The notes under the pieces are model-generated. The model had not been told where the DNA came from, did not search any database, and saw only the letters and a list, made by a program, of their open reading frames with translations. The position numbers and the translations under genes are program-made. Below are positions 1 through 64,000 of a DNA stretch of 64,000 bases, piece after piece (within the stretch, counting starts at the first letter, position 1; every line of letters starts with the position of its first letter). Source of the stretch: Umbilicaria muhlenbergii. Its lineage: Eukaryota > Ascomycota > Lecanoromycetes > Umbilicariales > Umbilicariaceae. The stretch spans positions 1,564,147-1,628,146 of the forward strand of contig KK106986.1 of NCBI GenBank assembly GCA_000611775.1. Reading direction: 5' to 3'.

Positions 1-29
1 TCAAGCGTTAAGGGGGTAGCGCTTTGGCC

Positions 30-3000
30 ATGGTAGTATTGGATGCAGAGGCCGCTTTCTTAAGCTCGATGCAAGATGCGAAAAATGCGCAAGGGAGTTA
101 CGAACCCACTGGTGCAGATAATGAACAGCAGGCAGACTCTTCCGCCGAAGAAGAATACGATCCGTCGCAAGCCCTGCAAGATGTTTCCTCTAGCTTCCAT
201 ACGACCTATACCTCAGTTCCTCCCTCATCTACGCATGCGCTAGTAAATGAAACGGAGCAGTCCACTTCAGCGTCAGCGAACAACCCTATGAATTCTCCGG
301 TCATGCCAACCACCTCTGGTCCCCGGCTGTCAACTCCATCGATTTTTAAAACCATGAACCCATCCAGATCAGCGTCAAGGGCTTCCGTGCAGTCTACTAA
401 CCAGGCTATGCCCAATATGCCTCAAACCAATGGCGGCTCTGTGCGTTTTGATGCTGAGGCGGGCGAGCAAGCGACGAAATCCAGTGCTAATGGCGTGGTG
501 CAAATGGGTGGAGATAACGTGGGCTCAGTACAACGTTCAATTTCACATACCCCTATCAGTCAGTTGTCTACAGATGTATCAATACCAAATGCTGCACAAG
601 ATAAAGGCGCTTCTGGTGTTCTCCAAAATGGCGTTGCTGATACTGTCCCTAACTTTGCTACCGTTGTACCTGACACTGGTGCTGCGGCTCACGAGACCAC
701 TACCGATCAACCTAGTCAGACGCTCCCAGCTTCACAGGCCAACGTGCCTCAGGCTTCTACTGCTGAATCAATCACCACCCCTATCTCGGCAGCCCCAAGA
801 GCCCGTCTGCCCCATGACAGGATTGGGATACTGGAGGATAGGATCAAGGACGACCCGAGAGGCGATATGGACGCTTGGCTCAGTTTGATTAATGAGCACA
901 AGCGGCGTAGCAAATTGGACGATGCCCGTCAGGTGTACGAACGATTTTTTGTCGTCTTTCCGTCTGCAGTAAGTGCTCGATCTCCCTATCTATGCAGGAG
1001 ATGGTGAATACTAACGCTGTGTAGGCTGAGCAATGGATTGCATACGCACAAATGGAGAACGACGCGCAGAACCGTTTGCTAATGGAACATATTTTCAACA
1101 AAACTCTGCTTCACATACCCAACGTGCAGTTGTGGGCCTTGTATCTCGGCCATGTTCGCCGGCATAACAACCTTACTACCGATACCTCCGGTGCTGCTCG
1201 TCAGATTATTTCCCAAGCCTATGACCTGGCGCTGCAGCATATCGGCATCGACAAGGACTCCGGAAATATATGGCAAGACTATGTGCAATTCATTCGGTCC
1301 GGCCCTGGTATGATCGGTGGCAGTAATTGGCAAGATCAGCAGAAGATGGACTTGCTTCGCAAAACATACCAGCGTGCTAGTTGTATACCAACGCAAACTG
1401 TCCACACGCTTTGGAAAGAGTATGATGGGTTCGAAATGGGCCTAAACAAGATGACGGTACGATCCTGCGTGCTTTTACATATCATCTGATCGCTAATAGA
1501 TTTGTAGGGTCGAAAATTCCTCCAGGATCAGTCACCGGCTTACATGTCAGCACGTAGCTCGTACACTGAGCTGCAAAACATAACGCGCGAGCTACGTCGT
1601 ACCACCTTGCCTGTCTTACCTCCAGCACTTGGTTTCGATGGTGATATGGACTACATGAAGCAGCTAGATATTTGGAAGCGGTGGATTCAATGGGAGAAGG
1701 ATGATCCTTTGGTGCTGAAGCAGGACGATGTAGCTGCATATAGAGATCGAGTTGTCTTCGTTTACAAGCAAGCGCTAATGGCTATGCGTTTCTGGCCCGA
1801 GATGTGGTTTGATGCTGCTGAGTTTTGTTTCCAGAATAACCTAGAGACCGAAGGGAACGACTTCCTCACACAAGGCATTGCCGCAAATCCCGAGAGCTGC
1901 TTACTGGCTTTTAAGCGTGCAGATCGTCTCGAATTGACAACGTCGAATGAAGAAGGTGACGAAAGTGCCATACGACGTGGTGCGGCAGTCCGAGAGCCAT
2001 ATGACAAAGTTCTTGATGCTTTGTACGATCTAATTGCCAAGGTCAAAACCCGCGAAGGGCATGATCTGGCTCGTATTGAGGCGCAAACCGTCAATAGCAA
2101 CGACAGTCAGCTCGAGGGTAACAAAATGGATGACGAGGAAGCAGAAAACAATGAGGACGAGGTCAACAATATTGAGAAGAGAAAGAAAGCACAAATTGAA
2201 GCTGTGAAAAACGTCAATGCTGTCCAAATACGTTTACTCTCAAAGACCGTGTCCTACGCCTGGATTGCGCTAATGCGTGCTTTACGTCGAATCCAAGGAA
2301 AAGGCAAGGTCAACTCTCCCATTGGAGGCTCACGACAGGTCTTTACCGATGCTCGAAAGAGAGGCCGGATCACTAGCGATGTCTACGTTGCTAACGCGTT
2401 GATCGAGTTTCATTGCTACGATCCCGAAGCGACTAAGAAGATATTCGAGCGTGGCTTGAAGCTCTTCCCGGAAGACGAGAGCTTTGCACTGGAGTACATA
2501 AAACATCTTATTGCAACCAATGACCTTACCAGTGAGTGTCAGTGCTAGCTGATGTTGTCCAGATGCTAATCATTCTCCTAGATGCAAGGGTGGTTTTCGA
2601 GACTGCTGTAAATAAATTGGCACAGAAGCCAGAGACTGTAGCTAGAGCAAAGCCCATCTATGCGTTTTTCCATGATTTCGAGTCTCGCTACGGAGAGCTA
2701 AGTCAAATTACGAAGCTAGAAAAACGCATGAGAGACCTCTTCCCCGAAGATCCTATGCTCACGTTGTTTTCACGTCGTTTCATTCAACAAGGGTTTGACC
2801 CGACGGCGATCCGACCTATTATCTCGCCAGCTACACAGGCCAGGCCACGGGCGATCCCAAGCATCGAGAATCCACCTTCCGCACACAATACTCCTCCCAG
2901 TCGGTTCGCCCAGACTACAAACTCCCCTAAACGCCCTATGCCGTTCGAAGACCCAGACCCTGAGGCCGCCCGTCCTAGGAAACTTGCCCGTGGAGAGTCG

Positions 3001-3639
3001 CCGCTCAAAGGCGCAGCTGGCCGACGACTTGATCAGCAGAAGCGGAACCGCCAACCAAATGAACTGTCACAATATGATGGCTTGGCGCAATCCCAACCGC
3101 CACCCCCGCCACTTCTTCCTCGTGATGTGTTATTCCTTCTCAGTATCATTCCGAAGGCCGAAACTTACCACGCCACGAGGTTTAAGCCGGAAGAGATGGT
3201 CAGGCTTATTCGAGAGACGGAAATTCCCAGTACAGTAGCACAACTTAGACCGCCACCTGGGGGAGTTGGTATGCCCCCAACGCATCAGATGCCTCAGATG
3301 CCTCAAGGTCACTACAATGGTGGGTGTTCCATGTCTCGTTCTTTGATCCACTACCCTACGGATCCATACGCTTCTGAGGGCCATCACATCAATGGTGTGT
3401 CCCGCGAAGCTTGTAACGATCTCCCAAAACCAAAGCGCCGCAAGAAGAGATCTGCCAAGCGTAACACGCGTCGTCAAACCCATCATCACGACCGGGAGAT
3501 TCTTGGTCTTCCCCACGTTAATGAGGAACAGACAAGCAGGCCGTCCTCGCAAATACCGCGTGCTTTAAGGCACATCAACCTCTTATCGTCAATCTCTCCC
3601 GATGACGTGGCTGCTATGATTAAGCAGCACGAGGGATAG
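30..3639 (+). CDS. RNA14: mRNA 3'-end-processing protein RNA14
   Basis: RNA14 is a subunit of cleavage factor IA, the nuclear complex that cleaves and polyadenylates pre-mRNA; it is the scaffold that binds RNA15 and PCF11. Four exons join in frame: 30-968, 1025-1456, 1508-2531 and 2582-3639, giving 1150 residues. The first 260 or so residues are a low-complexity Ser/Thr/Gln-rich region. HAT (half-TPR) repeats follow, with typical text such as AWLSLINEHKRR and ARQVYERFFVVFP. An acidic insert (EAENNEDE) precedes the second HAT block. The C-terminal third is Pro-rich with a basic patch (KPKRRKKR). All introns are GT-AG. The ATG at 30 has an in-frame stop at 9-11 upstream, but the window edge means an extra 5' exon cannot be excluded. 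Family assignment is strong; the exact start is moderate. Confidence 0.9.
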
Positions 3640-4584
3640 CCGTTTCTGCTCCTTCGAATTTTTTCTTTTTCTATTCTGGTTCATGATCGTTAACATCTAT
3701 GCAGGACAATACTCTTTCAACCGATGATTATTTGAGGTCTGGCTTGACACTCCAAAGCAACGTCGAGCTTTTCCTTCTCAGACTGTCTACTAAGCCCAGA
3801 TTACATACTGTGGAGTTTTGCAGCAGCTGGCATTGGCGATTGTACATTAAGGAGTCGATGGACGTCATTTAATCTTACTACGCTCCGCTAGGAGCGCTTT
3901 TCTACATGGACTTGCATCGGCACATTGGAGTTTTGGGCAGCTTTCTCAATCTCTGCGTTTTGATTTCTACAAAATGCATGGAAAGGAAGCGCTACAATGT
4001 CTTGCAGGGAGCAGCGGCCGGAGCGTGACATAATGGTCGTGTCGGTATTAACATGGTATTTCAATTTGAATACAGTTTACCGTCTCATGCTTCCAAATCA
4101 CCTTGGTTGCTTTTACATAGGCATATAACCGTAGTCAGTTACAGCTCACTGGGAATTGAACAAAGGAAGTAATCTGATTGGAGATTGTCTTTACTCCTAT
4201 ATAGATCCACGGGCTCACGTACTAGACTTCTTGACAGTCGCCACTAAGCCTGGGCACACACATCCATGCGTGTGACAAAAGGGATCATGTGTCGGTGCCA
4301 AAGTCCAATCAGATCAGGGCCAGGGCTCGCTTCGATGCATGATATGCCGCTAGAGCTGAAATAGTTAGTGAAGCGAAGGTCTATCAAACGCTCCGTTTGT
4401 GCTCCGTACCTTACCTATGTTGCCTAATGATAAGCATGACCAGCCGTAGAAAGAAGGCAACGTTATGCGTGACAGAGGCTCACCTTTGAGACTGTGAAGT
4501 GTTGAAACAGAGCGCCGAGCCAATCGGAACCCGCCTTACTCTGACCATTACTGCGTTGCCCGGCGAAGAGTTCCCCCCTCCCGT
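3640..4584. other. intergenic, 3' flank of RNA14
   Basis: No convincing reading frame, splice pattern or RNA gene is visible on either strand. It holds the RNA14 3' UTR and distal sequence upstream of the Argonaute gene. Confidence 0.6.
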
Positions 4585-5545
4585 TTGTTATTGAGCCCAC
4601 CTGAGTGGATCTTCCCACTTTCTTCTTTCTCCTTTCCGTCCTCTACCTCATCATCGCGTCTCCCATCCAACTCCACTTGGATGATCAATCGTACCTCTTC
4701 TTTGCTGTGTCTCCCTTGTGGGGATCTCTTCCGTTCATCATCTCACTTCATCATCCATGTGACACCCATCTTCTTGCCCTTATCATTGACAGCAAGCAGT
4801 TTGAGGTCACCTCATCTGACTCCGCATTGACAATCGTCTCACAGTACAAGCTCCCACCACAACACACCGTCTGCGAGGCTTGAAAGCTCAGTGTTAAGCT
4901 ACGTCGAAGCTCAACAACACCGTAAGTACTGCCTGAAATAACCATCCTCCCTCTGCTCAAACCTCTTCTGCAACCTCCTATTCCATGCAACCTCCGGTTT
5001 TACACTTTCATATCTCTAACAAACTCCACCTCGTACGTCCACCTCATCTCACCGTTCCACAATCACTTCATGTACCGATCTTCTACATCCTCCTACCTTC
5101 CAATCTTCCAACCTTCCACATCTTTCAGCCTCCTTCGCACCTAGATCTTGTTCAGCTCATCTCTTCATGATCTCCCAACCTCATACATCCACCACGCGTC
5201 ACGAGTGTCAAACCTCCGACTTTTCCAATCTCCCACACCAATCAACTCTCTGCTTCCTTCCCCCCCTATCAATCTTGGTCCCATTAGTCTTCTTACTCCG
5301 TGTTATCTCCACCTCTTGTAGCTACTTGATCTCCATCTAGCAAGCTCATTACTCTCACAGATCCCCACACGCTTCAGCTCTTTGGTATCTTCTTCCACCT
5401 CATCTCATCATCCATTTCATCGTTTTCTGTTGTGGCATCCACCTTCTCGTGGCTTCGATCCATGTATTTAGCAGCCTCAACTAAAATTCCATAGCAACCA
5501 CGTCAAGCGAGCCTCTAACACACTTATCAAACAAATACCGTCGAC
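4585..5545 (+). promoter_or_regulatory. pyrimidine-rich leader of the Argonaute gene
   Basis: This kilobase is strongly C/T-rich on the plus strand and directly precedes the Argonaute ATG at 5546. Such tracts are common in promoters and 5' UTRs of filamentous fungi. A consensus donor (GTAAGT) lies at 4922, so an intron in the 5' UTR is possible. The short open frames here are C/T-rich filler with no recognisable protein. Confidence 0.5.
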
Positions 5546-8500
5546 ATGCCTGGCGCTGCAAAGAAGCGTGCAAAGCAGGACCGGCAGGCCGCGCTAGCCT
5601 CCTCAGGCTCTGACGAGGGCTCTACGCAAGCCTCTGAGACAGTTGGTGACCCTGTGTCCACCGAAAGCTACGATGGACCGTCCGATGTCACGGGGCCTGT
5701 CCTCCGGGACCCAGCTCGTGAGCCGGTGCTGGTGACCTCGCTCAATCGTAATATCGATTTGCCTGGTATGGCATACAATCTAGACCGTCAAGTGAGTTCC
5801 AGCAACGATCTGCCTTTCATTTAAGAAGCTTCTCTTGCCGTCTTCCTAGTGTTGCTCCTTCTTTGCTTATTCCAAGCCTTCCATCCGATCATTCGATCCA
5901 ACTGCTTACGATCCCAACCTGTCCAATCATTCATTGCTTTCAACACACAACCTGCAGCACTACTTTCATCCATATCCTTATTCACGGCAGGGCTTCACGT
6001 CTGTATTCCTGCCTTTGTATTCACAGCCCCACCACTTTACCCGGCTTCATCCAAGGGTATAAGTAAAAATCATCATAGAGGACCATTCTTCCTACACACC
6101 ACCTTCTACATACCCTTGTCTTCCTTCTTTGCTCTCTTCTCTTGCCCTTCTTCCTTGGCAGAACCAACATTGGCACAGTACACATCACCAGTGATAATAC
6201 ATCCGTTGCTCATCCAATTGGATAAAACTTGGCCATCATCAACCCAGTTCGTGCACTTACCCACTCTTATTGCCTTCTGATTTGTTGGTTCCCTTCCATC
6301 TCTACCTAACCCATCTGTTACCTGATATCTGTGTACTTCTTTCGAAATGGAGATCGCAACATTTAGGCACTGGAATCCCCAAACTGATCAAGTGCAGTAC
6401 GAGATTCCCGCCGAACTTGTTCGTCGTCCCAAACAGTTCAACTCCTCTGGCAAGGGCATTATCGTTGGGATCAACTCGTATCCAATCACACAATTCCCAA
6501 CACAAACTGTGTACCAGTACGATGTGAGTTGTACTAACGCTAGAATGGGCTGCACAAAAACCATTACCCTTGGCTTCCACCCCCGTATCTGTGTTAGCGG
6601 ACTAACTATAATTCCTAGGTTCATATCGGCACCGGAGTCGAGAAGCGTGGCCTGATCAGCGCTGTCTGGGCATCCAAGGCGGTCAAGAAGGCTCTTGGAA
6701 TCGGTTGGATTTTCGATGGCAATAAGATCGCTTGGTGCGCTTCCGCAGCACCATGAGGGATACAGCATATCCACTGACACCGTTACAGGGCCCAGAAAGA
6801 GGTAAAGCAGGAGGTGAGGGTCACTGTGGATCTCGATGTCGAGAAGGGTTTGGTTGCCCGCCTGGATCACCCAAACACTCACAAGGTCACCATTCGTATG
6901 ACAAACGCGGTCAATCTGGCAGCGGTGCAAGCCTACCTCGATGGAAAGATGAGTTTTGACAATTCTGTGCTCGAAGCCATCAGTGAGACATGAATGAATT
7001 TGGTCCCTACGTATCGTCACTCTAACTCTGATCAGATTTTCTCGACCATCTCCTCCGCGAGATCCCAAGCAAAAAACTCATTGCGGTAAAGCGCTCGTTC
7101 TTTGCTCGTGAGAACGATCGTCGCGTTCTCCTAGGTGGTGGTGTCGAAGCCATGAAAGGCGTGTACCAATCGATCCGTGCTGCTCATGTAAGTTTTAGTA
7201 GTGTTACTTTGCATTGACTATACTTACTCAATTCTCAAGGGTGCCCATTTGGTGGTCAACGTCGACGTCTCAAACACCACCTTCTGGTCCGAGGCCCCGC
7301 TGCACATCCTCGCCGTCCAAGTCACTAGGACTGCCAGTGCCGATGATCTCGTGCACAAATGCAAGAAAGTTGCGAAGAGTTCCGGACTGGAGCCGGTCGA
7401 GTCCCCAGCGTTTAAGGACCTGCGAAAGCTTAAGAAGAACAAAGTCTGGGCCGTGCACCGTCCCGGAGAGCGTAAGTCGATACGATTGCAACCCACATAG
7501 TTGACGGAATACTAAATCCGTTGCAGGCGAGAAGCTGTACACTATCAAGGGTTTCAGCCAGCTGACTGCTAGGTCGTACAAGTTCAAATGCTTCATCAAG
7601 GCCACGAACCAAGAGGAGGAAATCACCATTGAACAATACTTCAAGCGTCGATACAACGTGACCCTTCAGTGGCCGGATCTTCCACTTGTCGAGACGATGA
7701 AGAAAGGCGTTCTTCTCCCAATGGAAGTTCTCGTCGTCGCTCCAGCTCAGCGCTACCCGTACAAGCTTGATGACAAACAGGCAAGTGACATTCTTGATTG
7801 TCATGATACGGAGTGATCTGCTAACATCATGCAGACTGCAAACATGATCAAATTCGCCGTGACGAAGCCTGCGGACCGGTTGTCATCGATCGAGTATGGG
7901 CTTAAGATGCTTGACTGGCAGGGTGATCCAGCTTTCAAGCACTACGGGCTTAAGGTTCAGGGAAGTATGCTCAAGACCAATGCTCGCCTACTTGCCAATC
8001 CTCAAGTCGAATTTGGCGCCAAGAACACGGTCAATCCTGGTGTTTCTGGTCGTTGGGACCTCAAGGGGAAGAAGTTCTTAATCCCAGGAGCTTCGAGCGA
8101 CAAGCCGCTCAAATCGTGGGGGGTTTGTGTCATGAACAACGGGTATGTCTACATTCTTTCAATGGGAAAACTGTATTGACAATGACTAGTATGAATAAGA
8201 TCGACGTGCCGACCGCGCAGAACTTCGTTCGCAATCTCATTGCCGCCTATCAAGCTCATGGCGGTACTGTGGTGAACAAAACCCCTCCGATTATCGGTGG
8301 GATTGATGATGCTGCTGCAGCTGTCGAATCGGTCTTCAATGCAGCGGGGAATCAATGTTTGTCGTCGTACTTCCAATTTCTTACACGAGGCTAATACGGC
8401 GCACAGCCACCATGAGGCCACAGATATTGATCTTCATGCTACCTGAGAAGGCTGCCTTCCAGTACTTGCGCATCAAGAAGTCGTCCGATTGTCGCTACGG

Positions 8501-9651
8501 AGTGGTTTCACAATGTGTACAGAATGTGCACGTTCAGAAGTGCGCACCACAATACCTCTCTAACGTGTTGATGAAGTTCAATGCGAAGCTCGGTGGTACA
8601 ACTGCAAAGGTCGCGTCTGTAAGTGCCCATAGTATTCCAATATGAGTCAACTAGACTTTCTAACCGGCCTTGCAGAAAGGCCCCATGGGTCATTTCCCGA
8701 AACCGACACTTGTCATTGGTGCTGACGTTTCTCACGCGGCCCCTGGTAGTCTTCAGCCTTCTATGGCAGCTCTGACAGTGTCCATGGACAGAATCGCGGC
8801 TCGCTATGCAGCTGCCTGCGAAACTAATGGCCATCGTGTAGAGATGATCACAACCAACAACATCGAGACGATGATCATGCCGCTCTTGCAGGAGTGGTGT
8901 TCAACAGTCAACCTTGGGAGGTTGCCTGACCATGTTCTCTATTTCCGCGATGGCGTCTCCGAGGGTCAATACCAGCATGTGCTTCAGCAGGAGGTTCGCG
9001 ATCTCAAGCGGATTTTTGAGAATGTGAATCCGAAAGCTGTGGTAAGCAACCATATTATCCGCTCGTCTTGGCAGATACAAAGACCAACTTCTGACATTTA
9101 CAATAGGTCAAGTTCGCGGTCATTGTGGCCTCGAAGCGTCACCACATCCGCTTCTTCCCCGGTTCGGCAGGCGATAAGAGTCACAACCCACATCCCGGCA
9201 CGCTGGTGGAGAAAGACGTCACTCACCCTTTCGAGTATGATTTCTACCTGAACTCTCACTCCGCCATCCAGGGTACAGCACGTCCTACTCACTACCATGT
9301 TCTGATGGACGAGATTGGCATGAGTGCGAACGAGCTCCAGAACATGATCTACGAGCATAGTTACCAGTACATGCGTTCGACCACACCAGTCTCGCTATGT
9401 ATGTGTTAGATGTATCTTTTTCGTTCTTGCATCTGCTAACAGTGACAGTTCCGGCCGTGTACTATGCTCATCTGGCATCCAACCGCGCCCGTGCCCATGA
9501 GAATATCCCTTCGAGTGCTGGTCCCCACACTAGCGAGGAAGCTATGAATAAGAAGTCCACCACTTCTTCTGACAAGCCGCCGACTGAGGAGAAGCCTCTT
9601 ATCCCCATGCTGAACACTACCAAGATCCAGTCATCGATGTGGTATATCTAA
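5546..9651 (+). CDS. Argonaute protein, QDE-2-like
   Basis: Argonaute binds small RNAs and is the slicer of the RISC complex in RNA silencing (quelling-type defence). Thirteen exons join in frame to 955 residues: 5546-5791, 6398-6523, 6619-6734, 6789-6982, 7036-7187, 7240-7471, 7527-7780, 7835-8142, 8190-8356, 8407-8618, 8676-9041, 9107-9398 and 9449-9651. Domain order is a disordered N-terminus, the ArgoN/L1 region, PAZ (about 290-430), MID and PIWI. The PIWI catalytic residues are present: Asp near 686 (GADVSH), Asp near 761 (FRDGVSEGQ) and His near 853 (RPTHYHV); Glu 724 is a candidate glutamate finger. The protein should therefore be slicing-competent. Intron 7 (7781-7834) uses a GC donor. 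Intron 1 is 606 nt, about ten times the usual size, and an in-frame ATG at 6347 could start a shorter isoform. Confidence 0.93.
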
Positions 9652-10612
9652 CATCTGGTACACCGATCTCGGTCAAGCAGTTGCAAGCAAATTGGGGCTT
9701 ACGAGACACTTGCTTCACGCAGTTATTTGTCTCATTCTGGCATTCTTCTACAGCATGATGAGCTGTTTAGTCTGTCTCTCACTTGCGGCAGTTGTGCCCC
9801 TTCACCTTGCGAATGCGCCAGAGATTTCAAGTCTTTCGGCTTGGCGAACTGCCTTTGCTTTTGCTCTGTGATGCCTTCCAGCTCATGTATCATATTCGTC
9901 TCACTTCTCCTTTCGTCATTGGTTGTTGTACACCACCCAACTTCCCTCTAAGACAGATTGGCAGAGAAGGGACAGATATGTTCATGGCGCCAGTTTTTCT
10001 ACTCTCCCAGGACGGCAACCCAAACCTAGCTCTTGCTAACGTTTGGCTGTCTGTTCAATAGATACAGTAGGCTGTGGAAGAGCTCATAGTGGTTCATGCG
10101 GATAAACAATTCTGGTTTTGCAGGAAAAGATAGCATAGCTTCACCAGAAAATCACAGGCTTCTTTTCCAAAACGTCGCTGTGCAAGAATTAGCGATGTGG
10201 GGTTGACACCGCAGAGTAGATCCCTCATAGATTCGATTACTACAGCCTGGATGCGCTCTCTTCCACCGTGACCAGTAGCCCAACAACAAAAAGGCCACAT
10301 AAGAGTGGCAAGTTTCCAGCATCCCCACTTCCGGCGACGTAAAAAGTATAGCGGCTTTTCAACGTAGGAATGAAGATGATGCCTCCTGGATTATCACGTC
10401 TACGGTGAGTTCCATTTGTCACATGATAACGTATGTACGTTTTACTCCGCTATCCTAATGTGTGCTACTCGGCGGAATCGACTCCGATTGCGGTAATCCT
10501 GACAAGCAGACAGTAGTCACTGATCCCTGCTCAAGCCCACGACAAGTACACAATCGCCACCGGGCCTGTTTATGCCACCAATACGCAATCGCTCGAGACT
10601 CAACTTTCCGCT
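9652..10612. other. intergenic, 3' of Argonaute
   Basis: Argonaute 3' UTR and spacer. Short open frames on both strands lack homology I recognise, and none shows a signal peptide with a sensible splice pattern. Confidence 0.5.
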
Positions 10613-10832
10613 CTACTCCTTCGTGACGACGCCGGATGTTTCGAAAGGTACAATGCCTCCGGAGGCATCAGTCATGACGGGCTCTAGGTCGCCGTCGCGG
10701 GGAGAAAGGTCTGTTGGGTATTAGGAGAGCGGATGGATCAATTCAAGTAAGCAACGTACAGCTTGAGAGGCTCATGGGAGCAGCGAGGGTGAGGGCGAGG
10801 AAGGCAAAGACGGTGAAAATGGTGAGCTGCAT
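10613..10832 (-). CDS. putative small secreted protein, two exons
   Basis: A very short gene read on the minus strand: exon 1 10832-10760, a 49 nt intron (donor GTACGT, branch-like CTAATAC, acceptor CAACAG), exon 2 10710-10613, stop TAG at 10613-10615. The 56-residue product starts with a textbook signal peptide, MQLTIFTVFAFLALTLAAPM, with likely cleavage after Ala-Ala or nearby. The mature part (about 38 residues) is hydrophilic, acidic and Gly/Ser/Thr-rich with no Cys and no Lys-Arg site. Without splicing, the frame stops five codons past the donor. I do not recognise a family. It could be a small secreted effector-like or signalling peptide; function is unknown. Support is structural only (signal peptide, short consensus intron, clean frame), so transcription evidence is the missing piece. 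Confidence 0.5.
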
Positions 10833-11938
10833 TGTAACTGGATTTGGGCGGTTTGTCGTCGAACCTTGGGGTACTACTTCAGAGAGGGTAAAATGTCGGC
10901 CAGCGGCCACTTAAGAGAATCGAACTGGATAAGGAGAAAAACTGGTAACGAATGCTTGGGTTGAATGGAAGAACGCAAAATGAAGCCGAGATATCGGACA
11001 TTTGTACACTGGTGAGATGAAAGCATGACTGCGAAGACAGGGCTAAAAGAAGGCATGAGCATAAGGGAATCCCCATGGTGAGACCGGTCATGCAGCAGTC
11101 ATGCAAAATCGACAATCCCATAGGGCATGCATGAAAACCAAGAGCATCAAAATCAAATATCGGCCACTTCACGGCCTGCTTTTGTAATCTGTGTTCATGG
11201 CTCGAAAGAGCATAAATCTCCTTTGCTGTTTAGGGCGAGCTGAGACAGACCTGAGACGAGAGGGACTTCGAGGCAGCCGCAGCTTACGTTGTCCAGGTTG
11301 TCTTGTACGTAAGACTCGGGACAGCAGCAGGCCAGAAGACGGTCTTATCGAAGGACCACGAACACTAGGTAGCAGGGCCTAGTGATAGTAATGTACATGA
11401 TTTAAAAACGCGGTTCTATCGTATGTAGAATGCAGCCTTATGCACGGCGGAGGATCGTTGGATGGTCGGCCTCGGGCACTAAAGTCTGCACAAGTGCATA
11501 ATTCGAACGAAGACCCGGCATATTGCACTACCTTGCCTTGCCTTATGCGGTCATAAGGCATGGCCGAGCAGATGGCGAGCGCCTTGTCTTGCTTTTGCAA
11601 TCGACCACGCCGTCCCCCCACACCCCGAGGAGCTCCACTGTCTTCGGAGGCTTGCCTTCGGCTGCTTCATCCCTCCACAGAAATCGTCGGCAGCGTCAAG
11701 CGGTAAGTCGTACTAAGTCCACCCGATGATAACGACAGGCTCTCACAGTCGTGTGCCTGCCTACCGTTTGCGCATGCGATCTGTGAGACATTGAGACGAC
11801 CCGTCATATCTGCTGTTGATTCCTGAGCCTTCAGGAAACCTGTCTACCGTTCTCAAAACAACGATAGGGTACACTTAAATCCGCAGATTCGAGGCGGGAA
11901 CAAGAGCCTACAGCTTCCAACGTCTAAGAATTGAGATC
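10833..11938. other. intergenic
   Basis: Shared upstream region of the minus-strand small secreted gene and the plus-strand AMMECR1 gene. Nothing else could be supported. Confidence 0.5.
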
Positions 11939-13029
11939 ATGGCTACAACAGCACACTGTCTGTTCTGTTTCGAAGTCCTATCAGCCAGCTTAGAGAAGCG
12001 AGAACCACTCAATTTGAGCCAAGTCGAAGAGCTATGGGCGGCGTACCAATCATCAGACGAGGCCGCCAAAGGACTTGAGACACTCGGCACGGCTGATGAC
12101 GATGATGACGATGAGGATGAAGACGACGAAGATCTCGAAGACGGAGAAGCCGAGGAAGAAGACTCCGAGCCTTCATCCTCAACCCTCCGCCTCCCCAGCA
12201 TATCCCGTTTACAAGCGTCCTCTCCATCCTCAGCCTCAACCGCATCAACGCCATCATCTCTCTCCACCACCTCCTCCCAAGCAGCACTCGGCGACACCTC
12301 CAAATCCTCGTCCAACTCCTCCTTCTTCTCCTTCGCCCGCCGATCACAACAACCGTCCCCATTACCCCCCAAGAAAGAGGAAGAGTACCCACTCTTCGTA
12401 ACCTGGAACACAGTAAGCAGTCGCGGCCACAAGTCCCTTCGAGGCTGCATCGGCACATTCGACCCCCAAGAGCTAGAAAGCGGTCTAAAAAGCTACGCCC
12501 TAACCTCGTGCGTCCCCCAGCCCCCCACCCCCTCATCCCCCCACCTCACCCAACCCACCCAATCCAATTTCCCACCGCACCCAATACCAACCCAACCTAA
12601 CTAACCCCCCGCAGCGCCTTCGACGACACCCGCTTTCCCCCCATCACCGCCTCCGAACTCCCCCACCTCTCCACCTCCATAACGCTCCTCACAACCTTCA
12701 CTTCCTGCGCCCACCCCCTCGACTGGGACCTCGGCACGCACGGCCTGCGCCTGTCCTTCACCCACCACCACAAGCGCCTGGGAGCCACCTACCTCCCGGA
12801 CGTGGCGGTCGAGCAAGGGTGGACGAAAGAAGAGACGGTGGTGAGTCTGATGCGGAAGGCCGGGTGGACGGGCAGGAGCAGTGAGTGGAAGAAGGTGGAG
12901 GATTTGAGGGCGGTGAGGTATCAGGGGTTGAAGGCGAGTGTGGAGTGGAGGCAGTGGAGGGAATGGAGGGATTGGGTGGGTGGGTGGGGTGGGGAGTTAA
13001 GGGGGGAAGAGGGAGGGTTGCTTGCTTGA
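11939..13029 (+). CDS. AMMECR1-domain protein
   Basis: A member of the AMMECR1 family, found from archaea to humans; its biochemical role is unsettled, and the human homologue is linked to a developmental syndrome. Two exons (11939-12507 and 12615-13029; the intron has a GTGCGT donor and a CAG acceptor) give 327 residues. The diagnostic motif LRGCIGTF lies after WNTVSSRGHKS, and the conserved GLRLSF and GATYLPDVA segments follow in exon 2. A Ser/Glu/Asp-rich insert of about 90 residues, with a nearly pure Asp/Glu run (translated from 12097-12170), separates the first helix region from the LRGCIGTF core. This makes the protein longer than the bare domain of about 200 residues. The 3' end faces the CaM kinase gene. 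Confidence 0.88.
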
Positions 13030-13508
13030 TACCCCAGGCTGGGCGCTTCAGATGGGATTGGGGCGCTCCCTTGCTGCGCTGGCGTTTCTCTATTGTAGGA
13101 TCGATAGAAGCGGATTTCGGTGGCAGTAATGCCGAGAGCAGAGTCATTCCATTTCCAGAGTCCTGCTCACCAGTCACACAAACTCCGGGAAACACCACCG
13201 ACTTCACACGTAAACACGCACGACAGATCGTAGGGACTCGTCGTTAATCTCGACCGTGGAAAGCGACAGCGACGGAACGTCTTCCACCACGTACCGAAAA
13301 GTCCGTCGCCTCACACATTCCCTCTTACCCAAGCCAGTAGAATACCTAGATTAGAAGGCAATCGAACGCCTCCAAAACCCACGCAAATCTTTGTGACCTC
13401 GTCCCAGCCCCAACCCATGCCCGCGGGCTACCGCCAAGAAGAAGACAAGAAGAATTTGTACCTCAAAACGCCTCACTACACAAAACCGGCCAAGACCTCC
13501 TCTCCGAA
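13030..13508. other. convergent intergenic spacer
   Basis: The 3' flanks of the AMMECR1 gene and the CaM kinase gene meet here. No gene is seen. Confidence 0.55.
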
Positions 13509-14907
13509 TCACCGGCCCGCGTTCCACAACCCCCGACTCGTCTCCTGCACCCGCCTCTCCTGCTCGCGAATCTGCTCTTCCGTCTGGCCCCTCGCGTTCC
13601 CGCGACTATCAATCTCCATGCGATCGCCCCCCTTCCCCACCACCCTTTCCCGCTCCACCCGCTTCGGATCCCCGCTCATCGCCCCCTCCATCATACCCGC
13701 CGCGCCGCCCTCCCGGAGCTTGTTGATCGCGCGAATCGTATCAATCGCGGCATGCAGCGTGCGCCTCGCATTAAAGTTCTTCTTGACGACCGGCAGCAAG
13801 TCCAGGCCCTCGCCGTTATTCGGGCTCGCCGGGTCGGGGTTGGCGGAGCCGTGGGGCTCGGCGACGAAGGGGTGGGAGAGGGCTTGGTGGGAGGTCATGC
13901 GGGCGTTGGGGTCGATGGTCAGGCAGCGTTGGATGAATTGGCGCGCGGAGAGGGAGATGCCGCGCCAGTATTCGAGAGGGGTGAAGGAGTAGTCGGCGAT
14001 GAGGATGGCTTGCATTTCTTCGAGGTTCGAGTCCCGGTCGAAGGGCGTGTAGCCGCAGAGGAGGAAGTAGGTTATTACGCCGATGGCCCAGACGTCGCTG
14101 GAGGGAGGTGTTAGTTTGGGGTTGGGACGGAAGGATGGGGGGGGTGGAGGGCTTACACTGGTTTGCCGTGGCCGGATTTCTTAAAGATCTCGGGGGCCAT
14201 GTAGCCTGGCGTGCCGCATGTCGTTGTCAGGACGTGGAACGCCTCTTCGTCCATTATTCTCGATAAGCCAAAGTCTGCTATCAGGAGATCGGCGTTGTCT
14301 TCAGGTGTCCGGAAGAGTAGGTTTTCGGGTTTTAGATCGCGATGTACTATACCATGGTCGTGGAGGTAGGCAACAGCGGAGAGCGTTGCGCGGATGAGAT
14401 CTGCGGCGTCGGATTCGTAGTAGCTGCCTTTTCGACATATTCGGTCGAACAGTTCACCACCGAGGGCAAGATCGGTTACTAGGTACACTGTAGGAGAAGC
14501 ATTGGTCAGTCACTCTGTCACTACTCACTTAATCCTGGATTCCGCCCGACAACTTACGATTGTTCATGGTCTCAAAGTAATCCACCAGCGTTAGAATGTT
14601 CTGATGACCCATTGACACTTTCTTCAGTACTGCTATCTCGTTCCGCACCTAGACCACCAGGACGTCAGCCCGCTTCTTACCGAAGCACCCATGAGGGTGT
14701 TGCTGCGTCGCAGGCCCGCACCATATGTTCCCTCCCTGCCATCATTCTTTTGTTAATAACCTTGGCCGCATAGTATCTCCCCGTATCTATATGTACGCAT
14801 TCCTTGACCACCGAGTACGAACCCGCACCCAGCGTCTTCCCGGTCTTGTATCGACACGGTTGGATTTGAGGCTTTGCCGCAGGCCCATTGTGGTGTTGCG
14901 CGGCCAT
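13509..14907 (-). CDS. CMK1: Calcium/calmodulin-dependent protein kinase (CaMK I type)
   Basis: A Ser/Thr kinase of the CAMK group that relays Ca2+/calmodulin signals in the cytosol. Minus-strand exons are 14907-14722, 14648-14558, 14487-14157 and 14097-13509, giving 398 residues. Visible kinase landmarks are the Gly loop LGAGSYSVV, the ATP-binding Lys in AAKVINK, the catalytic loop HRDLKPEN, the DFG motif as ADFGLS, and the activation-segment Thr before CGTPGYMAPE. After the kinase domain, residues such as KKNFNARRTLHAAIDTIRA form a basic amphipathic helix expected to be the autoinhibitory/calmodulin-binding segment. The tail is charged and Gly/Arg-rich. It closely resembles the Aspergillus/Neurospora CaMK-I group; which paralogue it is cannot be settled here. 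Confidence 0.93.
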
Positions 14908-15648
14908 TGTCGAAGATTGGAACCGCCGGCGGCCTCGAGAGGTGATGTCGCCTGGCTGCCTGCGCAGGCGCTCAAGTGGAGCTTGCGGTCAGCTGCGGCT
15001 AGGGCTGAGGAAGCGATAAGGGTAGCGCTTGGCAGTGTTGCTGAGAACGAATTGGTTCACGGTCGCAGTTTACCTGAGGGAGCCGAAGATAGATGGTGCA
15101 GGTCGAGTCGTGTCCGCGACTTACGAATGCGCTGTAAGTGTTGTAGTTGCTTGGGCGAGGTGAGGTTCAGATGAAAAGCAGCAAGAGCGGGAAGACGTGG
15201 GGCGCTGGGGCCCCGAAAAGATTCACGCTTCTATTTTGGGTCTAGAGCCAAGCCAGAACTAGAAGCCGACATCTGCTGCCAGCTGCCTCCTCCTATCGAT
15301 CATCACTCTGCGAAACCACATCTTGTATTATCCACACCCAGCTGCGGCACAATCCCTGGGGATGATAAGTCAGAAAGGAAACCGTCTTTTCAGTAGCTAC
15401 TATACGCATGTGCAGCGCCTAGATGAATGCATTTGCTACTGGCTGATCTCATACCATGGGCTGAGAACAGTGCCATGTCCAAATGCGCCCTAATCTCCCA
15501 ATCAACCGAAACTAACCGAAACCAACTGCCCTTGACGCTTCACCAAAGAGCGTTTGCTGAAGTAGCAGACCTTGGCTCGTCCTTGTGCCTTTGTCCGGAG
15601 CTTTTGCCTGTAGCGATTTACCCTTGAAAAGGACCTCCACTACGCCAA
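14908..15648. other. intergenic, CaM kinase promoter side
   Basis: Upstream region of the minus-strand CaM kinase and downstream region of the F-box-like gene. No further gene was found. Confidence 0.5.
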
Positions 15649-16293
15649 TTATTCAAGCGTCGGCCAAAGGTATCTATATGTACCGTCTCTTTGCCGATGT
15701 ACTTCATTCCTCGGGGCTTCTGCCAATATTATTGGCTCCTCCGCCGATCCGTAATGCAAGCCAAAGAGAATTGCTGTTGACTGGATTATCCCTAGGCCGG
15801 GTAGCCCTCGGAGCTGCCTGGCAACAGCCTCTATCACATCACGTACAGTTCTGCAGCCTTCCCCAAGGCGGCAAAGTTCGCCATATGTATCTGGACACCA
15901 GAGTACACCGACCGTCCTGCCAGATGCCGCCAGATACAGATCTAAACAGGAAGCTCTTCCATCACAGTACAAATTGGGGAGAGCCTTGTTGTGCACATGG
16001 AGCCCTTGAATATCTTGCGAGATGGGGTTGTACACCCAGACCAACTTAGCTATATCAATCTTCGGAGCCTCTCCCGTATCCTCTCGGTCATTTCTCCACC
16101 AGTAGGATCTGACCGGTTTGTCCAAAGGAGCCTTGCCTAGCATTAACCATCTCCGGATGATAGAATGCCAAGTTGAGCATGTCCGCTGGAGTAAGAGCAG
16201 CTCCTTGAGAGGACGTCCGTGGGCGGCATTTAACAGGACCAGCTCGGCCATCTCGTAGGTGTTGAGGACGCGTTGAGCGGCTGCGGAAGACAT
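15649..16293 (-). CDS. F-box-like protein, tandem copy 1
   Basis: A single-exon gene of 214 residues from the ATG at 16293; the frame stays open to an earlier ATG at 16389. I prefer 16293 because the neighbouring paralogue has an ATG at the same relative place and the extra upstream residues are not shared. The N-terminus (VLNTYEMAELVLLNAA ... LLLLQRTCSTWHSII) has the shape of a short fungal F-box, the segment that binds Skp1 in SCF ubiquitin ligases. The rest has no repeats I recognise. A block NLYCDGRASCLD in the middle is nearly identical to copy 2 about 1.1 kb away, so the two arose by duplication. Its substrate, if it is an SCF adaptor at all, is unknown. Confidence 0.7.
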   Translation of the reverse strand: MSSAAAQRVLNTYEMAELVLLNAAHGRPLKELLLLQRTCSTWHSIIRRWLMLGKAPLDKPVRSYWWRNDREDTGEAPKIDIAKLVWVYNPISQDIQGLHVHNKALPNLYCDGRASCLDLYLAASGRTVGVLWCPDTYGELCRLGEGCRTVRDVIEAVARQLRGLPGLGIIQSTAILFGLHYGSAEEPIILAEAPRNEVHRQRDGTYRYLWPTLE

Positions 16294-16776
16294 GATGGGA
16301 GATGTTGATGAGTGTTCTCCACAAGAGAGTCGCAGGAGATCTCCAACAACTCCTTTATCTGGAAAAGGTATATCCGACGGGCACGTCAAGTTTCTTTTCC
16401 ATGCCAGATGGAATGAGCTCTAGCTGCAAATAACGGGAAATGAACAAACACGCAGAGGTTTCTAGAACCTTCACCTGCAAACTTGAAGAGAGACGATGCC
16501 CTTGGCGAGAACGAGCACCTTCCCGCCAAGTAAAGAGAAACATAAGGCATACGGCTCAAGGAGGTGTCAGCAAGCCCTTCTGTCATCTTCTTATCAGCGG
16601 GAGGATCATAGGAGGCATTACTTGACCCTGCTTGGTAGCTGCACTAAATGCTCTTCAAGATTCACGTGTAGAGTTGTACTATCAACTACCCATGCCATCG
16701 CAGAAATCTCCTTGAACTTGCTGAAGAACCATCACAACAGTGTGCCAGAGCACTCGGCCCTAAAAACCTATTCGTC
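16294..16776. other. spacer between the F-box-like paralogues
   Basis: Presumed promoter of copy 1 and 3' flank of copy 2. No gene is seen. Confidence 0.5.
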
Positions 16777-17394
16777 TCAGAAAACCTTCAGCGCTTCTGT
16801 CCAGCTGGCTCCAGTCCGCACCTCCACCAACTTCACAAGCAGCCCGCGAGAGTGCCAATCGAAAGCGAATGCAATAAATTTCCGTTCGAAGATCTTCGAG
16901 TAACACCACTCCCGGTAGGTACGAGCGACAACCTGTGTCGCCTGCCTAAGAGTATTGCAGGCACCCCGATAAAAGCGCTGCCGACCCGATACCCGAGATT
17001 CTTGATAAGACAGGAGCACAGAAAGATTCGACTCCGTCAGACGCATGTCCAAGCAAGAGGCCCTCCCATCGCAGTATAAATTTCGTCCCGAGCTCCAAGA
17101 AGGGTACAGGCCGACGATTTCCTGCAGCTCTGTGCTATACACCCATAGGAGTCCTTTAAGAAGAATAGGCAGCTTCGTTGCAGATTTAATCAACTTCAGG
17201 TTGTATGGCTCGGCTGGACCCTCCGTGAGCCAAAGGCTTTTTTGCAGCTTGGAGGAATTCTCGACAACTGCATGCCATGTCCTGTTCACGCGCTGGAGGA
17301 ATAAAAGATCTTTTGGGAAACCATCGTCGCAAAGGTATGGAAGGATAAGGACCACTATGTCGTAGATATTGAAAGCGGTAGAGGTAGCGGTCAT
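16777..17394 (-). CDS. F-box-like protein, tandem copy 2
   Basis: A single-exon gene of 205 residues from the ATG at 17394; an in-frame ATG at 17490 would add 32 residues. The N-terminal segment (FNIYDIVVLILPYL ... LLFLQRVNRTWHAVV) is F-box-like. NLYCDGRASCLD recurs as in copy 1, as do the neighbouring LLWVYSTELQEIVGL (copy 1: LVWVYNPISQDIQGL) and the VVAR helix. Outside these blocks the copies are quite diverged. It ends 210 bp upstream of the COG3 stop codon, on the same strand. Function is unknown; an adaptor role in SCF complexes is a family-level guess. Confidence 0.7.
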   Translation of the reverse strand: MTATSTAFNIYDIVVLILPYLCDDGFPKDLLFLQRVNRTWHAVVENSSKLQKSLWLTEGPAEPYNLKLIKSATKLPILLKGLLWVYSTELQEIVGLYPSWSSGRNLYCDGRASCLDMRLTESNLSVLLSYQESRVSGRQRFYRGACNTLRQATQVVARTYREWCYSKIFERKFIAFAFDWHSRGLLVKLVEVRTGASWTEALKVF

Positions 17395-17604
17395 GGCGTC
17401 TCGCAAATTGCTAGATGGTTGGTAAGACTGTAAATCTGTGGTAGTTGGAGGTTCTGCATTAACAACTAAGCCACTGTAGTAAAGTTTCATATTTAATGCG
17501 CAAATGAGGTCACACTAGAGGAAGTGTTTCGAGCTGCTTCGAGATTGCCACAGCAATTCCTCCATCATAGGCTCCCACCTGCGTCGGCGAGTTTCTTTTC
17601 CACG

Positions 17605-20376
17605 TCATACACTTCCACTTCGACTCACGCTTCGACTTCTGCTTTCATCGTCTATGCCCAGTATACCCAACCCACTCACTCTGAAAACGGAGTCGGTCCA
17701 TTCGGCAAAAGTGTCCAAATCCCAGACTTCGTCTTCCCTGCCTTTACCCTTCTTACTGACCGGTTTGCCGCTCGACCTTTCCTCAGCTTCGTATCGATCG
17801 TAGAATGTCTCATAATTCTGAACTACCTGGTCTTGCACTGCTTTCACAAGGGTCTCCTTCGTGCGGAAATCATCGAGATACTGGTCGAGCTTCTGTCTTA
17901 GTATAAGGACTTCTCTCCTAGCCGCCTCCTGGACGATCCTAACTGCTAATCCGCCGTTGAAGGTACGCTTGGAAGCCGCGCTCTCACTGACTGCAGCCGT
18001 CATTCGACGGGCGAAGTTGCTGGTAAATTCGTTTATTACGGTTCTTAGTCTTCCATCAAGCTCTGCTTTCGCATCGAGCATGTTTTCCACCACTCGCGGT
18101 AGGAGTCCGCCGCCCATAAATCGCCACAGATTTCTAGGGTCGAAAAGACCACCACGTTCGCGAAGCTCCCAGAACGTGTTCGTAACACCAGAGAAGTCGA
18201 ATGACACGTCCGGCGTCACATATTCGATGTCAAAGGCCACAATTTGCTGTTTCAAAATAAGTAGGTGTTTAATGAGAAACAATTGACCATCGACATTCGT
18301 CGCCTTAGAGCTAATCTGTGTTGCGGCCTGATGTAGAGATAGAGTGGTCTGATGCACGATTTGGTGGGCTAAATCATCGAAGACAGTAGACTGAGAGGTT
18401 CGTTAGCTTGACACTAGACACTTGAACGTAGTTATTTACATTGACGAGCCTGTATATCCGACTAAGAAGCCATATTGCTTTTCTCAAGGTCGGATACCAC
18501 CCTTCAAGCGCGGCTTCCGTATCGAGGCCCCAGCGGAGTTCTCTCCCGCTCGGAGAATCTCCTTCGTCTACAATCATTGGTGTTTTGGGCATTGGCGTGG
18601 TAGGTTCAGCGACGGAACCTTTTCTACCCGAGGTGATTGGGACGTTTGACTTCGTCCCCGACAGAGAGACCTGTCGATTGCGGGCGGGATAGTCCATGTC
18701 TTCTGGCTTTGGCTTATATCTCTCGATCTCATCACGCAATATAGTCTGAGCACGGAAGACAAGCCTCGTTTGAGCGTCTTCTAGAGCTGGCTGGATCAAT
18801 ACTGAGAAGTCGACCTGAGACGCCTCCAACGGCTCGACCTCCTCCTCTGGATCTCGTATGTATCTTGTTTGCAGCAGCGTACACAGCTCGCATAATTTTA
18901 GCAATTGGTTTTCGTGGATTGTACGTGGTCGTAAATGATCATAAAGAGGTTCGCAAACTGATTCGAGGAAATCGTAGAGTCCATCTTCTCCGTCAAACCA
19001 TTCTCGCCAAAGTTCGTACTCATCAGAGCACATACCCCTTACGTAGCCAATACTACTTCGGGCAAAGGCGACAAGATCCTTGGAAGTACTAGGGGCCATG
19101 GCAATATCTGCTATTTTCTTCCTGATAAGAGGAATAACGAGCTTGCCTCGTGTGGCAGCGTAGCTTGTATATAGTTCATTCATCAAGCTTTGGTACTCGG
19201 TTTCTGCCCCGAATTCTGCACCAGCAGAGCGAACTGCTCGCTTTTGAATTTCAAGGCCAACTTCTTTCAATTCTGAAGCACCAACGCGGAACTTTGCATA
19301 TAGTAAGGCTGACATTGTTGTGTCATTTAATTGACGATCCGCAATCCGTTTCGTTACGTCTGAAGCAATCTCTCGCAACGCACCGACAAAGTTCACGCGT
19401 ATCAATGTCAGCGCTCTTGTCATTAGTAAGCGGTAGCGTGACTTGTATGTGGAGCTTTCTCGATGGGATGGCTACAGAGCTATCAGCATCTTCCTTCAAA
19501 GAGGATCATAGAACATACATGAGTTGCCATATACTCTAGGCACTGATCCAGCCGGGCGAGCATGTCCGAAAATTCTTTCCCCCGGACAAAGTTCCCAGCT
19601 CCAGGGGCATTCAATCTTTTCGTGATCGGCTCCAAGTAGCTATAGTACTGTACGTTTCGAGATATACCATCAGCTATCTCCGTGAGCCGCTTTTGCTCAG
19701 ATAGTAGGCCCTCGCACTGCTTTTGGAAAGCCGTAGTCTGAGCTTCGACCGCTTGGAATGATTTTGAGAGGGAGGCTAGGAGGTCAAGCGTCGAGCTTGT
19801 ACTGGATAACAAGGAGTCCAAATGCGACTGAGAAACATCGAGTTGATCTTGATACGATCTAAGTTCATTTAAGCCATCAGCAAAAACCCCATAAGTAAGA
19901 TTCCTCTCTTTCCCCGATGCTAGGGATTCACCTACGTGTACTCGTCTTGGCTGGAATCAAGAAGATCCTGCTCAAGATCGTGGTACCAATCAACAAAATC
20001 TAGCTCCGACTCAATGTTGTTTTCCTCGGTCTTCTTCGTGTCCTTTTCGGCGGTAGGGTCCCCGCTAAGGACAGCCCTAACGGCATCGTGGAAGTCGCTA
20101 TATGACTGAGCTCGTCGACTTATGGTGGCCTTGGGAGGGCCTTTGGGTGTTTCATCCGCCTCGATAATATTGGCGTTGCCATCTGTCAGGCGGGCATCAG
20201 CTTGAACGTCCTCCTATATTATATCAGAGAATAGTTCAGGTGGTTCCTGGCGATCCTGGACTTACGTTGGGCTGTTTGAGCAACGATTGACGCCTCCTGT
20301 GCTTTGATACTTGTTGTCTCTCGTTCTGTGATTGTATGCTCGGTGCAAAGCTGTAATAAGAGGCGTCATCATACAT
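17605..20376 (-). CDS. COG3: Conserved oligomeric Golgi complex subunit 3 (Sec34)
   Basis: COG3/Sec34 is part of lobe A of the COG tethering complex that captures retrograde vesicles at the Golgi. Five minus-strand exons join in frame: 20376-20266, 20213-19936, 19858-19519, 19471-18440 and 18390-17605, giving 848 residues. The Sec34 signature region is plain: coiled coil (LDLLASLSKSFQAVEAQTTAFQKQC), then SRNVQYYSYLEPITKRLNAP and the STYKSRYRLLMTRALTLIRV segment that spans an exon start. The start MYDDASYYSF is in the first exon that opens toward the MRP4/uS2m gene. The two genes are head to head with 152 bp between start codons. The C-terminus is Ser/Arg-rich (SRSRSVSRSGSV). Confidence 0.92.
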
Positions 20377-20528
20377 GTTGATGTAGTAGTTCAAGCACGA
20401 GATGCTTATGCTATGTGCCCTGACCGGAACATGTTTGCTCGGTTTGCACACATCCGAGCGCTTGTTCGAAGCTGCCCAAAAACATGAACCTCCATCTCTG
20501 TCTACTCTCAGAACAGCTGCAAATCATC
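20377..20528. promoter_or_regulatory. shared divergent promoter, COG3 / MRP4
   Basis: Only 152 bp separate the start codons of COG3 (minus) and the mitochondrial uS2 gene (plus), so both promoters and 5' UTRs must overlap. No TATA box is evident. Confidence 0.5.
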
Positions 20529-21732
20529 ATGATAATAAGACAATTGATTTCACGGCAAGGTGTGTTTATATCACCCTTTGTTCCTCATGTAGTCTTGCTG
20601 ACGATTGCCTTTGTAGGCCGGAGATTTGCGACGACTCCTATCAGGACATGGACGAGAACTCTAGCCAGCGAAGTTGATGCAATAGAGGCATCTCTGCAAA
20701 ACAGCCTGAAAGAGACGCACTCTATAGAGGCACTCGTGCAGAACGAGACATCAGAGTACATAGCACCCATAGACGACGAAACGCACGCCCCGATCGACTA
20801 CGATGTCGACTCAGTCGCCCACAACTATCGTGAGATGAAGCGAATACGTGCGTGCTCCGTCTAGACCCTCCCCTTCAGCATCCACACGAACTGACACATC
20901 TGCAACTACAGAGTCTACCACTGGTCAGCTCGGGACGACCGTCACTCCCCACTACCAACCTCACACCCTGCTAACGCACCCCCCATCGCCCTCCTCCATA
21001 ACCCTCGAGCTCCTCCTCGCCTCCCAGTCCCACCTCGGCCACAGTACCTCCCTTTGGAACCCCATGAACTCCCGCTATATATTCGGCATCCGCCAAGGCA
21101 TCCACATAATCTCGCTCGACATCACCGCGGCGCACCTCCGCCGTGCCTGCCGCGTCGTATCCGGTGTTGCAGAACGAGGAGGACTCGTCTTGTTCGTAGG
21201 CACAAGGCCAGGGCAAACCAGAGCCGTGGTCAACGCCGCGAAGTTGGCGGGAGGATGTCACTTGTTCGAGCGGTGGATACCAGGGAGCATTACGAACGGG
21301 CAGCAGATCCTGGGCGGGTGCAAATTGAAGGTTGTTGACGAGTTCGACAGAGAGATACCAGGGTACACGGAGCAACTACTGGAGCGACCAGCTTTGAAAC
21401 CGGATCTAGTTGTCTGCTTGAATCCGTTGGAGAACTGGGTGCTGCTGCATGAGTGTGGCTTGAATCATATCCCAACCATTGGGATTATCGACACTGATGC
21501 GGACCCAACATGGGTGACGTATCCGATCCCGGCCAACGACGACAGCTTGAGGTGTGTACAAGTGATAGCTGGGGCGTTAGGCAAAGCTGGAGAAGAGGGT
21601 CAGGCGAGGAGAAGGGCAAGGGCTCAGCAGGGTGATGTTGCCTACACACCAACGAAACTGGATGCGCCTAAGATGACGGAAGACGTTGAGTCTGAGGGAA
21701 ACGAAGCAGCAACGCGTGGTAGTTCGGGATAA
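20529..21732 (+). CDS. MRP4: Mitochondrial small-subunit ribosomal protein uS2m
   Basis: A component of the mitochondrial ribosome small subunit (bacterial S2 family; yeast MRP4). Exons are 20529-20559, 20617-20847 and 20912-21732, giving 360 residues. The 31 nt first exon encodes MIIRQLISRQ and splices into GRRFATTPIRTW; together they form an Arg-rich amphipathic presequence without acidic residues, as expected for mitochondrial import. The S2 core follows: LLLASQSHLGHSTSLWNPMNSRYIFGIRQG, LFVGTRPGQ, ERWIPGSITN and PTIGIIDTDADP. An ATG further upstream at 20402 would use another frame and give no presequence, so 20529 is chosen. The C-terminal 45 residues are a hydrophilic extension. Confidence 0.92.
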
Positions 21733-22132
21733 CATACAATTTACTCTCAAGACAATCCATGTCCCTGTAAATAGCTAATGTACAAGAGGCCAACTCAATG
21801 ATTCAGGATTTTCTCTCTAGTACTCTCAAGACTGAGTTCCACTATTTCGTGCAGTAAAAGTCTGGTCTATGTAAAGCACAATGACCCCAAAAGCCACCGA
21901 GTGATGGAGCAACAGAGAACGCCCCTTCCCCGCAATTCGCCTGTCCTCTTTGGTGTATCTCCCATCCTGGTATCTGCGACTGCACTCGACTGCACTCGAC
22001 TCCACTCCCCCAATCTGACAACTTTAATTACCAAATGCCGCTCTAGCGACATGATATAAAACGCCCAAGGCTGCAATTTTGCGTGGCGACCTTTAGAGCC
22101 CTATCGATCATGTCCAGCAGCAGGCACCTTTT
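21733..22132. other. convergent spacer with a short tandem repeat
   Basis: 3' flanks of MRP4 and the MFS gene. It includes a 10 bp repeat (GACTGCACTC) in three adjacent copies at 21978-22007, the third imperfect. Confidence 0.55.
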
Positions 22133-24426
22133 CTATAAATCTTGGCGTGCGTATCTGCTTCTTTTACGTAGTGTCTCCCCGTACTGAACCCTGTCAGCGA
22201 TGATCTCGGGGAATCGCACGCTGTATCAGCTGACTTACTCTGTATAAAACAAATGGGATAGGAATGAATGCTATGGAGAGAAATCCTAACGTTGAGCTGG
22301 CCCATGCCACCCCAAGGTTTTTATACATTGCAGTTGCAAAGAGCGGAAATCCAGCACCAAAGGCTGAGCGCATCAAGTCTGTAAGTGGGTTGTGGTGGTC
22401 AGCATAACGAACACAGCGTTTTATGATAGTATGAGCTAACCGTTACCAGCAAGAACTGAAGCCGCATATTCTGGGTAAGCGTCTCCTGGGAAAGCTTATG
22501 TCAGCTAAGGACCGCGGAGCATCGTTCAAAGAACAGATTTACCTAGGTAGTTCTAAAGAGACCAGGTCCAGATTAGCCAATGCAATCACTTGACAGAGTA
22601 GGGGACAATGGAGGAGAACGCCGCATGCCAAGACTACAGATAATGAAAATCGTTCACTTACCAATACTGCATTGAAGAGAAGAAGCGCCCCAATAGTGAA
22701 GAGAGATGAGCCAATAATGGGTACTATCCAATGAACTGCAGGCCTCGAAGTCCACCCGAACCAGAAGAGACAGATAGGGATGCAGAAAGCGGCAACAAAG
22801 GCCGGTGGCAGCCTCTCCTCCGGCTTCAGTTCGCCATTCTCATTAAATTTCGGCTCAGTATATTTGTGCAGATACCAGAAAAATGGCGGAATCGCAACGA
22901 AAGCACCCACGAGGATGCCGATGAATGCTGAAACAATATGTTAGCGCAGGTGCATACTAAATCTAGGATTCAATGACTCACCAAGCCCCTCTTGACCAAG
23001 GTTGAAGCCGTAGATGCCCTCGAAGACAATAGGGAATGATTCGAACCAGATGTACAAAAGCCCATATATGAGCGCAATGTAGAGGTTGAGGAGAAATACC
23101 ATGGGTTCGGTGAAGCTTAATGTGAATGGGCGAACAACCGCTATCATTAGTACCTCTCTACCAGTCATGTTCTCACTCATAATCTCGCCTTCTGATTTCA
23201 AATTGTTGTTGCCCGTAAGCTTGCGGAGCCGGCGCGAGCGACGGAAGAGAATGTTGGAGGACGACGTCTCCGGTAGGAAGAAGCTCAGTAGAATGAAACA
23301 GGCGCCAGACAGCCATGTCAGCTCCCAGATAGCTGCAGGTTCGAACATGTCAGTCCTAGTCTTCTCAATAGCCTGGCATTATGAACGTGAACGGACTTAC
23401 TCCACTTCCATCCCTTATGCTGTGCTGCGAACCCGCCCACAAGGGGACCAAGTACAGGTCCACAAACCGCAGAGACGCCCCAAACTGCAATCGGGTATGC
23501 TCTACGCATGGGTCGATAGATATCGCCTATGCTAGCGCCACCGGTTGCGAGAACGGGGGAGCCAAAGAAACCGGTAAGGAACCGGAATACCAAAAGTGTA
23601 GCGAAATTGGGCGCCAGTGCGACGGGAAGCTGTAGAATGACAAACACAAAGAGGGTCCCAAGGTACAGCGGGTTCCGACCAATCTGAGGAATTTCAGATA
23701 ATGGAGCCCATAGCATCGGACCTGTACAAATGTGAGTATATTCATGTACACATTTCGAGCGAAAGATTGACCTAAACCATATCCTGCAACAAAGAGACTG
23801 CATTGAGGCATCAAAGTCAGCAACAGTACGTAAAGTATAGCTTGGTAGGCTAGACCGCAGTTGCTTAGTACTAGCAAGATACGTACGTTAGACCAAGGGT
23901 TGCTTTGACTGGAGAAACACCAAAGACACGGGTTATTTCCTCTATTCCCGGCGTATAGATGGCGCTGCCAATATAGACGGACGTCGTCAACAAACAAATC
24001 TCGGCTGTGACGAAGAACTTTTTGCCTCTAGACCATCTCATTGGGTTCTGTTCACAAATCAGAACATGCGGATGCCGTAGAGGTCAGAGAGTTACCCACC
24101 TCGGGATCATCCTCGCCGTACCAATGCACAACATTGACATCACGTCCCTTCTCCTTGTCTATTATATGACCAGTGACAAGATTCGTTGGCTGTTCGTCTC
24201 CAACGGCTGTCGTTTCTGACGAGCGGCGTCTCCTTCGACGCTCTTCGAGCTCTTCTTCGGTTTCTTCCTGTATGTGACCATGGTGGGCCATTCGGTCCGT
24301 TTTCTCACGATCGATGTATTGAGTCCATAGTGATGGGTCTTTCTCCTCGGCATACGGTAGTATTCTGTGGCCTGAAATGATGCGTATGAGATCTCCAACC
24401 AGGGTGTCTCTCATAAGTTCCGTCAT
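22133..24426 (-). CDS. MFS transporter, DHA1 (multidrug/polyamine-type)
   Basis: A plasma-membrane drug:H+ antiporter-type carrier with 12 predicted membrane spans. Ten minus-strand exons join in frame to 563 residues: 24426-24100, 24047-23887, 23797-23772, 23721-23401, 23332-22982, 22927-22662, 22552-22543, 22485-22447, 22378-22239 and 22183-22133. Family text includes NPMRWSRGKKFF before span 1, YTPGIEEI, VAGYGLGPMLWAPLSEIPQIGRNP (spliced), TGFFGSPVLATGGASIGDIY and VCGPVLGPLVGGF (motif C). The cytosolic N-terminus is charged with an Arg run. The splice map has a 26 nt exon and a 10 nt exon (22543-22552) that encodes Asn-Tyr-Leu-Gly with its neighbour. One donor (GTCAAT at 23771) is weak. 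Substrate cannot be read from sequence; the group includes fluconazole, cycloheximide and polyamine exporters. Confidence 0.9.
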
Positions 24427-25023
24427 ACTTGGGCCTTTTCACCGAGTGGACAGATATAGGACTCAGTGCACGCTGCAAACAAGGAGCAAGGGCGGAGCGG
24501 AAGAGAAACAGAACAGGCAGAACTGAGCGAATAAAGAGTATTACTGTCAGACTGAATTGGCAATGCCATATAGTAAAAGCCAGGAACTGCGTCATCATGC
24601 TTACAGCCATCGGGGTCTGAGTGTAAGGAGCCATTTGAGTTTCATCATTCCCGAGCACCCCGACGAGGTTCCCGACGGCTAAAGTCCACCTATGAATGAG
24701 AACCGTCGTCTCATGCCCTACCAAGCATGTAGGTATCATAAGGTAGAGGTCATTGGTATAAAGTTTGCAACGGGAGGCTCGGAACCCCTCCATCTGGTCT
24801 GCATCATGACGACAATCATCGATCTGGCGTCAGGAGATCAACAAACCACGATCTCCTGTAGAGGAGCCGCAACGTTAGGATCGCCATCCCGATTTTCAAA
24901 TGCAGGGCCTGCGGGCACTTGGTGTTACCCTTCGCCGGCCGGTGACGTAGTTCTAGAATGGAAGTGTTGTGTTGTACTCGTAGCGTGGAATATGATCCCC
25001 GAACGGTATTGAGGCACACGGCA
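24427..25023. promoter_or_regulatory. upstream region of the MFS transporter
   Basis: About 600 bp between the MFS start codon and the inverted-repeat element. It must hold the MFS promoter; no specific site could be supported. Confidence 0.45.
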
Positions 25024-25326
25024 GGGTTCTCGTAAAACGACACTCCTATTTCATACATTGACACACCACCTTCCCTAAAACATAAGTTAAAGGCCTACCT
25101 AAATTCTCAACTAAAGTCAACATTAAGAGCGTGAATGCTTCAACGCACACTACACTCACGTACAACGCTGGATTCTGCGGATAACGTTGGGCCGTCTGTA
25201 TTGGGGGCTAAGCTTAGGGGTGAGCGCAGCGAGCGATTTGATGGTTGGAGTTAGATATCTAAATGGGAGTATGTAAATATATGGGGTGTCAATGTATGGA
25301 ATAGGGGTGTCGTTTTACGAGAACCC
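25024..25326. mobile_element. MITE-like element with ~44 bp terminal inverted repeats
   Basis: The left end (25024-25067) begins GGGTTCTCGTAAAACGACAC. The right end (25283-25326) is its reverse complement, with only about four mismatches over 44 bp. The inner 215 bp have no open frame and include GGTGAGCGCAGCGAGCG. Size (about 303 bp), long inverted termini and absence of coding capacity fit a non-autonomous DNA transposon. I could not identify a clean target-site duplication. It sits between the 3' end of the mitochondrial carrier and the promoter of the MFS gene. The parent transposon family is not recognised. Confidence 0.72.
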
Positions 25327-25592
25327 CGACAATATAATCGAATGTCGAGTCAAGCCGAGAAAATTGACTCGGAATTTATACACGTTACAGATTACATCTC
25401 ATACAGGTAATATCTGTACAAATGACGAGAACCATCGTGGCTGTTACTGATGTCTCGGAATAGCAACGGAATGGCATTACCGAATGGATAGTGCATGAAC
25501 AGCCCTCGTGTCTAAGCGACTAAGCAGGAGCCGTTGAGGGTCACCTTATACAATCCAAGATTGATCGGAAGAGACATCTGGAATCAGCGCTG

Positions 25593-26978
25593 CTAATTGA
25601 TAGCCCTCATTGTTGCCTCGACAACAGCGAATGTCCCTGCGGAGACGGGCATCGCTCTCAATAGTGTTGGACCAATTCCCTTCCAAAAGCCTCTTGCCCC
25701 CTCTCCTCTCCACGTCTGCCTAAAGCAGTCACTCATACTTTTATACCGCATCTTCTCCCCAAACCCATCACTTTGCATCTTACTCTTTATAACGTCAAAA
25801 GGATAACTCGACAACCACAACGCCTCTCCTGCCAAACCTCCATAGGTCGCAACTTTCAAGCTTGAGATTTCTTCCCGCTTGATTTTGTTCCGCGCCGCAT
25901 CGGCGTTCATCAGATACTCGAAAGTCAGAAACCACACACCATAGGCTTGCGCTTCTCTAAGAATTGTAACCGCTTCACCGCGATACAAACCCTTGAGCAC
26001 TCCTTCGTGAGCAGAGAGCTTGCGTACGCAATCGATCGGGCCATTATAAAGACGTGCGGCACCGTGAGGTTGAGTCTGCAGGCGGATACGCACGTGCTCG
26101 ATGGGGCCAGAGATGACGGAGTTAGCGATGCCGGCGAAGGCCCCGGAAAGGTAATACTGGCTGTACGAAAGACCAGGGTTTAGGGGGTGCGAGGAGGTAT
26201 TGGAGGTTTCGAAACGTCGACGGGCCCAGTGGAAGGCACCGAATTGGATGGATACCTGTTGGGAAGCCTATATGAGCCATGCCCCGCGGAGACTGAGGCG
26301 ATTGAGGATGAAAAGGACTAGTGTCAAGGAGCTGGGAAGTTTAAGACGTACACATGCACCAATTCCAACCAGTGGTGTCAAGGTGCCCTATGCGGCCGAA
26401 AGTCATATATTAGTTACGTGGCTGCAACAACATACAGTTGGCGGCCCACTTTATAGAAAGCAGTAGCCCCTTCATCTTTCAGAATTTTGCTGGCACATTC
26501 CAAGGCGTTCGAGTATTGAGTGGAAGTTTGCAGCCGGACTTTGACAATATCTAGTAGATGAGGTTATAGGCCGCCCCTGGTTAACATTGTCACAGGGCTT
26601 ACCAAAAGGCTGTCCTGCTCATTCAGGATAAAGTCAGCTGCAATTCGTTCTTGTATCTAGGAAATGTATGCGCTACGCCGACAACACCTACAGCTGCCAA
26701 ACATCGCGCAACGTGATCAGAGTCGGGCTTTTGAATATCAATGGAAGTGCACAGCGATTTACAATGACTCAATCTGACATGATTCGAGCAATTACAGAAC
26801 GCCTGCTTGGTTTGGTTTCTTTCTTTCTTTCTCTTTAGGGCGTGTTCCAGGAAAAGGGCCAACACTAGATGAACAATTACGTACCAAGTAAAACCTGCGC
26901 AATGCCACCCGCAGCACCTGCAAAAAGATCTTTCAATGTCCGCTGCAAGCTTCCTGGCTCGACGTCAAGGTCCGCCAT
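25593..26978 (-). CDS. YMC1: Mitochondrial carrier, YMC1-like
   Basis: A solute carrier of the mitochondrial inner membrane (SLC25 family); yeast Ymc1/Ymc2 are linked to glutamate/oleate and glycine metabolism. Five minus-strand exons give 301 residues: 26978-26885, 26614-26603, 26550-26450, 26387-26352 and 26255-25593. The three repeats each show the carrier signature: GQPFDIVKVRLQT, GPIEHVRIRLQT and SYPFDVIKSKMQ. Ymc-type text includes GAAGGIAQVLL and GTLTPLVGIGACVSIQFG. Exon 2 is only 12 nt and carries Gln-Pro-Phe of the first signature, so skipping it would remove the motif. Intron 1 is long (270 nt) and contains a short TTTC repeat. Confidence 0.9.
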
Positions 26979-28149
26979 CTTCTAGCCGTTCAGACCCTTT
27001 CGAGATGACCCTAAGCGCTGAGAAACCAAACGATTAGCGCAAATTTTGAGAATAGCATATTGCGAATTCAAGTGCACATACAATTGGTGGAGCAAGCAAT
27101 TTGAAGGATCGAAGCCTGAGGTACGGGTTACTTGAGGCGCAGTTGGGTCCCACTAAGGGCTTGCCTTATGGCAAGGCTAAGAGAAAGCTTAATTGCTTAA
27201 ATCAACCTCCCGTGCTTTTCAATATCGCAGTCACGCCAGTGACTCTATAAGCTATCACTGGGGGATCTTCAAACGAACCATCTACAACATCTGGAGAGTA
27301 TGTGGTTGAGTTTGTCAGTGGTCTAGTATCAATGCTGCTTTCTTGATGCATCACACTCTCCTTGCTCTTCATGCCAACTTGGTTGTTATTACACTTATCC
27401 AACAGATTGAGTCTAGAACCTCATCGAGCAGGGTGAATGATTATGCTCTGAAACTGTTGCAAGTGCGCGTACTAAATCTGGCGTACTGCTTTTACCATGT
27501 TAGACACAATGTGTTTTGATTTTTCCGCTCATAGAAGTCTGGGATGATACTCGCTATGCAACTGCTTATACATATTTGCTGTGCAACGCTGTGCAAAGCT
27601 GCGATGACCGTTTTAGTTGCTGCAATTCTCTACCCCCCCCCACAGTTTCATTCACTATAATAGTGAGATAACGCTAGGTGAAAGCTTGGGCGAGCTAAAA
27701 GTGTCGCAGGCATCAAAGCTATGTGTTCCTCAACCTGGTGGCTCTACGAATCTGTTCGTGCTCTGTTGTCCAATCAACATCGTAGCTATAGAGCAAGCTT
27801 TCAAATGTTATCAGCGAGACACTGTGCCTCGAAATGGCATCGAAATCGATGGCTTATCAAGAAGGCACGGTGAGATACTATTCACCAATCTTCATGATAC
27901 TTCTGAGTCAATGCGAGCTGCGCCCCACCCCTGACACCTCCTCCTGAGATCGGCCGGAAATCTTCTTATCTGACGATCTGGAACCTTGGGAAATCACAGG
28001 CCAACCGATGCAATCAAGGACCCACCAGTAGAAATTGATCGATTTGGCTTTGCCGCTATCTGTGCATGTTTTCACTCGTTTGAGTGCTTGTGAATAAACG
28101 AAAGCTCATCTCGTCTGATTACCTTATCTGTTCCAAATCATGACGAACG
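26979..28149. other. intergenic, no gene supported
   Basis: No convincing gene. It contains a nine-C run near 27640. A 66-codon minus-strand frame (27202-27402) shows no recognisable family. Confidence 0.5.
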
Positions 28150-28199
28150 AGATAAGGAGATTGTCTTGTCTTGAAGCGTGCCTATAAAGCTGGAGAAGC
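27965..28199 (+). promoter_or_regulatory. promoter of the repeat-peptide gene: three AGATAAG sites and a TATA box
   Basis: Perfect AGATAAG matches occur at 27965-27971 (reverse), 28123-28129 (reverse) and 28150-28156 (forward), the core recognised by fungal GATA factors such as AreA. A TATA-like TATAAAG lies at 28193, 120 bp before the ATG at 28313. Regulation by a GATA factor (nitrogen, iron or light) is inferred from the motif alone. Confidence 0.45.
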
Positions 28200-28312
28200 A
28201 TCAAATCTTCTCACTCTTACACACCCACAACACAGCTTTCGACCTCTAACTATTACTACTAAAATCCTTTGCTAAAGACCAAATACCACTCTCGATAGCA
28301 GAAGCAATCACG

Positions 28313-29550
28313 ATGAAGGCGGTTACTACTCTGATCACGGTGTTGTTCGTGGCTTGCACCAACCTTGATGTGGTCTTCTCTGCTCCAGTCTATGTGAGCA
28401 AATCCTTCTTCTTGTACCATACACTCAGGCTCGCGTACTCACATCTCACAGTCTATCAATTCTATCGCCGACTCCCCCGTTATTGCCTCGGACATCAAGC
28501 GTGCAGATGTGAGTCAACAGCTTGCGGCCTAAATCCAGCTTAGATTTCTAACACAAGCATTGTACTGACATCATTCCAGGCATTGGTGGATGCTTATGCT
28601 CCCGCTGGCGCCGTTGATGGCCAGCCTCCTGGAGTGGTACCGATAAAGCGTGACGCCGTGTTGGTTGAGAAGTCGGACGAGCTTGAAGACTGTGCCGCTC
28701 CATGCGACTTCTACATCCGTCGATCTATTACTACCGAGGTGAGCTCTTTCATCAACATAACTAGCCTGTCTGCCATGCTTTGCACACAACCATGCTGATC
28801 TGTTGCCAGGACACATCATCGCCAGCCTACGCAGTACCAGGCACGGTCTTGCCAATACTCCCTCGCGAAGTCGTCCCGGTTGAACAATATCAGTCTGTTG
28901 GTGGTGGAGCACTCAAGCCTAAGCGTGGCGTCGAAGTGAGTACCTCGCGCGTACTGCGTTGGCTTAGGGCTTGGGAATGCTAAAGCGCTTTAGGGTACCC
29001 TCGCCGATGCTACGAGCTATTACTGGCCAGCAGGTTTCAAAGGCCCGAGATCCAAGCGTGCCGTCGAAGTGAGTACCACACATTTACTGCACTGTCTTGA
29101 GGCTTGAGAATGCTAAAACACCTCAGGGTACGCTCGCCGAGGCTACTAACTCTTCAGAAGTGCGGCCAGGCTTCACGGGCCCCAGATCCAAGCGTTCTGC
29201 GGTAAAACTAGCTTTGCAGCACTCTCGCTCGCCGAAAGTATGCTGACACAAACTGCTATAGGTCAAAGTCCATCTGAGTCCAGCTTCTGGTGGCTATGTC
29301 TCTGGCGCTCCTAAGCGTTCTGAAGTATGTGGTTTCCTTCTCAATACTGTCGCGCACCGCAAACTTGCTGAAAATGTCCCCAGGCCAAAGTTCCCCTCGA
29401 TCCAGCCTCTGGTGGCTATGCTTCCGGCGCGCCCAAGGGCTCCGAGGTCAGTCCAGTACAGTTGCCATACTACTTCCCATCAACATCATACCGATTATGC
29501 ATGTTGTGTTATAGCTTAATACTGATTTGCTGCAACAGGTCGACCACTAG
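28313..29550 (+). CDS. Secreted Kex2-processed repeat precursor, nine phase-0 exons
   Basis: Nine exons: 28313-28393, 28452-28508, 28580-28738, 28810-28935, 28994-29068, 29127-29201, 29262-29324, 29384-29446 and 29539-29550. They join to 236 residues, and every intron falls between codons (phase 0). Exon 1 encodes a signal peptide ending near VVFSA|PVY. Lys-Arg pairs, the site of the Golgi protease Kex2, lie at residues 43-44, 69-70, 137-138, 162-163, 188-189 and 209-210; an Arg-Arg is at 93-94. Exons 5 and 6 are related (GTLADAT ... GFKGPRSKR and GTLAEATN ... GFTGPRSKR), as are exons 7 and 8 (SPASGGYVSGAPKR and DPASGGYASGAPKG). Cleavage would release peptides of about 23, 24, 19 and 26 residues from the C-terminal half. 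It is not a known alpha-pheromone type, and no RiPP-modifying enzyme lies nearby. Function is unknown. Confidence 0.82.
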
Positions 29551-30090
29551 ATCATCAGCGGCGTATCCCACGGCGACTATCGGATAGCGATGCTAGGTGG
29601 TGGAATCGCGCGAGACGGCAATGAGATGTGGTGGTTTCAGCATTGCTTGCGGGACTGGCAGCACTAGATGGTCGTTCTTGGTGTGATCACTAGAATAGAT
29701 GATGCATACTGCATACTGCATAAGACCGAGCGTAGCTACCTACTTATCTCGTGGAATACAGATTCGTATTTACAGACAAACGTCTACATCAGATGCTGTG
29801 AAAGCGTGACTTTCGTACAACAAGGCGATTCGTGTCTGTCGTAGCGTCAAGAGCTGTTCTGCAAAGCAGTGCGGAAGGATGGTATGGGCGATCTTTATTC
29901 AAAGCACATTGCCTGTATCGAGGAGCATCCATTACGTGTGTTGTCTGCAATACGAGATCAAAGCATCATCATGATCCCACTATACCACTTCGCTACCATA
30001 TTGCTTGACGTAGATCTTCATTTACCATATCCCCTCTGTACGCCATATCTACACCCGCCCTCAACGCCCGTGCCATCCCTCCAAACCCAC
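29551..30090. other. convergent spacer
   Basis: 3' flanks of the repeat-peptide gene and POL2. A plus-strand frame running into the POL2 3' end is an antisense shadow. Confidence 0.55.
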
Positions 30091-33000
30091 TCACAACCCA
30101 CCCAAAAAATCCCCCACAACCCCTCCCAGCATCGTCAACCCATAAGCCGCGGCCACACTCTCCAAAACCCTCAACTCCCTCACAACCTCCTCCTCCCTCA
30201 CCGTCCCCACCCACTCCCCACTACAAGAACAGTGCTCCATAAACTCATTCACCCGAATAACCCTACACTTCCTACACTTCAGATCCTGCGTCTGCCACTG
30301 CACGATCCACATCTGACACCGCGCAACCAACCTCTCCTCGATCCCCAACCGACCATACTCATGCCCGCAAGTCGCGCACCTCCACGCCGGCACAACCGGC
30401 TTCCCCTCCGCGGTCCGATCCGGCAGCACATCCTCATCGCGACAGAGGTCCAGATCCCTCGCCATAGTGCAATTCTCGCACACGAGCTGCGGGAATCTGC
30501 AACTGGAGCTGGGGTTGACGAACTGGGCTTCTTGGCTGAATTCGCGCACGTCGAAGAGGGCGAGGAGGTCTTTGCGGAGGAGGCGCGCTTCGAGACTGAT
30601 GGATTTGTCGAGGGAGAAGACGTGCATGAGGGATTTGACGAGTTGGAGGACGGGGGACGAGGAGAGGGTGCTTGGGGGGGAGCCGGGGAGGGGGGAGAAG
30701 GCGTGGTCGCTGGCGAGGGCGGGGTGGGCGAGTTCGGAGCGTTGGCGGTGCAGGAGGGCGGTTATTTGGCGTTTCAGTGGTTTGGAGATGGATTTGGAGA
30801 GGATTTGGTAGGAGGGGTCGTCGTCGTCGTCGGCGGTGAGTTTGCGGACGGGGATTTGGGTCATGCGTGGTGTGTCGTCCACGGTGTTGATGCCGGCGTT
30901 GGAAATTTGGTTGGGACGTTTGTGGCCGTGCATCAGTTCGATGAACTCGATGACCCAGTCGTGGAAGACGGATTCGAGATGTTTCGGGAGGACTTTGCTG
31001 AGCTGCCAGTGCATGATTGTGTCCAAGGTCTGGTTTTCGGCTTCGACAACTTCTTGGCATGCTTTGCCTCCGTAATTGAATTCGTCGTACCAGGCTAGGT
31101 AATCCCAATATTCCTTTATATCGAGGTCGAGGAAGTGAAAGAGAGGTTTTGACTTTATCGACTTCAGAATGTATTGACTGTAAGCGTATGCGTTGCCGAC
31201 TTCGGCCTTCGTCGTCTGCAGCAGGAGTCGATTCGCGTTGGCAAAGACCACATGCGAGCCGACTCTTTTGAAATCAGTCATCAGCTGTTGGAAGGCCTTC
31301 CGGGACATCATCTGCACATAGTAGTGGAGCGAGCGGTCATAGAGGAAGGAGTCCGGATTCTCAACCCATCGCACCAGGTGCTGAACCATGATATCGGCCA
31401 TATTGCTTCCTTTGCAGGCTTCTGTCCACCAAGCCTTGACCATCGCTCGAAGCACCGTTATACCGGCAGAAGCAAAAGCATTTTCAGAATATAGAACATT
31501 GGTCCCATCACTAGCCCCGTCTTCCGTAGGTGCGGCCGGATTAAATGACACAGCGTCACTTCCTTCCAGCTCGTTGATAAGAGATGAGGTCAGGATGGTG
31601 TTGATGGCAAGGTTCCGGACGTCAAGCTCGATGCACACAGACGAGTAAGTACCGGGATTGTTGATGGCGGGCATTTCCACTGTCTCCATCGGGCCTAGAA
31701 TGTCGTCTTTCTCGTACCCAGCATGGTCTGGTCTTGGTCCCCCAGACCACCATAGAACAACATTGCTTTTTTGCAGACGTCGAGCGTAGGCAATATCAAT
31801 TAGGAAGCGAGGGTCGTCTCTTTCCAGGTTGCATAATGGGATGTCGCCATACCGTGCCAGCTCCACAAGGTGCGAGATCCATGAGCCTAGGGCAAGATAA
31901 TGCGTGACGAGCCGCTTGACAACAAATGCCTGCCAACCCAGAGGAGGTAGATTGCTGTCTGATATCTCGACCTTCAGTGGGAGGATTGGGTACTCTTTCA
32001 GTATTGGTACGTCGTGAATCAAAGACCGCCTCTGAGGCGATTGAACTACAAGCATCATGGCTTTGCTCTCATCATTTTTCATCTTTTTGATCGCATCGCC
32101 TAGCTCAAGGTAAGCTTTGCGTTTCGTGGTGACTTGGGTTGTCTTGAAATCGATCTTAACCTGGTATTCAAGTACATCTTGCCAGGATTCTCCTCCATTA
32201 TCTTGTAATCGCCGTGCCAGAAGATCAGAGTAGATCTTGTCGGCATTGGGCAGGCCTTGAGTATCCTTTGTTCGATTTAGTACGATCACATGAGCTTCGT
32301 CCTTGGAAGTCGAGAACAATGCAAATATCTGGCGCTCACCCGCAACCACATGGTACAGGAATAAGTAACCCATAGACGACTGCGACAGATAAGGCTGCTT
32401 CGCTGGTGTCCTTCGTAAGGCTGAGAGATCAAATCCATGCTCAAGCCCCTTACCGAGCACTCCCTTCTGGGTCTCGTCAAAGGTGCAAAGACTACCGAGC
32501 TCGAGTACCGCTCTAACACCCAATGGTACTTGCTTCTCGTAAACGCCTTCGACGCTGGGATGATTGAACAGCCCTGCTATCTGCTGAGCATTGTTAACAT
32601 ACACCTCTTCCGGCATGGTGAGTTTGAAGAGGTGAACAGATGGATGCCCGTTTGGAAGCGTATGGTTGACCTTCTCCACGCTACACCCTTCGATGTCGAC
32701 ATCTGGCAGTTCTTTTTTGTTCAGATTCAGAAATACTTGCCGTGGGACCTTGACTTTCAGAGTGTGGATCTTCTTATCAATCAAGACAAACGCTCGAATC
32801 TCACCCGGTGTGCCTGACTCGCAGAGTTCCAAGACCTGCCAGGTGTTGATGAAGAGCATCTCCGCTTGATTGCGAAAGAATCCCCCCAACGTATCCGACG
32901 CGGCATTGGTCCGTTCACCAAAGAGCTGGCGCCGGCGTATTCTCGCTTGCTTCTGGATCTTCCACTTCTGCTTTTGATAGCGCAAGAACCCCTCATAATC

Positions 33001-36000
33001 CTCTGTCATCGAAGGCATTTTCGCAGGCAAGCTGGCATATGGGTCCACGTTGGCAACAGCTGGGGTCTCATCGGCCTTTCGCTTTTGTGCCGTTTGAATG
33101 ATCTGGCTTGACTTGCTTTTTGACACTTGAGTCCCGAAATCCTCTAGATCCGTGACTAGTCGATGATCCAGCACATTGGTGGGCACTTCCAACAGTGGTG
33201 TCTTTTCAAACAAATCCGTCATCTTCTTCTGCTTAAACCGATCATCCTTGACATTGATCCTCCGCTGGAGCCAATCAGGATGGCCAACTCTTGGTACGGG
33301 GTTCCGGACCTTCTGGAGCGCTGCAGGAATTGTAATGACTTTTTGGATGACCGAACCCAGACGCTCAAGGTAGTAATCCCAATCGAGAACAGTACGAGTG
33401 TTCATGTCGCCTGGATCTTCTCGCATCCACTTCCGGAGGAAGAAGCGCTTCACCGGCTCATCCGCAGAGAATATGGCTACTGGGATAGCTCGTTCCGTCA
33501 CAGGAGCATTTTTGGGCCTTGACGAGATGATGTATTTGCAGTTCAAGCCCTTGTCCTTGGTCATTTGTTCGCCTAAGAACTCTGCAAGACGTTTGGCCGT
33601 GGTGATAGAGGTGGATTTCTGCGCACCGTACTCCTCGAGCGTTTTGGACATGCTCTTGTTCTCAGAGATGAGATCTATCAGCTCCTCGTCAGCTAAAGTC
33701 GAGCCATGCTGGTGCAGTACGTCCAGCCATCTATTGGCGACCTTTGCTACTGAAGCGTATGTTTCGACCAAGGTAGTGCCTTCCAGGAAGAATTTGAATA
33801 TTTGCGTCTGAAAGATCTTGATGAGCTTAAGCTCCCCTCTTCGCTTGACTTCGAATCCCTTCAACTCGGCGAGGGTGCCGTCATGATTGAAGACTGCATA
33901 ACGCTTCTTCAAATTCTTATCCTCTTCCTTCGATGTGGGGAGTATCATAGCCCTGTATGGCCCATCGACTTCGAAGAATATGGTATTGTCGCTGTGCGTT
34001 TCGTACCTGAATGTTTTGTCGTCGACGAGGGTCTGGTATTGATGGTTTGTGAATCTGCCATGCACCAGGTGGTTTAACATAACACATGGGTAAGATATTG
34101 GCAACTTCTTTCCGCTCTTGAGGGTGAAAGCAACGTTCTCGGGAAAAGTGGCTGGCAGCATACACCATATGCCGTCAGTATCGAGTTCCAATGGCCTGCC
34201 AACTCGCTCAACCAATTCTCTTGCCATTTGGATGATATGTGCTCCCGTCAGGCAAGTAACCCCAGCCATTTCCATGGAATACCATCTTGATCCCTTCCTC
34301 ATGACATATCCATAAAAACTGTTCAATATGACCTTGTGGGCCAATTGCATGGAGTCGTAAAGCACTACCATTTTCTTTGCCTCGTCAATCTCCGATACAG
34401 CCGCTCCAGAAGACTTCAAGCTCTCGGTCTTCCCCTTCCACGTCTTTTGCAACCCTTTGTAGTCATACCTGCGATCCCGGAAATTCTTTACAGTGTCAAC
34501 GTAGAAAGGGTTTTCTCGTTGACAAATGATAGCTTCGCGCTCGAGGGTCTTGGTCTCGTGAATCTTGTGGTATATTTTTTTGCTGTAGTCTTGAAGCCGT
34601 TTCTTCACCATGCTGGCCTGTTCATCCACACTCAAATCCTGAAATGTCCGAGCAGGGCTGTTGGGATAACGGCCAGGGAAACGTTCGTTCGAGAGAGCAT
34701 GTCTGATCATATTGTACTCGTTCTTTTGCGCCGGAAGGAACTCTCCCCTCCATGACCATGGCATCCGCCGATCACAAGTCTTCCCAGGTCTGTTGAAATC
34801 GCAAGCAGCGCAATCAGACTCCTGAATCATTGAATCCGGCTGCAGTCGGTTTGTTGTCATAATGTTCGGGTACATTGACGCGACATCCAGATGGTATATC
34901 GAGGGCCGCTCATGTCTGTTTGGAGTCTTCTTAAGATTTTCAAGCTTCTCCACGATCTGTGCCTTGACCTCTTCGTAATTTGTTACGTCGTCCAGCGACT
35001 TCTTCTCCTCAACGACGATGCTGAAACGTAAGGCGGCATCTAAATCCCCCAACAGCTCATCGATAGCGGTGGTGTCGAGTGCGAAGTTGACCGGTATATC
35101 GCTCCGAAAGACTCCAGCTTCAATACTTTCAACATGCCCACCAACATATGTTTCCGAGTCAAGCAAATGACCCTCCCAGAAAGATTCCTTCGGCTCTTTA
35201 TGCTTGTTGGGGAGTATGATCTCTTTCTGATACGCCTGAACCATGAGTAACATCTCGCAAAGAGTTCCAGTTCCCTTTCGCAAGACGTCGTCAGGGCCGA
35301 GTGGGATGATCATACATAGAGAGAAAATGAAAGGGTGGACGTATTTCATGTACAGATAATATGTTGCAACCGCATCGGAAACCGAATATTCTGCGAGAGT
35401 CTGCGGTCTTTCAGCCGCATAGCGCGTCATTAACTCCGGATCGAGTTCATCAGGATCGTAGCCCAGCTTTGCCACAGTTACTGCCTTTAGACCTCTACTT
35501 CCTTGGGGTAAGTAGCTGTCTCTATTGACCCAGGCGAAGCAGTCCATATGCACACAGTAATCGCTTTGATAGATGTCCTCGCTATTTTTCCGAAACCCAA
35601 TCTCTTTGTACATGTCTATCCCTAGTACACTTGCTCTCGCCTCCACGAAAGGCCAATCGAAGAAGTCTCCGTTGTAAGTCGCTATAACCGTGGGTCTAGC
35701 CTCTTTGATATGTAGAAAGAAGCGCTCTAAGACCGCCTTTTCATCTGGCTCATTGAAGATCAGGAAAGGCCCCTCGTACTCAGGTTTTGGGGTATATTCG
35801 AAGTCGGAGATGTCTTCTGACACAATTTCTCGGTTTGTGATAAGGAACCCTTGGCCATCTATCATGTAGGATATCATCATGATCTGGTCGATCACTGCAT
35901 CAGGAAATTTAAGAGGTAGCTTAGTTGTCTCGATGTCGTATGCCATAACCACCGGGTCAGCTCGTTTTACTCTTTCTTCAATGCATGTAAGACTAGTAAC

Positions 36001-36902
36001 GCCATGCTTGGCTTCTACCGTGTACCACTTTCCGATTCGAATATCTGAGACTTATCAGCATGTGTTGCTCAAGCGGTATAACGTGATGTCTTCCCACCTT
36101 TGTCAATGGCTACCCGCACATGGTAAGGGACGTCGTATTCCCGAATATCAACAATATAATCGCTCGCATCTGCAATTCCGTTGACTCGTCTATCAATATC
36201 TTGGTCATCATCGTTGAGGTCAAAGCCGGCATTAGCGCTTAAGAAATGATTAGTAGGGCCAGTGTGACCACAGCGAACGATCGAGCGTTACCTTGCCACT
36301 TCAGCATAGGTGTCCATCGCGTTCATGCTTTTCCTATTCTTCTCGGCAACGGGCATGATTGTCTTCCTCACGCCCAATAAATCTCCAACATTTGCAAAGG
36401 ACAACTGCAGAAAGGTTCGGCGGTACCCAAGAAGGTGATTTGGCATCTGGAGATCCTCTTTATCAACCCTTTTCACCCCCTTTACCATGCCCTCAAACAT
36501 CCTACGGCACCACTCTTCCGCCTCAGCCTCCTTGCCCCGCTTCACAGCTACCAAGAAGTATGGGTCGTATTCAACTGTGGCCTTGAAGCTGCCTCCGTCC
36601 TCCTCCAGGAAGTAGTAATCCACGCCTGCTCGGCCTCCAGGTATCTTCTCATCCTCGATCGTTGTGCTATGCATGTTGCAAAGCCATCCCACCTTTTTCT
36701 TACCCGATTCATATCGGGCAAAGCCCATAGACTCATCGATGGTGTGGGCAAGGCGCGTCGCCTCAATCTTTTCCCTTTGAGAATTGGCTTCTGTCGCGCG
36801 GACCGTGGAAGCTTCAATTGTTTTCGTACGTCGAGGATTGAAGGAAGACTTCGCTGATCGAAAGTTGCGGCCATAGCTTCTGTCTGGCTTTCGAGAAGGC
36901 AT
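30091..36902 (-). CDS. POL2: DNA polymerase epsilon catalytic subunit A
   Basis: The leading-strand replicative DNA polymerase with proofreading exonuclease; it also acts in the S-phase checkpoint. Three minus-strand exons (36902-36292, 36237-36098 and 36044-30091) give 2234 residues, the usual length. Exonuclease motifs: AYDIETTKLPLKFPD near 284, ATYNGDFFDWPF and SVSDAVATYY. Polymerase motifs: A as LDVASMYPN near 636, B as KVILNSFYGYVMRKGSRWYS, C as LELDTDGIWC near 870. The inactive second B-family half and two C-terminal Cys clusters (CENCTMARDLDLC; CATCGHEY ... CRKCRVI ... CSCSG) follow; these bind the DPB2 subunit, and the catalytic half carries the Fe-S cluster Cys residues. All active-site Asp/Glu positions are present. 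The gene is divergent from COX20 with 301 bp between starts. Confidence 0.97.
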
Positions 36903-37203
36903 CGTAACGAGGCACGGCTGCAAGTAGTGGGCGAGCCGGTTTCTGTAGCTCACTATGCAGCATTGACCGGGGACGTTATGCTCTCATAATCCATCACCGC
37001 TCCGACGATGAGACACCAGTTTTGCAGCAACCTTGTATACCCTGAATCCGTTGTTAACGCGTGCACCTCATCTGCTGGACCTTCAACTTTCTGGAGTCGC
37101 GATTTCCACTTTACGCGTCGGGCGCGCTAATTTAGCGCCCGCTCCCATGCAGATCTTCCACTGCAGCAATCTCGCACTCGATGTAATTGCTCTGACCAGT
37201 ACA
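36903..37203. promoter_or_regulatory. shared divergent promoter, POL2 / COX20
   Basis: A 301 bp region between the two start codons that must serve both genes. It contains two ACGCG-type hexamers (AACGCG near 37050 and TACGCG near 37107), similar to the MluI cell-cycle box core of fungal replication genes. The match is suggestive only. Confidence 0.4.
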
Positions 37204-37862
37204 ATGGCAGGAGATATCCGGGATAAGCCACCTCCTCCGAGTGCACCCACCCAGAGTGCGCCTCTGGAATCCTCAAATGAGCGGCCATATCAGGGTAAAA
37301 TTTACGAGAGGTTCCATGTCCCCGCGACACCGGAGAATGCGAACGCACTACCAGGAGGCACCACAAACACCGCGGGCGGCAGACCGAAGGAAGCTGGACT
37401 GATAGAAGCCGCCAAAACCGTGAAGTTGGAAGAGTTGACAGAAGTCCATAAGAAGCCATGCGTTCGAGACTCCTTACTCACGGGGATGGGCGCCAGTTTC
37501 GGAGTGGGAGGGATTCGGGCAATTCTGGGTGGTAGGGGATCCTCCTGCTTCTCTTTGAGGACTCACCAATGGAAGGCTGACGGATACATTCGTTCACAGC
37601 TTCCGTCTGGACGTCTTGCAATTGGGCCGTGGGCACATTTTGTTTCGGATCTTTCCTCATGTACGAATTTTGCCAGCGGAAAAGGCAGCTGGAAATGCAA
37701 GGCATGAAGAGGGCAGCCGAGATTATCGATCGGAAGAAGATCGAGAAGGAGAAGAAAGCAGAGGAGGCACGTGCGGCGAGGCGGAAAGCGAAAGAGGAAG
37801 CAGACGCCAGGGCTGAAGAGGATGCAAAGCAGAAATCCCAAAGTTCATGGAAGTTTTGGTGA
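37204..37862 (+). CDS. COX20: Cytochrome c oxidase assembly protein COX20
   Basis: COX20 (FAM36A) is an inner-membrane chaperone for the COX2 subunit during complex IV assembly. Two exons (37204-37531 and 37600-37862) give 196 residues. The N-terminal 80 residues are Pro/Ser-rich and disordered. The core has two membrane segments: FGVGGIRAILGASV, and WAVGTFCFGSFLMYEFCQ, with the conserved CNWAVGTF across the exon 2 start. The C-terminal tail is a highly charged Lys/Glu/Ala helix (KIEKEKKAEEARAARRKAKE) facing the soluble side. The upstream ATG at 37033 was not chosen because the preceding text is not conserved and the ATG at 37204 gives the expected family start, MAGD. Confidence 0.9.
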
Positions 37863-38288
37863 TGGCTGTACATCCCGGCACTGAGAATCGGCGCTTGGTC
37901 TGGTCGAATCGGGTATCTTATATGCATTCTTATTTGTGCTCGCTCCGACCGAGTGCAAGGATGTGGGGAATGCAGTATGAAACTATAGGGGGCTGGTGGA
38001 CGTGAGCAAGTAGTGGCCGTAACGTAGGGGCCATTACCAGACAACAAAGGATGGTGCAGTTGGCCTGGAAAGGGGCACTGCAGAAACGTCCATTGATGGA
38101 CGTCGTTCAATACGCATAACGCCACGCTTCCAAAAGGCAACCTCGGGCTGATGTTCTTATGCAGCATCCCCCATTCCTTTTCCTTAGGCTCTGTGTCCCC
38201 GTCCACCAAAGCGCAAAATGGGTATATTGAGATCCCCGCACAAGTTCAGCGCCAATACTTCAACGCCGCTAGTGCACCGCAAGTCATG
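37863..38288. other. convergent spacer
   Basis: 3' flanks of COX20 and the unknown conserved gene. Nothing further is seen. Confidence 0.5.
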
Positions 38289-39131
38289 CTAGCTCTCGAT
38301 AAATCTGACCTTCCTTATCTGCTCCCGCTGCTGCAGGACACCGTCTCGTGTCCCCATAATTGGTGTCCCTTCGACCTTTTCGCCTTTCCATCGCCTCTCA
38401 CTTCTTCGCTGTCGTGCTTCTCGTGCCTCCCTGTTCTTCCACTCTGCAACTTGCTGTTTCCGCTTCTGGGCTCTAGCTTGTGCTATTGCCGGGGTTGGTC
38501 GAAAGCCCACCCCGTTGATACCATAGCCATCATCAGAGGGATCTGTCGGGTCATGGCCGGTGATCTCAGAATCAAGCCACGTTAAGGAGACTTCAGGAGA
38601 AGGTGATCGCAGCGGAGGCGAAGACTTTGGATGTGCCCTCAGCTCAGCGGAGCTTGGCAGAGGAATAGCCGGTGATGTTGGTCTAATGGTTGGCGTTTCT
38701 GGGATCTCAGGTATCGCATTTGTATCGAGGGCATTGACTGTTTTCTGGAGCTTGACGCCAAAAGTGAATTGAATGCCCTCATTTAGGCTTACAGTGCTCA
38801 AATCATTGTCGTTGACGAGGCTCTCAAAGCCACCTCCGTCAACCCGTGGCTCAAAGGCCTTTCGTGCCTCTTGCTCGTCTAGTGGACCGTGAAAGTCTAG
38901 TTTCGGTGTAGGGTCGTGATCTTGTAGTTCAAGGCTCTGTAAATGACCAGCCACCACGGTTCGAGGGCTTCCATTACCAGTGAATTTGATTTCCTTGGCA
39001 GGTCGAGTAGGCAGGTCTGTGAACACCCGCAGGCTTGATGAGGACGAGTCTTGATTATATCTAGGCTCGATAGCGTCTCTCTTGCGCTTCGGGGAGAGGA
39101 ATGTGGAGCCTGGTGGGGAAGGAGCAGGCAT
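38289..39131 (-). CDS. Conserved ascomycete protein of unknown function
   Basis: A single-exon gene of 280 residues from the ATG at 39131 (an ATG two codons earlier gives nearly the same protein). The first two thirds are low-complexity and Ser/Pro-rich, with short conserved-looking stretches (LNEGIQFTFGVKLQKTV; SLTWLDSEITGHDP). The C-terminal part DDGYGINGVGFRPTPAIAQA, followed by an Arg/Lys/Glu-rich helix (KRKQQVAEWKNREAREARQR), matches my memory of an uncharacterised family in filamentous ascomycetes. PKRKRD near the N-terminus could be a nuclear localisation signal. No enzymatic motif is visible. Confidence 0.75.
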   Translation of the reverse strand: MPAPSPPGSTFLSPKRKRDAIEPRYNQDSSSSSLRVFTDLPTRPAKEIKFTGNGSPRTVVAGHLQSLELQDHDPTPKLDFHGPLDEQEARKAFEPRVDGGGFESLVNDNDLSTVSLNEGIQFTFGVKLQKTVNALDTNAIPEIPETPTIRPTSPAIPLPSSAELRAHPKSSPPLRSPSPEVSLTWLDSEITGHDPTDPSDDGYGINGVGFRPTPAIAQARAQKRKQQVAEWKNREAREARQRRSERRWKGEKVEGTPIMGTRDGVLQQREQIRKVRFIES

Positions 39132-39800
39132 CTTCACATTTCAGTAAGTGGTATCAGTGATGTTGGTAGCAAATGCTTAGCAAGCGAAACGTGAGCTCCT
39201 CATAGCTATGCCAGACATCGCGCAATAGGCATTGGCGAGCCTCAGGTCTCACCCAGGAGAGATGGTGAATTGGTAGAGATGAGTGTATCATAGATCGAGG
39301 TGGGGCAGTCAGTAGGGCTCGGCTCGTGCCGAAGCTATTAGCGATACAAACGGTGCTTGCCTTCCTTGTCTGTCCCTGTGGGGATGACTTCCCCATGATA
39401 TATTGGCCACTTCGTGATATAGCTGGAAGTTTTCGGTGATTATGATCGTGTCTGCCCGGATCCGAAATCGACCTACATTACTATGTACCGTCCGAAGACA
39501 TTTCTTTAAGATGATATATTTAGCTTTGAAGCAGGAGAGTGCACAGAGGATTACTTATAATCCTATAGAGGCAGATGGCCATGACTGCCGTGGATGCTAT
39601 GGCGCTTTCTTTTTCTGTCCTCTATCACTTGATCCAGCAAGTAGTGAGTCTTAGGCCGGCGGTAAATATTCCTTCAGCAAACTGCTTCGTATCAGTCACT
39701 ACCTCTTCGTGTGCGGTTCTCCATCTGATATCTCAGATCTATTTCTTATACCATTACATTACATTCGTTATCTCAGTCTATCAGACCACACTCGTTGACA
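39132..39800. other. divergent intergenic region
   Basis: Promoters of the 38289-39131 gene (minus) and the 39801-41603 gene (plus). The sequence just before 39801 is T/C/A-rich and leader-like. Confidence 0.5.
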
Positions 39801-41603
39801 ATGACAAAGAGAGGCAATCGGAAACCAAAACGGCCACCAGGACCGTTTCTGGACCCAGAAATCATCCAAGCCCCGGTCGATATCTGTTCAGCATCCACCA
39901 TCGAGGCAAGGACGGGAGACCTGGCTACCCCGGAGCAAGTTTCTCCTAGCCAGATGGCTTTCCAGCAAGGTGGACCCGGGCAGAGTGATCCTTCACAGTC
40001 GGCTTGGAAGCGATCAAAAAGGCATGACAACCGTCGACAAAAACGGGAGTGGCAGCCATTCCTGGACAAAGATGATCCCCAGATGCCTCGCGGCGTACGA
40101 GCCGGCCCAACAGCTCCCACGATGGTCGAAGCGACTCTCCAGAGAAGCTCTGACCATAATCCTGCAGATGAGATCGCTATAGAGCGGGATAATTCTCTTC
40201 CGTGTGTTCCTCCTCACGAACAAAATACACCCGAAGCGGGCCCATCGAAGCAAAAGACGAAAGGGGGCAATCAGAAACAGAAGCGCCGGTGGCTCTCCCT
40301 AGATTTACATAATGACCGGGAGCCAGTTGATCCTGTCTCATGTTCTACTGTCACGACCAACGAGACGGAACGAGCTAGCCCTCAGCAGGGTACTCCCGAG
40401 CAAATTTCAGCACAGCGGGATCCTTTGCAATCGGGTACCTCTGGCCATAGCAACAGTGAGCAAAATCATTGCGACCGAAGTACTCCAAAGGAAAGCCCAG
40501 CGAAAGAGATTACTTCCGGGCCGAGTACTGACGAGAGCTCTGTCATTCAATCCTTCACTTGTGCAACCACTATTGATACTTTGACCTTTTCACCGCTACT
40601 CCGACTCCCCGTTGAAATTAGTGAGCAGATATTGCGATACCTGTTGGTGGCGGATGGTGTAAGGATCTGTCATCATACCAAGCAACCCTTGCTCCTCGTG
40701 AACAAGGGTTACCGTCCACCTGGGCCATTTCCGTATAGTGGGGTGAGTCCGGAGATCCTATGCGTCAATCGCCGATTTTATTTCGAAGGTCTGGCGATCC
40801 TGTACTCCGAAAATGTGCTTTATTTCCAACAAACGTTTTCCGTTGGTGGAACTGGTCTGCTGGGGATCGAGGCTTATTTAGCCAAAATGAACGCGGTGGG
40901 ATGTTCAATGATCAAAAGAGTTGGTTTCTCTGTGGACTTGCTCAGTATAAACCTGGCTCCCCAGGACCTAGGCCCTCCTAATGAGAGTCGTGGCATAGGA
41001 TGCCTTCGTGATGTGGCGGCGGCTTGTCAATACCTCAGTGACAATCTGCCGAATGTGACATATCTTTGGGTGTTCCTGTGGGAATCTCTTGAGTTGGCCG
41101 AGGATGTAACTGCCGCTGCTGTTGTTACGCAACCTCGTCGCAACTGGAAGAAGAGAATGTTGGAGATGGGCATCAAGATGCTATTTCTCAGCCTGCTCGA
41201 GTTTAGGGGCCGAAAAATCGTGACAATACATGGCGAGATGCTTTGGTTCGTGATTGCCAAACTGCTTCGGTGTCCGTCGGATGGGGAACATGTATTGTCC
41301 CCCTACTATGCCGTTAAACCGGCTGCGGTCTTTGAGTGCGAAGTGTGGGTGGCAAGGGGATGTCTATGTCCCTGTTGGCGCGAGGCGGACGCGTTAACTG
41401 CATGGATGGCGTCTGCTCCACTGCGTGAGAGAGAGAGGTCGAGCGGTTATCAAGCTGGCAATGGGTCCTCTACAGATGCCGCAATGGCTCCTTTCACACT
41501 ACTAGGCCGCAGCACTCGTGCGTCCGTGGCCGCCAGGCTTGCAGAGCTATACAACCGACTCGTTGGCCAAGGTCCCACGGGTCCGCTGTGGATCTCCGGC
41601 TAG
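39801..41603 (+). CDS. Unknown protein with F-box-like segment and long disordered N-terminus
   Basis: A single-exon gene of 600 residues from the ATG at 39801. Residues 1-260 are hydrophilic, rich in Gln/Ser/Pro/Lys, with a repeating basic KRGNRKPKRPPGP / KTKGGNQKQKRRW style. From about 265 on, FSPLLRLPVEISEQILRYLL is the short F-box-like/2EXR-like opening seen in many Dothideomycete proteins. It is followed by SPEILCVNRRFYFEGLAILYSENVLYF, typical of that group. The rest is a moderately conserved alpha/beta region with several Cys near the end (CEVWVARGCLCPC). No enzymatic motif is seen; a role in protein turnover is only a family-level guess. Confidence 0.72.
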   Translation: MTKRGNRKPKRPPGPFLDPEIIQAPVDICSASTIEARTGDLATPEQVSPSQMAFQQGGPGQSDPSQSAWKRSKRHDNRRQKREWQPFLDKDDPQMPRGVRAGPTAPTMVEATLQRSSDHNPADEIAIERDNSLPCVPPHEQNTPEAGPSKQKTKGGNQKQKRRWLSLDLHNDREPVDPVSCSTVTTNETERASPQQGTPEQISAQRDPLQSGTSGHSNSEQNHCDRSTPKESPAKEITSGPSTDESSVIQSFTCATTIDTLTFSPLLRLPVEISEQILRYLLVADGVRICHHTKQPLLLVNKGYRPPGPFPYSGVSPEILCVNRRFYFEGLAILYSENVLYFQQTFSVGGTGLLGIEAYLAKMNAVGCSMIKRVGFSVDLLSINLAPQDLGPPNESRGIGCLRDVAAACQYLSDNLPNVTYLWVFLWESLELAEDVTAAAVVTQPRRNWKKRMLEMGIKMLFLSLLEFRGRKIVTIHGEMLWFVIAKLLRCPSDGEHVLSPYYAVKPAAVFECEVWVARGCLCPCWREADALTAWMASAPLRERERSSGYQAGNGSSTDAAMAPFTLLGRSTRASVAARLAELYNRLVGQGPTGPLWISG

Positions 41604-41983
41604 GCCATGGCCGTTCAGCAATGAGCCGTTCCTCCGAGTAATTCTGAGCATGGCTCGCTGGCCCAGGGATGTTTGATCCTATATCCACTGTCACGTGTGA
41701 CCGGCTGAGCTCTCAAACGTTGTAAGAGTCTGTGTATTGTCATAATGTAGTTATGTCAATGGGTGGCTGCATTGGTGCTGAGGGCAGATAGGCCGGGCGT
41801 CTGTGGTCAAATGGACAAGTGTCTGGATGGCCATTCTCAAAGACTGTGTACAACGTAGTTTATCCTGAATCACTGCTACGGTGAGACCCTTAATATCATC
41901 TCGAGCCCAAGTTATGTCTCCACCAACTGGAGATGGTAACTGAGATGAGTATTCGACACATGCCTCGTCGGCGACCACGAGGC

Positions 41984-42009
41984 CCAAGTGGCCGGGCCAA
42001 GTGGCCGGG
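41984..42009. repeat. 13 bp tandem repeat, two copies
   Basis: Unit CCAAGTGGCCGGG occurs twice back to back. Confidence 0.85.
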
Positions 42010-42162
42010 CGGAGAGGGGACGCGGCGGCGGAGGATTAGGGGTCCTCGGGACGGGATGCGACTGGCGACGAAAGCAGTCTAACCCACGCCAAGCGATGTC
42101 AAACCTTCTTTAGTCGAGAATGGCTGAAGCGTGGAAGTGCAATGCCAGTTCCAGCGCTGCAT

Positions 42163-42204
42163 GCGAATTAGAGCCTGCGAATTAGAGCCTGCGAATTAGA
42201 GCCC
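42163..42204. repeat. 14 bp tandem repeat, three copies
   Basis: Unit GCGAATTAGAGCCT occurs three times back to back; the last copy ends in C. Confidence 0.9.
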
Positions 42205-42238
42205 GCGCCTTTGCTCCTAACGGTCGACCTCCCATACC

Positions 42239-42291
42239 CGCGACGAGCGACAAGAGACGAGCGACGAGCGACGAGCGACGAGAGACGAGAA
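42239..42291. repeat. GACGAGC-type heptamer repeat
   Basis: A run of GACGAGC/GACAAGA/GAGACGA units, partly degenerate, about 50 bp long. Confidence 0.8.
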
Positions 42292-42774
42292 CCGACCCAC
42301 CATCCGCTCTCCCACCACAACGACCGCTCCTTCGCATGCTGCCCCTCGCCAAACATGCCCGCAACGCTCAATTAAGGTAAGGTAGTGAATGAGCACCCAC
42401 TTCTAGCGAGTTTTCGGCCCTCCCTGTTGCACAAGCCCGCTATCAGTCGCATCCCACTGCGCATACGTCGAAACATCGTGGCTCCATACTCGACGGCGGA
42501 CCCGACCACGCTCGACGACGTTGAGAAGTATACTACAAAGAATCGAATCGTGCACACCGTGCACACCGTGAACCGTCGGGACGCAGCTTCGCTGCGAGTC
42601 AGCGCCTTTGCACGGGCTAGGCGCAATACTCGGCCGCTCGCGTTATAGGCTGTCCGAGACTGGAACGACCCAACGGCCTCGGACGATGTCATTCGTGGCA
42701 AAGACGCAAAAACGAAGTGATCTGATCGCGAGTCGTTGGAAGTATTCAGAGGGCTATCGTACTCCGGAGTCGCA

Positions 42775-45700
42775 ATGAATCAGGCTAACGTCGGCAACAT
42801 GAACGGAATATATGGCAAGACCTACTCCGCGGATGACCTGCAGCGACTGACGGAGATCAACAACCGCGATACGATGATGAGTATGATGACCTCGGATGGC
42901 ATGGATGCTGCTGGCATGATTGGTGGACAGACACTGGACGAAATCATCAGTCAAAATCATAAAGAGATACAGCGGAGGAGGAGTTATCAACAATCGCAGT
43001 CGTACAGGTCCAATGGGCAGGGTCCAGAAGCCGATCCGAGGAGGGCTTCGATGATGGAGTTTGGCCCTGGGCCACCAAACGACTTGGACAGCTTTCAATT
43101 CGAACCCTCGTCCGCCCATGTCAGCAGTCCTCTGGTCCGTGCGGGCAGCATTGCACAGAGAAGAATGGATAGCCAGCGACAAAGGCGACGAGAATCGGCG
43201 GAGAACATCGTCATGAATACACATTTCCAAAACATAGGGCAGACCTATCCGCCCATACCGCAATCCTCCCCATACCAGCAACCTCTCAACCCTTCCAGAT
43301 CCCTCAACCTCGATGTAGCGGGGACCTACCTACCCTCAAACTTATCCATGGGCATGGACTTTGCTACCGGCAACCTGCAACAAGATCCCAGTAACGATGT
43401 CGCACCTATGAACATGTTCTCCCAGGGCAGCTTCCAACCGAATTTAACGTCTTCACCCATCCATCAAACTTTCTCAAACTCCCTCCCAGGTCCGGTGCAG
43501 GACCCGGGCGGGGGAAATACGGGAGGGCGCGAGGAGCAAGATATGATGGACAAGTTACCAGATATGCAGATGTCGGACCGTGTCCAAAACATGCAGAGGA
43601 GTCTCACGCATCCGCCTATGACGCTGTCGAACCCAAACACAGCCGGCCCAGTTCATGCCATGCCAGACTATGATATTCCATCGGAGCCTCAGCAAAGGGG
43701 CGGTCTGCCTGTCGTCATAGAAACCTCGAGAATGACATTTTCTACTGGCGATGCACTGCCAGGCACGGTCGTGCAACCATCAATACCACAGTACCGTAAT
43801 GCATATTCGTCTAGTGGGTTCGACATGCTTGGAGTCCTTATGCGCGTTGCTGCTCGACCGAAGCCGCAGATCAACATAGGGGCTGTCGACATGTCCTGTG
43901 CTTTTGTCGTATGCGACGTCTCCCAGCATGACATTCCAATAGTATATTGCTCAGATATCTTCGAGCGGCTTACAGGCTATTCGAAGCATGAAATATTGGG
44001 CAGAAACTGCCGGTTCCTACAGGCGCCGGATGGCAAAGTACAACCAGGCATCAAGCGCAAATACGTGGACGATCAGGCCGTTTTACACCTCAAGAACATG
44101 ATTAGTCAACGGCAAGAAGCGCAGATCAGCCTCATTAATTATCGCAAGGGAGGCCAGCCGTTCATGAATTTGCTTACTATGATACCCATCACCTGGGACA
44201 GCGACGAAATTAGGTACTTCGTCGGATTCCAGGTAGACCTTGTTGAACAGCCAACGTCGATCACGAACAAGAATCCCGGTGAGTCTGCACGATTGATACC
44301 CTATAGGCATCTGTCGCTGACCAGAGATTAGATGGCTCCTATGCCATCAATTACCAGCGTGGTATGCTGCCCAGATACGTTTTCCAAACACCAGAAAACC
44401 ACAATCCTCAGAGCACCGAAATGGGTCAGACGATTGGCAGAGATGAGGTCTCGACGGTGCTCAGCACGATTGGCACCGGTGAGTCGGAGCTATCTAAGCG
44501 TATTTGGGATAAGGTTCTCCTCGAAAACACCGATGATGTGGTCCATGTGCTGTCCTTGAAGGGCCTATTTCTCTATTTGTCGCCTTCGAGTCGGAAGGTA
44601 CTCGAATACGACCCCAGTGAGCTTGTCGGCACAGCATTATCGTCTGTCTGTCATCCGAGCGACATTGTGCCGGTAACGCGAGAGCTCAAGGACACTTCCA
44701 CCGGTGCCGCGGTAAATGTTGTTTTTCGAATACGAAGAAAATGCAGCGGCTATACCTGGTTCGAAAGTCATGGTTCACTCCATACAGAACAAGGCAAAGG
44801 TCGGAAGTGCATCATCCTCGTGGGTCGCGAAAGGCCAGTTTACGCTCTAGCACGAAGTGATATTATCTCTGCCGGCGGAATTGGTGAAAGCGAGCTATGG
44901 ACCAAGATGTCGACTTCAGGAATGTTTCTGTTTGTGTCCTCAAACGTTAGGAATCTTTTGGATCGACAACCAGAGGAGCTGGTAGGCACTAGCGCTCAAG
45001 CGTTGATGCGAGCAGAGTCGAAATTGGAGTTCGGAAAAATGTTGGAACTGGCACGTACTGGTGTGAGGGCAACGTTCAAACACGATGTACACAACAAGCG
45101 TGGGCAGACACTACAAGCGCAAACAACGATTTATCCAGGTGATGCAAGTGCAGGACAGAAGCCAACATTCTTGGTTGCTCAGACAAGGTTGTTGAAACTG
45201 TCGAGAGCTTTACCTACGGGCAATCGTCAAGGATCCGGCGTATCTGCCAGGACCGATCAAGCCTCTGCAGGCTCTGGCACGCCTTCGACGAACGTCTCTG
45301 GTGGTACTCAGGCCTCCCGGCAAACTGACACGCCTCAATCATCAACTTCTAATACTTACGAGAACGGAGTCCTGACGCAAGCGGGCGGGAGCGGTCTCGC
45401 CATTGGCAACCAGCACGAAGCCCTTGCTTCCGAGGAGAATGTTTTCGATGAACTCAAGACGACAAGAAGCACCAGCTGGCAATTCGAGCTCCGCCAGATG
45501 GAGAAGCGCAACCGACTACTGGCAGAAGAATTGCAAAGCCTTCTCTCATCTAAGAAGAAGCGGAAACGAAGAAAAGGAGCGGGGCAATTACAGAAAGACT
45601 GTGCGAACTGCCACACTCGTGTCACGCCCGAATGGAGACGAGGGCCAAGTGGCAATCGGGATCTCTGCAACAGCTGTGGCTTGAGATGGGCTAAGCAGGT

Positions 45701-46459
45701 AAGGACCCAAGATATGAGAGACGAAGGGCCTTCGCCGTCGCTTTCGCCTTCACCGACTACACCCATATACCAAGAATACTTTGATGCCACCTTGCAACAC
45801 CCTTCCCTACACCACCACAATGACGTTGTACCTCATTTCTCCACAATCTGAGTCGCGTTCTCTCACCGCCATGCCTAGCCCACCCGCGTTGTCGCCGTGG
45901 CTCCTCCACCTGTGCGGTGCTCTACCACGGACACGTTAGTCGTCCTTCTCTGACCACTGTCATGAACTCTTTCATTCATTTGGTTACATTCGTTTGCCTC
46001 CTTCTTTGGTCGTTGTGGGCCCGCTAGCAATGGGTCTCTGATGACGAGTCTCGCCTGCTGCGCCGTGTGTTCCGCGTTATGACCCAGCCCCGAGCACCGA
46101 CTTGATCAAATCCAATACAGTTGCGATTCGTTTCTTGCAGAACTGGTTTACTGATCCGTGTGTTCGGACAGAACGGACGTGTCTCGCCTCGCGCCTCTTC
46201 TCAGCAGAGTGATAAACACTCGGCAGCCTCCCAAAGCACCTCCTCACCCCGACAGTCTTCACCGCTTGCTACGAACATGGTCATCAACGACTCCACCTTT
46301 CAAACGGAGAAGCGGTCACCCCAAGCCGCTAACGCGGACTCCCATAATGCGAAAACGGCACGCATGGAAGCTGTTTCCTCGCAAGGCTACGGCGGCGGGA
46401 TACCGGCGAAGATTGAGGAAGGCGACGAACCGAGTGAAGTGGCACTGGGCAGGAATTAG
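42775..46459 (+). CDS. wc-1: White collar 1 blue-light receptor / GATA transcription factor
   Basis: WC-1 is the FAD-binding photoreceptor that, with WC-2, activates light-responsive and clock genes in the nucleus. Three exons (42775-44278, 44332-45698 and 46172-46459) give 1052 residues. A Gln/Ser/Pro-rich N-terminus precedes the LOV domain with GRNCRFLQ; the photoactive Cys is at 412. Two PAS domains follow (RIWDKVLLENTDDVVHVLSL; GESELWTKMSTSGMFLFVSS). A basic stretch (KKKRKRRKGAGQ) leads into the GATA zinc finger, starting at Cys 925, CANC ... CNSC. The third exon resumes the family text as AKQ|NGRVSPRASSQQS. The last intron is unusually long (473 nt); reading through it gives a different Ser/Pro-rich tail of 51 residues ending at 45851. 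The start at 42775 is the first in-frame ATG. Confidence 0.94.
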
Positions 46460-47631
46460 GGGGGCGACGGGACACGGCCCATACATTCGAATGATACCAT
46501 GTGCGATCTGATTCACAGCTGCGCGGTGGACATGCTTATGCGTGTGTGATACCACGAACGGTGTACTTTCTCTGCTTGGCTTGGCGTTGTGCGGCATCGG
46601 GTCTTTCCCGTCTTCATCTTCGGTTTCTAATCCCCATCGTCTGGCCGCGCAAGGAGAGCGGCCAGGCCAGCAGATCGGGGTTATTCTTTTAGCGAGTCGT
46701 TCGGTTTAGGGATCACCCTCGTTCGGGGAAAGGGCATGGAAATGGGAGAAGTTCGGGGCGGCAAGCGTGGCAAGACTGGACTGTTCATCTACCCTCGTGC
46801 TCATTGTCGTATGCCCCCGTGGTAGAACAAAGGCGTCGGCATGAGGATCACATCCATGCCAAGGTGTCTCATGCCGCCATCACATGCCTTTCTCCATCGA
46901 CGAGTACCTGACCACCAGACGTGCGTCCCCACATCTCGGAACAAGCCCATTCCGCCTCTTCCATGATCCCTGCCGCCCCTGCCATCCCACGCCACCTCGG
47001 CTGTGGGACGGGCATGTCGAACCGAAGCCGCCTCGGTCATTCTCGCTCCATTCCACCGTTCCGGTTAGACGCGGAATGTTGCAGCACGAGCCTTTCCGCG
47101 TTGGGCAACTTTCCGACGCAGGGTCGTGGAGAGCGGCAGCTTTTCGCTCGGCCAGCTCGGGTAGGGATCAGGGTACCTTGGGCATTCAGGGATGGGATAA
47201 CCTTAGGGATCGCCACTTTTTGGGGGGGAAGGGGGTTGGAGGGAAGGGGCCCGGAGAATGTTCAGGGAGAAGATTCCTCCATCGTTCGTCCTGACAAGTT
47301 GAGATTCACTCCAGGGATCTGCGTTTCGAGGGATTGGTGGGGTTGAGATCGAGACTGGGGTTTGAGGACTGGGATCTGGATTCGGAAGGCGCGGAGAAGG
47401 AGACGCTGGGTCGGAGCTGCTGTTTGCTGTTTGCTGTTTGCTGTTTGTCAAGGGACTCGAAGTAGGCCCAAGAAGCAAGAGTTACGATCGAACGGCTGTT
47501 GCGCCTCACCCGGAAGACGTCTTCTAAACGCCCTGATTGCGATCGCATAGCCATTGGCTTTCTGCCTTCGACATTCGACAATACCCAGTCAACTGACCAC
47601 GTCTGCACGCGTCAGGGGCCAAACAGACGAG
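46460..47631. other. intergenic with a heptamer repeat
   Basis: wc-1 3' flank and Ras promoter. A perfect GCTGTTT heptamer occurs four times at 47419-47446. No gene could be supported. Confidence 0.55.
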
Positions 47632-48755
47632 ATGGACGGCGCGAACAGGATATCCATCACCGTGTGTGGCGATGGCGGGTGTGGTATGATCATCCATCAT
47701 GTATGCGCGGCGCTGCGCAGAGCAATCGATGAGAATCCAGAAACTCACACCCCATGCGCCCCACAGGCAAATCATCAATCACACTCCGGCTCGTCCGAAG
47801 CCAATGGACACACGAGCAAGTCTCCCCCCTTCCACCTCCCCACCCCCCGATCCCCCAATAATCCAATCCCACTAACCCCTCTCCTCCCCGCTCTAGATAC
47901 GATCCCACAATAGGTACCCCCCCGCCTCCACCCCCACCCCTTTCTGTCCGAGCACCCACCTAACCCCCCCCCAGAGGACTCCTACTCCGTCACCCGCACC
48001 ATAGACGGCACGCCCTACCACCTCTCCCTCACCGACACCGCCGGCCAAGAAGAATACCGCGGCCTCTTCGCGACCTCGAACCTCGCCTCCGACGCCTTCC
48101 TCCTCGTCTACGACATCACCTCCGCCTCCTCCCTGCACACCCTCGCGCACTTCGCCTCCATGATCGAGATGGAAGAAGAAGCGAGGGAAGAACGTGGATA
48201 CAGAGGGGAGGGGGGGTGGAATGGCGGAGGAGGGGGGTTCCTGGGACGGGATAAGGGCGTCCAGGCCGTCAAGGTGGTGGTGGGGAATAAGGTCGATTTG
48301 AAGGGGATGCGGGAGGTGAGTGCGCGGGAGGGGCTGGAGTGGGCGAGGGGGAGGGGGTGTGGGTTTATGGAGACGAGTGCACGGGAGATGGTTAATATTG
48401 AGGAGACGTTCGCTCGTGCGTCTTGCCTTTTCTTCTTTCCTTTCCTTCCTGATCATCCCGATCCCGAAGATCTCAAATCTTCTTGAGTTGCTTTTTCGTT
48501 CGTTCCTTCGTGAGATTCACTGCGGCGCTGATGATTGCCGCAGTTATCGTAAGGAGGGTGGTCGAAGCGCGCCGCGTTAAGGCCGAGGGCGCATCGAGGG
48601 ACCAACGAGGTCAGGCGCATTCGGCGGCGAGGACGATGCCGTTGCCGCTGGTGGATGAGGAGAAGAGAGGGGGGTTGGGGAGTGTGGATTTGGCGGATCG
48701 GCCAGGGGGAAAGACGAAGAGAGGGGGGTTTTGGGCCCGGCTGAGGTGTTGGTAG
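47632..48755 (+). CDS. Ras-family small GTPase (fungal Ras2/RasB-like)
   Basis: A membrane-associated GTP switch. Five exons (47632-47683, 47767-47815, 47897-47913, 47975-48415 and 48544-48755) give 256 residues. G1 is GDGGCGKSS (spliced across intron 1), G2 YDPTIEDSY (spliced across the 17 nt exon 3), G3 DTAGQEE, G4 NKVD and G5 ETSA. A Gly/Glu-rich insert of about 30 residues sits between switch II and G4. The end after ETFA|LIVRRVVEARR is a basic tail finishing FWARLRCW. Cys is the second-last residue, so there is no CaaX box for farnesylation; this may be a subgroup trait. Intron 2 uses a GC donor (47816). The combination fits the fungal group often named RasB or Ras2, but the naming is uncertain. 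Confidence 0.85.
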
Positions 48756-49257
48756 GGTTGGCGGCTGGGCGTGGTTGCTATGGGTCCTTGCGAGGCTTGT
48801 GAACTTCCGGAGTAATGTGCTGGGCGGCTGCTTTGTGGGTTTTGCCGGGCGATGTCGGGGCGTTATGGGCAGTGTACTCGTACCAAGTATTCGCACACGC
48901 AGTTTTACGGAACAGGTAGGTATAGACGATAGATAATAATGCAGATGGGTGGGCGGCTTTGCTAGTCCGACTCTACGAAATGCAAGTCCATGGAAAATTA
49001 TTGGATAATATATACGTTAAACGTTTTGATACTGTTCCAACCTTCGTCTCCTCCCGACCTCAATCTAGACTCGCAGACTCTGAAACTTAACGTCATACAT
49101 CACCAAGACAAGACCACAATCTTTTCCCACGTGCCTCTTCGTATTTCCCACCCTGTACATACTACATCCTCATACTGCACCACGCCCTTAACTCGCCTCC
49201 ATCCCCAGCTTTCACATCCCCTCGATCCAAAGTCCCTTCGCCAAGAAGCATCCACCC
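48756..49257. other. intergenic
   Basis: Ras 3' flank and the C/T/A-rich leader of BNA6. No gene is seen. Confidence 0.55.
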
Positions 49258-50619
<1,362 letters not shown>

Positions 50620-50741
50620 GGCTGGGCTTTTGGGAGGTGGCGTTTGGTGTGCAAAGTGGTTTTTACAACGACAACACCGTTCGACATACTCTACTGGGTA
50701 TCTGAGATATGCGAGTACTATCAATCAATGCCCTTAGTCAA

Positions 50742-53473
50742 TCACTCCTCGTCCTCCTCGCCGTCCACCTCCTTCACCTTCCCACCCCCATCAACCTTCA
50801 CCCTCTCCTCCTGCTTCCTCCACAACCCCGCCAAAAACTCCGCCGTACTCGCCTCCTCAATCCCCTTATCCTCCCTCACCTTCAAAAACCGCGGAAACCG
50901 CAAACTGAGCCCCCGCTCCTCACTCACCAACCCAATCGCAGCCGTGTAGGTCGGACTCATCGTGATATCCGCAAACGCCATCTCCCACACCTCCTGCGGC
51001 TCAAACCACACATCCGGGCTGCCGGCATACTCCACGTACCCCGGTCGCGGGATGACGTTCTCGCCGCCCTCGGCGTATTTTTCTTTGTTGGCCGCGTAGA
51101 ATTTGTCGGTGAAGCCGCTGATGCATTTGGTGACGGCTTCGAGGCTGCCGCTTTCGGGGTTGCGCACGGCGAGCAGGATGGGGGACCACCATTTGGCTTT
51201 GCGGCCTTGGCCGTGCCAGGCGGCGATGGGGATCAGGTCGAGCGTGTCGGCCGAGGTGTTGTAGTCTTTTTTCACTTTGAGCCAGGAGTCGAGGCGTTTG
51301 TCGGGTTCGTAGGTGGCGAGGAGGGCTTTGCGGCGGGTTCCCTTTTCTTTGTCTTCGGCTTTGGTGGATGCTTTGGATTTTGCTTTCGTCTTTTTGGTGG
51401 ATTTGGTTGGTGGAGGCTGGGGTGGTGGCTTCGTCTCTTCTAGGTCGTCGTTTCCTTCTGATGGAGGTTCCAGAGCTGGGTTGGGAAGGTTGTCGAGGAC
51501 TTTCACCATTATTCCTTCGCACTTGATGTCTGTAGCGCTCTTGAAAAACTCGAGGACAGTTTCCGAGTCTGCTGAGCATGCATCGATACTTTTGACCCAT
51601 GTGAAATGGTTAGGGATCTCCACAAAGAGACTGCGGAGTAGTTCCCGTCGCTCGCGGAAGGGTCGGTCCAGCAGCTCCTCCCCGTTCAGGTACATCAAAT
51701 CAAACGCAAAGAGGCAGACATCAACTTTGATGGACCCAATTGCGACATCCTTCCGTGCTCGATTAGTGAGGGTCTGAAATGCCTTCAGCTCTCCGGATTC
51801 TCGATCGACCGCCACAACTTCACCCTCCAGAATAAAACTGCCTACCCCTTCTCCTCGAATGCGAGGTACCAACGCAACGAGATCGGGGTACTTGTCTGTC
51901 ATGACCTCCAGATGCCTAGAGAAGATGGAGACTTTCCCCTTGTCATCACAGTGGACTTGAGCGCGCTGGCCGTCGTATTTGTATTCGCAGCTGAAGTCAC
52001 GCCCCTGGAGCTTAGTGAGCATCTCACCGAGGTCTCGGGTAATGCTACCCAGCATAGGCCTTAAGGGTATGTGAAGCGCCAGTCCACAACGTGCGAGAAG
52101 CTCATCCGAGATACCGACTTCTAGGAGACATGGTACGAGGTCATTGTAGTTGGGTCGTCGAGCAAAGCATGCTTTGACCAATTCTTCACCCTTCGAATAT
52201 ATTTCCGCCAGATCTTCCTTCTTGAAGCCTGCCAGCTCAGACTGGGGTCGGGTCGGGAATGTAGCATTTGGTGGACGGGAGAGTAGGAAAGCTCGCGAAA
52301 GGGCAATGAGCATCGTGGTTTTCACAGCACCGATTCGTAGATGCTGGCAAAGTGTCCTTACAATGTACCTGCTCTCCTCAGCGCCTTGGGCATCTTGAAG
52401 TAACCTTTCCACAATTCGCTGTTTGAATTCTTGACTGCCATTGCCCTTACTATTTGCCACTTTCACAAGGCTCTGAAACACCCCTTTGATAGATAGAGGC
52501 TTCGGCTTCCGAAGAGTGAAGCTTTGTCTCTTTTTTGCCTCGAAAGCAACGTCTCCTGCATCTCCGTGCTTGTCATAAAGGGTCTTCAAGCCTGAGTTGT
52601 CGAGACCGCATACCTTCTTCAATGCCTTGGATATTGCAGAGCCTCCAAGACCTAGCTCCAGTGATATGTAGGGAGGCGATATTGAATTGGTGGCTAACCA
52701 GACCTGCTCATTCTTTAGCTACAGCCATTAACACATGCCAAAGAACCATTCCGTACTGTTGGTAACAGACTATCCGGATCTCCCTCGATGATTGTCCGTA
52801 GCAGATTCACCAGCGTATCCACAATCTTGATCCTGCTTTGGGTACTATTGACAAGTATGAAGCATCGGGTGAGCAAAGAGTACGAAGCGTCGCCTCCTTC
52901 TGCAGCCCACAACCTCTTGAGTTGTGGCAGATACTTGGATGGATCGAACGTTAAAGGGCTCTCGTCGAACGGTACCGTGGCTGTCACGTTGTCTTCGGCC
53001 ACTGCGACCGATTGTAGCGACAAAGTGTTCTTTCCAGACTGCACGGCTTTCCCGTCACGTTTTCCTCCAGTAGTAGAATTCGGCGCTTCTCCACCACTCA
53101 TCGACGGCGCCTCTTCTTTGTCATGAGACGAGCCCTCGACTTTAGAAGAACCGGCTTCCGCGGGGCTCTGTACACCCGCTGAATTTGTTACATGTCCTCG
53201 ATCCTGGGGATTTCCGGAGTTTTCATCTTGCTGGTTCCACTCGGCTTGCAGCTTTCGCGCCAACTCTTCATCGCTCAGAACGGTCCCGTTGAGACCAAGA
53301 CTCGTAGCTGTTTTCGTCTCATCCTCCTTGTCTGCGGGAGCTGAAAGAGCGACTTCTTGCGTTTTCAAGTCGCTTTCCTTCTTTGGCTTGCCGAAGAAGA
53401 AGTCCAAGCTCCGCACAGTCTGCGGCGAAGACTGGTAGTCATTCTTCTTGCGTCGCTTGGATGGTGTCGACAT
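50742..53473 (-). CDS. CDC9: ATP-dependent DNA ligase I
   Basis: Joins Okazaki fragments and repair nicks in the nucleus (and in yeast also mitochondria). Two minus-strand exons (53473-52757 and 52703-50742) give 892 residues. The N-terminus has a PCNA-binding-like motif VRSLDFFFGKPKK, then a disordered Ser/Glu-rich linker. The DNA-binding domain (LELGLGGSAISKALKKVCG onward) leads to the catalytic core. The nucleotidyl Lys lies in CEYKYDGQRAQVH (motif I), followed by FILEGEVVA (III), FAFDLMYLNG (IIIa) and CEGIMVK (IV). An acidic/Lys-rich insert (PPPQPPPTKSTKKTKAKSKA) sits between motif IV and WLKVKKDY (motif V). The C-terminal OB-fold ends with EERGLSLRFPRFLKVREDK. All core motifs are intact. 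Confidence 0.96.
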
Positions 53474-53720
53474 GATGCTTCGGGGAAAGTTGGTTGCTTT
53501 GGACCGGGACGCCTGTCATCGTAGCGTCTTGCAGAAGAATCTCATGACGGCAACTGCAACTCGCGCATAGCCTCCGACTTGCTGGTATTGCGCGTACCTT
53601 ACTTGAGTAAGTCGATGACAGGCATCGTCACACATCCATGACACACTGAGTGGTCCAAGCTCAAGCTTCCAAGTCTCTGTTCCTGCCGATCCATCATATC
53701 CATAACCATCTCCACACACC
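53474..53720. promoter_or_regulatory. shared divergent promoter, CDC9 / TIP20
   Basis: 247 bp between two divergent start codons. An ACGCG-type core was not found; no other element could be supported. Confidence 0.4.
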
Positions 53721-56562
53721 ATGACTGACTTGGCTATAAGACTCGACACGAGTCGCAATTCAGCAGAAGAACGTGACATACGAGTAGAAGACTACCTCAA
53801 TGACAAGTTACAGACCATCGCTGATTTAGATAATCTGGACTCGTTACTGGAAAATGTTAGGAATCAGCACCTTCTACTCACGCAGCAGGTATGTCTGAAA
53901 GTCTGACCATTAAGGGCCACCACAGGCTGACTGTAAAACTAGCTCCAAGATGCGCATATCACACTCGCTGAAGCCAGCAGGGCATCGCAAGCCCACTCTA
54001 CGAGGGTTCTACAGCAGGCCGAGCAATTCTATAAGCATCAGGGAGACATTGACAGGCGCCTCCTCATTGTAACCCAGTCAGATACCAGTGATGATGCTGT
54101 CCCCAAATTTGACGCCATCATGGAGAAGCTACAGAGGATTGACATTGCTACGGGTTATATGTCTTTGCTTAAAGAGGTGGATAACTTGAGGTATGAGAAA
54201 CGCTGCAACAATGGAGACTGAATACACTAACGCCTTATTTGAAGCGCTGAGGCTCGCCGTAACTTTCGAACATCTCCGCAGGCTGCGTTAAAACCCTACG
54301 TTCGATTGAAGAGTCTCGCAGCTGCTTTGAAGGATGCTCAGCCCGCGGCTGAAGGTGCTGCTCCTCACCTGGTTGATCATGTGGAAAGGACGACAGCTAC
54401 CCTATGGAAACAGATGAAAGACGCACACGCTATGGAGTTTGAGGAGATTTTGAAAAGGATGAAGTGGCCTGGCAAGGACGTGAACATGTCGGGGGGTTTG
54501 GAGCAGGAATGGGCTGCGGGTGCGGGGAAGCTCCTCGACCTGCAGGAACCGTGAGTAACATATTAACCTTTGCACTCTTTCTTTCTGTGACGGGTCTAAC
54601 CATCACTGCCGTAGAGAGCTTAAAGCCCGCGACGATCGAATATACGGCTACGCAGGAGCTGAGGAGCCTTTGGTGCTCCTCCCACTTGAGGTCATGGTCA
54701 GGCCTCTAGAGTTGCGGTTCAGGTATCACTTCGACGGTGACAAGCCCACCAATAGGTTGGATAAGGTATGTTGAATGAACACATGGCAGGGAGTAACTGT
54801 GTGAGGCTTACAACTCCAGCCTGAGTACTTCTTCTCGCACATCTTCAACCTGTTAAACACCTACAACGAGTTTTTCGCCACTTATTTGCAGCCTGTATTA
54901 CAGAATCACTTCAAAGGGTCCAATCTAGCCATGAACCTTGTATACATCGATTCAACATCCGCACTGATTACCGCTTTGCTACCTATGCTCCGACACAAGA
55001 TCTTCTCTTTCTTGCCACAAATAGCGAAACAACCCCAGTTATTGAGCCACTTTATGCACGAGCTCATGAGCTTTGATGTTGACCTCAAGGATGATTGGGG
55101 TTACGACGGAGGTTGTGGTGCGGATGGTTGGAAAGGCTTGACCTGGGAAGTGCTTGTGAAGAAGGATTGGTTTGGTAAATGGTTGCAGGTAGAAAAGGAT
55201 TGTAAGTCATCTTAAGCTATCATGCTACCAGTGATGCTTACAGTGTTCTTCTAGTCGCGCTATCAAGATATCAAAGTATTATAGATAACCCTGAAAGTGG
55301 GGAAATTGACTACGACAGCGTCGACCCTGGTATGACCAAGCCGACCAAAGCCGCTATCCGGGTCAATGACCTGCTCGAGACGATCACGGGTATGCCAGTC
55401 TTTCCGTAGCGTTCTAGAGTAGCAATGTGAAAGTGGACAGTGCTGATATCATACAGATCGTTACCGCCCCCTAACCTCGTTTTCCCAGAAACTCCGCTTT
55501 CTGATCGACATCCAAATCGCCATCTTCGACAAATTCCACACCCGCCTGCATTCAGCTTTAGAGGCGTATTTAACACTCACTTCATCCATTGCTCGCACCG
55601 TGCAAGGGGTTTCTAAGGAGGAGCAGTCCCAACTCCAAGGCTTAGGCGGCCTTGAACGCCTTTGTCGTGTTTTCGGCAGCGCCGAATATCTTGAGAAGAA
55701 GATGCGGGACTGGAGTGACGATGTGTTCTTCTTAGAACTATGGGACGAATTGCAAGACCGAGCGCGAAAGCCTTCACGGCGGGAGACTATTGCTGGAGAG
55801 ATGACCGTGGCACATGTGGCAGAGCGGACGTCAAGCGCGGTCGGATCCGACGAGGACGCTGGAGGCGCGCTATTCGACGAGACTGCTGGAGCATATCGAC
55901 GGTTGCGGATCCGATCCGAAACGATCATGCAAGACATGCTAATCCAAAACATGAGGGACTCACTTTGGCCCTATTCGCGTATCAACCCATGGGCTTCCCT
56001 GTCCTCGGGGGCCGAACCCACTAACTCGGCTTCCTTGACCCTCACCGCCGAGCTCGACGCCACGGTCCAGCAGCTCTCGTCGTATCTATCTTTCCTTTCG
56101 AATGCGCTCGCCCAGGCCCCGCTGAGACGCATCGCGCGTCAAGTGGCTTTGGCTATGCAAACGTACCTGTGGGATCGAGTTCTAATGCGGCATTCCTTCT
56201 CGGCATCCGGGATTGCCCAATTCTGTTACGACCTGAACGCGATATGGGAGGTCATGGACCGGTACTTGGGTGACGGACAGGGAGAATTGGGGATGCGGAG
56301 GTTGGCCGAGGCGGCGAAGTTGTTGAATCTGCCTGCTGTACACTCGGAGGTCTTGGGAGAGGAGGATATGGAGAGCCCCACGCCGGGACAAATTGGGGAG
56401 GAAGAGGTTGGGGATAAGCAGTTGGCGCTGTGGGAGGTGGAGAAGAGGATTTTTAGGAGCAATGAGAGTGCGAGGGATGTGTTGGAGGAGTTGGGGTTTG
56501 AGGTTATTACTGAGAGCGAGGCGAGAAATGTGCTCGAGAGGAGGATTGAGTTGGGGAGCTAG
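53721..56562 (+). CDS. TIP20: RINT-1/TIP20 family vesicle tether
   Basis: TIP20 (RINT1 in animals) is a subunit of the Dsl1/NRZ complex at the ER that receives COPI vesicles from the Golgi. Seven exons (53721-53888, 53943-54190, 54245-54550, 54615-54765, 54820-55201, 55255-55389 and 55457-56562) give 831 residues. An N-terminal coiled coil (residues about 20-130) is followed by the family text KDVNMSGG, LPLEVMVRPLELRFRYHFDGDKPTNRLDKPEYFFSHI (split over exons 4 and 5) and RFLIDIQIAIFDKFHTRLHSALEAY. The C-terminal helical rods end in a helix rich in Arg/Glu. In function it pairs with COG3 earlier in the window only in a broad sense: both are retrograde-traffic tethers, and the distance suggests coincidence. 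Confidence 0.9.
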
Positions 56563-56798
56563 GGTCAGGATTGGAGCAGCGACTCTGGATTGTATATACT
56601 GAATAAGTGCGATGGGGACTACGGACTACTTCGTCGCATTCGCGCAGGGCAGGGTGATGATGTTGAGTCTGTATCTATGCATATATATATAAACATGCCT
56701 ATATACGTCTCTACTCCTCCTTGACTCGAAACATATACTCAAAACCCACCCCTCCCACCCCTCCCACATCTACCCCAAACATCCCCCCTCCCCCCCTT

Positions 56799-58470
56799 TC
56801 ATCCACTTCCAACCTCCAAACCCGGATGCGCCCTCTCCACCCCCTCCCTCCCCGCCTCCACCACCGCCCTCAACAACCCATCCACCGTCCCCCTCCCCGT
56901 CTCCCGATTCACCACGACCCTAAAAAACTTCCCCCTCTCCCCCGGCGCATAATCCACCATCCACCCCCTCGCCACCAACCTCGCCGCTATCCCCTCCGTC
57001 GCTTGCGTATTCCCGCTCGCCTCTGGACACAGTTCCCCGCCCGGCGCGTAGTAAAAACACACCTGCAGGCAGGGCGGCGGGTCCGAGGACACGAGATGCA
57101 GGTCTGGGTAGTTGCGCGCGATCTGAGAGGACATGTACGCGGCGGTGGAGAAGGCGGTGCGGATTTGGTGGGAGAAGCCTGCTTTGCCGTGGTAGAGCCA
57201 GGAGAGGGCGAGTTTGAGACTGTCGGCGCGACGGCCGCATTGGAGCGTCAGGTCCGCGAGGTCGAAGACCTCTGCGTTCGGGTTGCTGGACTCGTTGTGG
57301 AAGAGGTAGCCGGCGGGGAGGGTGTTGGCGGCGTGGAATTGGCGCAGGTCGGCTGCCAAGAGGAAGGAGCAGGTCAGGGGGACGCCGAGCATTTTGTGTG
57401 GGTTTATGGCAATGCTGTGGGCGAGGTGGGAGCCGGTGAGTTTGGAGGCGTGCGCGGGGGAGAAGATGGCGCAGCCGCCCCAGGAGGCGTCGATGTGCAG
57501 CCAGAGGTTGTGGCGGGTGCAGATGGAGGAGATGGCGGGGATGGGGTCGTAGGAGCCGAGGACGGTGGTGCCCGCTGTGGCGTTCACGTAGAAGGGCGTG
57601 TAGCCTTGGGATATTGCTTTCGCGATCTGCGACTCGAGTTCGGAGGGGATCATACGGCCGAGGGGGTCGACGGGGATGGACCAGACGGAGGAGGAACCGA
57701 AGCCGAGCATTTGCGCGGCTTTTTCGATGCTGTAGTGGCCGTGGGCGCTAGTGAACAGGATTAGTTTTAGTCCGTCGGCGCTATTGCCGGAGATTTTGGT
57801 GGAGGGGTGGAGCGTGTTGCGCGCGATTACTATGGAGGTGGTGTTGGAGGCGGAGCCGCCTTGGACGGAGATTCCGCCTGCGTGGGGGCCGGTTAGGCCG
57901 AAGAGGTTGGCGAGGGCGCGGGTGGTGGTTTTTTCGATTATGGTTAGGGCGGGGGAGACTTGGTAGACGTGGACATTTGTGTTGAGGACGGCGAGGATGA
58001 GCTCGGAGGCTACGCCTACGGCGTCGGTGGAAGCGTAGAGTTTGTCGAGGAAGCCCTGGTCCCAGGTGTTTACAGAGTATTGAAGTATTTTCTCCAGCGA
58101 GGCCAAGAGACCTTCTTTTCCTTTTCCATCGTCTGGTAGTTGGAAATCGAGTAATTGAGTGAGCTTGGCTGGCTTATGGTGTTCAACGAGGACTGTCCGT
58201 GGTCCGCCGCCCTTGACTTGGAGGCCATGACCCGTGCCTTTCGCCCCGGCATCTTCGTCTGCAGCTCGGATGAAAGGAATTAGGAGCGATTGAACTGCTT
58301 GAAGGAGCTATACACAAATGTTCAGACTTGTCCATACCTCGCTTAAAGAATTGCAATCCCACCGTTAACGGACGAGGGGCTCAACTCACTTCAGCGACGT
58401 CATCGGCGCGATGCAGTACCGGCTGCTTATCAGAAGACCTGCCTGGCAAACTGACGGTGTTGGTCGACAT
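56799..58470 (-). CDS. PLP-dependent group II decarboxylase (glutamate/diaminobutyrate/aromatic type)
   Basis: A pyridoxal-phosphate decarboxylase of amino acids. Two minus-strand exons (58470-58390 and 58307-56799) give 529 residues. The PLP Lys lies in SIAINPHKMLGVPL. Other family text: GGSASNTTSIVIARNT, FTSAHGHYSIEKAAQMLGFG, YVNATAGTTVLGSYDPI and WLHIDASWGGCAIFS with the Asp that contacts the PLP ring nitrogen. Substrate cannot be decided: the sequence lies in the broad group annotated as glutamate, cysteine-sulfinate or L-2,4-diaminobutyrate decarboxylase. There is no nearby biosynthetic cluster. The coding strand is C-rich at the 3' end, with codon usage more GC-rich than the flanking NOP9 gene. 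Confidence 0.87.
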
Positions 58471-58672
58471 AGTAGGAAATATGCAGTACGGTCGCGTGGA
58501 TGAAATATGTACAACGGTGGACTAAATGATATCTTCGTACAAGTCGATCGCACTTCCCCACGCAGCAGCGGTCATACAACCTTCTCCATTGCGACATCAC
58601 CCTTTTTCGGCAACCTTGAAAGCACCGAAGATCAGGGCGGGAGCGCTAATGCCGGATTGATTATTGCCGCCG

Positions 58673-60827
58673 CTAAGCCTTGTTTCCCACCCTTACCCCT
58701 GCCGCCACCCCATTTGCGCCAGTGCCAACCCCGCCTCTTGAGTTCTTCGACTTGCCTACTTTTGCCGCAGCGAACCTCTCCCGGGCAAGCTCGATACCAG
58801 ATTTGGGTATCATTCGTGACTTCGTGCCGACTTTTGATGACTGGTCTGGCTTCTCATGAGCATCCTTTGCTTTTGATATCCATTCGGACTTCCTCCTCTT
58901 GTAGAGATCCATCATCCAATTCCGCCATACCGCCCGTCCTGAATACGACTCTTTCAAAGCCGTTTCTTCCTCCAGTAACTCCTCCGCCATTCTCTCTCGA
59001 ATGAATTGGAGTCCCTCAGAAGCTGTCCAAAACACATCAGCGACATGTGATGCAACAGCATCCACCGCCAGATCGGCCATGTGTCCCAGGAACTTCTGCA
59101 GCATCTTACGGCAGAAGGTATTGCCCTGTCCCGAACAAGTCAAAGAACGCTGTAGAACGTGCGTCGCTGTGCGGTCTTTGGCCATCACGACAAGAGTAGA
59201 AGTGTCCATGGCGAGGAGACTCTCAGAAATCATATCTCTTAACGGACCTGGTACATCTAGCATAGTCTGCGCAAGCAAGGACCCATGTAGCTTCCCCGCA
59301 TCCTTGGCTTCCACCTGCAATTGGCGCTCTTTAGACATTCCCTCGTTCCCAGTGATACTGAGCTTCAGCATTTTTGACAACCTCGCAGATGGCTCATCGC
59401 CGTACGCTTCCTTGAGCGCATCCGCTACGTATTTTGTGTCCAATCCCCTGACAGCACATCGTTCTATTAGTGCCTTGATCACCGTAGTTCGAGATCTTTC
59501 GATTAGGCTTCCAATTTGAGGGCATATCTGCGTGACCGCCTCCTCCAGGTCTTCTTTGCTTAATCGCTCAAGAACTTTGATAACAACAAAACCAGCGATT
59601 TCATTCCTAGCTAGGGTGCCGAGTCTGTCCTTGAACAAGGACTTGTATATCGTTTTGAACGTTTTGCCGGGTGCACATCGAATTATAGTCTCCAGGAGTC
59701 GTGAACCAACAGCATCATAAAGAAGTCCATTGATGAAAGATGCGCTATCTGTGCCTTCTTCTGGTGGATCGTCGGGTAGCAGCTTTCGAAATAAAGAGTC
59801 GGCATCCTTCGCCTTCTTTTTGCCGGACTTAGAGAGCTCAAGCTCAATCAAAAGCTGCAGGACCGGATTTCCCACAGGGTGCGTCGCCAGTGCTCGAACG
59901 TAAGTGGTGTCCAGCCCAGTAACCATTCCAGAAATCACTTTTTGCACAGCCTCCTGAAAAGAATCTGGTACAGTCCGCGCTTGAAGACCGAAGCGGGAAG
60001 GTTTGGTCAAGCCAGTGACATCAATCTTCTCTTTCTTTTTGCTCTGTAGCAGAGAAGTTGTTGTAGTGTTCACCAGAGGCCGTCCAGATAGTACAAGGAG
60101 CAGGACCCGTAACGCATGCGATGCAAACTGGTCCGTCATCAAGTAGCCTAGATTTCCTTCCAATTCATTTAAAGTGTATAAGAAGAGGTTTTCCATGGAA
60201 ACGTATGGTACTCCAGTTTCCATTTCCCGTTGCTGGTCCTCCAAAGGTGCTAGCAGCTCATCTGTAACAACTTGAGCAGACTGACGGAATAGAGTCTCGC
60301 AACAGTGGGAGGCAAAGCGGTGTTGGACAAGGTGAAGAAAGCTGTATAGGTTAGCCCGCTGCGTACTTGATAATTGGTATACCATCCACTCACTGTCCGT
60401 TGAACTTCTGGAACAGCGCTTTGAGCTGTGCCGGAGACGAAATTATAATCAGCCTTTCCATCAACCTCGAACATGACTGGCTGTTGGCGATCTTAAGCTC
60501 CTTGCCATTGGCTTCCTTGCAGACATTGGCAAGAAAGAGGTCTCGCTCCTCCGTATCGGCGAACTGGTTTAGCTCCAGTAATGAGTCTGCGCGTTTGAAG
60601 TACTCCTGCTCGTCTTCGGTTAGTAGACCGTAGAAAGGTATCTCGCCTGGTCCGATATATGCATTTTGGGGGTGCTCTGGTTGATCCCCATCGCCATCAA
60701 CGATAATCTTGACCTTGTCCTCCGCATCCTCGGACTTCTGTCTCTTCGTGGGCGCAATACCCTCTTCCTCTTCGCGTTTTCGCTTCTTCTCCTCGCGCCT
60801 ACCACGCTTGTTGTTCTCTTTTGGCAT
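58673..60827 (-). CDS. NOP9: Pumilio-repeat nucleolar protein NOP9
   Basis: NOP9 binds pre-18S rRNA and controls Nob1 cleavage in 40S ribosome assembly in the nucleolus. Two minus-strand exons (60827-60394 and 60341-58673) give 700 residues. The N-terminus is a highly basic nucleolar-type segment (KENNKRGRREEKKRKREEEE). Puf-type repeats are recognisable: NSQSCSRLMERLI, HRFASHCCETLF, DQFASHALRVLL, HPVGNPVLQLLI, DAVGSRLLETII, NEIAGFVVIKVL, DRTATHVLQRSL. The tail is Lys/Gly/Ala-rich (FAAAKVGKSKNSRGG). The junction gives GHFLHLVQHRFASHCC, the conserved family text, which fixes the 52 nt intron. Confidence 0.94.
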
Positions 60828-61213
60828 TGCGTCCCCAGAGCTGGTTGTGTAGTATGCTACAGAGACGAGAGAGAGTCACCGCGTGAGAGTCAAAGAATCT
60901 GACGTGCCTGAAGATATTGAGGTTGGGTCCAAGCGCACACTAATCCAGCGGCTTGGCGTGTTAGCTTGGTACGCATGGCTCATCCTTGCAAGGCTGCTCG
61001 TGGGCTGTAAGCGTGCGCCTGGCTTCTTTGTAATGTAGTACGTACTAAGGTACGTACGTAGTTGGGGCATTTCGCCAGTTTTCCATTACATTACATAGGC
61101 CCGGAATAACTGCTCTCCGCGACGCTAGACCTATTCAGGAATATAAAAGTCTAAATTTGTAAGAAGGCATTCTCGAGTCCTTCCGCCCCCTTTTTGGCTG
61201 AATACCCACCATT
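60828..61213. other. NOP9 upstream region with a palindromic stretch
   Basis: The NOP9 promoter. It includes a TACGTAC-rich palindromic cluster at 61037-61061 and a TATAAAA at about 61143. Confidence 0.5.
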
Positions 61214-61820
61214 ATGCCTCGTATTTCAGTCCGATTGAGGCGTCGATTACGCCGGCGCCAAATCCTTGCCCTGGGTATGTTTTTAATGCTTTATACTGAG
61301 CGGTACTTGGGTGCTGCTCGTTGTCACGGTTATGCACCACGTCTACGCCACCGGCCACTTCTCTCAGCCTTTCAATATGATTCTACAGTCAGATTTGATG
61401 TGGACAGTTATTCCGACTTCAATTTTGAGAAGTTATTCAGGTATGTCCGCTCATATTACATGTTCTATGCTAATATCTAAATGCAGGGTGTCAAAAACTG
61501 ATATGCGCCGAATTCTTCCCTTTTGCTGCCTCAATGAAATCACCCTTCGAAATCGATACACTGCAACATAAGAAGAGATGCTCTGTCTGGTCCTTCTTCG
61601 GCTTGCCTATCCTGTTCGACTGATCTCTCTTTGCTCTGTGTTTGGCCACTCCTCAAGCTGGCTCTCCACTGTCTTCCTTGACGTGGTTTTACATCTCTAC
61701 AGACGCTGGAGGCGCCGACTAGAATGGGACAGTGATTGGCTGGAAGTGGGGCGTCTTCGAGGCTTTGCCCGCGCCATTCAAGAGCAAGGAGGAGAGGGAG
61801 GTGGCATTGATTGTCCTTGA
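61214..61820 (+). pseudogene. Broken PIF/Harbinger-like transposase (DDE superfamily), 5' part only
   Basis: The start MPRISVRLRRRLRRR at 61214 opens a frame with a proper intron (61441-61486, GTATGT ... CAG). It continues DVDSYSDFNFEKLFRVSKTD, MRRILPFCCLNEITLRNRYT, then hits an in-frame TAA at 61569-61571. The same frame goes on with EEMLCLVLLRLAYPVRLIS, VFGHSSSWLSTVFLDVVLHL and RRLEWD. This is the conserved helical N-terminal region that precedes the DDE catalytic domain in fungal Harbinger-type transposases. The catalytic part is missing: after about 61820 similarity ends. It is therefore an old, inactive, truncated copy. I found no terminal inverted repeats. Family recognition is from memory of the motif order. 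Confidence 0.65.
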
Positions 61821-62875
61821 AGGTTCCTCCAGGGCGGATTTACCACTGGAGGCCCCGAGGCAAACGGCGGCGGCTGAGCGGACAGAGGGGTTTGTGACTG
61901 TGAGTCAGGCCTTAACAGAAAGGCCATGATAGGGGCTCTTCCACTGCCTTGTTGATTTCCTGCTATGGTAAGGTGGTCAAGAGACATGCTGTCGATGTCT
62001 TTACATGCTACTATTACCATTTATCTACGCATGTACAATAATAATGGACTGTCGTTCAGGTTTTTTGTGATCTACAGCGCCACATGACATCACATCAATT
62101 TAGCTGCCTTGTTTATTGGCTGGAAGGCGTGTGTAGCTCATCTACACACCTACCAGAGACTTGGAGCCTTATCAGATTGCAGCTGACCTTTGAATGGTTC
62201 ATGTACCATTTACCTGGTTCATGACTCCATTCATCAGTTTTCATTCAAGACTAGTCCTCTCACCATGACTGTGTGATGTTCAGAAGCCTTACGCATTATG
62301 TGCAACTCACAACCATTTAGCGCTGAGCTGGTGTTTAATTACTACGTTATATCAGCCAACCATTCTCAAAGATCTGAAGTGTAGCCTGCTCTGCGCACTG
62401 TCTTGCCTTGTAATTCACCTGTCACCAGCTTGAGTTCCCAAACTGAGATTACCATGCCAGTGAACCTAACCGGAAGATTTCCTATCGAAGCATGCCATAT
62501 ATAATACTGACTAGATTTTGGTATGACACTCAGGAGGCCTTGAACTAAGTCCTCAAATGTTTCCTTAAATTTTCGCACTCCCCATCTCTTTACTTGCTAA
62601 CACTTCAAGCACAGATGGGAATACCATAAGCTCTGGGCTACATCTTCTCACATTAAAAGAATCATGATCCATAGCATTCAGCCTGACCCTGAAAAACCCT
62701 AGGAAACACATGAAAGGGAATACTATGAATACACTAACGCGTTTCCAAAAGAGTTCTTCGTCCCAGCCAATACAAGCCTGACCATACAGGAAAACCCCAT
62801 GTTCCCTTCAGGAGTAAGGAATGGCTTGAAAATGAAACGACAACATTGCAGTTTCTCAAGACACCATCATCAGCT
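61821..62875. other. intergenic, somewhat AT-rich, no gene
   Basis: No gene is seen. It has a short hairpin GTGTGTAG-CTCAT-CTACACAC at 62129-62149. It may contain further decayed transposon sequence that I cannot recognise. Confidence 0.45.
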
Positions 62876-64000
62876 TCAGAACCGGTGTGATGTATCCGTA
62901 GCATTGACGCTTGGGTATTTCGCGGGGTTATGAACACCCTCGTAGGAGGGATATCTTTCCACGTCCTGATCATGATTGGTGAAAGGCAGCTCGCTCTCTG
63001 AGTGCTCAATCATAGTAAATCTATTGAGTGTCACTTCTTGAGAGGCGGCTGTATCCTTCTTTGATTGCATGGGGATTCCAAAAGACCTAGACGTGAGTGA
63101 TATGAAAGGTCGCGTGAGACTCAAAAAGACACCTCGCAGCTTTGTGCCTTTGGCTTCAATAAACTTGGGCAACGAGAACGTGCATATCACGATGATCCCG
63201 AGACTGATTTCTGCAAATGCCCATAACCCCGGCCAGGCAGTATTGTAGGATACGTTGGTGTTTTGTCCTCCAAGGCGGGTGACGTAGACGATTATCATCA
63301 CATTAGTGATGCATGCCCTACAGTCCAAAATGTATTAGTCCTTGCGTTTGAGATGGGACCAGTCTTTGAACACTCACAGTAGACCAATGGCGAACAGAAG
63401 CATGATTGCAACCTTCTTTCTGGTAGGAATACGCAACTTCCAGACCGCCCTCGATGGAGGTATCAGGAAGATTATGTCAGAAACAATGTTGAATAAGCAA
63501 GTGATAAGAATGCCCGTGTTATTATTGAGACATTGGGCATCAGTTATGAGCGGGTTCCAAGTCGCTTCTCGCGGAGAGCAAGCGAAGATGGTGATGAAAG
63601 TGCTGATGATGTAGTACATCTCAGTGACAACAAGGATGATCCTGGCACTGTACCACATGAAACGATTAACCACCTTTTGGGGTACAAATAAGCGGAGGTA
63701 TGGCAACAGAATGGCTGTCTTGACCTGGAACATGGTAGGGGCGTAGACGATCTGAACAATGTAGAGCCACTACCCAATGATCAGTCCACGTCAAAGAAAA
63801 TGGCAAACAAAGAATAGTACATAGAGTACTCCCATGAAGTTACGCATCAGTAGATTCCATTGGTGCACACCTGCTCCATCAGCGAGACAGATTCGTCCAC
63901 AGATGAGCAGCGTGATGAGAAAGAGCTGATCGACTACGTCAGAAGACTCTTTAAAACCCTTCGCTTTCGAGGTGGCATACGAAAGATGATATGGTGATAT
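62876..64000 (-). CDS. Rhodopsin/PTH11-like integral membrane protein (5' end beyond the window)
   Basis: The 3' part of a fungal seven-helix membrane protein of the rhodopsin-domain/PTH11-like group. Exons visible are >64000-63821 (partial, possibly with another intron inside), 63769-63378 and 63317-62876. Conserved text: GAGVHQWNLLMRNFM, then WLYIVQIVYAPTMFQVKTAILLPYLRLFVP, a loop with Cys (CSPREATWNP; AQCLNN), GILITCLFNIVSDIIFLIPP and LWAFAEISLGIIVICTFSLP. The cytosolic C-terminus is hydrophilic, about 90 residues. In this large family a few members sense surface or host cues, and most are uncharacterised. The first spans lie outside the window. Confidence 0.82.

Follow-up and report, generated by a model that had tools for sequence, protein, structure and literature searches.

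Gene structure

A nine-exon gene lies at positions 28313–29550 of the forward strand (+) of the window, the whole 64-kb stretch of Umbilicaria DNA analysed here. Splicing its introns in silico gives a protein of 236 amino acids with no internal stop, and the coordinates and the model of nine exons and eight phase-0 introns put forward in a preliminary description of this DNA proved exact. The introns are all of the GT-AG type, measure 58–92 nt each and lie in phase 0 (8/8), and a CTRA branch-like motif starts 14–19 nt before the intron end in every one but intron 1 (7/8). The lengths of all nine exons are divisible by three; each exon is symmetric and could be gained or lost without breaking the frame, as had been claimed. 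Intron length is not a multiple of three in 7/8 cases, and intron 6 (60 nt) contains in-frame stops, so that intron retention would disrupt the protein, whereas exon loss would not. Alternative splicing of the gene is permitted by the exon frame and is otherwise not supported.

Exon 1 (28313..28393; this and all further exons are on the + strand) encodes the predicted signal peptide, MKAVTTLITVLFVACTNLDVVFSAPVY, recognised by its hydropathy and by an N-terminus that is similar in the related proteins P0001–P0003. The best 11-residue hydropathy mean of the N-terminus is 2.47, compared with 1.52 past residue 30. Exon 2 (28452..28508) is a propeptide unit ending in IKR+AD. Exon 3 (28580..28738) holds unit A (QPPGVVPIKR; pattern PGVVPxKR) and the core of unit B, CAAPCDFYIR, followed by a second arginine (RR); this core is also present in a paralogue on contig C5. 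Exon 4 (28810..28935) is a linker segment ending in PKR+GVE, the bounds of which match those in Hypocenomyce scalaris, where they form the sole two-frame solution. Unit C (YYWPAGFKGPRSKR; pattern WPxGFKGPRSKR) occupies exon 5 (28994..29068; copy 1, SYYWPAGFKGPRSKR+AVE) and, in a diverged copy 2, exon 6 (29127..29201; EVRPGFTGPRSKR+SA). Unit D (pattern PASGGYxSGAPKR) occupies exon 7 (29262..29324; copy 1, PASGGYVSGAPKR+SE) and exon 8 (29384..29446; copy 2, PASGGYASGAPKG+SE), of which the latter lacks a Kex2 site and has KG instead, as is also seen in Lasallia pustulata. Exon 9 (29539..29550) encodes VDH and the stop.

Beyond residue 25 the protein has six Lys-Arg (KR) sites and one RR, against a shuffle mean of 0.68 KR; none of 20,000 shuffles reached six. 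The signal peptide and the six Lys-Arg sites named in the preliminary description are thus borne out by the count and by the hydrophobic N-terminus, the former as a prediction. Five of the six KR sites stand 2–3 residues before an exon end (P ~5e-6 under random placement), although these are not five independent events, because exons 5/6 and 7/8 are duplicates. It had also been said that most exons end in KR plus two or three residues: this holds for exons 2, 4, 5, 6 and 7 (5/9), but exon 3 has its KR in mid-exon and its RR five residues before the exon end, and exon 8 has KG in the place of KR.

Orthologues and unit turnover

Protein searches with the window protein recovered annotated orthologues in L. 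pustulata (P0001, 306 aa, E 1.2e-67) and H. scalaris (P0002, 266 aa, E 3.3e-51), which align with 99 and 97% of its length at 46 and 49% identity. These species belong to two families, both within the Umbilicariales. Four relatives came from two protein searches, one of which scored the 8000 candidates with the most shared words. Across three protein searches, covering the families of two queries, the named relatives were from L. pustulata and H. scalaris; since the method needs common five-residue words, the range of the family may be wider than these Umbilicariales relatives.

Two further relatives, P0003 and P0004 (both ENA), are unspliced translations that preserve the places of introns. 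In P0003, introns 1 and 2 together with the exon between them span exactly the 186 nt that intron 1, exon 2 and intron 2 span in the window. It matches the window protein at 21/27 residues of exon 1 and 46/53 of exon 3, and at 13/19 and 17/24 residues of read-through introns 1 and 2. The first 48 residues of P0004 are identical to a stretch of P0002. When the two are read as one gene and introns of 40–130 nt are allowed, there is a single solution, with two introns in phase 0 that measure 76 and 58 nt; these follow IATD and KRAVE, where the window gene has its introns 3 and 4, and 0/30 shuffled exon-4 sequences fit. The relatives thus keep both the KR sites and the phase-0 intron places, an outcome in favour of the preliminary description, which named orthologues lacking both as its refutation.

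P0002 (MMC08_000830) contains an 18-residue insert, VILLPT...KALQ (VILLPTHFAHYGDTKALQ), which is possibly a 54-nt in-frame intron retained in the public annotation. Its residues are compatible with a branch-like motif such as that of window introns 4 and 5.

Exons 5 and 6 are duplicates (shuffle z 10.2), and so are introns 4 and 5 (z 8.7; 43/58 nt identical), so the exon was copied together with its intron. Exons 7 and 8 are also duplicates (z 8.6; pS 0.63, pN 0.13), with introns 6 and 7 weakly alike (z 3.3), and lesser signals of similarity (z 2.5–3.0) link introns 3/7 and exons 4/5, 4/7 and 6/7. Counted by eye in the window gene, L. pustulata and H. scalaris, unit C occurs 2, 3 and 1 times, unit D 2, 1 and 3 times, and unit B 1, 2 and 1 times, the H. 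scalaris copy of B being degenerate. Across these three species KR closes 6/6 C units and 4/6 D units, and the other two D units end in KG (by eye), while the alignment shows the linker segments between units diverging freely. Units C and D were not found outside the window locus among the best candidates of the genome search. Units differ in copy number between orthologues, and exon duplication accounts for part of their gain and loss. The earlier proposal of a modular, kexin-type precursor is upheld, as are the symmetric phase-0 exons, the exon duplication and the differing unit counts among orthologues.

No match to the window protein was found in Pfam, nor to it or the orthologues P0001 and P0002 in NCBIfam, and a profile of the three had no match in the PDB. 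The related protein P0005 has an A20 zinc-finger match of 23.5 bits in which no stretch passes by itself, and we set it aside as repeated Cys copies adding up by chance; all matches of P0001 were below the cutoff.

A second gene and the CAAPCDFYIR core

A search of the whole genome (34,788,950 bases in seven contigs) with the window protein gave 12 matches: seven fell on the window locus, and the other five on C5:2104657-2105304. The latter belong to a paralogue at C5:2104660-2106051 (minus strand), which we modelled as a precursor of 277 aa that is predicted to be secreted and carries CAAPCDFYIR five times without change, interspersed with KR and KK sites. A protein search identified P0005 as its L. 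pustulata orthologue, with P0006 and P0007 as related entries. In the model, two copies of CAAPCDFYIR share one exon and three another, and the intron phases are 1, 1, 1 and 0, so the arrangement of one unit per exon is not a rule of the family. The earlier view of an exon-level origin of the diversity consequently stands for units C and D, which lie one per exon and have been duplicated as exons, and fails for the paralogue, which repeats unit B inside exons. Introns 1 and 2 of the paralogue look alike (a comparison made with no control), and a 387-nt intron in the model may conceal another small exon.

The ten codons of the core, compared over six copies in the two genes (15 pairs, which are not independent), differ by 64.0 synonymous and 0 non-synonymous changes (pS 0.674, pN 0.000). 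For the nine codons upstream of the core in the same copies, pN is 0.346 and pS 0.750. To judge from these codons, selection keeps the CAAPCDFYIR core within this genome, and the contrast with the variable upstream codons makes it the best candidate for an active peptide. Elsewhere the core varies, mainly in its last residues (YVH, YIN and YVT), with CPAPC in P0006 and CSEPCHQDI in H. scalaris. A dibasic site after unit B (RR) occurs in the window gene alone; HR, IR or other residues take its place elsewhere.

Comparison with known precursors

The window gene is probably a secreted kexin-processed multi-peptide precursor (KEP) of lichen-forming Umbilicariales with four kinds of unit per chain. 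Its predicted signal peptide, internal repeats, intervening KR sites (KR closes units C1, C2 and D1), lack of a recognised domain and unassigned function are features that KEPs have according to two surveys (PMC6339444, PMC7329392). The pipeline of one survey took a minimum of three repeats and at least four fragments after KR/RR cutting (PMC6339444). Predicted cutting of the window protein at KR/RR gives eight segments of 21–44 residues, basic pairs counted. Copies of a similar motif number three for unit C in L. pustulata and for unit D in H. scalaris and five for unit B in the paralogue, compared with two each for C and D in the window gene. KEPs are described as near-identical motif repeats, at least three in the survey, whereas the window gene combines four unlike kinds in at most two copies each, a point against our reading. 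It also gives each copy of C and D a phase-0 exon of its own; neither survey text contains the words exon or intron. Multi-peptide prohormones such as pro-opiomelanocortin likewise carry several different peptides per chain, a likeness by analogy alone; the comparison with KEPs is made in PMC7329392.

Other readings of the gene have to be weighed against this one. The exons are short and might be chance open frames of no gene at all, a reading that is scarcely credible: the annotated orthologues refute it in the main, and the unspliced relatives P0003 and P0004 fit the intron places of the window. It is very unlikely that the product serves as a low-complexity structural or cell-wall protein that is secreted and has its KR sites by accident; sequence alone cannot prove cutting, and the linkers diverge freely, but the KR count is far beyond composition and KR closes all C units and most D units in three species. 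Somewhat more has to be said of a divergent family of alpha-type mating pheromones with CAAPCDFYIR as the STE2 ligand, which we consider unlikely. The genome contains a match to the STE2 receptor (350.7 bits, C1:9778946-9779833) and matches to a kexin P-domain (partial) and DPPIV, and the core is identical in six copies. Ascomycete alpha-type precursors resemble our genes in their KR sites, some followed by AD, DA or SA, and in the short two-Cys core found in tandem in the paralogue. A canonical pheromone gene was also not seen by pattern: WCxxxGQxCW has 0 matches in the genome, CxxPGQxC has seven, which in context did not form a KR-flanked tandem in any instance, and WCx5CW has 64 sites, of which 59 were screened in context by script, again with no KR-flanked tandem. 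The five sites left out were C2:3136450, three overlapping ones at C3:2411113-2411151, and C6:49638, some of them simple repeats by eye. On the 59 stretches the script made 67 matches (overlaps recounted), discarded 8 that contained an internal stop, and examined the context where there were at least two basic pairs or a second in-frame WCx5C; the sole frame with two WCx5C was a WCxC simple repeat. MF_alpha_N had no match in the genome, and none in the controls either, which deprives this search of weight. These patterns are narrow, and a true alpha-pheromone gene may have been missed; it is the combination of a STE2 receptor with no canonical pheromone by these patterns that lends a divergent pheromone what probability it has. 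Against it, the core is C-x3-C rather than C-x5-C, has neither the Trp nor the GQ of two-Cys pheromones, lies in mid-segment within longer segments instead of directly before each KR as a tandem WCx3GQxCW-kind core does, and is degenerate in H. scalaris, while the window gene mixes four kinds of unit. The window gene is not a canonical alpha-pheromone.

The preliminary description had offered a link to dikaritins as an option. On this reading, units C or D would be cyclised at Tyr by UstYa enzymes whose genes lie in other parts of the genome. A secreted chain of several KR-separated units is common to dikaritin, ustiloxin and epichloecyclin precursors and to the window protein, which has a predicted N-terminal signal peptide and Tyr in its units (YYWP, GGYVSG). 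Such enzymes do exist in this fungus, with five UstYa matches on contigs C1 and C6, and a survey of lichen RiPPs was unable to identify the precursors of its two cluster clans (PMC12048977). The window and contig C5, which carries the paralogue, are nevertheless both free of UstYa (DUF3328) matches, and the nearest among the best candidates, C6:2203281, is ~610 kb away, which leaves the suggested link with no UstYa match near the gene. Where UstYa genes accompany a precursor, the mean distance is 3.09 genes (PMC7329392). A Pfam scan covered 20 open frames of the window, which has 74 frames of at least 150 aa; the matches near the gene were DNA polymerase epsilon, a mitochondrial carrier and a piece of an MFS protein, with several frames giving no match. 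This content and the UstYa distance argue against a clustered dikaritin, which we reject. Dikaritins have a highly repeated Tyr-bearing core, but here C and D occur in two copies each, and the Tyr of unit C is gone in copy 2 of the window gene and in L. pustulata (FPWP). A dikaritin-type RiPP precursor served by distant enzymes is therefore very improbable.

A dikaritin-like neighbourhood does occur in the stretch C6:2200000-2209999, where two UstYa genes adjoin an M28 peptidase gene (positions 913-7662 of that stretch). No KR-repeat precursor was recognised there by eye among open frames of at least 80 aa. An 8-bp minisatellite lies between the UstYa genes (4658-4755), and a 13-bp array of 23.7 copies (9695-10000) reaches the last position of this stretch, ~25 kb short of where the contig ends.

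Proposed model and significance

As a kexin-processed multi-peptide precursor, the window protein would be taken into the secretory pathway by its signal peptide and cut by kexin past the six KR sites, and probably also past the one RR. The genome has a single, partial match to the kexin P-domain and also encodes a Ste13-kind DPPIV. The basic residues would then be lost to Kex1-type trimming, and certain N-termini (KR-AD, KR-DA, KR-SA) may be shortened by a peptidase similar to Ste13. Unit B, which is common to the second precursor gene with its five copies, is possibly closed by a C-x3-C disulphide, and its peptide may be the main secreted signal, with the other units as lineage-variable companions. 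Units C and D, each copy of which has its own symmetric phase-0 exon, multiplied through exon duplication, for C clearly together with the intron. The peptides might act from one fungal cell on another, or on the algal partner. More speculatively, the Umbilicariales may own a two-gene system of secreted peptide hormones, in which the ten-residue C-x3-C peptide CAAPCDFYIR, under almost absolute constraint, is dosed both by the five-copy gene and by the mosaic gene, the latter releasing it along with other exon-encoded peptides; it could signal in lichen formation or replace the usual alpha-pheromone at STE2. We regard this extension as doubtful.

As far as our literature search shows, the family, the mixing of four unit kinds per chain, the exon cassettes with conserved phase-0 introns and the core shared with a five-copy gene are new. 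In the open-licence literature we found no published description of this gene family and, among the papers listed, none on exon-per-repeat KEPs, and three unit strings were not found in the text of open-licence papers, in keeping with the earlier statement that no gene with these units had been described. A MAP kinase study of this fungus does not mention the terms secreted, pheromone, RNA-seq, STE2, small peptide or effector (PMC10620189). The gene is a clear fungal example of a peptide cassette that has multiplied as an exon together with its intron. To our knowledge, little has been learned about the peptide signals of lichen fungi. KEP genes have been deleted in a mushroom, Coprinopsis cinerea. 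Deletion of six of them gave no apparent phenotype (PMC9769878), which suggests that the function of such peptides may be subtle. Umbilicaria muehlenbergii is transformable (PMC3999499), and its yeast-to-hypha switch, which contact with the alga can trigger, runs via G-protein signalling (PMC12161586). With transformation and an alga-triggered switch at hand, a direct test would be within reach of two gene deletions together with one synthetic peptide.

Elsewhere in the window, at 42721-45851 (+), Pfam matches to PAS and GATA domains extend across two open frames. Together these frames resemble the white-collar-1 light receptor.
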